Positions 1-47,779 of a stretch of 47,779 bases of DNA are shown here, piece by piece. Both the position numbers and the translations under genes were made by a program. A model generated the notes under the pieces. The model was not told the origin of the DNA and did not search any database. It worked only from the letters and a program-made list of their open reading frames with translations. The number at the start of each line of letters is the position of its first letter. Positions within the stretch are counted from its first letter, which is position 1. Source of the DNA: Acetobacteraceae bacterium AT-5844 (GTDB lineage: Bacteria; Pseudomonadota; Alphaproteobacteria; Acetobacterales; Acetobacteraceae). The DNA is taken from positions 33,715-81,493 of the forward strand of contig JH600062.1 in NCBI GenBank assembly GCA_000245075.1, in the 5' to 3' direction.

Positions 1-9
1 TATACGTTT

Positions 10-230
10 GATCCTTCTTTTTTCTTCGAGTTTGGCGTGGGGCTTCAGGATCGGGAGGGAATGCTCTTGATGATGTTGAAAATGGGCCACACGGGCTGAA
101 CCCTCAGTCGCCGGAGGTCATGGACCTCCGGCGCGACCCGACGCTTGGCCTCTCCAGCCTGCCCTACCCACAGCCACACCGGAAAAACTCGAAAAAAGAA
201 GATGGGGTCCGGGGAATTCTTTCCCCGGCC
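10..230 (+). repeat. Intergenic repeat copy 1 (type A ends)
   Basis: First of six related repeats. The T-rich left end (CTTCTTTTTTCTTCGAG, about 15-31) mirrors a right end with CTCGAAAAAAGAAGATGGGG (188-207). The right end carries a hairpin CCGGGGAA (209-216), loop TTCT, TTCCCCGG (221-228). The core has TCAGT followed by a perfect 11-bp hairpin, 109-119 with 123-133, loop ATG. Two stem pairs differ from the other copies and both arms changed together, so pairing is kept. The left outer hairpin seen in copies 2, 3 and 5 is not recognisable here. No coding region is supportable in 1-346. Confidence 0.85.
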
Positions 231-346
231 TTCCCTGAATATCGATGCCGCCCAGGCTCGGGAGAAACCGGGCAGGCTGTCCGCTCGGGGCTCCCTCCCG
301 CCGAAGGCACTGGAAACTTCGCGCGCCCTGTGCCATCCGCCGGGGC

Positions 347-1039
347 ATGCAACAGGCCCCCGAATACTGGCAGCATTACGAGGCCGCCGCGCTGCCGCGG
401 CCCTGGACCCACACCGCGCCCATCCGCATGCCGGATGGCCGCTTCCTGTGGCTGCCGTTGCGTGACTATGGCGAGGTTGCCGTCACCGGCTTCATCTCCA
501 ACCAGGCTTCCTTCACGGTGCTGCGCCCGATCGTCGCCTGGATGGCGGAGGCCGCGCGCGCCTGGGGGGCGGAAGCCGTGGTGGGGCTGCCGACACTGGG
601 GCATGTGTTCGGCGGGCCGGTGGCCGAGGTGCTGGGCCACCCGAACTGGGTCGCCCCCGGCTATTCCCGCAAGAAATGGTATGATGAGGCCTATTCGGTC
701 CCGACCTCTTCCTCCACCGCGCCGGATGCGCGGCGGATGTGGCTGGACCCGCGCCTGCTGCATCGTGTGCAGGGCAAACGCGTGCTGCTGGTCGATGACG
801 TGATCAGCACCGGCAGTTCCGCACTGGCCGGTCTGGCGCTGCTGCAAACGGCAGGTGCCCGGCCCGTGGGGCTTTGCGTCGCCATGGCGCAGGGGGACCG
901 CTGGCGGGCTGCCTGGCCGCTGGATGTGCCCGTGGCCGCCGCCTTCGCCACCCCGCTCTTCCGCCGCCGGGATGGCGGCTGGGAGCCGGATGACACCACC
1001 CGCGCCGATGTGCTGCTGCCGAAGGAAAGCGCCCCATGA
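347..1039 (+). CDS. Phosphoribosyltransferase (type I fold)
   Basis: A 230-residue protein with the PRPP-binding signature VLLVDDVISTGSS at residues 146-158, hydrophobic strand plus acidic pair plus TGSS loop, as in type I phosphoribosyltransferases. Those enzymes move phosphoribose from PRPP to a base, or act as PRPP sensors. The exact base cannot be read from the sequence; length and motif fit purine/xanthine or orotate-like members. I chose the ATG at 347 because the upstream in-frame codons run into repeat copy 1 and look non-coding. The stop overlaps the next start as ATGA, so it probably heads a three-gene operon with the DUF423 and rlmM-like genes. Family call firm, substrate unknown. 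Confidence 0.8.
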   Translation: MQQAPEYWQHYEAAALPRPWTHTAPIRMPDGRFLWLPLRDYGEVAVTGFISNQASFTVLRPIVAWMAEAARAWGAEAVVGLPTLGHVFGGPVAEVLGHPNWVAPGYSRKKWYDEAYSVPTSSSTAPDARRMWLDPRLLHRVQGKRVLLVDDVISTGSSALAGLALLQTAGARPVGLCVAMAQGDRWRAAWPLDVPVAAAFATPLFRRRDGGWEPDDTTRADVLLPKESAP

Positions 1040-1410
1040 TGGCCCCTCTCTGGCTTTCCCGTCTCTGGCTGGTTCTCGGTGCCCTTTCGGGCTGCGTGGC
1101 GGTGGGCTTGGCCGCCTGGGCCGCCCATGGGCTCGATGCGGTGCAGGCTGCGCAGGTTTCCAGTGCGCTCACCATGCAGGGCTGGCACGCGCTGGCGCTG
1201 CTCGCCACCGGCCTGCTGGCGGAGCGCCGCAGCGGCCCCTTCGTGCATCTGGCCGGCGCTGGCTTCGCGCTGGGCGCCCTCGCCTTCTGCTTCGCCGTGT
1301 GGTGGCGGGCGCTGGCGGGCACCTCCCTGGGCAGCGTCGCGCCCATCGGCGGCACGACGCTGATGCTCGGCTGGATCTTCCTCGCCATCGCCGCGGCGCG
1401 CCGCGCATGA
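1036..1410 (+). CDS. DUF423 family inner-membrane protein (YgdD-like)
   Basis: A 124-residue, very hydrophobic protein with about four predicted membrane helices. Family features are the early GALSGCVAVGLAAWAAHGL stretch, a QGWHALALLATG segment (residues about 48-59) and a late APIGGTTLMLGW segment, all typical of DUF423. Function is unknown. It overlaps both neighbours by four bases (ATGA at 1036-1039 and 1407-1410), so translation is probably coupled. In Escherichia coli the DUF423 gene ygdD also lies directly before rlmM, and the same pairing here supports both identifications. Confidence 0.85.
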   Translation: MMAPLWLSRLWLVLGALSGCVAVGLAAWAAHGLDAVQAAQVSSALTMQGWHALALLATGLLAERRSGPFVHLAGAGFALGALAFCFAVWWRALAGTSLGSVAPIGGTTLMLGWIFLAIAAARRA

Positions 1411-2324
1411 CCATCGCCAGCGCCTATCTCGCCGCCGAAGGCTTCGAAGCGGAGCTGGAGGAGGAGCTGCGCCGCGCCGGTGTTTCCATTGCCCAATGGC
1501 ATGGCCGGTTGGCGCTCTGCGAAGCCGCGCCCGTGCCCGCCGCCTGGGCGCTGGATGTGTGGAACGACGTGCGGGAAATGCCTGTCGCTTCCATCAAGAG
1601 CGCGGCTTCGGCGCTACGCGGCATTCAGCGCAACTGGTCTCTCTATGCCGTCTCCCACCACCGCCGTGCGGCGCTGATCGAGGATGCGCTACCGCCGGTG
1701 AAGGCACGCGCGCTGCATTTCCCGGAACCCGCGCCGACCGGCCATCTCGGCGCCTGGACGCTGCTGGCGCCGGACCGGATGCTGCTCAGCCCCACCAAGA
1801 GCAGCCCCTTCGTCAACGGGACGGTGAAGTTCGAGGAGGACCGCGAAGGCCCCCCTTCCCGTGCCTATCTGAAGCTGTGGGAGGCCCTTACCCGCCTCGG
1901 CCGCTGGCCCGGCCCCGGGGAGACAGCCCTCGACCTCGGCGCCGCCCCTGGTGGCTGGACATGGGCGCTGGCCCAGCTCGGCTGCCAGGTGGTGGCGGTG
2001 GACAAGGCGCAGATGGACCCCGCCGTCGCGGCCCTGCCCAACGTCACCATCCGCACTGAGAGCGCCTTCGGGCTGGAGCCCGAGAAGCAGGAGCCGGTGG
2101 ATTGGCTGTTCAGCGACATCATCTGCTACCCATCCAGGCTTCTCGCGCTGGTGCAGCGCTGGCGGGCGGCGGGCAAGGCGCGCAATTTCGTCTGCACGCT
2201 GAAATTCCAGGGCGAGACCGACCATGACACGGCCGCCGCCTTCGCCGCCATTCCGGGCGCGATGGTGTTCCATGGCGCGCACAACAAGCATGAGTTGATG
2301 TTCTGCCTGCTGGACGCTGCCTGA
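1407..2324 (+). CDS. rlmM: RlmM-like 23S rRNA 2'-O-methyltransferase (FtsJ fold)
   Basis: A 305-residue protein with an N-terminal RNA-binding-like region and a C-terminal SAM-dependent Rossmann domain. Motif I is DLGAAPGGW (residues 176-184), followed by AVDKAQMDP, WLFSDIICYP (candidate catalytic Asp) and FVCTLKFQG (candidate catalytic Lys), the K-D-K style set of RrmJ/RlmM enzymes. E. coli RlmM methylates C2498 of 23S rRNA; that exact target is inferred from similarity and from the DUF423 gene before it. The start ATG overlaps the DUF423 stop. It ends only 18 bp from the convergent GH8 gene. It is somewhat shorter than the E. coli enzyme, so the N-terminal domain may be reduced. Confidence 0.8.
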   Translation: MTIASAYLAAEGFEAELEEELRRAGVSIAQWHGRLALCEAAPVPAAWALDVWNDVREMPVASIKSAASALRGIQRNWSLYAVSHHRRAALIEDALPPVKARALHFPEPAPTGHLGAWTLLAPDRMLLSPTKSSPFVNGTVKFEEDREGPPSRAYLKLWEALTRLGRWPGPGETALDLGAAPGGWTWALAQLGCQVVAVDKAQMDPAVAALPNVTIRTESAFGLEPEKQEPVDWLFSDIICYPSRLLALVQRWRAAGKARNFVCTLKFQGETDHDTAAAFAAIPGAMVFHGAHNKHELMFCLLDAA

Positions 2325-2342
2325 GGCAGGCAGCCACCCTGC

Positions 2343-3470
2343 TCAGGCGACACGCTGGAGGCGGGCTTCCGCCCAGGCGAGATGCGCCAGATAGCAAAGG
2401 GCAGTGTCGTAGTATTTCTGGGCCTGCCAGGGCAGCGGAAGCCGTGGCTCCCGCTGGCTGCCACTGGCCACGACGGCGCTGAGAAACGCCACGGCACGGA
2501 TGCCGGCATCCGCCGGATAGGGTGAGATGACGTTGCTGCGCAGATCCGTCCAGGCCGGGAACCGCTCATGCTCCGGGTCCATCCAGAAGGAGGCGGCCGC
2601 GGTCAGCACCGCGTCGTCCCGCCACCCGCCCCAGGCCAGGAACAGCGGCACCCGCACGGCATCGTAGGAAAAGCGTGGCGGACGCGTCGGTGCCAGGGTT
2701 ACACGCCCGATACCGCTGCGCGGCAAGCTGATCCAGTCGGCCGGCAGGCCCCAGCGGCCGAAGCGGCTCTCATGGATCAGGGCCCGCCCATCGGCGACCA
2801 GCCGCTTCCATTGCGGGCCGGGCACCAGCATGGAGAGTTCCGCCAGGGCCGGGAAGACATAGTAGGACAGGTTGAGCATGACCCCCTGCCGGTCCAAGAA
2901 GCCACTGGCGCCGGGCAGCAATACCAGCCGGTCTCCAACCTCCAGCACGCAGCGGCGCAGCACATCCTGCGCGATGGCTATGGCGCGTTGCCGCCAGGCC
3001 GGCACCCGCCACTGCGCCGCCGCCCGCTGTAGTGCCCAGGCGATGACGATGTCGCCATCGGTGGCACTGTTCGTGTCGGCAACAGGCATTTCGCTGTTGG
3101 GATCGTAGCGCCAGCAATGCAGCGCATCGTCGCGGCGCTGGAGGTGGCGGTGCGTCCAATCCGCTATCAGCTCGAAACTGGGGCGATCTTCCGCATGCGC
3201 GGCGAAGAACATGCCATAGCCCTGCCCTTCCGAATGGCTGATGCCCTGGTTGCCGGTATCGACGACCCGCCCATCCGGCGCCAGGAACTTCCGTTTGAAA
3301 AAGGCCCAGCTTCGCGCTGCTTCGAATTCAGGCTCCGGGATGACCGAGGAGACGGTCATGGCGCCGAAAAAGCTGCCAAGAATGGCCCCGCGCCGGCCGA
3401 TCTTCCCTTCGCCACCGGGTAAGGGACGGCCTGCCGGAGCGGCGGCAGGATGTGCCGGGATGCCTGTCAT
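2343..3470 (-). CDS. Glycoside hydrolase family 8 (endoglucanase/BcsZ-like), exported
   Basis: A 375-residue protein. From residue about 50 it matches GH8: HSEGQGYGMFF holds the proposed acid catalyst Glu81, and TNSATDGDIVIAWAL is the second family signature. GH8 enzymes cleave beta-1,4 glycosidic bonds and often trim bacterial cellulose. The N-terminus has a twin-arginine (KIGRRGAILGSFFGAM) followed by a hydrophobic stretch, suggesting Tat export. An ATG at 3470 with AGGAG nine bases upstream decides the start; a farther upstream start is possible but lacks such a site. No cellulose synthase genes are nearby, so substrate and role are open. Confidence 0.85.
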   Translation of the reverse strand: MTGIPAHPAAAPAGRPLPGGEGKIGRRGAILGSFFGAMTVSSVIPEPEFEAARSWAFFKRKFLAPDGRVVDTGNQGISHSEGQGYGMFFAAHAEDRPSFELIADWTHRHLQRRDDALHCWRYDPNSEMPVADTNSATDGDIVIAWALQRAAAQWRVPAWRQRAIAIAQDVLRRCVLEVGDRLVLLPGASGFLDRQGVMLNLSYYVFPALAELSMLVPGPQWKRLVADGRALIHESRFGRWGLPADWISLPRSGIGRVTLAPTRPPRFSYDAVRVPLFLAWGGWRDDAVLTAAASFWMDPEHERFPAWTDLRSNVISPYPADAGIRAVAFLSAVVASGSQREPRLPLPWQAQKYYDTALCYLAHLAWAEARLQRVA

Positions 3471-3605
3471 GCCGGTGAGCTCCTGATCGTCCGGGCACCG
3501 GCAGGCGGGCAATCGCCGCCGGGCCCCGACATCTATCCCTTACGGGAATGCTACCGGATGATATGGCTCAACGGGCGCGCAAAAAGTTTACGCCCCCGGC
3601 AAGTC

Positions 3606-5897
3606 TCAGTCGCGCTTCACGGCTCCGTGGGCCGCGAAGCAGGCCATGTCGAGGATCTGGTTCACACCGGCATCCATGCTGACGATCTGCACCGGATGCT
3701 CCAGCCCCACCAGCACCGGCCCCAGCGCGGTGGCACTGGTCAGACGCGGCACCGCCTTGGTGAGGATGTGGGCGGAGTGCAGCCCGGGCATCACCAGCAC
3801 ATTGGCCGGCCCGGTCAGGCGGCAGAACGGGTAGAGGGCACGCATGCGGGGGTCGAGCGCCACATCGGCTGCCATCTCGCCATCATATTCGAAGTCCACG
3901 CCCTGGGCGTCCAGCAGCTTCACCGCATCCTGCGCAGGACCCGTGATGGTGCTGCCCGGCGCGCCGAAATTGGAGAAGGAGAGGAAGGCCACGCGCGGCT
4001 CCAGCCCCATGCGGCGCGCGGCTCCGGCGGATGCGATGGCGATCTGCGCCAGCGTCCCGGCATCCGGCCGCTCATGGATCGCGGTGTCGGCGATGAGCGT
4101 GGTGCCGGAGGAACGGCCGAGCAGCATGGTCAGGCCGAACAGCACCGTGCCCGGCGCCGTGTCGATGGCCTTGGTGACGCCTTCCAGCGTGACGCCGGTG
4201 GAGCGGGTGACACCGCTGATCATCGCGTCCGCATCGCCCAGCGCCACCATGCAGGCGGCGAAGACGTTGCGGTCGAGATTCACCAGCCGCTGGCAGTCGC
4301 GGAACAGCAGGCCATTGCGCTGCTGGCGGGCATAGAGCCACTCGGCGTAGCGCAGGTTGCTGCCGGAGAGGCGCGCATTGTGGATCTCCACGCCATCCGG
4401 CAACGGGATGCCGAGGGCGGAGACGGTGGCCTTGATCCGCTCCTCGCGCCCGATCAGCACCGGCGTGCCATAGCCCGCGTTGCGGAAGGCGATGGCGGCG
4501 CGGATGACCTTCTCTTCCTCGCCTTCCGCGAACACCACCTTCTGCGGATTGGCGCGCACGCGCTCCGTGATGGCCTCCAGCGCGGAGACGCCGGCATCGA
4601 GGCGCCCGGCCAGTTCGCGCGCGTAGCGCTGCAGGTCCATGATCGGCTTGCGGGCCACGCCGCTCTCCATGGCCGCCTTGGCCACGGCGGGGGAGACGCG
4701 GGCGATCAGGCGCGGGTCGAAAGCATGCGGAATGATGTAGTTGCGACCGAAGCTCAGCCCCTTGCCGCCGCCGGCACCCGCCACTTCTTCCGGCACGTCC
4801 TCACGCGCCAGCATGGCCAGCGCCTCCGCGGCGGCGACCTTCATGGCGTCGTTGATGGTGCTGGCGCGCACGTCCAGGGCACCGCGGAAGATGAAGGGGA
4901 AGCCGAGGACGTTATTGACCTGATTCGGGTAGTCGCTGCGGCCGGTGGCCACGATGACGTCCGGACGCACGGCGCGGGCCTCGTCCGGGGTGATCTCCGG
5001 GTCCGGGTTGGCCATGGCGAAGATGATGGGATTGGGCGCCATGGAGCGCACCATCTCGGCCGTCACGGCGCCCTTCACGGAGAGGCCGAAGAAGGCGTCA
5101 GCCCCCTCCAGCGCCTGGGACAGGGTGCGGCGGTCGGTGGTGACGGCGTGGGCCGATTTCCACTGGTTCATGCCCTCGGTACGGCCGCGATAGAGCACGC
5201 CCTTGGTGTCGCACATCAGGACGTTCTCGGGCTTGATGCCCAGGGCCTTTACCAGCTCGGCGCAGGCGATGGCGGCGGAGCCGGCACCGTTGATGACCAG
5301 CTTGGTATCCGCCAACTCACGCCCCGTCAGATGGCAGGCGTTGATCAGGCCGGCGGCGGCGACAATGGCCGTGCCGTGCTGGTCGTCATGGAAGACGGGG
5401 ATGTCCATCAGCTCGCGCAGGCGCTGCTCGATGACGAAGCATTCCGGCGCCTTGATGTCTTCCAGATTGATGCCGCCGAAGGACGGGCCGAGATAGCGGA
5501 CGGAATTGACGAAAGCGTCCACGTCCTCGGCATCGACGCAAAGGTCGATGGAATCGACATCGGCGAAGCGCTTGAACAGCGCGGCCTTGCCCTCCATCAC
5601 CGGCTTGCCCGCCAGGGCACCCAGATTGCCGAGGCCGAGCACCGCCGTGCCGTTGGAGACGACGGCGACCATATTGCCCTTGGCCGTGTAGTCATAGGCC
5701 AGGGCCGGATCCCGATGGATGTGCAGGCAGGGCTCCGCTACGCCCGGGGAGTAAGCCAGGCTGAGATCGCGCGCCGTCGTCAATGGCTTGGTGAGACGAA
5801 TTTCGAGCTTGCCGGGCTTACCCTCGGCATGGAGGGCCAGTGCCTCCTCGGCGGTGATGCGAGCGGTGCGGGTATCAGCCGCCTTGACGTCGTCCAT
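3606..5897 (-). CDS. maeB: NADP-dependent malic enzyme with phosphotransacetylase-like C-terminus
   Basis: About 763 residues, the length of MaeB fusion enzymes. The N-terminal half is a malic enzyme: [46 protein letters not shown] and the NAD(P)-binding stretch [15 protein letters not shown]. The C-terminal half (from about residue 430) resembles phosphate acetyltransferase, with [13 protein letters not shown] and [16 protein letters not shown]. It oxidatively decarboxylates malate to pyruvate in the cytosol, and the tail is thought to regulate it through acetyl-CoA. The start is uncertain: ATG at 5897 begins MDDVKAAD and gives the usual length, while an ATG at 5933 and a GTG at 5990 are in frame, none with a strong ribosome site. 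Single gene. Confidence 0.93.
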
Positions 5898-6071
5898 GGA
5901 GATCGAATTTCCGGCAGAAGGAGAACGGAACATGATGGAACGTCCATCATGACGGCGCTGCCGGGGAAGGGCTAGTGAGCCGCTTCGCACATGCGAATGG
6001 GCACGGCGGCCAAGGCCCCGTGCCCCAATCGCGATGAATGAGCAGGGAGGACCTGCTCCTCCCCTTTCCCC

Positions 6072-6659
6072 TTACGGGAGCAGCACGTGGTCGATGCCCT
6101 GCACGACCCCGTTGCTGGCCAGCACATCCGCCAGCACGATGCGGGCGGGGGGCTGCACATTCTGCCCGCCGACGCCGGTGCCGAAATTGCTGGAGGGTCC
6201 ACCCGAAGGCCGGGCCACCGCAATGGTGGGCACGCTGCCCGTACCATCCAGACGCACCAGCCCACCATTCAGGGAAGGGATATCCCGCTGCCCGCCCCGC
6301 ATGGTCTGCACGGTGACAACACCCGCGACGATATGATGCGTCACCAGTGCCTTCAGGCGGAACTGGTCCGGCGAGCCAGCCTGGCTGCCCTGTGACTGGC
6401 CCAGCAGGTCCTGAAGAAGGCCGGCCGGCATGCGGTCGAACGCAGCGTTGGTGGGGGCGAACACCGTCAGCGCCTGCGTGCCCTTCAGCCTGTCAATCTC
6501 GCCGGCGCGCTGCGCGATTTCCACGAAGCGGGAGAAATCGGAGACGCCTGCCAGAATGGTGGCGATGTCGCCCGTGACAGCGACCTGTGCGCGCAGGACG
6601 GCAGGGGCCGCAAGCATGCTGCCGAAAGCAGCGCCGAACACGGTACGGCGGGTGAGCAT
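6072..6659 (-). CDS. Secreted fasciclin (FAS1) domain protein
   Basis: A 195-residue protein with a Tat-like signal (TRRTVFGAAFGSMLAAPAVLRAQ) and one FAS1 domain: ALTVFAPTNAAFDRMP, then LKALVTHHIVAGVVT and a final LADVLASNGVVQGIDHVLLP, the H1 and H2 motifs of the family. FAS1 domains mediate adhesion or surface binding; the partner is unknown. A glycine/serine-rich insert (GGPSSNFGTGVGGQ) precedes the last motif. The ATG at 6659 is preceded by AGGAG at seven bases and is preferred to the in-frame TTG six bases upstream. It is transcribed away from the repeat lipoprotein gene. Confidence 0.88.
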   Translation of the reverse strand: MLTRRTVFGAAFGSMLAAPAVLRAQVAVTGDIATILAGVSDFSRFVEIAQRAGEIDRLKGTQALTVFAPTNAAFDRMPAGLLQDLLGQSQGSQAGSPDQFRLKALVTHHIVAGVVTVQTMRGGQRDIPSLNGGLVRLDGTGSVPTIAVARPSGGPSSNFGTGVGGQNVQPPARIVLADVLASNGVVQGIDHVLLP

Positions 6660-6925
6660 GTTCAATCTCCTTTTTTGAGCCCGAGCAAAGGCGATGCTGT
6701 GTGGCCCCGCCTGCGATCATCTCGGCTGCATCCTGCATGCCGCGGACCGCCCAGGGCCGTTCCGCTCAGGCAACGCGGCCTGCCGCTGGCCGGTTGCGTA
6801 GTGCTGTGTCGCTCTCGCTCCCGTCACCACTTGATGCCGCAAATCGATGGAACCGCCGCGCTAAACCTGCGTTGTCGAAACGTGATGGCCCAAGAGGCCA
6901 CCGTTTAGAGAGGGAGTTCTGCAGC

Positions 6926-7324
6926 ATGCTGCGCCAGCGCGAGATCTTTTCCGCCATTGCCGTGTCCGCCCTGCTGCTGGGCCTGGCAGCCTGCGACAAT
7001 ACCAATACCGCCGCCACCCGCGCCGTTGACCGTACCGCCGGCACCAATACCTCCGGGGCCTATCCCACACAGTCGGATGGCACGCGCGCCAACCCGGCCG
7101 GAACGGAAGCCACCCGCGCCCTCGACCGCGCGGCCGGTACCAACACCTCCGGCGCCTATCCGCGGCAGTCCGATGGCAGGCCGAGCAATCCGCCGGGCAC
7201 GGAGGCCACGCGCGCTCTGGACCGCGCGGCCGGTACCAATACCTCCGGCGCCTATCCCATGCAGTCCGATGGCATGCCGGGCAATCCGCCGGGCACCGCG
7301 GCGGAGCGGGCCATCAACCGCTAA
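6926..7324 (+). CDS. Small lipoprotein made of three 32-residue tandem repeats
   Basis: A 132-residue protein. Residues 1-23 form a lipoprotein signal with lipobox LAAC, so Cys23 would be lipidated. Residues 30-61, 62-93 and 94-125 are near-identical 32-residue units containing ATRALDRAAGTNTSGAYP and a QSDG segment; a seven-residue start of a fourth unit ends the protein. At DNA level the units are 96 bp (7013-7108, 7109-7204, 7205-7300). GAGAGGGAG lies upstream of the ATG. I do not recognise a named family, though a surface or periplasmic structural role is possible. Repeat number may vary between strains. Confidence 0.8.
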   Translation: MLRQREIFSAIAVSALLLGLAACDNTNTAATRAVDRTAGTNTSGAYPTQSDGTRANPAGTEATRALDRAAGTNTSGAYPRQSDGRPSNPPGTEATRALDRAAGTNTSGAYPMQSDGMPGNPPGTAAERAINR

Positions 7325-7346
7325 GCCGCCATCAGGCAGGTTCTAA

Positions 7347-7382
7347 CCGGGGGAAGTTCGCTTCCCCCGGCTTTTCTTTGGT
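7347..7382 (+). terminator. Rho-independent terminator after the repeat lipoprotein gene
   Basis: Perfect 10-bp stem CCGGGGGAAG (7347-7356) with CTTCCCCCGG (7361-7370), stable loop TTCG, followed by CTTTTCTTTGGTTTTT. It lies 22 bases after the lipoprotein stop and before mnmE, separating the two transcripts. Confidence 0.93.
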
Positions 7383-7500
7383 TTTTGCCCGCCACAGAGG
7401 AAGGGCAGCTTCCTCCCCCGCCAGCCGGCAGACATGCTTAGGCATGGAATGCTGATGCGATCACCGGTAAGGCGCACCCGACGCCGCCGGAGGATCTCCC

Positions 7501-8814
7501 ATGACAGACACGATTTTCGCGCTGGCTTCCGGCGCCGGGCGGGCGGCCATCGCCGTGCTGCGACTCTCCGGCACGGGCTGCGCGGAGGTGGTGCGGGCCG
7601 TGGCGGGTGGCCTCCCGCAGCCCCGCAGCGCGAGCCTGCGCCGGCTCAGGGACCCGGCATCGGGCGAGACGCTGGATCAGGCCGTGGTCCTCTGGTTCCC
7701 GGCCCCGCGCAGCTATACCGGTGAGGACTCCGCCGAACTGCACCTGCATGGCGGCCGGGCGGTGCGGGAGGGTGTGAGCGCCGCGCTGGTCTCAGCGGGA
7801 GCCCGGCCTGCCGAGCCGGGGGAATTCACGCGCCGTGCCTTCCTGAATGGCAGGCTGGACCTGACGGCGGCGGAAGGTATCGCCGATCTGATTGATGCGG
7901 AAACCGCCGCCCAGCGGCGACAGGCGCTCCGCCAGGCGGGGGGAGCGTTGGCGGCGCGCTATGCAGGCTGGGCCGGGCGGCTGACCCGGCTGCTGGCACA
8001 CCAGGAAGCAGCCATCGAATTCGCCGAAGATGATCTGCCGAACGATCTGGAAGCGCAGATGCGGGACGGCGCCGCTGCCCTGGCCGCCCAGATCCGCGCC
8101 CATCTGGATGATGGGGGACGGGGCGAGCGGCTGCGTGAGGGGCTGTGGGCGGCCATCGTCGGCGCACCGAATGCGGGCAAGAGTTCGCTGCTGAACGCCC
8201 TGGCTGGGCGGGAGGCCGCCATTGTGTCTGCCCACGCCGGCACCACGCGGGATGTGGTGGAGGTGCGGCTGGACCTCGGTGGGGTACCGGTGCTGCTGGC
8301 CGATACCGCCGGGCTGCGGGATGCGCCGGACGAGATCGAAGCCGAAGGTGTGCGCCGCGCCCTGCGCCGCGCGGAAGAAGCGGATATCGTGATGGCCGTC
8401 TTTGCCGCGGACCGTACGCCTGATGCCGAGACTCTGGCGCTGGTGGCGCCGGGCGTGCTGGTCGTGGCCAACAAGACCGATCTGGCAGCGGCGCCCCGGG
8501 AGATTGGTGGCGTGGCACCGCTCGCGGTGTCCGCGCGCACCGGCCATGGGCTTGAGGCTCTGCAGGGAGTGCTTACCGAGATGGCGGCGGCCCGGGCGGG
8601 ACTGTCGGCGGAGGCCGGCCTGACCCGCCCCCGGCATCGCGCCGCCCTGCTGGATGCCGCCCGCTGGCTTGATGAAGCCGTGGCGGCACCGTTGCCGGAG
8701 TTGGCGTCCGAAGCCCTCCGCGCCGCTGTGCGATCCCTGGGACGGTTGACCGGCCATGTCGGCGTGGAAGACGTGCTGGACGTTGTGTTCGGGGATTTCT
8801 GCATCGGAAAATGA
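7501..8814 (+). CDS. mnmE: tRNA modification GTPase MnmE
   Basis: A 437-residue protein with all MnmE parts. The N-terminal folate-binding domain has SYTGEDSAELHLHGG and PGEFTRRAFLNGRLDL. The helical domain carries a GTPase insert with G1 GAPNAGKS (residues 221-228), DTAGLRD and NKTDL. The C-terminus ends in CIGK, whose Cys is characteristic. With MnmG it installs the (carboxymethyl)aminomethyl group at U34 of certain tRNAs. GGAGG lies eight bases before the ATG. It starts the run mnmE-mnmG-rsmG-parA-parB, 24 bp before mnmG. Confidence 0.97.
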   Translation: MTDTIFALASGAGRAAIAVLRLSGTGCAEVVRAVAGGLPQPRSASLRRLRDPASGETLDQAVVLWFPAPRSYTGEDSAELHLHGGRAVREGVSAALVSAGARPAEPGEFTRRAFLNGRLDLTAAEGIADLIDAETAAQRRQALRQAGGALAARYAGWAGRLTRLLAHQEAAIEFAEDDLPNDLEAQMRDGAAALAAQIRAHLDDGGRGERLREGLWAAIVGAPNAGKSSLLNALAGREAAIVSAHAGTTRDVVEVRLDLGGVPVLLADTAGLRDAPDEIEAEGVRRALRRAEEADIVMAVFAADRTPDAETLALVAPGVLVVANKTDLAAAPREIGGVAPLAVSARTGHGLEALQGVLTEMAAARAGLSAEAGLTRPRHRAALLDAARWLDEAVAAPLPELASEALRAAVRSLGRLTGHVGVEDVLDVVFGDFCIGK

Positions 8815-8838
8815 CGCGCGGGGCGGTATATCCCCGCC

Positions 8839-10704
8839 ATGCGCGACATGAATTTCGATGTGGTGGTGGTGGGCGGCGGCCACGCCGGCACCGAAGCCGC
8901 CGCCGCCGCCGCCCGCTGCGGAGCCCGGACGCTCCTGCTGACCCATAAGCTGGAAACGCTGGGGGAAATGTCCTGCAACCCGGCCATTGGCGGCGTGGGC
9001 AAGGGGCATCTGGTCCGCGAGATCGATGCGCTGGACGGCATCATGGGCCGGGCAGCGGATGCAGCCGGCATTCACTTCAAGCTGCTCAACCGCAGCAAGG
9101 GCCCCGCCGTGCGCGGCCCCCGCGCTCAGGCCGACCGCAAGCTCTACCGCAAGGCGGTGCAGGCGCTGCTGGCCGCACAGGCGAATCTGACCATTCTGCC
9201 TGTGGCGGCGGAGGGTATCGAGCGCGATGCCTCAGGCCGCATCTATGCCGTGCTGACGGCGGATGGCGCCCGCATTGCCTGCGGCGCGCTGGTCATCACC
9301 ACCGGCACCTTCCTGCGGGGTGAGATCCATATTGGCGAGACGCGCATCCCCGCCGGCCGCGTGGGCGACGCGCCCTCCATCGGGCTGGCGCAAGCTATAG
9401 AGGCGCTGGGCCTGCCCATGCGGCGGCTGAAGACAGGCACGCCGCCAAGGCTCGATGGCCGCACCATCGACTGGGCCGGGCTGGAGATGCAGCCAGGCGA
9501 TGCGGAGCCGGAGCCCCTCTCCTGGCTGACGGAGCGCATTACCAACCCCCAGGTGGAATGCGGCATCACCGCCACCACGCCGGAGGGACATGCGCTGATC
9601 CGTGCCAACCTGCACCGCGCGCCCATCCATTCGGGCCAGATCCAGGGCGTGGGGCCGCGCTATTGCCCCTCCATCGAGGACAAGATCGTGCGCTTCGCCG
9701 AGCGGGAGCGGCATCAGATCTTCCTGGAGCCGGAGGGGCTGGATGATCACACCATCTATCCCAACGGCATTTCGACCAGCCTGCCGGAGGATGTGCAGCG
9801 CGGCTTCATCGCCTCCATCCCAGGGCTGGAAAAGGCGGAGATCCTCCGGCCGGGCTACGCCATCGAGTACGATCATGTAGATCCCCGCGCGCTGAAGGCC
9901 TCTCTGGAGGTCAGGGATGTGCCGGGGCTGTTCCTGGCGGGGCAGATCAACGGCACCACCGGCTATGAGGAGGCGGGCGCACAGGGGCTTCTCGCGGGCC
10001 TGAACGCTGCCGCTCAGGCAGGCGGCGGGGAGGCCCGCACCCTGCCCCGCACGGCCGCCTATCTGGGCGTGATGGTGGATGACCTGACCCTTCAGGGTGT
10101 GAGCGAACCCTACCGCATGCTGACGGCGCGCGCCGAGCACCGGCTGGCGCTCCGGGCCGACAATGCCGGCATGCGGTTGACGGAGCTCGGCATCAGCTGG
10201 GGCTGCGTGGGCGCCGAGCGTGCCGCGAAGCACCGGGCCTTCGCGACGCAGGTGGCGGGGGCATTGGAGCGCGCCCGTGCGGAAGGCGGCACCCCCGCGG
10301 CGCTGAACAGTGCGGGCATTCCCATCAATCAGGATGGCCGCTGGCGGAATGTGCTGGAAGTACTGGCGCTGCCGGACATCGCTTCCGACGCACTGGAGCG
10401 CGCCTTCCCGTGGCTGGCCGAACTGCCGGTGGGCGTGCGGACCCAGTTGGAGGCGGAGGCTCTTTATGCGCCTTACCTCAACCGGCAGGCCGCCGAACTT
10501 CGGCTGATCGAGAAGGAGGAGCGCACGCCGATTCCGGCGGGGCTGGATTTCTCCACCATTTCAGGCCTTTCTAACGAGATGCGTCAGCGCCTTTCCGCCG
10601 CGCGCCCTGCCACGCTCGGCAGCGCCGGCCGCATCGCCGGCATCACCCCCGCCGCTCTCGCGGCCCTGGCGGTGCATCTCCGCAAGACTGAGCGTTTCAC
10701 GTGA
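8839..10704 (+). CDS. mnmG: tRNA uridine-5-carboxymethylaminomethyl(34) synthesis enzyme MnmG
   Basis: A 621-residue flavoprotein. The FAD-binding motif GGGHAG is at residues 12-17, followed by the family stretch [21 protein letters not shown] and [16 protein letters not shown], and later [20 protein letters not shown]. It partners MnmE in wobble-uridine modification. The ATG at 8839 is taken as start; an ATG at 8848 is also possible. The stop codon TGA (10702-10704) overlaps the GTG start of rsmG and lies inside a parS palindrome, so three functions share the same bases. Confidence 0.97.
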
Positions 10705-10708
10705 AACA
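10693..10708. promoter_or_regulatory. parS site 1 (ParB-binding palindrome)
   Basis: The sequence CGTTTCACGTGAAACA matches the conserved chromosomal parS consensus TGTTTCACGTGAAACA at 15 of 16 positions, with an unbroken 14-bp palindrome (10694-10707). It spans the mnmG stop and the rsmG GTG start. ParB would nucleate here as a CTP-dependent clamp, and ParA would move the complex. parA and parB follow within 1.5 kb. Confidence 0.95.
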
Positions 10709-11321
10709 GCCACCAATGCTCGACCTCCCCACCCCTGCTGTTTCACGTGAAACGACAGAGCGTATTGACGCCTTCGTTCCCCTGCTCCTGCGCTGGAATG
10801 CCCGCATCAACCTGATCGCGCCCACAACGGAGCAGGTGGTGCGGCAGCGCCACATTGCCGACTCCCTGCAATTGCTGCCGCTCATCCCACCGGGGGATAC
10901 GCCTCTGGGCGATATCGGCACCGGCGGCGGCTTTCCAGGGCTGGTGCTGGCCATGGCGGTAACGCGCCCCGTGCATCTGGTGGAATCCGACCGCCGCAAG
11001 GCAGCCTTCCTCCAGACGGCGGCCGGGGAACTGGGACTCGCGCATGTCCATGTCCATGCGGAGAGGATCGAATCTGTCAGCCTCCCTCCCCTCGGCGTGC
11101 TGACAGCGCGTGCGCTCGCACCTCTCGTAAAAATGCTACCCTGGGCAGAACGCCTGCTGGCGCCTGACGGAATTGCGATTTTCCCCAAGGGTCGCACAGC
11201 CATGGAAGAGCTGGAAGCTACCGCCCCAGACTGGACATTGTCCGCCGAGCGGTTCAAGAGCAGCACCGAACCCGACGCTTCCATCTTCCGCCTCTCGAGG
11301 ATTCGCCGTGCCGGGGCCTGA
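10701..11321 (+). CDS. rsmG: 16S rRNA (guanine527-N7)-methyltransferase RsmG
   Basis: A 206-residue SAM-dependent methyltransferase. [14 protein letters not shown] and the SAM motif [16 protein letters not shown] are the family signatures, followed by [13 protein letters not shown]. It methylates G527 of 16S rRNA. The start is GTG at 10701, overlapping the mnmG stop as GTGA. The N-terminal codons carry both halves of the parS region, including VSRET at residues about 14-18. The 3' end overlaps parA by 14 bases. Confidence 0.96.
10739..10754. promoter_or_regulatory. parS site 2 (ParB-binding palindrome)
   Basis: TGTTTCACGTGAAACG matches the parS consensus at 15 of 16 positions, with the 14-bp palindrome at 10740-10753. 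It is inside rsmG and encodes the residues VSRET. Its centre is 46 bp from that of site 1, so the pair forms a compact loading site. Confidence 0.95.
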
Positions 11322-12129
11322 CCGCACACCACGCCGTATCGCGCTCGCCAACCAGAAGGGTGGCGTGGGCAAGACCACCACCGCCATCAACCTGGCAACC
11401 GCCCTGGCCACCAAGAAGCGCGTCCTGGTCATTGACCTCGACCCGCAGGGCAACGCCTCGACCGGCCTCGGCCTGCCCCGCGCAGACCGCGGCAAAGGCA
11501 GCTATTCCCTCCTGATCGGGGAGCGCTCTCTCGGCGAGCTGATGCAACAGACCAAGGTGCCGAACCTCTTTCTGCTGCCCGCCGATAACGACCTTGCCGG
11601 CGCGGAGATCGAGCTGGTCGGCATGGACGACCGGGAGCACCGACTGAAGCAGGCGCTGGAAGCCGGGGCTGAGGCGCTGAAGGGCTTCGACTTCATCCTG
11701 ATCGATTGCCCCCCTTCCCTCGGCCTGCTGACGCTGAACGCGCTCGTGGCGGTGGAGTCCGTGATGATCCCGCTGCAGACAGAGTTCTTCGCGTTGGAAG
11801 GTGTCTCTCAGATCACCCGCACGATCGACCGGGTGAAGCGCGCCCTGAACCCGCGCCTGCAACTGGACGGTATCGTGCTGACCATGTTCGACCGCCGCAA
11901 CAACCTCTCGGAACTGGTGGCGGCCGATGTGCGTGCCTTCTTCCGGGACAAGGTGTTCGAGACCGTCATCCCCCGCAATATCCGCGTCAGCGAGGCGCCG
12001 TCCCACGGTCTGCCGGTGCTGCTTTACGATATGCGGTCCACCGGCGCGCAGGCTTATATCAAGCTTGCCGCTGAACTGCTGCGGCGCGAGCGCGCGGCCG
12101 CCAAACTCGCCGGAGCGCAAGCCGTATGA
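11308..12129 (+). CDS. parA: Chromosome-partitioning ATPase ParA (Soj-type)
   Basis: A 273-residue protein with the deviant Walker A KGGVGKTT at residues 17-24, the A' motif VLVIDLDPQGNAST and the Walker B-like FILIDCPPSLGLLTLNAL. It binds DNA nonspecifically as an ATP dimer and moves ParB-parS complexes. GTG at 11308 is preferred: it lies just before the conserved RRIALANQKGG, with CGAGGA upstream, and gives a normal length. It overlaps rsmG by 14 bases and parB by four (ATGA), suggesting coupled translation. Confidence 0.96.
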   Translation: MPGPDRTPRRIALANQKGGVGKTTTAINLATALATKKRVLVIDLDPQGNASTGLGLPRADRGKGSYSLLIGERSLGELMQQTKVPNLFLLPADNDLAGAEIELVGMDDREHRLKQALEAGAEALKGFDFILIDCPPSLGLLTLNALVAVESVMIPLQTEFFALEGVSQITRTIDRVKRALNPRLQLDGIVLTMFDRRNNLSELVAADVRAFFRDKVFETVIPRNIRVSEAPSHGLPVLLYDMRSTGAQAYIKLAAELLRRERAAAKLAGAQAV

Positions 12130-12983
12130 GCGGACGCAAACCCAACCGTCTGGGCATGGGCCTTTCCGCCCTGCTGGGAGACCAGCCGGGCACCGCCCCA
12201 TCCACCACCGCGCCCCGCACCCTGCCCGTCGAGGCGCTGGAGCCTGGGCCGTTCCAGCCGCGTGGGCCGATTGACCAGTCGGGCCTCGCCGAACTCGCAG
12301 CCTCCATCCGAGAGCATGGCGTGCTGCAGCCCATCCTGGTCCGCCCGAAGCCCGGCCATGCGGGCATTTACGAGATTATCGGCGGTGAGCGCCGCTGGCG
12401 TGCTTCCCAGCTGGCGCAGCGGCATGAAGTTCCGGTCGTGATCCACGACCTGGACGACCGCGCCGCCATGGCCGCCTCTCTGGTGGAGAACCTGCAGCGT
12501 GAGGATCTGAACGCGCTGGAAGAAGCCCAGGGCTATCGCCGCCTGACGGATGAGTTTGGTCTGACGCAGGACCATCTGGGCCGCGCCGTGGGCAAGAGCC
12601 GCAGCCATGTGGCCAATACGCTGCGCCTGCTGGGCCTGCCGCCCAAGGTGCGGGACATGCTGGGCCGCGGCAGCCTTTCCGCCGGCCACGCCCGCGCATT
12701 GCTGACGGCGCCGGACCCGGTGAAGCTGGCAGAACTGGTGGTCACGCGCGGGCTGAATGTCCGCCAGACCGAAGCCCTGGCCGCCTCCGCCGACAAGCCT
12801 CGCGCAGGCCGGGAAAAGGATGACGCCGAAACCCGGGCGCTGGAACGGGACCTGACCGAGAAGCTGGGGCTGAAGGTTGCCATTCGTCATGGCGGGCGCG
12901 GCGGGCAGGTGACCATCAGCTACAAGGATCTGGATCAGCTGGATGGCCTGATCCGCCTGCTGACGCCGGGCTCTTCATCCTGA
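12126..12983 (+). CDS. parB: Chromosome-partitioning CTPase ParB (Spo0J-type)
   Basis: A 285-residue protein. The N-terminal CTP-binding domain has EHGVLQPILVRP, GERRWRA and VENLQREDLNALEEAQGY; the central helix-turn-helix includes GKSRSHVANTLRLLGLP, which reads parS; the C-terminal part ends in a dimerisation region (LDGLIRLL). It should bind the two parS sites 1.4 kb upstream. It starts at the ATGA overlap with parA. Repeat copy 2 follows its stop within eight bases and probably acts as the operon's terminator. Confidence 0.97.
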   Translation: MSGRKPNRLGMGLSALLGDQPGTAPSTTAPRTLPVEALEPGPFQPRGPIDQSGLAELAASIREHGVLQPILVRPKPGHAGIYEIIGGERRWRASQLAQRHEVPVVIHDLDDRAAMAASLVENLQREDLNALEEAQGYRRLTDEFGLTQDHLGRAVGKSRSHVANTLRLLGLPPKVRDMLGRGSLSAGHARALLTAPDPVKLAELVVTRGLNVRQTEALAASADKPRAGREKDDAETRALERDLTEKLGLKVAIRHGGRGGQVTISYKDLDQLDGLIRLLTPGSSS

Positions 12984-12990
12984 AGAAAGG

Positions 12991-13240
12991 CTGGAGGGAG
13001 AAAGAATTCTCCCTCCAGGCCACCCTCATCTTTTTCTTCGAATTTGGGTCCAGGGCTTCCGGGCAGAACGGCAAGGCTCTCGGCGAAGCCAACAAGTCTA
13101 ACAAGCCACGGGCCGGTGCTTCAGTCGCCAAGATCCGACGCGTTCCCCGCAGCTCCGTGTCGGATCAACCCGCCCACCAAGCGCACCCTACAACTCGAAA
13201 AAGAAAAAGATGGGGGCTCGGGGGGAATTCATTCCCCCGC
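12991..13240 (+). repeat. Intergenic repeat copy 2 (type A ends, altered core)
   Basis: Lies between the converging parB and holA genes and fills the gap. The left hairpin is CTGGAGGGAGAA (12991-13002), loop AGAA, with a perfect partner to 13018, then a T-rich tract. The right end has CTCGAAAAAGAAAAAGATGGGGG and a hairpin GGGGGAA/TTCCCCC (13221-13238). The core keeps TCAGTCGCC (13121-13129), but the usual stem is replaced by GATCCGAC (13132-13139) pairing with GTCGGATC (13159-13166) across a 19-base loop. Each end can act as a terminator for transcription entering from its side. Confidence 0.85.
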
Positions 13241-13243
13241 TCT

Positions 13244-14281
13244 TCAGCCCCGCCGGCGCGCAGCGAAGGCCTGCCGGGCCAGGGTGAGGATTGCCGCACG
13301 GGCAATGGCCTGGTCCGGCACCGGCCGGGCGGCCGAGCTGGATTTGGTGCGCTTTTCAGCCTCCAGCAACGCGTCTCCGGCAGCCGCCAGAGAAGAGGGA
13401 GACCAGCAGCGCAGGGCACGCTCGAAGCCCGGCTTATGGCGGAAGAAAACGGGCGGGCGCAGCCCATCCAGCGCCGCGCCGGCAGGCGCCCCTTCCGCCA
13501 TGGCAAGGGATGCGAGATGCAGCCGCTGGACATGTCGCAAGGCCGCCCGCACCACCATCACCGGATGCGCGCCCTCGCTGAGCGCCACGTCCAGGGCGCG
13601 ATCCGCCACGGCGATCTCCCCGGCCGTGGCGGCAATCAAAGCCTCGTCCAGGTCCAGGGTAGAGCCATCGCCGACGCAGGCTAGGACGTCATCCTCCCCC
13701 AGATGCCCGCCTTCCCCGGCATAGAGGGCCAGCTTCTCGATCTCCCGGCGCAGCAGCATCCGATCCTCACCCAGCCGGCCAGCAAGCCATTCCAGGGCTG
13801 AGGGGTCGGCCTGCACACCCTGCTCCCGCAGCAGCGTGGCAATGGTGTTGGCGAGATCCGCCCCCCGTTCCCGGTAGCAGGCGATAACGGCCGCCTGGGG
13901 GTGGGGTTCCAGCAAGCTGCGCAGTTTGGCGCGGGCCGGCAACTCCCCGGCTTCCAACACCAGCAGCGTGTCGCCGGGCGTGGACAGGGCGTCTTTCACA
14001 CCGGTCGCCAAGGTGTCGGTGGCATCGCGCACACGGACCAGCCGGCGTCCGCCGGTCAACGCCAGGGCAGACATCTCCGCAGCCAGTGCGCCAGGCTTGG
14101 AGGCTGCATCACGCGGGAGGTCGGCGTAGCGGAAGGGATCATCACCGCCCAGCACGGCCTGTTGCAGGCCGTCTGCGCGCTCGCGAATCAGCCCCGCATC
14201 CTCGCCGTGCAGCAGCACGGCGCGCACAGGCCCCGGGTCCTTCAGGAAAGCAGCGACGCGGCGGGCATCCAGCTTGGCCAC
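13244..14281 (-). CDS. holA: DNA polymerase III subunit delta
   Basis: A 345-residue protein with the HolA layout: an N-terminal AAA+-like domain beginning with KLDARRVAAFLKDPG and VRAVLLHGEDAGLIRERAD, a middle lid, and a C-terminal helical collar domain with HPVMVVRAALRHVQRLHL. It opens the sliding clamp within the clamp loader. The start GTG at 14281 is four bases after the lptE stop and begins at the conserved AKLDARR; no strong ribosome site is visible, so translation may be coupled to lptE. Its stop lies three bases beyond repeat copy 2. Confidence 0.92.
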   Translation of the reverse strand: MAKLDARRVAAFLKDPGPVRAVLLHGEDAGLIRERADGLQQAVLGGDDPFRYADLPRDAASKPGALAAEMSALALTGGRRLVRVRDATDTLATGVKDALSTPGDTLLVLEAGELPARAKLRSLLEPHPQAAVIACYRERGADLANTIATLLREQGVQADPSALEWLAGRLGEDRMLLRREIEKLALYAGEGGHLGEDDVLACVGDGSTLDLDEALIAATAGEIAVADRALDVALSEGAHPVMVVRAALRHVQRLHLASLAMAEGAPAGAALDGLRPPVFFRHKPGFERALRCWSPSSLAAAGDALLEAEKRTKSSSAARPVPDQAIARAAILTLARQAFAARRRG

Positions 14282-14285
14282 TGGC

Positions 14286-14864
14286 TCAGACTGCGCTCCG
14301 CTCCTGCAACTCCACCGCCAGCCGCGTGACGATGTCATCCGCCAGCCGTTCCATCAGCCGCGCCATCATCGCCTCGCTGGAGGCATCGCCGGCGAAGAAC
14401 TGGTTATCGGGAATGTTGAAGGCATCCACGGCGCGCTCGGTACCGTTGAGCACGATCTGGGGCTGGGCGTCGCGTGTTACCAGCCACCAGCTTGCATTCA
14501 CTGTGTAGCGCACGCGGGTGGGCAGGCCATCGGTGCGATAGCCCTCGGGCTCCGTGCCGATCTGCAGGCTGGTGGTGAGGGTGTAGCGCGGCGAGGCCTG
14601 CCCCCCGGCCCATAGCCGTTCCCGCAAGGCGCGCCGAAGCAACTGGCCGCGGCGCTCCGGGACATTGGCCACCTCGACAGCCGCCAGCTCGGCCGAGACC
14701 GGGCTGTTGCTGTTGAGGCTGCCCTGCTCCCCATAGAGCGGGCGGAAGCCGCAGCCGGTGAGCCCGAGCAGCCCTGCCGCGCCAAGGCCCAGCAGGCCCC
14801 GGCGCGTCGCCCCCTGGCGCTTCAGGCGGTCAGACAACGAAGTTGACGATGCGTCCCGGGACAT
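14286..14864 (-). CDS. lptE: LPS-assembly lipoprotein LptE
   Basis: About 192 residues. A signal with [15 protein letters not shown] precedes the lipobox LTGC and the family start CGFRPLYG. The rest is a small alpha/beta domain with [26 protein letters not shown] and a closing [21 protein letters not shown]. LptE plugs the LptD channel that places lipopolysaccharide in the outer membrane. The ATG at 14864 overlaps leuS by 35 bases; a TTG at 14837 overlapping the leuS stop is an alternative that would shorten the pre-signal tail. The order leuS-lptE-holA is the usual proteobacterial one. Confidence 0.88.
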
Positions 14865-17427
14865 GGATGCGCTTCCTGATCGGGCGCCCGGCGATGGCGC
14901 GCTGCACGTTCTCATCCGCCTCCGCCGTGGCGAAGACAGTAGCTTCGTCGGTACCGACGGGCACGGCAATGGTCGCCCGCAGCTTGCCCAGCACCTGTAC
15001 CGCCAGCGTCACGCTGTCGGCCGCGGCGAGGGAGGCGTCGGATTCCAGCCAGGCCAGCTGCGCCACCAGCGTCTTTTCATCCGGCCGCAGCAGCGACCAG
15101 AGCTCCTCAGCCAGATGCGGCATCATGGGCGCCACCATACGCGCCATGGCCTCCAGCGCTTCACGCCGCGCCGCGCCATCCTCGGCGGAAGCCGCTTCGA
15201 TGGCATTGGCGAATTCATGAATGCGCGCAACCGCCACGTTGAAGGCGAAGGTCTCCAGCGCTTCCGTCACGGCCGCGATGGTGCGGTGGGTGGCGCGGCG
15301 CAGGTCACGCCCCGCCCCTTCCGCCGGCACGGTGCCCGGCACGGGCAGGCTGCCCACGGCGCCCGCCACCAGCCGGTACAGGCGCTGAGTGAAGCGCGCG
15401 GCGCCGGAGACGCCGGCCTCCGTCCACTCCATGTCCCGGTCCGGCGGGTTGTCGGAGAGAATGAACCAACGCGCCGTATCCGCGCCGTAGCGGTCGATGA
15501 TCGCGCCAGGGTCGATGGTGTTGCGCTTCGACTTGGACATCTTGTCGTTGCGCGAAATCGTCACGGCGAGGCCTGTGGCCTTCTCCACGGCGCCGCCATC
15601 AGCGGTCGGCTCCACCTCATCCGGTGCCAGCCAACGGCCGTCCTGGGACTTGTAGGAGGCGTGCTGGACCATGCCCTGGGTGAACAGCCCGGCGAAGGGC
15701 TCCGGGGTCTTCAGGTGGCCCATGCTCGCCAGGCCGCGGGTGAAGAAGCGGGAGTAGAGCAGATGCAGGATCGCGTGCTCGATGCCACCGATATACTGGT
15801 CCACCGGCAACCAGCCATTCGCCGCGTCCGCCACCAGCGGGGTTTCGGACTTCGGCGCGGTGAATCTCGCAAAATACCAGGAGCTGTCGACGAAGGTGTC
15901 GAAGGTGTCGGTCTCCCGCCGCGCCGGCTTGGCGCAGTTCGGGCAGGAGACATGCTTCCAGGTCGGGTGGTTATCCAGCGGATTGCCGGAAATGGAGAAG
16001 TCCACATCCTCCGGCAGCACCACCGGCAGCTGGTCCTGCGGCACGGGCACCACGCCGCAGTCATCGCAATGGATGACCGGGATGGGGCAGCCCCAGTAAC
16101 GCTGGCGGGAGACGCCCCAGTCGCGCAGGCGCCAGTTCACCACGCCATTGCCGGTGCCCTTGGCCTCCAGCGCGTCGATAATGGCGCGCTTGCCCTCGGC
16201 GCTGTTCTTGCCGTCCAGGAAGTCCGAATTGAACAGCGTGCCATCGTCGGTATAGGCGGTGTTGCCAATGGTGAAGGTGGCGGGATCCTCGCCCGGCGGC
16301 AGCACCACGGGCAGCACAGGCAGGTCGTACTTCCGTGCGAAATCCAGGTCGCGCTGGTCACCGCTGGGGCAGCCGAAGATGGCGCCGGTGCCGTATTCCA
16401 TCAGCACGAAATTGGCGATCCAGACCGGGTAGGTCTTGCCGTTGAACGGGTGCTTCACGCGGAAGCCCGTGTCGATGCCGCGCTTCTCGGCCTGCTCGAT
16501 GGCGGCCTCGGACGTGCCGAGGCTGCGGACTTCGGCAATGAACTCGGCGATCTTCGGATTCTGCGCGGCGGCGGCGGCAGCCAGCGGATGCTCAGCGGCG
16601 ACGGCCAGGAAGGACATGCCGAACAGCGTGTCCGGGCGGGTGGTGAAAACTTCCACCTCCGTCTGCCCGTCCACCGGCGCCTCCAGCTCGAAGCGCAGGC
16701 GCGCACCTTCGCTGCGGCCGATCCAGTTGGCCTGCATGAGGCGCACGCGTTCCGGCCAGCGGTCCAGCCCGTCCAACGCCTCCAGCAGCTCCGGCGCGAA
16801 TTTGGTGATGCTCAGGAACCACTGGGAGAGCTTCTTCTTCTCCACCAGCGCGCCGGAGCGCCAGCCGCGCCCATCGATCACCTGCTCATTGGCCAGCACG
16901 GTGTGGTCCACCGGGTCCCAGTTGACCCAGCTTTCCTTACGCTCGGCCAGGCCCGCCTTCAGGAATTCAAGAAATAGCTTCTGCTGCTGGCCGTAATAGG
17001 AGGGGTCGCAGGTGGCGAATTCACGCTCCCATTCCAGGGAGAGGCCCATGCGCTGCAACTCGGCGCGCATATTGGCGATGTTCTGGTAGGTCCATTTGGC
17101 CGGGTGCACGCCACGCTCCCGCGCCGCGTTCTCGGCAGGCAGGCCGAAAGCATCCCACCCCATCGGGTGCATGACCTGATGGCCGCGTGCCCGCTTGTAG
17201 CGCGCCACCACATCGCCCAGCGTGTAGTTCCGCACATGCCCCATATGGATCTTGCCCGAGGGGTACGGGAACATTTCAAGAACATAATACTTCGGCTTGC
17301 TGCCGTCCGGCACGTCAGGCGCCTTGAAGCAGCCCTGCGCGTTCCAGGCCGACTGCCAGCGCGGCTCGGCCTGGGCGAAATCATAGCGGGTGTTCTCGGG
17401 GCGAGAGGCGGTGACGACGTCGTTCAT
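14830..17427 (-). CDS. leuS: Leucine--tRNA ligase
   Basis: A class I aminoacyl-tRNA synthetase of 865 residues, the usual bacterial length. [12 protein letters not shown] carries the HIGH-type signature (residues 61-64), an editing (CP1) domain fills the middle, KMSKSKRN is near residue 628, and the end has the anticodon-binding and C-terminal domains. It charges tRNA-Leu. First gene of leuS-lptE-holA. No T-box or leader is recognisable in the 222 bp upstream, which otherwise hold nothing I can identify. Confidence 0.98.
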
Positions 17428-17649
17428 GAAACGGGGCGATCAATCTGTTCGGGGCGGCAGGGCGAGCGTGCGCTCTCGGCGAATGCAAGGGAAGGCATAG
17501 GATTTCGGCGCGCCGAAGGGAAGGGCCCCGCTCGCGGCCCTGACCCGCTTCCAGCCTGGCGGGCGCGCGCGCCAAGCGGCGAAGCCAGGCCGGCGGACCG
17601 TTTCGTCCGCCGGAGCCGGGCTGCCGGAGCCGTGGCCCCGGCGTGCTTG

Positions 17650-18174
17650 TCAGAGGCCGGCGGACTGGGTGCGGAGTTCCCGTGCCCGGGAGAGGACCTG
17701 GTTCTCCAGTTCCGTCGCCGTGCCCGGCGCGGCGGCGGCATCCACCCAGGCGCCACCCTGGCGAACCTGGCGGAACACCGTGACGCGCACGCCATCGGAG
17801 CGCAGCTGGCGGCCCAGGATGTAGGCCGTGGCACGGAAGCGCTCATCCGGCGCGGAGGGTGGGGAATACCAGTCGGTGATGATGACACCGCCGAACGGAT
17901 CGGCAGAGGTGAGCGGCAGGAAGGACAGGGTGTCCAGCGTGGCACGCCATAGATAGGCGTTCACGCCCAGCCCGCCTTCCTGACTGGCACCGCCACCACC
18001 CTGCTGAGAGGAGCGGTCGGTCCCGAAGATCAGGATGCCGTCACTGTTGCCGAGGCGGCCCGTCACACGGGAGCGGCGGCTGTCGTCGGCATATTCATCA
18101 TTGCCGACCGGGCGACCTTGTCCGCAGGCGGCCAGCAGAGGGAGGAGAAGCCCGAAGGCGAAAATTTTGCGCAT
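17650..18174 (-). CDS. DUF3576 family lipoprotein
   Basis: A 174-residue protein. MRKIFAFGLLLPLLAACGQG is a lipoprotein signal with lipobox LAAC. The mature part has GVNAYLWRATLDTLSFLPLTSADPFGGVIITDWY, the recognisable core of the alphaproteobacterial DUF3576 family, and ends with FRATAYILGRQLRSDGVRVTVFRQ. The function is unknown; a cell-envelope location is inferred. It lies before leuS on the same strand, as is common in alphaproteobacteria. A glycine/glutamine-rich stretch (SSQQGGGGASQEGG) separates signal and domain. Confidence 0.85.
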   Translation of the reverse strand: MRKIFAFGLLLPLLAACGQGRPVGNDEYADDSRRSRVTGRLGNSDGILIFGTDRSSQQGGGGASQEGGLGVNAYLWRATLDTLSFLPLTSADPFGGVIITDWYSPPSAPDERFRATAYILGRQLRSDGVRVTVFRQVRQGGAWVDAAAAPGTATELENQVLSRARELRTQSAGL

Positions 18175-18213
18175 GGCGGGCGCACGATAGGCGGGCCGCC
18201 GAGGCAATCAAGC

Positions 18214-18251
18214 CGAAAAAGCAAAGGGCGGCAGGTTACCCTGCCGCCCTT
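18214..18251 (-). terminator. Rho-independent terminator of the porin gene
   Basis: A perfect 12-bp stem: AAGGGCGGCAGG at 18224-18235 pairs with 18240-18251 across a 4-base loop. Read on the minus strand it is followed by GCTTTTTCGG. It lies 25 bases after the porin stop. Confidence 0.92.
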
Positions 18252-18275
18252 GCCGATTTCTGAACCCGAAAGGGA

Positions 18276-19487
18276 TCAGAAGGCGATGCGCACGCCGGTC
18301 ATGAACACGTCGGAGCCGACCTTGTTGTTGGCGGCGCCGGCCGTGCCGGAGATGAAGTCGAAGCCATTCTCGCGGCGCTCGATGTTCACGTACTCGGCGA
18401 TGACCTGCAGGCCCGGCGCCAGGGTGTAGTTGGCACCAACCGACCACACGCGGTCACGGCGGCCACCGGCGACGCCCTGGTTACCAGCGCTGTCCACGAT
18501 GAAGCCGTTGGCACCGACGGTCAGCGCCTGCCAGGTGTAGGACAGACCCAGGGTGTACTGGTTCATGTCACGGTCGTCGTTAGTACCGCGAGCCAGCGGA
18601 GTGAAGTTGGCGTTGGAGGTACCGAAGGTGTAGTTGGCGCCCAGCAGGAAGCCGTAAGCGGACAGGTTCAGGCCGGCCATGCCAGCATGGACCTGCTTGC
18701 CGGACTGGCCGGTGCTGTTGGCGACCACGTCGCCACCCAGGTAGCCGACCAGGGCCTGCAGGCCGACGCCGCCGAAGGAGCCGCGATAACGCAGGCCGAC
18801 CTGACGCTCATTACGCAGACGCAGGATGCCGCCCGGAGCAGAGGCCAGACGGTCGCAGCCAGCGCCGACGCTTTCGCAACCGGTGTCTTCACCCTCGCCG
18901 TTGTTGAAGGCGAAGGAGGCGCCGAAGTCGAAGCCGAAGAACTGCGGGGAGGTGTAGATAACCTTGGAGCTGTCGGCCAGCGAGCCACCGGCGACATAGG
19001 ACGGACGCTGGTTGGCGCCGATGATGTAGTCGTACACGTCACCGTCGAAGCCGCCGGTGCCGAAGGAGGTGTTGAAGCCGGTCAGCAGCTGGCCGAGCAG
19101 CACGCCGTCCTCGTCACCGACGCGGAGCTGACCCAGGGTCGGGTAGGCGACCCACAGATACTGCTCGTCGATGTCCAGGCTGGTCTTCGTGGCCACGCCG
19201 GAGGTCGCGGCGCGGTTCTGGTCTTCCTGGATTTCGATCGTCGCACCGTAGGTCAGGCCGTTGGCCGCCTTGCCGGTCACGATGACATGGACTTCCATGT
19301 CGGACGCGAAATCGGACTTACCGGTGTTGAAGCCGCCGGCGTTGCCACCGTCCTGGTCGACGAAAGCGTAGTTGAAGCGGAAGTAACCGCCGACGCGAAC
19401 CGTCGGGGCTTCCTGAGCGGCGGCCTCGACCGGACCGAACAGGGCAGCAGCAGCGACGGCAGTCGTCGCCAGCAGAATCTTGCGCAT
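18276..19487 (-). CDS. Outer-membrane porin
   Basis: A 403-residue protein with signal peptide MRKILLATTAVAAAALFGP ending near AQEAP, then a porin-like barrel of alternating polar and aromatic strands. GGYFRFNYAFVDQDGG is near the start; TLGLSYTWQALTVGANGF and YTLAPGLQVIAEYVNIERR are near the end; the last residue is Phe (VRIAF), as outer-membrane barrels need for assembly. It resembles the alphaproteobacterial porin family and should form a general diffusion pore. AGGAGG eight bases before the ATG marks a strong ribosome site, fitting high expression. Monocistronic with its own terminator. Confidence 0.9.
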   Translation of the reverse strand: MRKILLATTAVAAAALFGPVEAAAQEAPTVRVGGYFRFNYAFVDQDGGNAGGFNTGKSDFASDMEVHVIVTGKAANGLTYGATIEIQEDQNRAATSGVATKTSLDIDEQYLWVAYPTLGQLRVGDEDGVLLGQLLTGFNTSFGTGGFDGDVYDYIIGANQRPSYVAGGSLADSSKVIYTSPQFFGFDFGASFAFNNGEGEDTGCESVGAGCDRLASAPGGILRLRNERQVGLRYRGSFGGVGLQALVGYLGGDVVANSTGQSGKQVHAGMAGLNLSAYGFLLGANYTFGTSNANFTPLARGTNDDRDMNQYTLGLSYTWQALTVGANGFIVDSAGNQGVAGGRRDRVWSVGANYTLAPGLQVIAEYVNIERRENGFDFISGTAGAANNKVGSDVFMTGVRIAF

Positions 19488-19764
19488 CCCAATAACCTCC
19501 TCACGCGCCGGCGCGTACCGGCTGTTCCCGCGGCCGTCTGCCCCCCTCGGCAGACTTGTCCCATCGCCCGAAGGCGCCGAGCACGGCCTGGGCGGACTAT
19601 GGTTCAGTGGTGAGAATTTGAGCAATGGTTCGTAAGCGCCTAACGCGACTTCAGCGAAACACTGTGGCAACGGCGCAACAGCCCCGCCCTGGCCGCCTGG
19701 ACACACCCCTCCGGCCGGCCCCGAGCTTGAGCCCCCGCCCCGCCCCGCCTACCGTTCCCCGGCC

Positions 19765-20442
19765 ATGAGCACCATCGCCGAAGCCCTTCGCCGCATCCAG
19801 GACCGCATCGCACAGGCCGCCACGGCTGCGGGGCGCAGCCCTGACAGTATCACCCTGGTCGCCGTTTCGAAAACGCATCCATCCGAGTCGGTCCTGGAAG
19901 CATTGGCTGCGGGCCAGGTTGTGTTCGGCGAAAACCGTGTGCAGGAAGCGGAACAGAAATTTCCGGCTCTAAGGCCCGCGCACCCGCTGCTCCGGCTGCA
20001 CCTCATTGGCGCGCTGCAAACAAACAAGGCACGCCAAGCTGTCCGCGTGGCAGATATCATCGAGAGCCTGGACCGCCCCAAGCTGGCCGCCTCCCTGGCC
20101 GAGGCGATCTCGCGGGAAGGCCAGAAGCCCCGCATGCTGATTCAGGTGAATATCGGGCGGGAGCCGCAGAAGGCGGGCATCGACCCCGATGCTGTGGAAG
20201 ACTTCCTTGGCCTTTGCCGCGAGACCCATGGGCTGGATGTGGAGGGGCTGATGTGCATCCCTCCCGCCGAGGGAGACCCCACCCCACATTTCCGCACCAT
20301 GGCCGCCATGGCAGCACGCCTCGGGCTGAAGACCCTCTCCATGGGGATGAGCGGCGACTTCGAGACCGCCATCGCGGAGGGCGCCACCCATGTCCGGGTG
20401 GGGACAGCCATCTTCGGGCATCGGCCTTACCCGGCGGGGTAA
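19765..20442 (+). CDS. yggS: Pyridoxal phosphate homeostasis protein (YggS/PLPBP)
   Basis: A 225-residue single-domain type III fold protein. LVAVSKTHPSE holds the PLP-binding Lys36, followed by FGENRVQEAEQKFPAL, HLIGALQTNKARQAV and the C-terminal LSMGMSGDFETAIAEGATHVRVGTAIFG. The family buffers free pyridoxal phosphate rather than acting as an enzyme. The 277 bp upstream, shared with the divergent porin gene, presumably hold both promoters, but I see no clear elements. It ends 15 bp from the convergent ccmI. Confidence 0.96.
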   Translation: MSTIAEALRRIQDRIAQAATAAGRSPDSITLVAVSKTHPSESVLEALAAGQVVFGENRVQEAEQKFPALRPAHPLLRLHLIGALQTNKARQAVRVADIIESLDRPKLAASLAEAISREGQKPRMLIQVNIGREPQKAGIDPDAVEDFLGLCRETHGLDVEGLMCIPPAEGDPTPHFRTMAAMAARLGLKTLSMGMSGDFETAIAEGATHVRVGTAIFGHRPYPAG

Positions 20443-20457
20443 GGCCGCGCCGCCTCT

Positions 20458-21252
20458 TCAGGGCAGCCCCTGGAGTTCCCGCTCCAGTATGGGCCGCCAC
20501 GGTGCATCGGCCGGCGTGTCCGCCAGCAGCGCCTGCCAGACGGACCGGGCATTCTGCGGCCGCCCCGCCCGCGCTTCCAACAGACCGGAGAGATAACGCA
20601 GGCGCGGGTCCGAGGGCGCCTGGCGCAGGGAAGCACCCAGCAGGGCGGAAGCCGCATCGTTGTCACCGCGCTGGATGTGCAGTTCCACAAGCTCCGCCGC
20701 GATGCCTGGCTCCGGCCGGATGGCGAGGACGCGGGTGAAGGCTTCGGCAGCGGCATCCAGGCGGCCCCGGTTCCGCTCGGCATTGCCGAGCAGCAGCCAG
20801 CCCTGACGCGCCCCTTCGCTCTGCGGCGGCATCAGGGAGAGGCGGGCACGAAGCTGGGCCAGCAGGGCGTCGTCCCGCTCGGCGGCAGCGGCACGCTCCA
20901 CATAGGGCGCCGCCGGCACGCCGGGCGCGCCGTGCCATATATAAAGCCCAACGCCCACGGCCGGGATGAGGAACAGCCCCGCCATCAGCACGGCCGCGCC
21001 ACGCCCGCCCGCCGCCCCGGTGGCATCGGCAGGGGCGGCCAGCACACGGCGCTGCACCTCGGTGCGCGCGGCGGTGAAGGCGCCATTATCCATCCGCCCG
21101 GCGGCATGCTCGCGCTCCAGCTCCGCCAGCTGGGCGCGGTAGAGGGCGAGGTCCGCCTCATGCCGACCCTTGGCGGGAGGCGGGCGCAAGAGGGTCAGGC
21201 CAAGCGGCGCCAGGGCCAGCGCCGCCAGCACCAGGAAGAGCAGCCAGATCAT
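20458..21252 (-). CDS. ccmI: Cytochrome c maturation protein CcmI (CycH)
   Basis: A 264-residue protein: an N-terminal membrane helix, a charged stretch ADLALYRAQLAELEREHAAGRMD typical of CcmI, a second hydrophobic segment (AAVLMAGLFLIPAVGVGLYIW), and a C-terminal TPR-like region (LLGNAERNRGRLDAAAEAFTRVLAIRP) facing the periplasm. CcmI chaperones apocytochrome c to the haem ligation site. Last gene of the ccm operon; its start overlaps the ccmH stop by four bases. Confidence 0.92.
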   Translation of the reverse strand: MIWLLFLVLAALALAPLGLTLLRPPPAKGRHEADLALYRAQLAELEREHAAGRMDNGAFTAARTEVQRRVLAAPADATGAAGGRGAAVLMAGLFLIPAVGVGLYIWHGAPGVPAAPYVERAAAAERDDALLAQLRARLSLMPPQSEGARQGWLLLGNAERNRGRLDAAAEAFTRVLAIRPEPGIAAELVELHIQRGDNDAASALLGASLRQAPSDPRLRYLSGLLEARAGRPQNARSVWQALLADTPADAPWRPILERELQGLP

Positions 21253-21722
21253 CGGGCGGATTCATCCTCCAGCGCGGCAAGGCGCGCCTGCTCTTCCGCC
21301 GTCAGCGGCGGCGGCGCCTCGGGCGCGATCCGGCGGCGGCGCATCAACAGCAGGATGGCGGCGAGCCCCCCGCCCAGTGCGATGAAGGGGGCGCCCCACA
21401 ATGCCGCCGTCGCCATGGTGAAGGGCGGGCGCAGCAGGACGAAATCGCCATACCGCTCATGCACATAGGCGATGACCTGCTGGTTGCTCTCGCCCGCCGC
21501 CACGCGTTCACGCACGATGCGGCGCAGGTCCCGCGCGAGGTCGGCCTCGCTCTCCTCGATGGACTGGTTCTGGCAGACCATGCAGCGAAGCTCGTGCCCG
21601 ATATCGCGGGCGCGCTGCTCCTGCGCCGGGTCCCGCAACATCTCGGAGGGCAGGCCGACGGCGGCGGCGGGCGAAAGGCCCGCGCCCGCCAGGAAACACA
21701 GGGCCAGAAGCACGCGGCGCAT
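21249..21722 (-). CDS. ccmH: Cytochrome c maturation protein CcmH (CycL)
   Basis: A 157-residue protein with a signal peptide, the LRCMVCQNQSIEESEADLARDLR motif with redox cysteines Cys47 and Cys50, and one C-terminal membrane anchor. It reduces apocytochrome thiols before haem attachment, working with CcmG and CcmF. The start overlaps the ccmG stop by one base and its stop overlaps the ccmI start. Confidence 0.95.
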   Translation of the reverse strand: MRRVLLALCFLAGAGLSPAAAVGLPSEMLRDPAQEQRARDIGHELRCMVCQNQSIEESEADLARDLRRIVRERVAAGESNQQVIAYVHERYGDFVLLRPPFTMATAALWGAPFIALGGGLAAILLLMRRRRIAPEAPPPLTAEEQARLAALEDESAR

Positions 21723-22306
21723 CAGGCGTATCGCTTCAGCAGCGGGCGGATGTCGTGCTGCAGCACTTCCGGCGTCACCGGCCCCGCCCAGCGCCAGCGG
21801 ATAATGCCGCCCCGGTCCAGCAAATAGGTCTCCGGCACGCCATACACGCCCCAGTCGATGGCGACGCGGCCGGGCTCGTCCCGCCCCAGCCGGGCGAAGG
21901 GGTTGCCGTGGCGCGTGAGGAAGGTTGCGGCGTCCGCCGGCTTGTCCTTGTAGTTGATGCCAAGGACCTGCACCCCCTCCCGCGAGAGGGCCATGAGCTG
22001 TGGGTGCTCGATGATGCAGGGCACGCACCAGCTGGCCCAGAAATTCACCAGCACCGGCCCCGGCAGGTTGGCGAGGTCGGCCTGCGCGAAGGCGGGCAGG
22101 CCCGTGGCCTCCAGCGGCGGCAGGGCGAAGGGCGGTGCGGATTTGCCGATGAGGGCGGAGGGCACACCGCGCGGGTCGTAGCTGCCGGTGCCCATACCGC
22201 GCAGCATGGCGTAGAAGCCCGCCCCCCCCGCCACGGCGAGGCCCAGCGGCGCGAACAGCAGGGCACGGCGGCGGCCGAGGCGTGGTTTGGTGGCGATCTC
22301 GCTCAT
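21722..22306 (-). CDS. ccmG: Thiol:disulfide interchange protein CcmG (DsbE)
   Basis: A 194-residue thioredoxin-like protein anchored by one N-terminal helix (ALLFAPLGLAVAGGAGFYAML). NFWASWCVPCIIEHP holds the active site WCVPC (residues 93-97). It keeps the apocytochrome haem-binding cysteines reduced in the periplasm. It sits between ccmF and ccmH with start/stop overlaps. Confidence 0.95.
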   Translation of the reverse strand: MSEIATKPRLGRRRALLFAPLGLAVAGGAGFYAMLRGMGTGSYDPRGVPSALIGKSAPPFALPPLEATGLPAFAQADLANLPGPVLVNFWASWCVPCIIEHPQLMALSREGVQVLGINYKDKPADAATFLTRHGNPFARLGRDEPGRVAIDWGVYGVPETYLLDRGGIIRWRWAGPVTPEVLQHDIRPLLKRYA

Positions 22307-24273
22307 GCCGGAACTCCCGCCGGGCTGGCCGCGCGCTTGGCACCCGGCGCGGAGACGCGGACGCGGCGGTCACTCAGAGACACGCCGCCGCCCAGCGCCA
22401 TGATGGCAGCGCCCAGCCAGATCCAGGGTGCCATGGGGTTATGATGAATACGCAGCACGGCCCGGCCGCCTTCCTCCTCGCCCAGCACCAAATAGAGGTC
22501 GGAGAGCCAGGTGGTGTGGATGGCGGCTTCCGTGGTGGTCATGCGTGCCAGCGGGAAGAAGCGGCGCTCCGGATGCAGCACGGTGACGACGGCACCGTCG
22601 CGCGTGACCGTCACGGCGGCGCGGCGGGCCGTCCAGTTGGGGCCGACGACATCGCCCACCGAATCCAGCCGCCACTCATAGCCGCCCAGGGAGGCGGAGC
22701 TGCCCGGCGCCAGCGCCACCAGCCGGTCGGTCGCCAGGCCCACTCCGGCCATGCCGGCGATGGAAACGCCAAGCCCGGCATGGGCGATGGCCGCGCCCCA
22801 GGCCGCGCGCGGCAGGCCCCGGGCGCGGGAGAAGGCCGCGGAGGGGCGGCGGAACAGGGCGATGCGGTCGCAGATATCGGCCGCCGCGCCGGCCACCAGC
22901 CAGACGGCGGCGCCAAAGCCCAGGGCCGGGCCGATCTTGGCACCGGCCAGGAAGAAGCACAGCGCCAGGGCCAGGGCCGCCAGCAGCGCCGCCCACCACA
23001 GCCGCTCCAGCACCGGCCAGAGTTTTGCCCTTTTCCAAGGCATCAAGGGGCCGGCGGCCATCACCAGCACCAGCGGAATGGCCAGCGGCAGGATGGCGGT
23101 GTTGAAGAAGGGCGGGCCCACGGAAATCTTCCGCTGGACCAGCAGGTCCGCGAACATCGGCCACAGCGTGCCGGTGAGCACCACGGCCGCCATGGAGCAG
23201 AGCAGCAGGTTGTTCAGCACCAGCCCGCCCTCCCGGGAGAGCGGCGCGAACACGCCGGCCGGGGCCATGACCGGCGCGCGCCAGGCGAACAGCGCGAAGG
23301 CGCCGCCGATATAGATGGCCAGCAGGATCAGGATGAAGACGCCCCGCTCCGGGTCGTTCGCGAAGGCGTGGACGGAGTTGAGGACGCCGGAGCGGACGAG
23401 GAAGGTGCCCAGCAGGGAGAGGGCAAAGGCCAACAGCGCCAGCAGCACCGTCCAGACCTTCAGCGCCTCCCGCTTCTCCACCACGATGGCCGAATGCAGA
23501 AGGGCGGTCCCCGCCAGCCAGGGGAGAAGCGAAGCGTTCTCGACAGGGTCCCAGAACCAGTACCCACCCCAGCCGAGTTCATAGTAGGCCCACCAGGAAC
23601 CGAGCGCGATGCCGAGGGTGAGGAAGGCCCAGGCCGCCAGCGCCCAGGGGCGCACCCAACGACCCCAGGCGGCGTCCACGCGGCCTTCCAGCAGCGCGGC
23701 CACGGCGAAGGCGAAGGTAACGGCGAAGCCGACATAGCCGAGGTAGAGCAGCGGCGGATGGAAGGCGAGGCCGGGGTCCTGCAGGATGGGGTTCAGCCCC
23801 TGCCCGTCCACTGCCGGCGGCCACACGCGGTGGAAGGGGTTGGAGGTGGCCAGGATGAAGGCCAGGAAGCCCACCGCCACCATGCCCAGCACCGCCAGCA
23901 CCCGCGCCTTCAGCGCGCTGGGCAGGCCGCGCCCGAAGCCCGCCACCGCCCCGCCGCACAGGGCCAGGATCAGCACCCAGAGGACCATGGAGCCCTCGTG
24001 GTTCCCCCAGGAGCCGGCGAGCTTGTAGAGCATCGGCTTGGCCGAGTGGCTGTTCTGCACCACCCCGGCCACCGAGGTGTCGTTCACCGCGAAGACATAG
24101 AGCAGCGCGCCGAAAGCGGCGGCGCAGGCCACCAGCATGCCGGTGGCCAGCGGCGCGCCAGAGGCCATCAGCCGCGCATCGCCCCGCGCCGCGCCCCAGA
24201 GCGGCAGCACCGACTGCGCCAATGCCAGCGCCATGGCCAGCGCCAGCGCGAAATGGCCGAGTTCCGCGATCAT
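22303..24273 (-). CDS. ccmF: Haem lyase subunit CcmF
   Basis: A 656-residue multi-spanning membrane protein of the haem-handling superfamily. The tryptophan-rich signature WGGYWFWDPVENASLLPWL lies in the middle third, with conserved periplasmic histidines around it. It transfers haem from CcmE to the apocytochrome. The ATG at 24273 overlaps the ccmE stop by four bases, which decides the start. Confidence 0.97.
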   Translation of the reverse strand: MIAELGHFALALAMALALAQSVLPLWGAARGDARLMASGAPLATGMLVACAAAFGALLYVFAVNDTSVAGVVQNSHSAKPMLYKLAGSWGNHEGSMVLWVLILALCGGAVAGFGRGLPSALKARVLAVLGMVAVGFLAFILATSNPFHRVWPPAVDGQGLNPILQDPGLAFHPPLLYLGYVGFAVTFAFAVAALLEGRVDAAWGRWVRPWALAAWAFLTLGIALGSWWAYYELGWGGYWFWDPVENASLLPWLAGTALLHSAIVVEKREALKVWTVLLALLAFALSLLGTFLVRSGVLNSVHAFANDPERGVFILILLAIYIGGAFALFAWRAPVMAPAGVFAPLSREGGLVLNNLLLCSMAAVVLTGTLWPMFADLLVQRKISVGPPFFNTAILPLAIPLVLVMAAGPLMPWKRAKLWPVLERLWWAALLAALALALCFFLAGAKIGPALGFGAAVWLVAGAAADICDRIALFRRPSAAFSRARGLPRAAWGAAIAHAGLGVSIAGMAGVGLATDRLVALAPGSSASLGGYEWRLDSVGDVVGPNWTARRAAVTVTRDGAVVTVLHPERRFFPLARMTTTEAAIHTTWLSDLYLVLGEEEGGRAVLRIHHNPMAPWIWLGAAIMALGGGVSLSDRRVRVSAPGAKRAASPAGVPA

Positions 24274-24833
24274 CCGCCCTGCCCTGTGCTTGTCGTTGGA
24301 TTCGCCGCCGAGGGGTTTCCGGAGGGATTCCCCGCAGGATTCATCGTGTTCCAGGAGCCCGCCGGCGGCGGCGCGCCGCGTGAGGGCTCCCAATGCCCGG
24401 TGCGCTTCAACGCCTCCGCCACTTCGGGTGGCATGTAGGTCTCGTCATGCCGCGCCAGCACCTCGCTGGCGCGGAACATGCCGTCGGTGCCGAGCTTCCC
24501 GAGCGTCACCACTCCCTGCCCCTCGCGGAACAAGTCCGGCAGCACGCCGATATAGGTGACGGGCACCGTCGCCGGGCCATCCGTCACGCGGAAGCGGGCT
24601 TCCGGACGGCCATCGGCGGTCACGGTCTTTTCCACGCTGCCGGCCTCCACCAGCCCGCCGAGGCGGAAGGCACGGTCCGGCCCCGGCTGTTGCGCGGCGA
24701 TCTCGCTCGGTGCCAGGAAGAAGACGAGGTTGTCCCGGAAGGCCGTCATCACCAGCGCCGTGGCGCTGCCGAGGCCGATGAGCCCCAGCGCCAGCACCCA
24801 CATGCGCCGCTTCTTGCGGGAGGCCATGCTCAT
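24270..24833 (-). CDS. ccmE: Haem chaperone CcmE
   Basis: A 187-residue protein: basic N-terminus, one membrane helix (MWVLALGLIGLGSATALVMTAF), then an OB-fold domain with FRLGGLVEAGSVEK and LARHDETYMPPEV. His129 and Tyr133 form the HxxxY haem-binding motif. The C-terminal 40 residues are a flexible Asn/Pro/Gly tail. The start ATG at 24833 overlaps the ccmD stop (ATGA); an ATG two codons later is an alternative. Confidence 0.95.
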   Translation of the reverse strand: MSMASRKKRRMWVLALGLIGLGSATALVMTAFRDNLVFFLAPSEIAAQQPGPDRAFRLGGLVEAGSVEKTVTADGRPEARFRVTDGPATVPVTYIGVLPDLFREGQGVVTLGKLGTDGMFRASEVLARHDETYMPPEVAEALKRTGHWEPSRGAPPPAGSWNTMNPAGNPSGNPSAANPTTSTGQGG

Positions 24834-25033
24834 GCGCCGCGCCCCCGTCCACCATGGCGTCCACCATGGCGTCCACTCTGGCGCCCACTCTGACGCCCAC
24901 CTGGGGCCGCTTCCAGCGCCGCCAGCCGCCGCCGAGCCAGCGCCTGGCGCCGCAGCGTGAGTCCCACCATCACCGCGAAGACCAGCAGGGCCAGGCCCCA
25001 GGCCACGGCCACGAACCACTCATGCGCGCTCAT
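24830..25033 (-). CDS. ccmD: Haem exporter protein CcmD
   Basis: A 67-residue protein with one membrane helix (WFVAVAWGLALLVFAVMVGL) followed by the basic RRQALARRRLAALE. It stabilises the CcmC-CcmE complex. The C-terminal tail is made of GGRQSGR/GGRHGGR units encoded by 12-bp tandem repeats (about 24848-24899) and looks like a late, expandable addition. It overlaps ccmC upstream and ccmE downstream by four bases each. Confidence 0.9.
   Translation of the reverse strand: MSAHEWFVAVAWGLALLVFAVMVGLTLRRQALARRRLAALEAAPGGRQSGRQSGRHGGRHGGRGRGA
24848..24899 (-). repeat. 12-bp tandem repeat in the 3' end of ccmD
   Basis: Four consecutive units of the form CCACCATGGCGT on the plus strand. The first two are identical and the next two diverge (CCACTCTGGCGC, CCACTCTGACGC). 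They are in frame and code for the Gly/Arg/Ser/His tail of CcmD, so unit gain or loss would change only tail length. Confidence 0.85.
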
Positions 25034-25839
25034 GCCGCCACGCTCTCCCGCCGCCGCGCCTGCGCGAGCTGCAACTGGCGGATGCGCTTTTCCATCACCG
25101 CGGCGCGCGTCCGCGCCACCACCAGGGCGGCGAAGAGGAAGGAGAAGCCGATGGCGCAGGCCAGCAGGGGGTAGAGGATATCCACATGCAGGCTCGGCCC
25201 CCCGAGGCGTGCCACCGAGGCCGGCTGGTGCAACGTGTTGAAGAAATCGACCGAGAACTTCACCACCGGCACGTTGATGGCGCCGATCACCGCCAGGATC
25301 GCCCCGGCCCGCGCGCCGCGCTCGTCATCATCGAAGGCGCGTACCAGGGCGGCGTGGCCGACCCAGAGGAAGAACAGCACCAGCACGCTGGTCAGCCGCG
25401 CATCCCACACCCACCAAGTGCCCCACATCGGCCGGCCCCACAGGCTGCCGGTGGCCAGGCACAGGGCCGTTACCGCCGCGCCCAGCGGGGAAATCTCGCG
25501 GGCAAAGAGGTCCGCCAGCGGATGGCGCCAGATCAGCGCCGTGGCCGAGGCGACGGCGAGCGCCATGTAACCGGCCATGGCGAGCCAGGCCATCGGCACA
25601 TGCACATACATGATCCGCACCGTCTCTCCCTGCTGCCAGTCGGGCGGGGAGAAGAACAGCGCCCAGGGTATGCCCACCGCCAGAGCCAGCGCGGTGGCGC
25701 CCCAGAGCCAGGGCAGCAGCCGCCCGGAGAGGCGCAGGAACCGCCCCGGATTGGCAAAGCGATGCAGGCCGCCGCCCGAGGGCGGAACGGGGCGGGAGGA
25801 GGCGGGCCGTGCGGCCGGGGAGGCAGGGGGCGTGCTCAC
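25030..25839 (-). CDS. ccmC: Haem exporter protein CcmC
   Basis: A 269-residue membrane protein with six predicted helices. WGTWWVWDARLTSVLVLFFLW is the tryptophan-rich haem signature, with a conserved His in YVHVPMAWL. It loads haem onto CcmE. The GTG at 25839 adds about 35 Pro/Ala-rich residues before the usual beginning (LHRFANPGRFL), so the true start could be internal. First gene of a ccmC-D-E-F-G-H-I operon; the ABC components ccmA and ccmB are not upstream. Confidence 0.94.
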   Translation of the reverse strand: MSTPPASPAARPASSRPVPPSGGGLHRFANPGRFLRLSGRLLPWLWGATALALAVGIPWALFFSPPDWQQGETVRIMYVHVPMAWLAMAGYMALAVASATALIWRHPLADLFAREISPLGAAVTALCLATGSLWGRPMWGTWWVWDARLTSVLVLFFLWVGHAALVRAFDDDERGARAGAILAVIGAINVPVVKFSVDFFNTLHQPASVARLGGPSLHVDILYPLLACAIGFSFLFAALVVARTRAAVMEKRIRQLQLAQARRRESVAA

Positions 25840-25983
25840 GCGCGGAACCTAGTCCAGATCGGGTTGGCGCGGGAACGGTGCGCCGCGTAACCCCGTGTTG
25901 CAGCGGGGGCGCGCCATGCCATTGAAGGGCGCCCCGATGAGAGGTAGGTCGGACACATCCTCAAGGGAAGGAATGCGCCTCCT

Positions 25984-26277
25984 ATGATCTTCTCCGTCGT
26001 CTCGCTGGACAAGCCCAACGCCCTGGAACTGCGCCTGGCCACCCGGCCCAGCCATCTCGAATATCTGGACAGCCAGGTCGAATCGATCGTCATGGGCGGG
26101 CCGGTGCTGGATGCCGAGGGCAAGCCCTGCGGCAGCCTGCTGCTGGTCGAGGCGCCGGACGAGGCCGCTGCCGCCGCCTTCGCCGCCGCCGACCCCTATG
26201 CCAAGGCGGGCCTCTTCGCCAGCGTGACCATCCGGCCCTTCCGGGCTGTCTATAAGGACGGCACGCGGGTCGGTTGA
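25984..26277 (+). CDS. YciI-like domain protein
   Basis: A 97-residue ferredoxin-like protein. RPSHLEYLDSQ has the conserved His, and VMGGPVLDAEGKPCGSLLLVEA and ADPYAKAGLFASVTIRPFRAVY are the family motifs with the Asp-Pro-Tyr. YciI proteins are small and largely uncharacterised, and some relatives act as enzymes. GGAAGGAATG lies before the ATG. It is divergent from ccmC and eight bases from the EVE gene, so it likely starts a four-gene operon. Confidence 0.88.
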   Translation: MIFSVVSLDKPNALELRLATRPSHLEYLDSQVESIVMGGPVLDAEGKPCGSLLLVEAPDEAAAAAFAAADPYAKAGLFASVTIRPFRAVYKDGTRVG

Positions 26278-26285
26278 GCCCCGCC

Positions 26286-26702
26286 ATGGCCCACTGGCTG
26301 GTCAAAAGCGAGCCCGACGCCTTTTCCTGGCAACAGCAGGTGGAGAATGGCGTCGAACCCTGGACCGGGGTCCGCAACGCCCAGGCGGCGAACCACCTCC
26401 GCAGCATGGCGGTGGGGGACCGCGCCTTCTTCTACCACTCCAATGTGGGCAAGGAGATCGTGGGGGTGGTGGAGGTGGCCCGTACCGCCTACCCCGACCC
26501 CACGGACGAAACCGGCCGGTGGGTCTGCGTCGATGTCCGTGCCGTGGGGCCGATGCCCCAGCCTGTGACGCTCGCCACCATCAAGGCGACGCCGGAACTG
26601 GCGGAGATCGGGCTGGTGCGCCAGTCCCGCCTCTCCGTCATGCCCATCTCCGATGAGCACTGGCGCCTGCTGTGCAAGATGGGCGGCTGGAAGAAGCCTT
26701 GA
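26286..26702 (+). CDS. EVE domain protein (YTH/PUA-like modified-base reader fold)
   Basis: A 138-residue protein matching EVE throughout: HWLVKSEPDAFSWQQ, WTGVRNAQAANHLRSMAVGDRAFFYHSN and EIGLVRQSRLSVMPI. EVE domains share the PUA fold and are thought to bind modified nucleobases; the ligand here is unknown. The ATG at 26286 is chosen because the protein then begins with the conserved AHWLVKSEP. The stop overlaps the TTG proposed for the next gene. Confidence 0.92.
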   Translation: MAHWLVKSEPDAFSWQQQVENGVEPWTGVRNAQAANHLRSMAVGDRAFFYHSNVGKEIVGVVEVARTAYPDPTDETGRWVCVDVRAVGPMPQPVTLATIKATPELAEIGLVRQSRLSVMPISDEHWRLLCKMGGWKKP

Positions 26703-27043
26703 GCCTTCGCCCCCTCTGCCGGCTGGAGGATATCCCGGACGGGCAGGCCAAAGGGTTCTCCCCCGCGGCCGGCTTCGCCGGGCTGTTCGCCATTCGCCAG
26801 GGGCGGCAGGTTTTCGTCTATGTGAATGCCTGCCCCCATATCGGCGTGGCGCTCGACATCATGCCGGACCGCTTTCTCAACCATCGCGGCAACGCCATCA
26901 TCTGCGCGTTGCATGGTGCGCTGTTCCGCATCGAGGACGGGTTCTGCACCCAGGGCCCTTGCGTGGGAGACAGCCTGGAAGCCGTGCCCGCCGAGGTGGA
27001 TGCGGCCGGCACGGTGTGGGTGCCGGAAGATGCGGGCCTGTAA
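26699..27043 (+). CDS. Rieske [2Fe-2S] ferredoxin-like protein
   Basis: A 114-residue stand-alone Rieske domain. NACPHIGVALDI gives the first Cys-x-His pair and IICALHGALF the second Cys-x2-His pair, which ligate a [2Fe-2S] cluster. A third motif, GFCTQGPCVGDSLEA, is a typical loop. TTG at 26699 overlaps the EVE stop as TTGA and gives the common beginning SLRPLCRLEDIPDG; a GTG at 26672 is possible. Electron-transfer partner unknown, with no oxygenase nearby. Confidence 0.85.
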   Translation: MSLRPLCRLEDIPDGQAKGFSPAAGFAGLFAIRQGRQVFVYVNACPHIGVALDIMPDRFLNHRGNAIICALHGALFRIEDGFCTQGPCVGDSLEAVPAEVDAAGTVWVPEDAGL

Positions 27044-27066
27044 CCCGCCCATCGGGAGATCCGACC

Positions 27067-27321
27067 TTGCCCTTCAGCCCCGAGGAACGCGCCATCCTGC
27101 TCGCCCTGCGTGGCGTCGGCCCGACCGTGGTCGGGCGCCTGGAGGAACTCGGCATCGAGACCCTGGCGCAGCTCGCCGGGCAGGATGCCGCTGCCATCTG
27201 CTCGACGATGGCGGCCCACCTGGGCACGACCTGCTGGAAGAACAGCCCCCAGGCCCGCGCGGCTATTATTTCCGCCATTGAGGCTGCGTCTGCCCCTGGG
27301 GTAGGGCGGGACGCGGGTTGA
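27067..27321 (+). CDS. Small helix-hairpin-helix protein
   Basis: An 84-residue protein. ALRGVGPTVVGRLEELGIETLAQLAG is a helix-hairpin-helix of the kind that binds DNA or RNA backbones without sequence preference. The start is inferred as TTG at 27067, nine bases after GGGAG. Both neighbours favour a real gene: it directly follows the Rieske gene and its stop abuts repeat copy 3. Function unknown. Confidence 0.7.
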   Translation: MPFSPEERAILLALRGVGPTVVGRLEELGIETLAQLAGQDAAAICSTMAAHLGTTCWKNSPQARAAIISAIEAASAPGVGRDAG

Positions 27322-27326
27322 AGAAA

Positions 27327-27539
27327 GGCCGGGGAAAGAATTCCCCGGACCCCTTCTTTTTTTCTTCGAGAAAGAGCCGGGCCATCAGCAAGTTGGACGG
27401 CTCACTGGGGCTGAAATGGGCAGTGCGGGCTGAGACCTCAGTCGCAACCATCGCGCGGCGCAGAGATGTCCCCACCTCACGCGCTTCCTGAAACCCGAAG
27501 AAAAAAGATGGGGGCCTGGGGGAATTCCTTCCCCCAGCC
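27327..27539 (+). repeat. Intergenic repeat copy 3 (type A ends, degenerate core)
   Basis: Fills the gap between the helix-hairpin-helix gene and the convergent glgP. Left hairpin CCGGGGAA (27329-27336), loop AGAA, TTCCCCGG (27341-27348), then CCCCTTCTTTTTTTCTTCGAG. Right end CCCGAAGAAAAAAGATGGGGG, then hairpin CTGGGGGAA/TTCCCCCAG (27516-27537). The core keeps GGGCTGAGACCTCAGTCGC (27427-27445), but the following 11-bp stem is lost. Both ends are terminator-like when read inward. Confidence 0.83.
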
Positions 27540-27556
27540 TTCTTGCCTGCGCGCAA

Positions 27557-29995
27557 CTAGCGTGGCGGCAGATCCCAGATTTCGTCGGCGTATTCGCGGA
27601 TGGTCCGGTCTGAGGAGAACCATGCCACGCGCGCCGTGTTCAGCACGGCGCTGCGCCACCACTCGGCCGGCTGATCCCACTTCAGCGCCACCTGGCGCTG
27701 GGCGGCGAGGTAGCTGTCGAAATCGGCGGTGACGAGGAAGCTGTCATGCGCCAGCAGCCCTTCCACCAACCCCCGGTAGCGGGCCGGCTCTTCCGGGGAG
27801 AAGACGCCTTCGGCGATCGCGTCCAGGACCTCGCCGAGCTCGTCCGAGGCGGCGACGGCCGCGCGCGCATCGTATCCATCGTTGCGCAGGGCCACCGCCT
27901 GCGCTGCCCTAAGCCCGAAGATGAAGATGTTGTCGAGGCCGACACGCTCGCTGATCTCCACATTGGCACCATCCAGCGTGCCGATGGTGATCGCGCCGTT
28001 GAGGGCGAACTTCATGTTGCCGGTGCCGGAGGCCTCGAGCCCGGCGGTGGAGATCTGCTCCGAGAGGTCGGCGGCGGGAATCACGCTCTCGGCCAGCGTC
28101 ACATTATAGTTCGGCAGGAACACCACTTTCAGCAGCCCCCGCACCGTGGGATCGCTGTTGATGACCTTCGCGACGTCATTGGCCAGGTGGATGATCAACT
28201 TTGCCTGGTGATAGCTCGGCGCTGCCTTGCCTGCGAAGATCTTCACGCGTGGCGCCCAGGCGCTCATCGGCTGAGCGCGCATGGCGTTGTAGAGCGCGAT
28301 GGTCTGCAGGATGTTCAGAAGCTGCCGCTTGTATTCATGAATGCGCTTGATCTGCACATCGAACAACGCGGCCGGGTCCAGCACGATGCCGGTTTTCTCC
28401 CGCACGACTTTCGCCAAAGCCTGCTTGGCGACGCGGCGTTGCGCGGCGAAGGCGCGCTGGAAATTCGTGTCGCGTGCATGGGGCGCGAGATCTTCCAGGC
28501 GCTCCGGGTCATCCAGCACCGCCGGGCCGATGGTATCGACGATCAGCTTCGTCAGCCCGGGATTGGCGCGCATGAGCCAGCGGCGAAAGGTGATGCCGTT
28601 GGTTTTGTTGACGATGCGGTCTGGGCAGACGCGGTCCAGATCGGCGAAGACGGTGGTCTTCATCAGCCCGGTATGCAGGGCGGAGACGCCATTGACCTTA
28701 TGCGAGCCCACAAAGGCCAGATGGCCCATGCGCACACGCCGGCCGTGATACTCGTCGATCAGCGAAACCGCCGACAGTTCCCTGTCCGTGGCGCCCTCCG
28801 ACCGGGCCTGCTCCAGATGCCGTGCATTGATCAGGTAGATGATCTGCATGTTCCGCGGCAGCATCCGCTCCATCAGCGCGACCGGCCAGCTTTCAAGCGC
28901 CTCCGGCATCAGCGTGTGGTTGGTGTAGCTGAAGGTGGCACGGGTGATTTCCCAGGCCTCGCTCCATTCCAGCCCGTGCAGGTCGACCAGCAGCCGCATC
29001 AGTTCCGCCACGCCGATGGCCGGATGGGTATCGTTCAGCTGCACGGCGTTCTTCTGCGCCAGGGTGCGGATATTCCCATCCAGCCGCAGGTGGCGCCGGA
29101 TCATGTCCTGCAGGGAGGCCGAGGCGAAGAAATACTCCTGGCGCAGCCGCAGCTCCTTCCCCGCCGGCGTGTCGTCGCCCGGATAGAGCACGCGGGAGAT
29201 GGCCTCCGCCCGCACACGCGCCGCCTGGGCGCCGACATGGTCGCCACGGTTGAAGGCATCGAGCTGCAAGGGGTCCGTGGCGCGGGCGGACCAGAGGCGC
29301 AGGGTGTTCACCCAGTGCCCGCGCCAGCCGACGACAGGCGTATCATAGGCGATGGCACGCACCACCTCGGCCGGGCGCCATTCCATGCCGCCATCGTCGC
29401 GCTGTTCCACATGCCCGCCGAAGCCGATATCGAAGGTGATGCCGGAGCGCTCGAACTCCCAGGGATTGCCAAGGGAGAGCCAGTCTTCCGGCACCTCACG
29501 CTGCTGGCCGTCCTGAATCATTTGCCGGAATAAGCCGTTTTCGTAACGGATACCGTAGCCGACGGCAGGAATGCCGATGCTGGCCATGCTTTCCATGAAG
29601 CAGGCCGCGAGCCGCCCCAGGCCCCCATTGCCCAGCGCCGCATCCGGCTCCTGCGCGAAGACCTCCTCGAGATCGACGCCAAGGCCGGCGAGCGCCTCCC
29701 GCATCACCTCGGTCATGCCGAGATTGCCAAGCGCGTCGGACAGCAGGCGGCCGATCAGGAATTCCATCGAGAGATAGCTGACACGCCGGTACCCGCCCGC
29801 GGCCGTCTCGTCATTGGAGGCGCGCCAGCGGTCCACGATCAGGTCGCGCGTGGCGAGGGTGGCTGCCAGGAACCAGTCGCGCGGCCCCGCGCGCTCCTCG
29901 CGTCCCGCGACCTGGTAGATCAGTTTCGCCCGGATGGCCTGCCGCAACGCCACGGCATCCGCCACGGCGACCGGTGTCGCGATATCATCATTCAT
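27557..29995 (-). CDS. glgP: Glycogen/alpha-glucan phosphorylase
   Basis: An 812-residue GT35 enzyme. EASGTGNMKFALNGAITIG includes the lysine (about residue 662) that binds pyridoxal phosphate; GNGGLGRLAACFMESMA and NDTHPAIGVAELMRLLVDLH are other signatures. It releases glucose-1-phosphate from glycogen. ATG at 29995, with AGGAG six bases upstream, gives MNDDIATPV; longer in-frame codons upstream look non-coding. No other glg genes are in the window. It shares its strand with cobQ, 108 bp upstream. Confidence 0.96.
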   Translation of the reverse strand: MNDDIATPVAVADAVALRQAIRAKLIYQVAGREERAGPRDWFLAATLATRDLIVDRWRASNDETAAGGYRRVSYLSMEFLIGRLLSDALGNLGMTEVMREALAGLGVDLEEVFAQEPDAALGNGGLGRLAACFMESMASIGIPAVGYGIRYENGLFRQMIQDGQQREVPEDWLSLGNPWEFERSGITFDIGFGGHVEQRDDGGMEWRPAEVVRAIAYDTPVVGWRGHWVNTLRLWSARATDPLQLDAFNRGDHVGAQAARVRAEAISRVLYPGDDTPAGKELRLRQEYFFASASLQDMIRRHLRLDGNIRTLAQKNAVQLNDTHPAIGVAELMRLLVDLHGLEWSEAWEITRATFSYTNHTLMPEALESWPVALMERMLPRNMQIIYLINARHLEQARSEGATDRELSAVSLIDEYHGRRVRMGHLAFVGSHKVNGVSALHTGLMKTTVFADLDRVCPDRIVNKTNGITFRRWLMRANPGLTKLIVDTIGPAVLDDPERLEDLAPHARDTNFQRAFAAQRRVAKQALAKVVREKTGIVLDPAALFDVQIKRIHEYKRQLLNILQTIALYNAMRAQPMSAWAPRVKIFAGKAAPSYHQAKLIIHLANDVAKVINSDPTVRGLLKVVFLPNYNVTLAESVIPAADLSEQISTAGLEASGTGNMKFALNGAITIGTLDGANVEISERVGLDNIFIFGLRAAQAVALRNDGYDARAAVAASDELGEVLDAIAEGVFSPEEPARYRGLVEGLLAHDSFLVTADFDSYLAAQRQVALKWDQPAEWWRSAVLNTARVAWFSSDRTIREYADEIWDLPPR

Positions 29996-30103
29996 ACCGC
30001 TCTCCTTCCGTTCCTGCAGAGGCCAGCGGCATGTGGCCTTTCCGGTGGCCCGCTGTCCAGACATCTCGCAGGGGCGTGTCCTCACATGCTGTGGTGGAAT
30101 CCG

Positions 30104-31564
30104 CTACCGCGCGAGCGAGAGCAGGGCCTCTACATCCACATGCCGTTCCAGATGCGCCGCCAGCGCATCCAGCACCGCCTCCACCTCCGCTTCATGGCTG
30201 CGAGGCGTGGCGGCGGCGCCGATCCGCCCCAGCCAGGCGGCGCGCTGGGCATCGTGGCCGAACAGACCGTGGGCATAGGTGCCCATGACCCGCCCATCCG
30301 GTGAGGCGGCACCATCCAACCGCCCGCCCGCCAGCCGCAGCACGGGCCGCGCGGCATCCGGCCCCGTGGTGCGGCCGATATGCATCTCATACCCCTCGAA
30401 GGGCACGCCATCGGCCAGGCTCTCGCCCCGAACGGCTTCCAGATGCTTGTCGCCGGAGAGGGTGGTCTCGACATCCAGCAGCCCGAGCCCGGCCACCGCG
30501 CCCGGCGGGCCTTCCGCCCCCTCCGGGTCGTCGATGCGGCGGCCGAGCATCTGGTAGCCGCCGCACAGGCCCAGCACCGCGCCGCCGCGCCGGCGATGCG
30601 CCAGGATGTCGATATCCCAACCCTCCCGTCGCAGCGCCGCCAGATCGGCGATGGTGGCCTTGGAGCCGGGGAGGATGACGAGCGCCGCCTCGGCCGGGAT
30701 GGGCTGGCCCGGCCGCAGCAGGCGCAGGTCGATATCCGGCTCGGCGGCCAGCGGGTCGAGATCGTCGAAATTGGAAATGCGGGGCAGCAGCGGCACGGCG
30801 ATGCAGGGCTTGCCGTGCCGGCGCTCGGGCAAGGCCTCCAGCAGATCCTGCGCATCCTCCGCCGGCAGGCGCCGCGCATCCTCGAAAAAGGGCACGAGGC
30901 CCAGCGGCGACCAGCCGGTGCGGCGCGCGATCTCCGCCATGCCATCCGCGAAGAGGGAGAGGTCTCCGCGCATGCGGTTGACGATGAAGCCGCGGATCAT
31001 CGCGCGGTCTTCCTCCGCCACCACCGTATGCGTGCCCACGAGGCTGGCGATGACGCCGCCCCGGTCGATATCCCCCACCAGCACCACCGGCACATCCGCC
31101 GCGCGGGCGAAGCCCATATTGGCGATGTCCCCGGCGCGCAGGTTGACCTCGCTGGCGCTGCCCGCGCCCTCCACCAGCACGATATCCGCCTCGCCGCGCA
31201 ATTGCGCAAAACTCTCCAGCACGAAGGGCAGCAGCGAGGGCTTCATCGCCTGGTACTCGCGCGCGCGTGCCGTGGCATGCACGCGCCCCTGCACCACCAC
31301 CTGCGCGCCCACCTCGCTCTGCGGCTTCAGCAGCACCGGGTTCATGTGCACGCTGGGGGCCACGCGCGCCGCGCGCGCCTGCAACGCCTGCGCCCGCCCG
31401 ATCTCTCCGCCCTCCGGCGTGACGGCGGCGTTGTTGGACATGTTCTGCGGCTTGAAGGGACGCACACGCAGCCCCCGCAGGGTCAGCGCCCGCGCCAGCC
31501 CGGCCACCAGGAGCGATTTTCCAACGCTGCTGCCGGTGCCTTGCAGCATCAGGGCGCGTGGCAT
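30104..31564 (-). CDS. cobQ: Cobyric acid synthase
   Basis: A 486-residue enzyme: an N-terminal ATP-binding domain ([20 protein letters not shown]) and a C-terminal class I glutamine amidotransferase with the nucleophile in [11 protein letters not shown] and the His of the triad in GTYAHGLFG. It amidates four side chains of adenosylcobyrinate a,c-diamide to give cobyrate. Last gene of cobU-cobO-cobQ, with its start overlapping the cobO stop by one base. Confidence 0.97.
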
Positions 31565-32166
31565 CAGAACTCGATGCCTTCCTGCGCCTTCACCCCCGCC
31601 GCGAAATGGTGCTTCACGAGTTTCATCTCGGTCACGAGGTCCGCCGCCTCGACCAGCGCGGGGGGCGCGTTGCGGCCGGTCACCACCACATGCAGCGCGG
31701 GCGGGCGGTCCCGCAGGGCCGCCACCACCTCATCCACCGGCAGGTAGTCGTAGCGGAGGGCGATGCAGAGCTCGTCGAGCACCAGCAGGCCGAGGCCCGG
31801 CCGCGCCATCAACTCCCTCGCCTTCTCCCAGGCGCGGCGGGCGGCGGCGACATCCCGCTCCCGGTCCTGGGTCTCCCAGGTGAAGCCCTCGCCCATGCTG
31901 TACCATTCCAGCCCGGGCATCGCTTCCAGCGGCGCGCGCTCTCCCGTGCTCCATGCGCCCTTGATGAACTGCACCACACCTACCTGACGGCCCCGCCCCA
32001 GCATGCGCAGCGCCAGCCCGAAAGCAGCGGTGGACTTGCCCTTGCCGGTACCGGTGTGGACCATCAGCAGGCCCTTCTCGATGGTCTTGCCCGCCACCTC
32101 GGCATCCTGCACGGCCTTGCGCTTCTGCATCTTTTCCTTGTGGCGCGCGGCGTCGTCCTCGGTCAC
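31564..32166 (-). CDS. cobO: Corrinoid adenosyltransferase CobO (BtuR/CobA type)
   Basis: A 200-residue P-loop enzyme. [21 protein letters not shown] is the ATP-binding motif and [11 protein letters not shown] follows. It attaches the 5'-deoxyadenosyl group to cobalt. GTG at 32166 overlaps the cobU stop as GTGA. The N-terminus ([23 protein letters not shown]) is the usual charged helix of this family. Confidence 0.96.
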
Positions 32167-32675
32167 GGCAGTTCTCCCTTCAGCAGCAGCGGCAGGCCGG
32201 CCGCGATGAAATGCACGTGGCAGGCCAGCCGCGCCATGCGCTGGTTCAACAGCCCGGCGCGGTCCCGGAAGGCCCGGCCCAGGGCGCTCTCCGGCACGAT
32301 GCCAAGGCCCACCTCATTCGCCACCAGCACGGTGGGCGCGGCACGGGCGGCCAGCGCCTGCTCCAGCGCCAGCGTGGCGGCCTCCACATCATGCTCGCCC
32401 AGCATCAGGTTGGTGAGCCAAAGAGTCAGGCAATCGATCAGCGCCGGCTGTTCCCCCGCCGCGGCCAGGGCGGTCGGCAGGTCGAGCGGCGCGTCGATGG
32501 TCCGCCAGCGCGCATCCCGCCGCGCGCGGTGCTCGGCGATGCGATCGCGCATCTCCTCGTCCCAGGCCTCGGCCGTGGCGAGATAGGCCCAGGGAGAGGG
32601 GTGGCGGGCGATCAACGCCTCGGCATGGCGGGACTTGCCGGAACGGGCGCCGCCCAGCACCAGGGTCAGGTTCAT
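32163..32675 (-). CDS. cobU: Adenosylcobinamide kinase / guanylyltransferase
   Basis: A 170-residue protein (CobU, called CobP in aerobic producers). TLVLGGARSGKSRHAEAL is the P-loop, followed by YLATAEAWDEEMRDRI and VANEVGLGIVPESALGRAFRD. It phosphorylates adenosylcobinamide and adds GMP to prepare nucleotide-loop assembly. ATG at 32675 sits right before the P-loop strand. Head of the minus-strand cob operon. I see no riboswitch in the 83 bp shared with the divergent DUF3297 gene. Confidence 0.96.
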   Translation of the reverse strand: MNLTLVLGGARSGKSRHAEALIARHPSPWAYLATAEAWDEEMRDRIAEHRARRDARWRTIDAPLDLPTALAAAGEQPALIDCLTLWLTNLMLGEHDVEAATLALEQALAARAAPTVLVANEVGLGIVPESALGRAFRDRAGLLNQRMARLACHVHFIAAGLPLLLKGELP

Positions 32676-32758
32676 GGCAGCCAGACCTAGCGCGAAGCCC
32701 CGCCCGATGGCTATCACCCCTGCCCAGAACGCTCTCCAGCAGACAAAGGAGGCCCGCC

Positions 32759-32998
32759 ATGGCCGACACCCCGCCCGACCGCCTCTCCAACGACCCTTCC
32801 AGCCCGTATTACGACGAGAAGCTGCTGGAGCGCGGCATCGGCATCCGCTTCAAGGGCGTCGAAAAGACCAATGTCGAGGAATACTGCGTCAGCGAGGGCT
32901 GGGTGCGGCTGGCGGTGGGCAAGGCCCTGGACCGCAAGGGCCGCCCGCTGACCATGAAGGTCACCGGCCCGGTGGAGCCCTATTTCCGCGACGCCTGA
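32759..32998 (+). CDS. DUF3297 family small protein
   Basis: A 79-residue protein matching DUF3297 end to end: PPDRLSNDPSSPYYDEKLLERGIGIRFKG, EEYCVSEGWVRLAVGKALDRKG and TGPVEPYF. The family is common in proteobacteria and has no known function. A strong AAAGGAGG lies before the ATG. Its position between two cobalamin operons may be coincidental. Confidence 0.88.
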   Translation: MADTPPDRLSNDPSSPYYDEKLLERGIGIRFKGVEKTNVEEYCVSEGWVRLAVGKALDRKGRPLTMKVTGPVEPYFRDA

Positions 32999-33099
32999 GC
33001 GGACGCGCCCCCCAGAGCATCGCAGGACAGGAAGGCCCGGTTGAGACACGTACCCGACGGCACTCTGGCCCTGCGACGCGCCACATGGGGAGCCCTGCG

Positions 33100-33570
33100 A
33101 TGAGATGCCATCCCCGCCATTGGCCCTGGCCCACCCTGGGCCTGTGGGGTGCGCTGGCCGTGGCGGTGTGCTGGGTCGTGTCGCCCTTGAGCCCCTATCG
33201 CGCCGCCTGCGGCAATTTTCTTAACCAGCCGATCCATTCACCCCTGCGTCCTGAAGCCGTGCGGCTTCTGCGCGAGGGCTTTGCACGCGATGGTGCGCTG
33301 TACGTCATGTGGGGCGGCCAGCCCTATATGAGCTGGTTCGACGGTTTCGACCGTCTGAACTGGGAGTGGCGCTATGCCTTTGACATCGCCTCTGGTGAGG
33401 CTGGAGACCCGCCGCCGCCCGCCGTTCGCAAACTGGTAACGGCCTGGGAGGAGCGGCACGGCCAGACTCTTCTGCGAAACGATGAGGGGATGGTCGCCTA
33501 TACCGAATTCCGCAAACTCGACGAATGCGCCGTCAAACGCGCCGCCCTGACCTTCGCCGACGGCGATTGA
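33100..33570 (+). CDS. Hypothetical membrane-anchored protein
   Basis: A 156-residue protein I do not recognise. Residues about 10-28 (PTLGLWGALAVAVCWVVSP) are one membrane helix, and the rest is soluble and probably periplasmic. Two cysteines occur in the soluble part (ACGNFLN and LDECAVK), and it is rich in aromatics (MWGGQPYMSWFDGFDRLNWEWRY). GGGGAG lies before the ATG at 33100; an ATG 15 bases upstream is also in frame. It stands alone between DUF3297 and the riboswitch. Confidence 0.6.
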   Translation: MRCHPRHWPWPTLGLWGALAVAVCWVVSPLSPYRAACGNFLNQPIHSPLRPEAVRLLREGFARDGALYVMWGGQPYMSWFDGFDRLNWEWRYAFDIASGEAGDPPPPAVRKLVTAWEERHGQTLLRNDEGMVAYTEFRKLDECAVKRAALTFADGD

Positions 33571-33605
33571 ACGGCCAGCCGCCAAGGCATGGCGGGACAA
33601 GGCGT

Positions 33606-33634
33606 TTGACTTCCCCACCCCTGCCGCCTAACCA
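33606..33634 (+). promoter_or_regulatory. Possible sigma-70 type promoter of the riboswitch operon
   Basis: TTGACT (33606-33611) and a weak -10 candidate TAACCA (33629-33634) are 17 bases apart. A start near 33641 would begin the transcript just at the riboswitch. The -35 fits well and the -10 poorly, so this is tentative. Confidence 0.35.
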
Positions 33635-33639
33635 CCATC

Positions 33640-33815
33640 ACTGCTGATGGTCCTTCCGGTGAGGAAGGTGAAAAGGGAACGCGGTGCAAGGCCGCGGCTG
33701 CCCCCGCAACTGTAGGCGGAGAGCGGAGTGCCGGAATGGCCACTGGGGTGCGCGCACCCCGGGAAGGCTGGCGCCCCGTGCCTGATCCGCGAGCCAGGAG
33801 ACCTGCCATCGCCGA
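33640..33815 (+). ncRNA. Cobalamin riboswitch
   Basis: Conserved elements are in order: a GGTCCTTCCGGTGAGGAAG stem, AAAAGGGAACGCGGTG, the GGCTGCCCCCGCAACTGTA junction (about 33697-33715), and the B12 box GCCAGGAGACCTGCC (33793-33807). It binds adenosylcobalamin-type corrinoids and should lower expression of the DUF1636-cobW-cobN-cobG-cobH-cobI-cobJ operon when the cofactor is plentiful. The 118 bases between it and the DUF1636 start hold GC-rich inverted repeats and no T-run, which favours control of translation over termination. Confidence 0.95.
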
Positions 33816-33932
33816 TAGGATCGTGCCGCCGGGCGGGGTGCCCCGGAGGCGGAAACGCGCCCGGAAGGCCCTGGCGCGTGGACCCTGCGTGTGCCGTGGC
33901 ATGCGAGGGGCGGTCGGCACCCCGTGCGTGGA

Positions 33933-34349
33933 ATGAGGTGTGCCGTCGTGGAAGCCGCTGCCGGGGTGTCGAAGCCCGAATTGCTGGTCTGCATCACCTG
34001 CCGCCAGGGGCGGGAGCTGGTGCCGGGCGAGGCCTGCGCGGGCGAGGCGCTGCATGGCGCGCTGGAGGCGCGGCTGGCAGGCATGGCAGAGCCGCCCGTG
34101 CGGCTGCGGGCGGTGAAATGCTTCGCCGCCTGCCAGCGGGGCTGCGTGGCGGCCATCACCACCCCGGGAAAGTGGACCTATCTTCTCGGCGGGCTGGAAG
34201 CCGGGCTGGCGGAAGATCTGCTGGCCTATGGCGCCACCTATGCCGGCAGCGCCAGCGGGGCGGTGCTTCCCTCCCGCCGGCCGGAATCCTTGCGTGCCGC
34301 CGTCATTGGCCGCATCCCTTCCCTCACGGTGCAGGAACCGCAGGCATGA
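33933..34349 (+). CDS. DUF1636 family cysteine-rich putative metal-binding protein
   Basis: A 138-residue protein matching DUF1636. Cysteines at 20, 23, 35, 63, 67 and 71 (LLVCITCRQG and KCFAACQRGC) suggest a metal or [2Fe-2S] site, with a small-ferredoxin-like spacing. GKWTYLLGGL is a further conserved segment. The ATG at 33933 is chosen; a GTG at 33948 is possible. First gene after the cobalamin riboswitch, with its stop overlapping cobW. A role in handling cobalt or electrons for the pathway is an inference from position. Confidence 0.82.
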   Translation: MRCAVVEAAAGVSKPELLVCITCRQGRELVPGEACAGEALHGALEARLAGMAEPPVRLRAVKCFAACQRGCVAAITTPGKWTYLLGGLEAGLAEDLLAYGATYAGSASGAVLPSRRPESLRAAVIGRIPSLTVQEPQA

Positions 34350-35395
34350 GTGCCACACTCGAAAAAGTCCCGGCCACCATCATCACCGGCTTCCTCGGCG
34401 CCGGTAAGACCACGCTGGTACGCAATGTCATGGCGCAGGCGGGCGGGCGGCGCATCGCCATCATCGTCAACGAGTTCGGCTCGCTTGGCATCGATGGCGA
34501 GGTGCTGAAAAGCTGCGGCATTCCTGGCTGCGAGGAAGAGAATATCGTCGAGCTAGCGAATGGTTGTATTTGCTGCACCGTGGCGGAGGACTTTCTGCCG
34601 ACGATGCAGGCGCTGCTGGACCGCCCCAACCCGCCAGAGCACATCCTTATCGAGACCTCCGGCCTCGCCCTGCCGAAGCCGCTCATCAAGGCGTTCAACT
34701 GGCCGGGCATCCGCTCCCGCGTCACGGTCGATGGCGTGGTGACGGTGGTGGATGGCCCCGCCGTGGCCGATGGACGCTTCGCCGACGACCCCGAGGAAGT
34801 GGAGCGGCAGCGCGCCGAGGACCCCAATCTCGACCACGACAACCCGCTCGCCGAGGTCTTCGAGGACCAGCTCGGCGCTGCCGACCTCGTGGTGCTGAAC
34901 AAGGCGGACCTGCTGCATGAGGACGCCATCGCCAGGCTGAAGGCCGAAATCGCCGGCCACCTGCCCCGGCAGGTGAAGGTGGTGGCGGCACGGGATGGCG
35001 CGCTGGATATCGCCGTGCTGCTGGGCATGGGCGCGGCGGCGGAGGACGACCTGGCCGCCCGCCCCTCCCACCACGATGGCGCGGACGACCACGAGCATGA
35101 TGATTTCGACAGCTTTGTCGTCCCGCTGCCGGAGGTGCCCGGCCCGGAGGCGCTGGTGGAGATGCTGGCAAAGGTGGCCGCGGCGCACGACATCCTGCGC
35201 ATGAAGGGCTTCGCCAATATCGCCGGCAAGCCGATGCGCCTGGCCATCCAGGGCGTGGGCACGCGCTTCACCCATGGCTTCGACCGTGCCTGGGCGCCGG
35301 GCGAGGCTCGGCAGGGGCAGCTTGTCGTCATCGGCCAGACGGGGCTGGACAAGGCCGCCATCGCCGCCGCCATCGCAGCCGGTACGGCGGACTAG
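34346..35395 (+). CDS. cobW: CobW-type G3E GTPase, putative cobalt chaperone
   Basis: A 349-residue protein with Walker A GFLGAGKT (residues 15-22), IIVNEFGSLGIDGEV, the metal-binding NGCICC motif (CxCC, residues 74-77), LIETSGLALP and LNKADLL. A His/Asp-rich loop (HHDGADDHEHDD) before the C-terminal domain could hold extra metal. It is thought to deliver Co(II) to CobN-type chelatase. ATGA overlap with DUF1636 upstream; cobN starts five bases after its stop. Confidence 0.95.
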   Translation: MSATLEKVPATIITGFLGAGKTTLVRNVMAQAGGRRIAIIVNEFGSLGIDGEVLKSCGIPGCEEENIVELANGCICCTVAEDFLPTMQALLDRPNPPEHILIETSGLALPKPLIKAFNWPGIRSRVTVDGVVTVVDGPAVADGRFADDPEEVERQRAEDPNLDHDNPLAEVFEDQLGAADLVVLNKADLLHEDAIARLKAEIAGHLPRQVKVVAARDGALDIAVLLGMGAAAEDDLAARPSHHDGADDHEHDDFDSFVVPLPEVPGPEALVEMLAKVAAAHDILRMKGFANIAGKPMRLAIQGVGTRFTHGFDRAWAPGEARQGQLVVIGQTGLDKAAIAAAIAAGTAD

Positions 35396-35399
35396 CAAC

Positions 35400-38300
35400 A
35401 TGCACATCCTGCCGCGCGAGACGCTGAGCCTGGACGCCGCCGAACAGGCGGTGGACCTCGGCCACGCGCCGGCGGATGTGGTGCTGCTCTCCTTCACCGA
35501 CAGCGACCTCTCGGCCGCCGCCGCCGCCTGGCGCACGCTGCCGCAGCCGCGCCCCAGCCTGCGGCTGGCCAGCCTGGCACGGCTGCGCCACCCGATGTCG
35601 GTGGACCTCTATGCGGAGGAGGTGCTGGCGCATTCCCGCTGCGTCGTCATCCGCCTGTTGGGCGGGGTGGATTACTGGCGCTACGGGGCGGAGGAAGTCT
35701 CCGCCCTCTGCCGCAGCCAGGGCATTCCGCTGGCATTGCTGCCGGGCGATGGCGGGGAGGATGCGCGGCTGGCGGCTCTCTCCACCCTTCCGGCCCATGT
35801 GCTGGCGCGCATGGCATCCTGCTTCCGCCATGGCGGCACGGCACATCTGGCACTGGCGCTACGCCTGGCGGCCGAGGCGGCCGGCCTGGGCTCTGCCCCG
35901 GCGGAGGACCCCGCCCCCCTGCCCGCCTTTGGCCGCCACGATTTCGGCGTGACGGCGGAGGGGCCGGATGCCGCCATCGTCTTCTACCGCTCCCATCTGC
36001 TGGCGGCCGACATCGCGCCGCTGGAGGAATTGGCAAAGGCCCTTGCCGCGCAAGGGCTGAAGCCGCGCGGGCTGTTTGCCGCCAGTCTGAAGGATGCCGC
36101 GGCGGCACGCTTCATCGCCGCCGAACTCGGCGCCATGCAGCCCGCGATCGTACTGAACGCGACCGGCTTCTCCGCCCGGATGCAGGATCAATCGCCGCTC
36201 GATGCCGCCGGATGCGTGGTGTTGCAGGCGGTGCTCTCCGGCACCTCCCGCGCGGTATGGGCGGCCTCCTCACGCGGCCTCTCCCAGGCCGATCTGGCGA
36301 TGCAGGTGGTGCTGCCGGAGTTGGATGGCCGCCTTCCCACCACCGCCATCGGCTTCAAGGCGGAAGGCGAGGCGCTGCCCGGCCTCGATTTCCGCCCCAC
36401 CCGCCTTTTGCCAGACCCGGAAGGCATCGCCCTGGTGGCGGCCCGCGCCGCCGGTTGGGCCAGGCTGCGGGCCACGCCCACGGACGAACGCCGGCTCGCC
36501 ATTATTCTCTCGGACTATCCTGGCGCGATTGGTGCGGGGCAGACCGGCCATGCCGTGGGACTGGATAGTTTCGCAAGCCTGCAGGCGTTGCTGGAGGACC
36601 TCCAGGCCGGGGGTTACGCCGCCGGCACGCCCCCCGGCGCGGCGTCCCTCGCTCATGCGCTCACCCGCGCCGAGGCAGTGCCGTTCCTGAACTTGCAGGC
36701 CTACCACGCATTGTTCGCCACCCTTCCGGAAAGCCTGCGGAACAGCGTATGCGCCGCCTGGGGAGAGGCCGAGGACGACCCCGCCCTTCATGCCGAGGGC
36801 TTCGCCCTCCCCTTGCTCCGCCTCGGAAAGATCCTGGTCGCGGTGCAGCCGGATCGTGGCCTCAGGAAAGACCGCCGCGCCAGCTACCACGATCCCGACC
36901 TTCCGCCCCGCCACGCCTATCTCGCCTTCTACCTCTGGCTGCGGCAGGGATTCGGCGCCCATGCCATCCTGCATCTCGGCGCGCATGGCACGCTGGAATG
37001 GTTGCCGGGCAAATCCGCCGCCCTCTCCGCTGCCTGCGCGCCCGCCGCATTGGTGGGCGGCCTGCCGGTGATCTACCCCTTCATTGTCAACAATCCCGGT
37101 GAAGCCGCTTTCGCGCGCCGGCGGCTGGGCGCCGTGACCATCGGCCACCTGACGCCGCCGCTGAAGAGCGCCGGCCACCACGGCGCCGCCGCCGAGCTGG
37201 AACGGCTGATCGACGAATACGCCGCCGCCGATGGGCTGGATGCGCGCCGGACCGCCCTGCTGCGCCAGGACATTCTGCGCCGGGCCGAGGAAACCGGGCT
37301 GCTGGCGGAAAGCGCCATCCCCGCCGGCCTGCCGGAGGACGAGACCCTCGCGAAACTCGATGCCTGGCTCTGCGACGTCAAGGACATGCAGATCCGGGAG
37401 GGGCTGCACATTCTGGGCCGCGCACCGGCGGGGCGGGATGCGCTGCTCGCCACGCTCACTGCCGCCAACCCCACCGCGCCGGTCCTGGCCGGGCGGCTGG
37501 ATGCCTGCGCCGCCGCCGAGCGCGATGCCGTCCTGGCCGCGCTGGATGGCCGCTTCGTGCAGCCCGGCCCTTCCGGCGCACCGACGCGCGGCCGCGCCGA
37601 TGTCCTGCCGACGGGCAGGAATCTTTACGCCATCGACCCGCGCGCCATTCCCAACCGCTCCGCGATGGTGCTGGCGGAGAAGGCTGCCGCCGAACTTCTC
37701 AGGCGTCACCTGCAGGATCATGGCGACTATCCGCGCAGTGTGGTGCTGGATCTCTGGGGCAGCACCACGCTGCGCACCGGCGGCGAGGATCTGGCGCTCG
37801 CCTTGCTGCTGCTCGGCGCGCGCCCTGTCTGGGATGATGGCTCCGCGCGGGTGAGCGGCATCGAGGTGCTGCCGCTGGCACTGCTGGAGCGTCCCCGCAT
37901 CGACGTGACTCTGCGCGTCTCCGGCCTGTTCCGCGACACCTTCGCGGACCAGATCAACCTGTTCGATGAAGCGGTGCGCGCCATCGCCGCGCGTGATGAG
38001 GCCGCCGACTGGAACCCGCTGGCCGCCGCCGCGCGGGGGCTGGAGGGTGCGGCCCTCCGCCGCGCCACGGCCCGGGTCTACGGCGCCGCGCCCGGTACCT
38101 ATGGAACCGGGCTGGAGGCGGATTTTGCGCTCCAGGGCTGGAAGAATGCCGGCGCGGCGTATCTGCAGGGGTCTTCCGCCGCCTATGGCAAGGGGCTGGA
38201 TGGGGCGGAGGACGCGGACGGCTGGGCTGGGCGCGTCGCCGCCGCGGATGCTTTCCTGCATAGCCAGGACCATGCCGAGACCGACCTGCTGGAAAGCCCG

Positions 38301-38741
38301 GACCATGCCACGCATGAGGGTGGCTTTGCCGCCGCCGCGCGCTTGCTGGGCGGAAAGGCCGCGCTCTATCACCTCGACACCGCCCGGCCCGACGCGCCCC
38401 GCCTGCGCGCCGTGGAAGAGGAGATCGCGCGCGTCGTGCGGGCCCGCGCCGCCAACCCGGCCTGGATCTCGGGCATGATGCGGCACGGTTATCGCGGCGC
38501 GGCCGAAATCGCGCGCCCGCTGCACAGCCTGCACGCCTTTGCCGCCACCCTGCCCTGCCGGCTGGACCGACAATTCGATCTCATCTTCGATGCCACCATC
38601 GGCAACGATGCCGTCTGCAACTTCATCCATACCGAGAACCCGGCTGCGCTGGAGGCGATGCGCAGTGCATTCCGCGCCGCGCTGCGGGATGATCTCTGGC
38701 GGCCACGGCGCAACAGCGTCGTGGCGGAGCTGGGGTCGTGA
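35400..38741 (+). CDS. cobN: Aerobic cobaltochelatase subunit CobN
   Basis: A 1113-residue protein of the CobN/BchH family, with HAILHLGAHGTLEWLPGKSAALS, PVIYPFIVNNPGEAAFARRR and the C-terminal HGYRGAAEIARPL as signatures. It inserts Co(II) into hydrogenobyrinate a,c-diamide together with CobS and CobT, which are not in this window. It is at the short end for the family. GTG of cobG overlaps its stop as GTGA. Confidence 0.96.
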   Translation: MHILPRETLSLDAAEQAVDLGHAPADVVLLSFTDSDLSAAAAAWRTLPQPRPSLRLASLARLRHPMSVDLYAEEVLAHSRCVVIRLLGGVDYWRYGAEEVSALCRSQGIPLALLPGDGGEDARLAALSTLPAHVLARMASCFRHGGTAHLALALRLAAEAAGLGSAPAEDPAPLPAFGRHDFGVTAEGPDAAIVFYRSHLLAADIAPLEELAKALAAQGLKPRGLFAASLKDAAAARFIAAELGAMQPAIVLNATGFSARMQDQSPLDAAGCVVLQAVLSGTSRAVWAASSRGLSQADLAMQVVLPELDGRLPTTAIGFKAEGEALPGLDFRPTRLLPDPEGIALVAARAAGWARLRATPTDERRLAIILSDYPGAIGAGQTGHAVGLDSFASLQALLEDLQAGGYAAGTPPGAASLAHALTRAEAVPFLNLQAYHALFATLPESLRNSVCAAWGEAEDDPALHAEGFALPLLRLGKILVAVQPDRGLRKDRRASYHDPDLPPRHAYLAFYLWLRQGFGAHAILHLGAHGTLEWLPGKSAALSAACAPAALVGGLPVIYPFIVNNPGEAAFARRRLGAVTIGHLTPPLKSAGHHGAAAELERLIDEYAAADGLDARRTALLRQDILRRAEETGLLAESAIPAGLPEDETLAKLDAWLCDVKDMQIREGLHILGRAPAGRDALLATLTAANPTAPVLAGRLDACAAAERDAVLAALDGRFVQPGPSGAPTRGRADVLPTGRNLYAIDPRAIPNRSAMVLAEKAAAELLRRHLQDHGDYPRSVVLDLWGSTTLRTGGEDLALALLLLGARPVWDDGSARVSGIEVLPLALLERPRIDVTLRVSGLFRDTFADQINLFDEAVRAIAARDEAADWNPLAAAARGLEGAALRRATARVYGAAPGTYGTGLEADFALQGWKNAGAAYLQGSSAAYGKGLDGAEDADGWAGRVAAADAFLHSQDHAETDLLESPDHATHEGGFAAAARLLGGKAALYHLDTARPDAPRLRAVEEEIARVVRARAANPAWISGMMRHGYRGAAEIARPLHSLHAFAATLPCRLDRQFDLIFDATIGNDAVCNFIHTENPAALEAMRSAFRAALRDDLWRPRRNSVVAELGS

Positions 38742-39916
38742 ATCCGCGCGGCTGGTGCCCGAGCCTGTACGAGCCGATGGAATCCGGCGATGGCCTGTTG
38801 TTGCGGGTGAAGCCGGCCGCAGCGCGCATCACGGCGGCACAGGCGCGCATCCTGGCGCGGGAAGCCGCCCGCTACGGCAACGGCGCCATCGACCTGACGC
38901 AACGCGGAAACCTGCAGCCACGCGGATTTTCCCAGGAAACGGCTCGGCTTTTCGCCAAGGCCATGGTCGAGGCCGGCCTCGCGCATGCGGACCCCACCGT
39001 CGAACGCGGGCGGAACCTTCTGGCCCCGCCCCTGCTCGGCTGGGACGACGGTATCGCCCCCGGCACGGAAGCGCTGATCGAGGCGCTGACGGAGGCGATG
39101 GCCCACTGGCCACCCCTTCCCGCCAAGTTCGGCGTTCTGGTGGATGGCGGCGGCCTGCTGCCGCTGGCTTCCGAGAGTTCCGATGTGCGGCTGCTCTGCC
39201 GCGCCGGGCGGGTGGATATCCGGCTGGGCGGTGGAGACGCCATGGCACTCTGCACGCCGGAACAGGCGGTTGAAGCGGCCACGCGGCTCGCCCGGCATTT
39301 CGCCGGTCTGGCACCGGCGCGGCGCATGCATCAGGCCGTGGCGCAGCACGGGGCACCGGCCATCCTCGCCGCCGCCGGCCTGTCGCCATTGGTGGATGAC
39401 GGGCCGCTGCCCCCTGCCCCGCATGTGGCCGGGGTGCTGGCGCAGCGCGTGCTCGGGGTGGTGGCACCCTTCGGGCAGGTGACCGCCGCGCAACTGGAAG
39501 GGCTCGCCAATCTTGCCGAGAGAGCGGGTGATGGCACGTTGCGGCTTACCCCCTGGCGCGCATTGCTGCTGCCGGGCGTAACGGCGGCGGAGGAAGCGGC
39601 ACGTCTCGGGCTGATCACTGTCATGGAAGACCCGCGCCTGCGCGTGGTGGCCTGCACAGGGCGGCCCGGCTGCGCCTCGGCCCATGCCGATACCCGCGCG
39701 GCGGCGCAATGGCTGGCGCACCGCCTGCCGCCGCGCCTGGCCTTGCTGCACGTCTCCGGTTGCGCCAAAGGCTGTGCGCATCCGGGCACGGCGCCGGCCA
39801 CGCTGGTCGGCACGGACGGAGGCTTCACGCTGATACGCGGCGGGCGGGCGGCCGATGCCCCCGCCTCCGCCCCGTTGACACTGGAACAAACCCTGGCGGT
39901 GCTGGACCCCACATGA
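38738..39916 (+). CDS. cobG: Precorrin-3B synthase (CobG)
   Basis: A 392-residue protein of the sulfite/nitrite reductase superfamily. An N-terminal ferredoxin-like half contains GNGAIDLTQRGNLQPRGF, and the C-terminal half has CTGRPGCASAH and VSGCAKGCAHPG, whose four cysteines bind a [4Fe-4S] cluster. It uses O2 to hydroxylate precorrin-3A and form the lactone that prepares ring contraction, so this organism uses the oxygen-dependent route. Starts with GTG overlapping cobN; its stop overlaps cobH. Confidence 0.92.
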   Translation: MNPRGWCPSLYEPMESGDGLLLRVKPAAARITAAQARILAREAARYGNGAIDLTQRGNLQPRGFSQETARLFAKAMVEAGLAHADPTVERGRNLLAPPLLGWDDGIAPGTEALIEALTEAMAHWPPLPAKFGVLVDGGGLLPLASESSDVRLLCRAGRVDIRLGGGDAMALCTPEQAVEAATRLARHFAGLAPARRMHQAVAQHGAPAILAAAGLSPLVDDGPLPPAPHVAGVLAQRVLGVVAPFGQVTAAQLEGLANLAERAGDGTLRLTPWRALLLPGVTAAEEAARLGLITVMEDPRLRVVACTGRPGCASAHADTRAAAQWLAHRLPPRLALLHVSGCAKGCAHPGTAPATLVGTDGGFTLIRGGRAADAPASAPLTLEQTLAVLDPT

Positions 39917-40545
39917 CCACGCGAGCCGACTACATCCGCGATGGCGCCGCCATCTACCGGCAATCCTTCGCTACCATCCGCGGGGAAGCCGATCTGGCAC
40001 GCTTCAGCACGGAAGAAGCCCGCGTGGCCGTGCGCGTCATCCACGCCTGCGGCATGGTGGATGTCGCGCGCCATATCCAGTTCGCGCCGGGCTTCACCCG
40101 GGCAGCACGCGCCGCGCTGCTGGGCGGCGCGCCCATACTCTGCGACGCCAAGATGGTCGCGCATGGCATCACGCGCCCGCGCCTGCCTGCGGCGAATGAG
40201 GTGCTCTGCCTGCTGGACGACCCGCGCGTGCCGGAACTGGCGAAGAACATCGGCAACACACGCTCCGCCGCCGCGCTTGAATTATGGGGCGAGAAGATGG
40301 GCGGCGCGATCGTCGCCATCGGCAATGCACCGACCGCGCTGTTCCATCTGCTCGATTTGCTGGACCGTGGCGCGCCACCGCCGGCCGCCATTATCGGCCT
40401 GCCGGTGGGCTTCGTGGGCGCGGCGGAGTCCAAGCAGGCCCTCGCCGAGGATAACCGCGTGCCGTGGATGATCGTCGAGGGCCGGCTGGGCGGCAGCGCC
40501 ATGGCTGTTGCCGCTGTCAACGCCCTGGCCAGCGAGGCGGAATGA
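39913..40545 (+). CDS. cobH: Precorrin-8X methylmutase
   Basis: A 210-residue enzyme. VIHACGMVDVARHIQF includes the catalytic His, and ILCDAKMVAHGI and IIGLPVGFVGAAESKQAL are conserved. It moves the methyl group from C11 to C12 to give hydrogenobyrinic acid. ATGA overlaps with cobG and cobI on either side. Confidence 0.97.
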   Translation: MTTRADYIRDGAAIYRQSFATIRGEADLARFSTEEARVAVRVIHACGMVDVARHIQFAPGFTRAARAALLGGAPILCDAKMVAHGITRPRLPAANEVLCLLDDPRVPELAKNIGNTRSAAALELWGEKMGGAIVAIGNAPTALFHLLDLLDRGAPPPAAIIGLPVGFVGAAESKQALAEDNRVPWMIVEGRLGGSAMAVAAVNALASEAE

Positions 40546-41267
40546 ACGGCACCCTCTCCATCCTCGGCCTGGGGCCTGGGGACCCCGAGTTGGTGACGCT
40601 GAAGGCGGCGCGCATCCTGGGCCAGGCACCTGTCTTCGCCTTCTTCGCCAAGCGGGGGCGCATGGGCCATGCGCGCACCATCGCCACACCGCACCTGAAC
40701 CCGGCGGCAGAGGAGTTGCGCTTCGACTACCCCTTCACCACCGACCTGCCGGTGGAAGACCCGCGCTACCTGCTCGACATGGCGGCCTTCTACGACCGCT
40801 GCGCCGAAACCCTCGCCGCGCGTCTTGAGGCCGGGCAGGATGTCGCCCTGCTCTGCGAGGGCGACCCCTTTCTCTACGGCTCGGCCATGTATCCCTTCGA
40901 TCGGCTGCGGCACCGCTTTTCCGTCGAGGTCGTGCCCGGCATCACGGCCATGTCCGGCTGCTGGTCCTTCGCGCAGAGCCCGATCGTCCATGGCGACGAC
41001 ACGCTGATCGTGCTGCCCGCGACGCTGGACAGCGGCACCCTCGCCACCCGCCTGCGGCATGCCGAGGCCGCCGTCATCATGAAGCTCGGGCGGCATCTGC
41101 CGCGCATCCGCGCCATCCTGGACGAACTCGGGCTCACCCCGCGCGCCCTCTATGTGGAACGCGGCACCATGGAGGGCGGGCATGCAACGCCCCTGCCCCA
41201 GCGTGATGACAGCCCCGCACCGTATTTCTCATTATTGCTGATTCCGGGCCGGCAAAATCCAAGATGA
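40542..41267 (+). CDS. cobI: Precorrin-2 C20-methyltransferase
   Basis: A 241-residue tetrapyrrole methylase. LSILGLGPGDPELVTLKAARIL is the SAM-binding loop, followed by LCEGDPFLYGSAMYPFDRL and VVPGITAMSGCWS. It methylates C20 of precorrin-2. It overlaps cobH and cobJ by four bases each. Confidence 0.96.
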   Translation: MNGTLSILGLGPGDPELVTLKAARILGQAPVFAFFAKRGRMGHARTIATPHLNPAAEELRFDYPFTTDLPVEDPRYLLDMAAFYDRCAETLAARLEAGQDVALLCEGDPFLYGSAMYPFDRLRHRFSVEVVPGITAMSGCWSFAQSPIVHGDDTLIVLPATLDSGTLATRLRHAEAAVIMKLGRHLPRIRAILDELGLTPRALYVERGTMEGGHATPLPQRDDSPAPYFSLLLIPGRQNPR

Positions 41268-42028
41268 GCACGGGCTCCCTCACCATCCTTGGCCTCGGCC
41301 CCGGCGATCCGGCGCAGCGCACGCCGGAGGTGGAGGCCGCACTTGGCGCCGCGACGGATGTGATCGGCTACTTCCCCTATGTGGAGCGGGTGCCGGAACG
41401 CCCGGGCCTGCGCCGCCATGCCAGCGACAACCGCGTGGAGCTGGACCGCGCCCGCCAGGCGCTGGAACTCGCCGCCGCGGGCGCGCATGTCGCCGTCGTG
41501 TCCGGCGGGGACCCCGGCGTATTCGCCATGGCGAGCGCGGTGTTCGAGGCCGTGGAGCATGGCGAGCCATCCTGGCGGTTGCTGGATATTCGTGTTCTCC
41601 CCGGCATTTCGGCGATGTTCGCCGCGGCTGCGAAGGTCGGCGCGCCCTTGGGGCATGATTTCTGCGCCATCTCGCTTTCCGACAACCTCAAGCCCTGGCC
41701 ACTGATCGAAAAGCGCCTGTGCGCAGCAGCGGAAGCGGGATTCGTCATCGCGCTCTACAATCCCATCTCCCGTGCCCGCCCCTGGCAGCTCGGCACGGCC
41801 TTCCAATTGCTGCGCGCGCATCTGCCCGCCGAAACACCCGTGATTTTCGCCATGGCGGTGACGCGGCCGGATGAGCAAATCGTCATTCGCTCTTTGCAGG
41901 AGGCCGATCCCTCGCTGGCGGATATGCGCACCCTGGTGCTGATCGGCAGCGCGGCGACGCGGCTCATCGAAAGGCCAGGGAAGGACAGGCCGTTCGTTTA
42001 TGCGCCGCGCAGCGTGGCGAAGCCGTGA
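41264..42028 (+). CDS. cobJ: Precorrin-3B C17-methyltransferase
   Basis: A 254-residue tetrapyrrole methylase that also carries out ring contraction. TILGLGPGDPAQRTPEVEAAL is the start, with DVIGYFPYVERV, VVSGGDPGVFAMASAVFE and FVIALYNPISRARPWQL characteristic of CobJ/CbiH. Last gene of the riboswitch-led operon; repeat copy 4 begins about 20 bases after its stop and contains several hairpins able to end transcription. Confidence 0.96.
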   Translation: MSTGSLTILGLGPGDPAQRTPEVEAALGAATDVIGYFPYVERVPERPGLRRHASDNRVELDRARQALELAAAGAHVAVVSGGDPGVFAMASAVFEAVEHGEPSWRLLDIRVLPGISAMFAAAAKVGAPLGHDFCAISLSDNLKPWPLIEKRLCAAAEAGFVIALYNPISRARPWQLGTAFQLLRAHLPAETPVIFAMAVTRPDEQIVIRSLQEADPSLADMRTLVLIGSAATRLIERPGKDRPFVYAPRSVAKP

Positions 42029-42050
42029 GGATGATGGCGGCCGGGGCCAA

Positions 42051-42307
42051 AGGGGGCGCTGCCCCCTCTGGACACCCCCACTGGGGTGGAAAGTCCATCC
42101 CGGACCCCGCTTCGAGTTTTTGTCTGATCCGGAAAACTCGAGATTTATCAAATAAAATCTCTGATCGACACGAGCTGATACGTCAGTCGCCGAGGGTCAT
42201 CGACCCTCGGCGGAACAACCGTGCCGCCTTGTCCCAAACAATTATGGCGGGGTCTGGGGGGATACTATCCCCCCAGCGGGGGTTCCAAGGGGGCAGCGCC
42301 CCCTTGG
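42051..42307 (+). repeat. Intergenic repeat copy 4 (type B ends), entering cobK
   Basis: Left end has AGGGGGC/GCCCCCT (42051-42067) and a second hairpin GGGGTGGA-AAG-TCCATCCC. Right end has the near-palindrome CTGGGGGGATA-C-TATCCCCCCAG (42254-42276) and CCAAGGGGGC/GCCCCCTTGG (42285-42307). The core TCAGT and 11-bp hairpin, CGCCGAGGGTC (42188-42198), loop ATC, GACCCTCGGCG (42202-42212), is perfect. The right end overlaps the last 14 codons and the stop of cobK. Confidence 0.87.
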
Positions 42308-43032
42308 CGGGCCATCAACCACGCCATCGCCCCATCCACATCTCCCACCATCTCCACCGCGACCGCGGGCGGGCGCTGCATCATAACGACGGGGATACCC
42401 ATCTCCCGCGCCGCCACCAGCTTCGCCGCCGTGGCGCTGCCGCCGGAGTTCTTGGTGACGATAGCCTGCACGCCACGGTCCTGCAGCAGGGCGCGCTCCG
42501 CCTCCAGCGCGAAAGGGCCTGTCGCGGTGATGATCTCCACATCCGGCGGCAGGCTCCCCACGTCCGGTGGGTCGACGCTGCGAATGATGTAGTGGTGCCA
42601 GGGGCATTTGCGGAATGCCGCCAACTCCTTCTGGCCGATGGTCAGCAGCACCCGCAGCGGCGCCGGCCCCAGCGAATGTGCGGCGGCGGCCATGTCCGGC
42701 ACCATCCGCCAATCGTCGCCGGGGGAGGGGGTCCAGGCGGGGCGTTCCAGCCGCAGAAGGGGGATGCCGCCCACGGCCGCCATGACATTCCGCGTCATCT
42801 GCGTGGCGAAGGGATGGGTGGCGTCAATCACCGCCTCGATACGCTGTTCCCGCAGATAGCGCCGCAGCCCCTCAACGCCGCCGAAGCCGCCGATCCGCCA
42901 TGGAATGGGTTGCGGGCGCGGCGCACGCGTGACGCCGGCCAGCGAGAGAATGGGCTCGAAACGCTCATCCCCCGCCAGCAGCCGTGCCAATGCGGAGGCT
43001 TCCGTCGTTCCTCCCAGCAGCAGAACCCGCAA
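42265..43032 (-). CDS. cobK: Precorrin-6A reductase
   Basis: A 255-residue Rossmann-type enzyme. LRVLLLGGTTEASALARLLAG is the NADPH-binding start; VIDATHPFATQMTRNVMAA and VTKNSGGSATAAKLVAAREMGIPVVMMQRP are family signatures. It reduces precorrin-6A to 6B. TTG at 43032 follows AGGAGG by nine bases and gives the family-typical N-terminus; the in-frame GTG at 43050 lies upstream of that site. The last residues (QGGAAPLEPPLGG) and the TAG stop are encoded by repeat copy 4. It diverges from cobL with the two start codons sharing base 43032. Confidence 0.9.
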   Translation of the reverse strand: MRVLLLGGTTEASALARLLAGDERFEPILSLAGVTRAPRPQPIPWRIGGFGGVEGLRRYLREQRIEAVIDATHPFATQMTRNVMAAVGGIPLLRLERPAWTPSPGDDWRMVPDMAAAAHSLGPAPLRVLLTIGQKELAAFRKCPWHHYIIRSVDPPDVGSLPPDVEIITATGPFALEAERALLQDRGVQAIVTKNSGGSATAAKLVAAREMGIPVVMMQRPPAVAVEMVGDVDGAMAWLMARQGGAAPLEPPLGG

Positions 43033-44246
43033 TGTCGATGACCTCCTCACACTGGCTGACCATACTGGGCATTGGGGAAGATGGGGTAGGCGGCCTTTCC
43101 CCGGCGGCGCAGGGTATGCTGCGCGGGGCCGGTGTCGTCTATGGCGGCAAGCGCCATCTGGCCCTGGCGGCCCCGCTGGTCACCGGCGAGGCGCGGCCAT
43201 GGCCCAGCCCCATGCAGGATGCCTGGCCGGAGTTGCTGGCATGCCGGCCGCGATCGACCGTGGTGCTGGCGTCGGGGGACCCGTTCTGCTTCGGCGTGGG
43301 CAGCCTGCTGGCCGGGCTGGTGCCGGCGGAGGAGATGCTGTGCGTGCCTGCGCCATCCGCCTTCGCCCTGGCTTGCGCACGGCTGCGCTGGGCCATGCAG
43401 GATTGCAGCACCATTTCCTTCTGCGGCCGCCCGCTTGAGCGAGTACAGCCCCTGTTGCAGCCCGGCGCCCGGCTGCTGGCACTTTCCGCCGATGCCAGCA
43501 CGCCCGCTGCCCTGGCGGCCTATCTTCGCCAGCACGGTTTTGGCGGCAGCCGCATGCATGTGCTGGAGGCACTGGGCGGCCCGGACGAGCGCATCACCAC
43601 CACCACGCCGGAGAGCTTCGCGCTGGCCCCCGCTGCGCTGAACATGGTGGCGCTGGAGGTCGTGGCGGGGCAGGGGGCGAGGGTGCTGCCGCTTACCACC
43701 GGCCTGCCGGACGATGTGTTCGAGCATGACGGGCAGATCACCAAAGCCGACATCCGCGCCGTCACACTGGCAAGGCTGGCGCCGCGCCAGGGGGAATTGC
43801 TGTGGGATATCGGCTGCGGCAGCGGCTCCATCGCCATCGAGTGGATGCTGCGCCACCCGGCCAACCGCGCCATAGGGCTGGAGCCCCGTGCAGACCGCGC
43901 CGCCCGTGCGATGCGCAATGCGCTGGCCCTGGGGGTGCCCGGCCTGAAAGTGGAACAGGGCAAGGCGCCGGAAGGACTGCACGGCCTGCCGCCGCCAGAT
44001 GCTGTGTTCATCGGCGGCGGCTGTGATGCTGCGGTGCTGGAGGCAGCCTGGGCAGCGTTGAAGCCAGGCGGACGGCTGGTGGCCAACGCCGTGACGGTGG
44101 AAACGGAAGCCCTGCTGCTGGCGAACTATGCACGGCTCGGCGCGCAGCTTTTCCGTATCGGGATAGAGCGGCTGGACATGATCGGCACACGCCATGGCTT
44201 CCGGCCGGCGATGACGGTGACGCAGCTGGTGGCAACCAAGTCATGA
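43032..44246 (+). CDS. cobL: Precorrin-6B C5,15-methyltransferase (decarboxylating), CbiE-CbiT fusion
   Basis: A 404-residue fusion. Residues 1 to about 200 are the CbiE-like methylase (LTILGIGEDGVGGLSPAAQG, VVLASGDPFCFGVGSLL), and the rest is CbiT (LLWDIGCGSGSIAIEWMLRHP, AVFIGGG). It methylates C5 and C15 and decarboxylates the C12 acetate. ATG at 43032, or 43038 two codons later, is the start; the upstream bases hold no strong ribosome site and belong to cobK. Repeat copy 5 follows five bases after the stop. Confidence 0.94.
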   Translation: MSMTSSHWLTILGIGEDGVGGLSPAAQGMLRGAGVVYGGKRHLALAAPLVTGEARPWPSPMQDAWPELLACRPRSTVVLASGDPFCFGVGSLLAGLVPAEEMLCVPAPSAFALACARLRWAMQDCSTISFCGRPLERVQPLLQPGARLLALSADASTPAALAAYLRQHGFGGSRMHVLEALGGPDERITTTTPESFALAPAALNMVALEVVAGQGARVLPLTTGLPDDVFEHDGQITKADIRAVTLARLAPRQGELLWDIGCGSGSIAIEWMLRHPANRAIGLEPRADRAARAMRNALALGVPGLKVEQGKAPEGLHGLPPPDAVFIGGGCDAAVLEAAWAALKPGGRLVANAVTVETEALLLANYARLGAQLFRIGIERLDMIGTRHGFRPAMTVTQLVATKS

Positions 44247-44251
44247 AAGTG

Positions 44252-44466
44252 CTGGAGGGAGAAGGAATTCTCCCTCCAGACCACCCTCATCTTTTTCTTC
44301 GAGTTGGAGCATCAAGGCCGGAGGGCATTGCCACAGGAGTTTTATAAGCAACTCGGGCTGCACTCTCAGTCGCCGAGGGTCCAAGACCCTCGGCGGAATC
44401 CGCATCCAGCGGGTAAACTCGAAGAAAAGAAAGAATGGGGGCCTGGGGGAAATTCCTTTCCCCCAG
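44252..44466 (+). repeat. Intergenic repeat copy 5 (type A ends), inside the cob cluster
   Basis: The best preserved copy. Left hairpin CTGGAGGGAGAA (44252-44263), loop GGAA, partner to 44279, then a T-rich CATCTTTTTCTTCGAG. The core TCAGT is followed by CGCCGAGGGTC (44371-44381), loop CAA, GACCCTCGGCG (44385-44395). Right end CTCGAAGAAAAGAAAGAATG, then hairpin CTGGGGGAAA/TTTCCCCCAG (44443-44466). It separates cobL from cobE, which are on the same strand, so it would interrupt read-through unless transcription passes it. Its left hairpin is almost identical to that of copy 2. Confidence 0.9.
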
Positions 44467-44492
44467 CCTTCCCTCCACCCAGGACGACCCCA

Positions 44493-44864
44493 ATGATCGT
44501 CGCAGGCCTCGGCTGCCGCACTCAGATTACCGAAGAGGCAGTGCTCGCCATTCTGCGCAGGGCAGGGGAGGGCCTTCCGCCCATCACCCACATCGCGGCC
44601 CCTCATTTCCGGCACGGCACGGCGGCGCTTCATGCCGTAGCCGCCATGCTCCAACTTCCCCTGCTCTGGGTGGAGCGGAGGGCGCTGGAGGCGGTGCAGC
44701 CGCGATGCCCTACCCGCTCGGAGGCCGCCTTGCGCGCCACGGGCCTGGCCTCCGTGGCCGAGGGCTGTGCGCTGGCCGTGGCGGGACATGGCGGGCGGTT
44801 GCTGCTGCCCCGCATGGATGGGGCTGGCGTCACCTGCGCCGTCGCGGCAGGAAGCACCGCATGA
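44493..44864 (+). CDS. cobE: CobE-like protein (CbiG C-terminal domain)
   Basis: A 123-residue protein. [20 protein letters not shown] matches the GxGCrxg start of the CbiG_C/CobE family, with [21 protein letters not shown] and [15 protein letters not shown] typical of the rest. Members act with ring contraction or deacetylation steps, and the precise role in the aerobic route is unsettled. Only AGGA is visible before the ATG. It begins 27 bases after repeat copy 5 and overlaps cobM by four bases, so its promoter is either inside or near the repeat or further upstream. Confidence 0.85.
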
Positions 44865-45622
44865 CCGTGCATTTCATTGGCGCTGGCCCTGGCGCCGCCG
44901 ATCTCATCACCCTCAGGGGGCGGGACCTGCTGGCCGCCTGCCCGGTCTGCCTTTACGCGGGCTCCCTGGTGCCGCGCGCGCTGCTGGAGCATTGCCCGCC
45001 CGGCGCCCGGGTCATCGACACCGCGCCGATGGACCTCGACGCCATTGAAGCCGAGTTCCTACGCGCGCATGAGGCCGGGCAGGATGTGGCGCGGCTGCAT
45101 TCCGGCGACCTCTCCGTCTGGTCCGCGATGGGCGAGCAATTGCGGCGGCTGCGGCGCCTCGGCATTCCCTACACCGTCACGCCCGGCGTGCCGTCCTTCG
45201 CCGCCGCGGCCGCCGCGCTGGGGCAGGAGCTGACGGTGCCGCGCATCGCCCAATCCCTGGTGCTGACACGCATTTCCGGCCGGGCCAGCGCCATGCCGGC
45301 GGGCGAGACACTGGAAGGCTTCGCGGCCACCGGCGCCACCCTGGCCATCCACCTCGCCATCCATGCGCTGGAGGATGTCGTGGCGCGGCTTTCGCCCTTC
45401 TATGGGGCGGATTGCCCGGTCGCCATCGTGGTGCGGGCCAGTTGGCCGGAAGAGCGCATCCTGCGCGGCACGCTGGCCGATATCACCGCGAAGCTGGCGG
45501 CCGAACCGGCCGAACGCACCGCACTGATCCTGGTCGGGCGAGGGCTGGACGAGGCCGGCGCGACGGAGAGCGCGCTCTACAGCGCCGATTACCGCCGCAG
45601 GTTCCGGGGGGAGGGCGCTTGA
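44861..45622 (+). CDS. cobM: Precorrin-4 C11-methyltransferase
   Basis: A 253-residue tetrapyrrole methylase. [22 protein letters not shown] is the SAM loop and [10 protein letters not shown] the CobM/CbiF signature, with [19 protein letters not shown] later. It methylates C11. It starts in the ATGA overlap with cobE and its last 34 bases overlap the 3' end of the convergent cbiD. Confidence 0.96.
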
Positions 45623-46719
45623 CCGATCAGCCTGCCTTCCCGGTCGAAGATCACGACATCCACCGCGATACCGCTGCCCTCCACCACGGCGGCGGCCACC
45701 GCCTGCGCGCGTGCGGCCACCGCATCCCCCAGAGAGAGGCCAGTGGCGGCGGCGTGAGCAAAAGCTTCAGGCGTGGTGTTGGAGGATGCGATACGGGCCG
45801 CGAGCGTGTCATCCCCGCCGAGGTCCCGCGCCAGCGCCGCCAGAGCCGGCATGTCCACGGTGCCGCGGCGGGAATGCAGGTCCAGCCGTCCCTGCGCCAG
45901 CTTGGTGATCTTCGCGATGCCGCCAGCCACGGTGACACGCGGCACGGGGTGTGCCCGCAGGTACTTCAGCATGCCGCCGACAAAATCGCCCATGTCGATC
46001 AGCGCCTGATCCCGCAGGCCATACAGCCGGGCGACAGCACGTTCCGAGGCATCGCCCGTGGCGCCGGCCAGATGCGCCAGTCCCATGCCGCGCGCGACAT
46101 CCACGCCGCGATGGATGGAATGGATCCAGGCCGAGCAGGAATAGGGCACGACGATCCCCGTCGTCCCCAGCACCGACAGGCCGCCCAGAATGCCAAGGCG
46201 CGGATTCATGGTGCGCCTGGCCAGCGCCTCTCCGTCATCGATGCCGATCGTCACCTCGGCATCCGGCACGGCGCCGGAGATTTCGGCCAGCGCGTCCCGG
46301 ATCATCTGGCGTGGCACGGGGTTGATGGCGGGCTCGCCGGGCGGCAGGGGCAGGCCGGGCAGGGTGACGGTTCCCACGCCTGGCCCGGCCGCGAAGGTCA
46401 CGCCACTGCCCGGTGCCCCTCGCCGTACCCAGGCGCGGACCAGGGCGCCATGCGTCACATCCGGGTCGTCGCCCGCATCCTTCACCACGGCGGCCATGGC
46501 GGTGCCTTCAGCGAGCCCGCTCTCGGCCAGGGCGAAGGCGGGGTGCTGCCCGCGTGGCAGGGTGATCTCCACGGGGTCCGGAAAGCCACCGCCGCACAGC
46601 GCCGCCCAGGCAGCCTTGGCGGCCGCCGTGGCGCAGGCACCCGTGGTCCAGCCCGCGCGAAGGGCTTTTCCGGGAGCCTCGTTCGGTTCTGTCTCGGCCT
46701 CAGTCACATTTCTCTGCAT
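45589..46719 (-). CDS. cbiD: CbiD-type precorrin-5 C1-methyltransferase
   Basis: A 376-residue protein. [20 protein letters not shown] is the CbiD N-terminal signature, and [30 protein letters not shown] and [13 protein letters not shown] are typical. CbiD is the C1-methyltransferase of the anaerobic pathway; here it stands in a CobG-containing set with no CobF, so it presumably does the C1 step. Its 3' end overlaps cobM by 34 bases and its start is 11 bp from the divergent cobA. Confidence 0.93.
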
Positions 46720-46730
46720 ACCCCCGCGCC

Positions 46731-47528
46731 ATGACCACCGCTACAGACTCCCTTCGCCTGCTGGAACAGCTGACAGGCTCCCCCGCGCCACGGCTGGAGC
46801 CCGGCCATGTGTGGCTGGTGGGGGCGGGGCCGGGCCACCCTGGCCAGCTGACGCTCGATGCCCTGGCCGCGCTGGCCCAGGCCGAAGCCATTGTGCATGA
46901 CGACCTGGTGGATGCCCGCATCCTCGCCGCCGCCCCCGCCAGCGCGGAACGCATTTTCGCGGGTAAGCGCGGCGGCCGGCCATCCTCTGCCCAGGCCGAT
47001 ATCACGGCGACGCTGATCACCCTGGCCCGCCAGGGCCGCCGCGTGGTGCGGCTGAAGGGTGGCGATCCCTATGTATTCGGGCGGGGTGGCGAGGAAGCGC
47101 TGGCCCTGGCGGAGGCCGGCATTCCGTTCCGCGTCATCTCCGGCGTCACGGCGGGGCTGGCAGGACTCTCGGCCGCAGGCATCCCCGCCACCATGCGCGG
47201 CATCAACCACGCCGTCATCCTGGCCACCGGCCACGCCGCCACGGAAGAAGGCGGGCTCGATTGGGCGGCGCTCGCCCGGCTGGGACAGCCCATCGTGCTC
47301 TACATGGCGCTGCGCCGGCTGGGCTCGATTCTGGCCAGCCTGCAGGATGCCGGAATGGACCCCGCTACACCTGCCGCCATCGTGGAATCCGGCACCCTGC
47401 CCGGGCAACGAGTGGTGAGCGGCACGGTGGGCACCCTGGAACAACAGGCCTTGGCCGAAGGCACCGCCTCGCCTTGCATCGTGGTGATCGGGGACATCGT
47501 GCCCTTACGGGAAAGGCTGGCGCCATGA
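46731..47528 (+). CDS. cobA: Uroporphyrinogen-III C-methyltransferase (SUMT)
   Basis: A 265-residue methylase. LVGAGPGHPGQLTLDALAAL, GKRGGRPSSAQADITATL and VVRLKGGDPYVFGRGGEEALAL are the SUMT signatures. It makes precorrin-2 from uroporphyrinogen III, the entry step to cobalamin and sirohaem. It is a single-domain enzyme, without the CysG dehydrogenase part. Repeat copy 6 starts 17 bases after the stop. Confidence 0.96.
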   Translation: MTTATDSLRLLEQLTGSPAPRLEPGHVWLVGAGPGHPGQLTLDALAALAQAEAIVHDDLVDARILAAAPASAERIFAGKRGGRPSSAQADITATLITLARQGRRVVRLKGGDPYVFGRGGEEALALAEAGIPFRVISGVTAGLAGLSAAGIPATMRGINHAVILATGHAATEEGGLDWAALARLGQPIVLYMALRRLGSILASLQDAGMDPATPAAIVESGTLPGQRVVSGTVGTLEQQALAEGTASPCIVVIGDIVPLRERLAP

Positions 47529-47544
47529 GTATGAGCCATGCCCA

Positions 47545-47779
47545 CTGGGGGCTCTGCCCCCAGACCCCCGCCGGGGTGGAAAGTCCACCCCGGGCCCCGC
47601 TTCAAATTGGGATTGCGCCACGGCCCACAGCCGAACGCCACAAAAGAGCGATTTCAAATATTTATATAAGGCCACGCGGGCTGAACCCGCAGTCGCCGAG
47701 GGTCGAAGACCCTCGGCGCACCCCAGCGTACAAACACACTGAAAAACTGATGGCGGGGTCTGGGGGGATACTATCCCCC
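47545..47779 (+). repeat. Intergenic repeat copy 6 (type B ends), cut by the window end
   Basis: Left end has CTGGGGGC-TCT-GCCCCCAG (47545-47563) and GGGGTGGA-AAG-TCCACCCC (47573-47591). GCGGG-CTGAA-CCCGC precedes the core hairpin CGCCGAGGGTC (47694-47704), loop GAA, GACCCTCGGCG (47708-47718). The right end (ATGGCGGGGTCTGGGGGGAT onward) matches copy 4 until the window stops, so the element is incomplete only because of the window. Confidence 0.87.

What the first reader, a model, noticed from the sequence alone, without database searches (positions are those of the whole stretch)
44252..44466. A six-copy family of hairpin-bounded intergenic repeats that I cannot name
Copies lie at about 10-230, 12991-13240, 27327-27539, 42051-42307, 44252-44466 and 47545-47779. 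Each is 210-260 bp with inverted ends (an outer hairpin, then a T-rich tract reading inward) and a central TCAGTCGCC or close variant. That is one per 8 kb here, and none lies within an operon core except by replacing the gap. The ends read like terminators from both sides. The size, terminal inverted repeats and conserved centre fit a miniature mobile element that has been co-opted as a bidirectional terminator.
Basis: partly seen in the sequence, partly recalled or inferred. Interest (0 to 1): 0.85.

Follow-up and report, generated by a model that had tools for sequence, protein, structure and literature searches.

The report
Composite hairpin repeat near replication origin
The six copies are real members of a large family of about 240-base repeats, for which I found no published name, that sit mostly where two genes end facing each other and that crowd around the replication origin in the three related genomes where position could be measured.

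Summary
All six copies are real; the host genome (a Roseomonas relative, 5.19 Mb) has 89 full-length matches to the core, 39 of them in the model's training set. Each unit has two inverted hairpin "ends", of at least three types, around one polar core: a tag, GGCCACGCGGGCTGANCCCTCAGT, then an 11-bp hairpin with compensatory changes.

Copies favour 3' gaps: 29 of 48 classified own copies lie between convergent genes, against 58 of 356 gene pairs. Core direction is random relative to genes. At nine orthologous pairs core and ends keep 69-75% identity, spacers 50-51%. On the large contigs of three assemblies, one from a second genus, cores cluster around parB. Sister species carry another core between similar ends.

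"Bidirectional terminator" fits the location, less the signature: 0 of 60 inward-reading and 18 of 71 outward-reading A/B hairpins have a canonical T-tract. "MITE" is unproven: no target duplication seen, no Y1 transposase in 12 genomes. Best reading: a REP/BIME-like composite 3'-end element carrying a DNA-level site. New variant of a known kind.

The parts
1..230 (+). Copy 1, type B ends; left hairpin lies beyond a 20-N assembly gap (cut copy). Core at 75-145, right hairpin 209-228.
12991..13238 (+). Copy 2, type A left hairpin 12991-13018, right hairpin 13220-13238, diverged core 13094-13174 (29.2 bits); between convergent parB (+) and gene 13244-14281 (-)
27329..27537 (+). Copy 3, type B ends (27329-27348 and 27516-27537), diverged core 27409-27479 (37.1 bits), convergent gap
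42047..42307 (+). Copy 4, type C double-hairpin ends (outer hairpins 42047-42071 and 42285-42307), core 42154-42224 (58.9 bits), convergent gap; the same gap holds a core-bearing element in G001 and G007
44252..44466 (+). Copy 5 (the given finding): type A left hairpin 44252-44279, right hairpin 44443-44466; lies between two same-direction genes of the cobalamin region
44337..44407 (+). Core of copy 5 (72.2 bits): tag plus hairpin
44371..44395 (+). Covarying hairpin CGCCGAGGGTC-CAA-GACCCTCGGCG of copy 5, directly 3' of the CAGT of the tag
47547..47779 (+). Copy 6, type C ends, core 47660-47730 (84.3 bits); right end cut by a 20-N gap
12126..12983 (+). parB (ParB_N, HTH_ParB, ParB_C), with parS-like palindromes at 10694 and 10740: origin-proximal context, not part of the element

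Best explanation
It is a composite 3'-end repeat: two hairpin end modules in inverted orientation around a REP-like tagged palindrome. SHOWN by sequence: the unit (end hairpins 174-285 bp apart in the own-genome set), fixed polarity of core to ends, compensatory changes in the core hairpin, preference for convergent gaps, random core direction relative to genes, better conservation of core and ends than of spacers at orthologous sites where both keep a core, and origin-proximal clustering on three large contigs. INFERRED: (1) the end hairpins fold in the 3' ends of the two incoming mRNAs and stop RNA polymerase or protect the 3' ends, possibly with Rho or a processing step because the T-tract is mostly displaced; (2) because core direction does not follow the genes, the central palindrome acts as a DNA site (protein-bound or cruciform), as E. 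coli BIME-2 does for gyrase, absorbing transcription-driven supercoiling where convergent genes meet near the highly dosed origin; (3) copies arise by an unidentified copy or conversion process that homogenises them within a genome, and are lost by deletion between the outer hairpins, leaving one composite hairpin.
For: Location: convergent 29 of 48 classified own copies against 58 of 356 adjacent pairs; relatives 36 of 61 against 75 of 432; divergent 3 of 48 and 2 of 61. Direction random: convergent 12+/17- and 20+/16-; tandem 19 same, 20 opposite. Core hairpin: 97.2% of cells paired against 92.2% in shuffles and at most 50.5% when slid; 38 double-change cells against 11.1; 5 pairs with double changes against 3.1. 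At 9 orthologous pairs mean identity is core 0.73, ends 0.69 and 0.75, spacers 0.50 and 0.51, coding flanks 0.75 and 0.83. In own loci all 44 two-ended groups of hairpins hold a core, 36 by regex and 8 by R1. Clustering: G001 12 of 15 listed cores within 250 kb of parB (2.1 expected), G007 28 of 32 within 750 kb (12.7 expected), G129 22 of 24 in the parB half. Gyrase at BIME-2: PMC6379681, passages.
Against: Canonical T-tracts are absent from most ends, so termination is unproven. No protein partner is known. The covariation rests on a few ancestral stem types, and one measure, the number of further pair types, is not above shuffles (8 against 10.0, 500 of 500). The identities come from pairs chosen because both keep a recognisable core, which favours the core; in G002 and G013 the copy-4 gap keeps the ends and not the core. 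Clustering could reflect retention in the stable core genome: PMC3733652 notes GTAG REPs restricted to core-genome regions in two species (passage). Seven of 17 genus members lack the core at E<=1e-5, so it is dispensable. In G014 the related ends and core 2 are not clustered overall (R=0.159, P=0.45, 32 places of a capped list), though 11 of 32 lie within 175 kb of parB (threshold chosen after looking). The excess of long convergent gaps near parB seen in G007 is absent in G001.
Confidence: 0.45

Rival explanations
1. Non-autonomous mobile element (MITE): a transposase acting in trans recognises the inverted ends and moves the unit; the 3'-end location is selection after insertion.
For: Type A left ends 93-100% identical over about 55 bp at 14 listed places of the own genome, fixed polarity, patchy presence in 10 of 17 genus members, short or core-less orthologous gaps.
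Against: No target duplication seen by eye at 33 copies; no ORF-bearing long version was met among the loci read, though no systematic search for one was made; ends occur solo and with other middles; hybrid end pairs exist; several sites are shared between species; one absence reads as an internal deletion.
Confidence: 0.25
2. True REP mobilised by a RAYT (Y1) transposase.
For: A conserved tag directly 5' of a variable-stem palindrome, high copy number, 3'-gap location.
Against: The tag is CAGT, not GTAG or CGTC; the stem has 11 bp with G-C first pairs, not the 8-9 bp with A-T first pairs of CGTC REPs; Y1_Tnp PF01797 in 0 of 12 genomes, control positive in 5 of 14; no replication-strand bias among the 32 listed G007 cores (18 against 14, counted by hand).
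Confidence: 0.05
3. Origin clustering is passive: old elements survive only in the stable, syntenic origin half, and gene turnover has removed them elsewhere.
For: Orthologous sites are shared across species 71-96% identical in flanking genes; precedent of core-genome-restricted REPs (PMC3733652, passage); in G001 convergent gaps over 150 bp are no commoner near parB (2 of 27) than far (2 of 37).
Against: In G007 convergent pairs are as common far from parB as near it (34 per 240 kb, 24 per 160 kb), yet gaps over 150 bp are 3 of 34 far against 12 of 24 near; near-identical type A copies in the own genome point to recent spread as well.
Confidence: 0.38
4. Strand-specific structured RNA in 3' UTRs (regulatory RNA or sRNA).
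For: Strong folding and stem covariation.
Against: Core direction is random relative to genes, 19 against 20 in tandem gaps; no Rfam match even at E<=1 in L001-L003.
Confidence: 0.08
5. Nothing special: unrelated convergent terminators that look alike.
For: Ends are terminator-like hairpins found solo in relatives.
Against: 89 full-length core matches with fixed polarity and spacing; covariation.
Confidence: 0.02

Closest known systems
REP/BIME elements (GTAG and CGTC superfamilies, Di Nocera 2013, PMC3733652; BIME-2 as gyrase sites, PMC6379681)
   Same: High-copy intergenic palindromes with a short conserved unpaired tag at one end, variable stems, convergent and tandem 3' gaps; some REPs are nested in larger palindromes (PMC3733652, passages)
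   Different: Different tag (CAGT), longer G-C-led stem, one core per unit between two hairpin end modules, no Y1 transposase in 12 genomes, origin-proximal clustering (the paper says most of its REP families are spread throughout the genome), and in a family (Acetobacteraceae) where the paper reports CGTC repeats missing
Bacterial MITEs (RUP, NEMIS, ERIC class, as listed in the background of PMC3733652)
   Same: About 240 bp, inverted terminal sequences, intergenic
   Different: No target duplication or partner transposase found; ends are exchangeable modules; core is kept at several orthologous sites
Bidirectional intrinsic terminators
   Same: GC-rich hairpins in convergent 3' gaps, T-rich stretch nearby
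   Different: The T-run starts 3-13 nt after the stem in all 60 inward A/B hairpins; a conserved core is enclosed
Macrodomain sites such as matS/MatP of the E. coli Ter region (recalled, not from a call)
   Same: Short repeated intergenic site confined to one part of the chromosome
   Different: Here origin rather than terminus, a composite hairpin element, and no binding protein known

Membership tests
GTAG REP | GTAG tag at the end of a 20-40 bp palindrome | tested here: not met
   The base of the stem is preceded by CAGT (alignment A1; relatives); the 102 cores were picked with CAGTCGCC (one mismatch allowed), so their tag is by construction
GTAG REP | Associated RAYT/Y1 transposase | tested here: not met
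   PF01797 in 0 of 12 genomes; control rings in 5 of 14
CGTC REP | CGTC (or TGTC/CCTC) tag, 8-9 bp stem with A-T first two pairs, loop 4-5 | tested here: not met
   Criteria from PMC3733652 section 6; core has CAGT, 11-bp stem starting C-G, mostly a 3-nt loop
BIME | Several REPs in alternating orientation | tested here: not met
   One core per unit; the two gaps with doubled cores (L017, L019) adjoin N gaps
BIME | Gyrase, Pol I or IHF binding | not testable with these tools
   Needs ChIP or Topo-seq
MITE | Terminal inverted repeats, under about 300 bp | tested here: met
   Type B left and right ends are reverse complements over about 48 bp (read; fold of L011 copy)
MITE | Target-site duplication | tested here: not met
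   33 copies with both boundaries printed, none seen by eye; boundaries are fuzzy, no statistic computed
MITE | Autonomous partner with the same ends | tested here: inconclusive
Intrinsic terminator | Stem followed within 0-2 nt by a T-rich tract (5 T in 8) | tested here: not met
   0 of 60 inward A/B, 9 of 44 right-type outward, 0 of 8 type C; 9 of 27 type A left ends outward. A minority of ends does meet it
Intrinsic terminator | Location at gene 3' ends | tested here: met
   Convergent enrichment; transcripts themselves not observed
Any Rfam family | Score above gathering threshold | tested here: not met
   Window: only the cobalamin riboswitch; L001-L003 at E<=1: none

The most novel reading that the evidence does not exclude
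The core is an origin-domain organising site: a protein (nucleoid-associated, SMC-related or topoisomerase) binds the tagged palindrome, and its density, high around oriC/parS and very low in the terminus half of three large contigs from two genera, marks or builds an origin macrodomain, with the paired hairpins keeping RNA polymerase off the site.
Probability: 0.13. Interest if true: 0.85.

Novelty: new variant of a known kind. Interest (0 to 1): 0.55.

Why it matters
Small repeats at gene ends are common, and their roles have long been argued over. This family has three properties that make the argument testable: the centre is a cassette that differs between sister species while similar ends stay; core and ends persist better than the spacers at orthologous sites, which helps to separate functional parts from filler; and the elements crowd around the replication origin. 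Together they offer a natural experiment on whether such repeats serve transcript ends, chromosome topology or only themselves. They also coincide with 17 of 18 assembly gaps in the own-genome stretches read.

Tried and rejected
Outer helix around the core hairpin (GGCTG with a downstream CAGCC): tempting in some copies and in G031; rejected, mean best helix 4.87 against 4.83 in shuffles, 75 of 81 copies used.

Rfam: only the cobalamin riboswitch at gathering level, nothing at E<=1 in three loci. Y1/RAYT: none in 12 genomes. Replication-strand bias: none among the 32 listed G007 cores (18 against 14, my count). Strand-specific RNA: rejected on random direction. Plasmid collection: only the right-end hairpin (query 229-271) matched in the best places listed, 5 records and 8 places in Roseomonas/Pseudoroseomonas, never the core (one place opened).

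Solo ends as the basic unit of the own genome: of 57 hairpin groups in the own loci, 44 are two-ended and 13 lone; 12 of the 13 lie at a contig end or N gap, and at the other (L021:14614) the left end was not matched although a core is there. In relatives solo ends are real.

A first gene-caller model was poor and was replaced. One search used 45 own copies and 62 of 64 relatives' copies (L084:50 and L083:13444 left out by oversight, and diverged own copies missed by regex); redid it with all 52 own R1 cores in the held stretches and all 64, and its numbers are the ones reported. One search had not counted type A left ends read outward; one search added them. Two scripts gave empty output from a wrong option or a bug, redone. 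My regex core detector missed diverged cores (for example G007 at the copy-4 gap, which R1 finds), so the 'gap no core' counts are upper bounds. In one search, 3 of 12 pairs dropped out because the regex found no core or no end.

On rechecking I raised passive retention from 0.35 to 0.38, because G001 does not show the gap-length contrast of G007.

Literature: the listings showed no paper naming such a repeat in Roseomonas, Pseudoroseomonas or Acetobacteraceae; most subscription journals are outside that library. PMC3733652: abstract, background, start of results, section 6 and passages seen. PMC12306157 and PMC6379681: passages only. Other listed papers: listing and start of abstract only.

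Full report
WHAT IS THERE. The six places were read directly and all hold the object. Copy 5 was compared with the own genome (G000, 5,190,553 bases, 157 contigs; the window is C153:33715-81493): 72 blastn pieces, best non-self E 3.9e-33, 40 of 115 candidates scored. Twenty stretches (356,635 bases), chosen around matches, were fetched. Of 57 hits to CTCAGTCGC (one mismatch allowed) followed by complementary sequence, most are clear copies; 39 cores including all six window copies were aligned (A1). A covariance model, R1 (71 positions, 15 pairs), finds 89 distinct full-length places of 29 bits or more in the own genome (my count; 150 of 4843 candidates scored); the 39 training cores are among them by construction.

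ANATOMY. The core is a 24-nt tag, consensus GGCCACGCGGGCTGANCCCTCAGT, followed at once by an 11-bp hairpin with a 3-nt (sometimes 6-nt) loop, CGCCGRRGGYC. Over A1, 97.2% of cells pair (shuffles 92.2%, slid partners at most 50.5%); 5 of 11 pairs of the hairpin have changes on both sides (3.1 in shuffles, reached by 3 of 500); 38 double-change cells against 11.1. One measure goes the other way: further pair types 8 against 10.0 in shuffles. A few ancestral stem types carry most of these cells (26 distinct stems in 102 cores of 9 genomes; those cores were picked by CAGTCGCC with one mismatch allowed). The small CTGA/TCAG helix has no double changes. Around the core lie spacers and two inverted end modules. 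Type A left: CTGGAGGGAGAAAGAATTCTCCCTCCAG. Type B: CTGGGGAAAGAATTCCCCAG with its reverse complement at the other end. Type C: a GGGGGCGCTGCCCCC-like hairpin plus CCGGGGTGGAAAGTCCACCCCGG on the left and CTGGGGTGACACTGTCACCCCAG or a GATACTATC version on the right. In the own loci 57 groups of end hairpins were found: 44 two-ended, 174-285 bp from first to last hairpin, and 13 lone. All 44 hold a core, 36 by regex and 8 by R1. Of the 13 lone ones 12 lie at a contig end or N gap. Polarity of core to ends is the same in the own and related copies read.

WHERE IT SITS. With a home-made codon-usage gene caller, the 52 own R1 cores in held stretches fall: convergent 29, tandem 16, divergent 3, edge 4; all adjacent gene pairs in the same stretches: 58, 239, 59. 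The 64 relatives' cores: 36, 23, 2, edge 3, against 75, 287, 70 (the first count had missed some copies and gave 24, 14, 3, 4 and 35, 23, 2, 2). The background includes the element gaps themselves, and the stretches were chosen around hits. Core direction does not follow the genes (convergent 12+/17- and 20+/16-; tandem 10 and 9 same, 6 and 14 opposite), which speaks against a strand-specific RNA and for a DNA-level or symmetrical role. In several copies the end hairpin starts within about ten bases of a stop codon (by eye).

TERMINATOR OR NOT. The whole unit folds strongly on both strands (z -4.1 to -13.9 against mononucleotide shuffles, 8 elements). But 0 of 60 inward-reading A/B end hairpins have 5 T in 8 within 0-2 nt of the stem; in all 60 the T-run comes 3-13 nt later. 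Read outward, 9 of 44 right-type hairpins and 9 of 27 type A left hairpins are canonical; of 8 type C hairpins none. The consensus scan found none at 41,900-44,600 (copies 4 and 5); in L025 it found one of 5 predicted sites at an element, the outward type A end at 6283-6310. So a 3'-end role rests on location; canonical intrinsic termination is not shown for most ends.

ORIGIN CLUSTERING. On the large contig of three assemblies (10, 8 and 5 contigs), treated as a circle, with parB as origin proxy: G001, 12 of the 15 listed cores (of 17 matches) within 250 kb, 2.1 expected, R=0.945; G007, 28 of the 32 listed (of 36 matches) within 750 kb, 12.7 expected, R=0.677; G129, 22 of 24 in the parB half, R=0.638 (parB; one further match on contig 2). 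None of 100,000 random draws reached R in any of the three; for the median distance to parB P was below 1e-5, 5.2e-4 and 3.3e-3. GC skew in evenly spaced samples of G001 goes from negative to positive between 540 and 720 kb and back between 2.34 and 2.52 Mb, as expected for an origin near parB; G007's skew is noisier, with the first change at about 0.2-0.6 Mb, not exactly at parB. Independent R1 scans of 20 evenly spaced 20-kb samples found cores in 3 of 20 stretches of G007, all within 736 kb of parB, and in 2 of 20 of G001, the two nearest parB, plus one weak match about 200 kb away. Hairpin ends follow the same pattern: G007 14 in the 8 nearest stretches, 2 in the other 12; G001 3 and 0. 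In G007 convergent gaps over 150 bp are 12 of 24 near and 3 of 34 far, Fisher P 6.6e-4 (the 750-kb cut was chosen after seeing the pattern); G001 does not show this (2 of 27 near, 2 of 37 far). The own genome's contigs are unordered, so clustering there was not tested.

EVOLUTION. The parB gap (copy 2) in 12 relatives holds nothing element-like (G016 11 bp, G005 41, G008 39, G001 78), one end only (G002, G013), other paired ends (G006, G009, G010, G011), a long gap with several hairpins (G004), or an unrelated 318 bp (G015). The copy-4 gap, compared in 7 relatives with both flanks found, holds core-bearing elements in G001 and G007, two ends with a decayed middle in G002 and G013, and no gap in G003, G005 and G016. 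The copy-5 gap is 10 bp in G002 and G013, has two ends without core in G007, two ends with another, longer middle in G004, one hairpin in G003 and G005, and none in G001 and G016. Between G013 and G002 (flanks 94-96% identical) one 275-bp element is matched by a 24-bp composite hairpin made of the left half of one outer hairpin and the right half of the other; this fits deletion between inverted hairpins, though insertion into a hairpin is not excluded. At 9 of 12 attempted orthologous pairs (some sharing a locus, all chosen because both keep a core) mean identities are: core 0.73, left end 0.69, right end 0.75, spacers 0.50 and 0.51, coding flanks 0.75 and 0.83. Stem types are genome-specific (own GAGGGCC, GAGGGTC, GGAGGTC; G001 and G013 mostly GGAGGTC), which hints at homogenisation within genomes.

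EXCHANGEABLE CENTRE. In G006, G009, G010, G011 and G014, which have no core or next to none, similar paired ends enclose another conserved centre, GGCGTCCCGCC...GGCGGCAGCCTGACAG. So the ends are the wider theme and the centre is clade-specific.

INTERPRETATION. The object works like a REP/BIME-type 3'-end repeat but passes neither REP superfamily's tag test, and no Y1 transposase was found. MITE defining features beyond size and inverted ends were not met or not decided. I favour a composite 3'-end element with a DNA-level central site, confidence 0.45; passive retention is the strongest rival for the clustering, transposition for the spread.

Noticed in passing
L120-L124, L129-L133, L138, L139 (G006, G009, G010, G011, G014): A second conserved centre (GGCGTCCCGCC...GGCGGCAGCCTGACAG) sits between similar paired ends in sister species that lack the TCAGTCGCC core; its CGTC-then-palindrome look recalls CGTC REPs, which PMC3733652 reports missing from Acetobacteraceae.
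   Followed up: partly
window 1-20; L026:3393; L083:9569; L087:773 and 2639: A perfect palindrome AAACGTATACGTTT (in ATCAAACGTATACGTTTGAT or CGCAAACGTATACGTTTGCG) is embedded in the end hairpin of some copies in three species; copy 1 of the window appears to carry it across the N gap.
   Followed up: partly
window edges; L010-L024: 17 of 18 runs of 20 N in the own loci lie inside copies of this element (16 flagged, one more by reading), including both window edges.
   Followed up: yes
window 7501-12983, 10694, 10740: Classic origin-proximal order mnmE-mnmG-rsmG-parA-parB with two parS-like palindromes (mnmE, mnmG, rsmG and parA named from position and size, recalled; parB by Pfam).
   Followed up: partly
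window 33631-33824: Cobalamin riboswitch (RF00174, 130.9 bits) at the head of a long cobalamin gene region that carries three of the six copies.
   Followed up: no
window 7013-7328: Three direct repeats of 124 nt at 96-nt spacing at a predicted ORF, 6926-7324.
   Followed up: no
L085 against L092 (G002/G013): A 275-bp element in one species is replaced by a 24-bp composite hairpin in a sister 94-96% identical in the flanks, a possible route from double to solo hairpin.
   Followed up: yes
L040 (G004 parB gap): 671-bp gap with several end hairpins stacked between two convergent genes.
   Followed up: no
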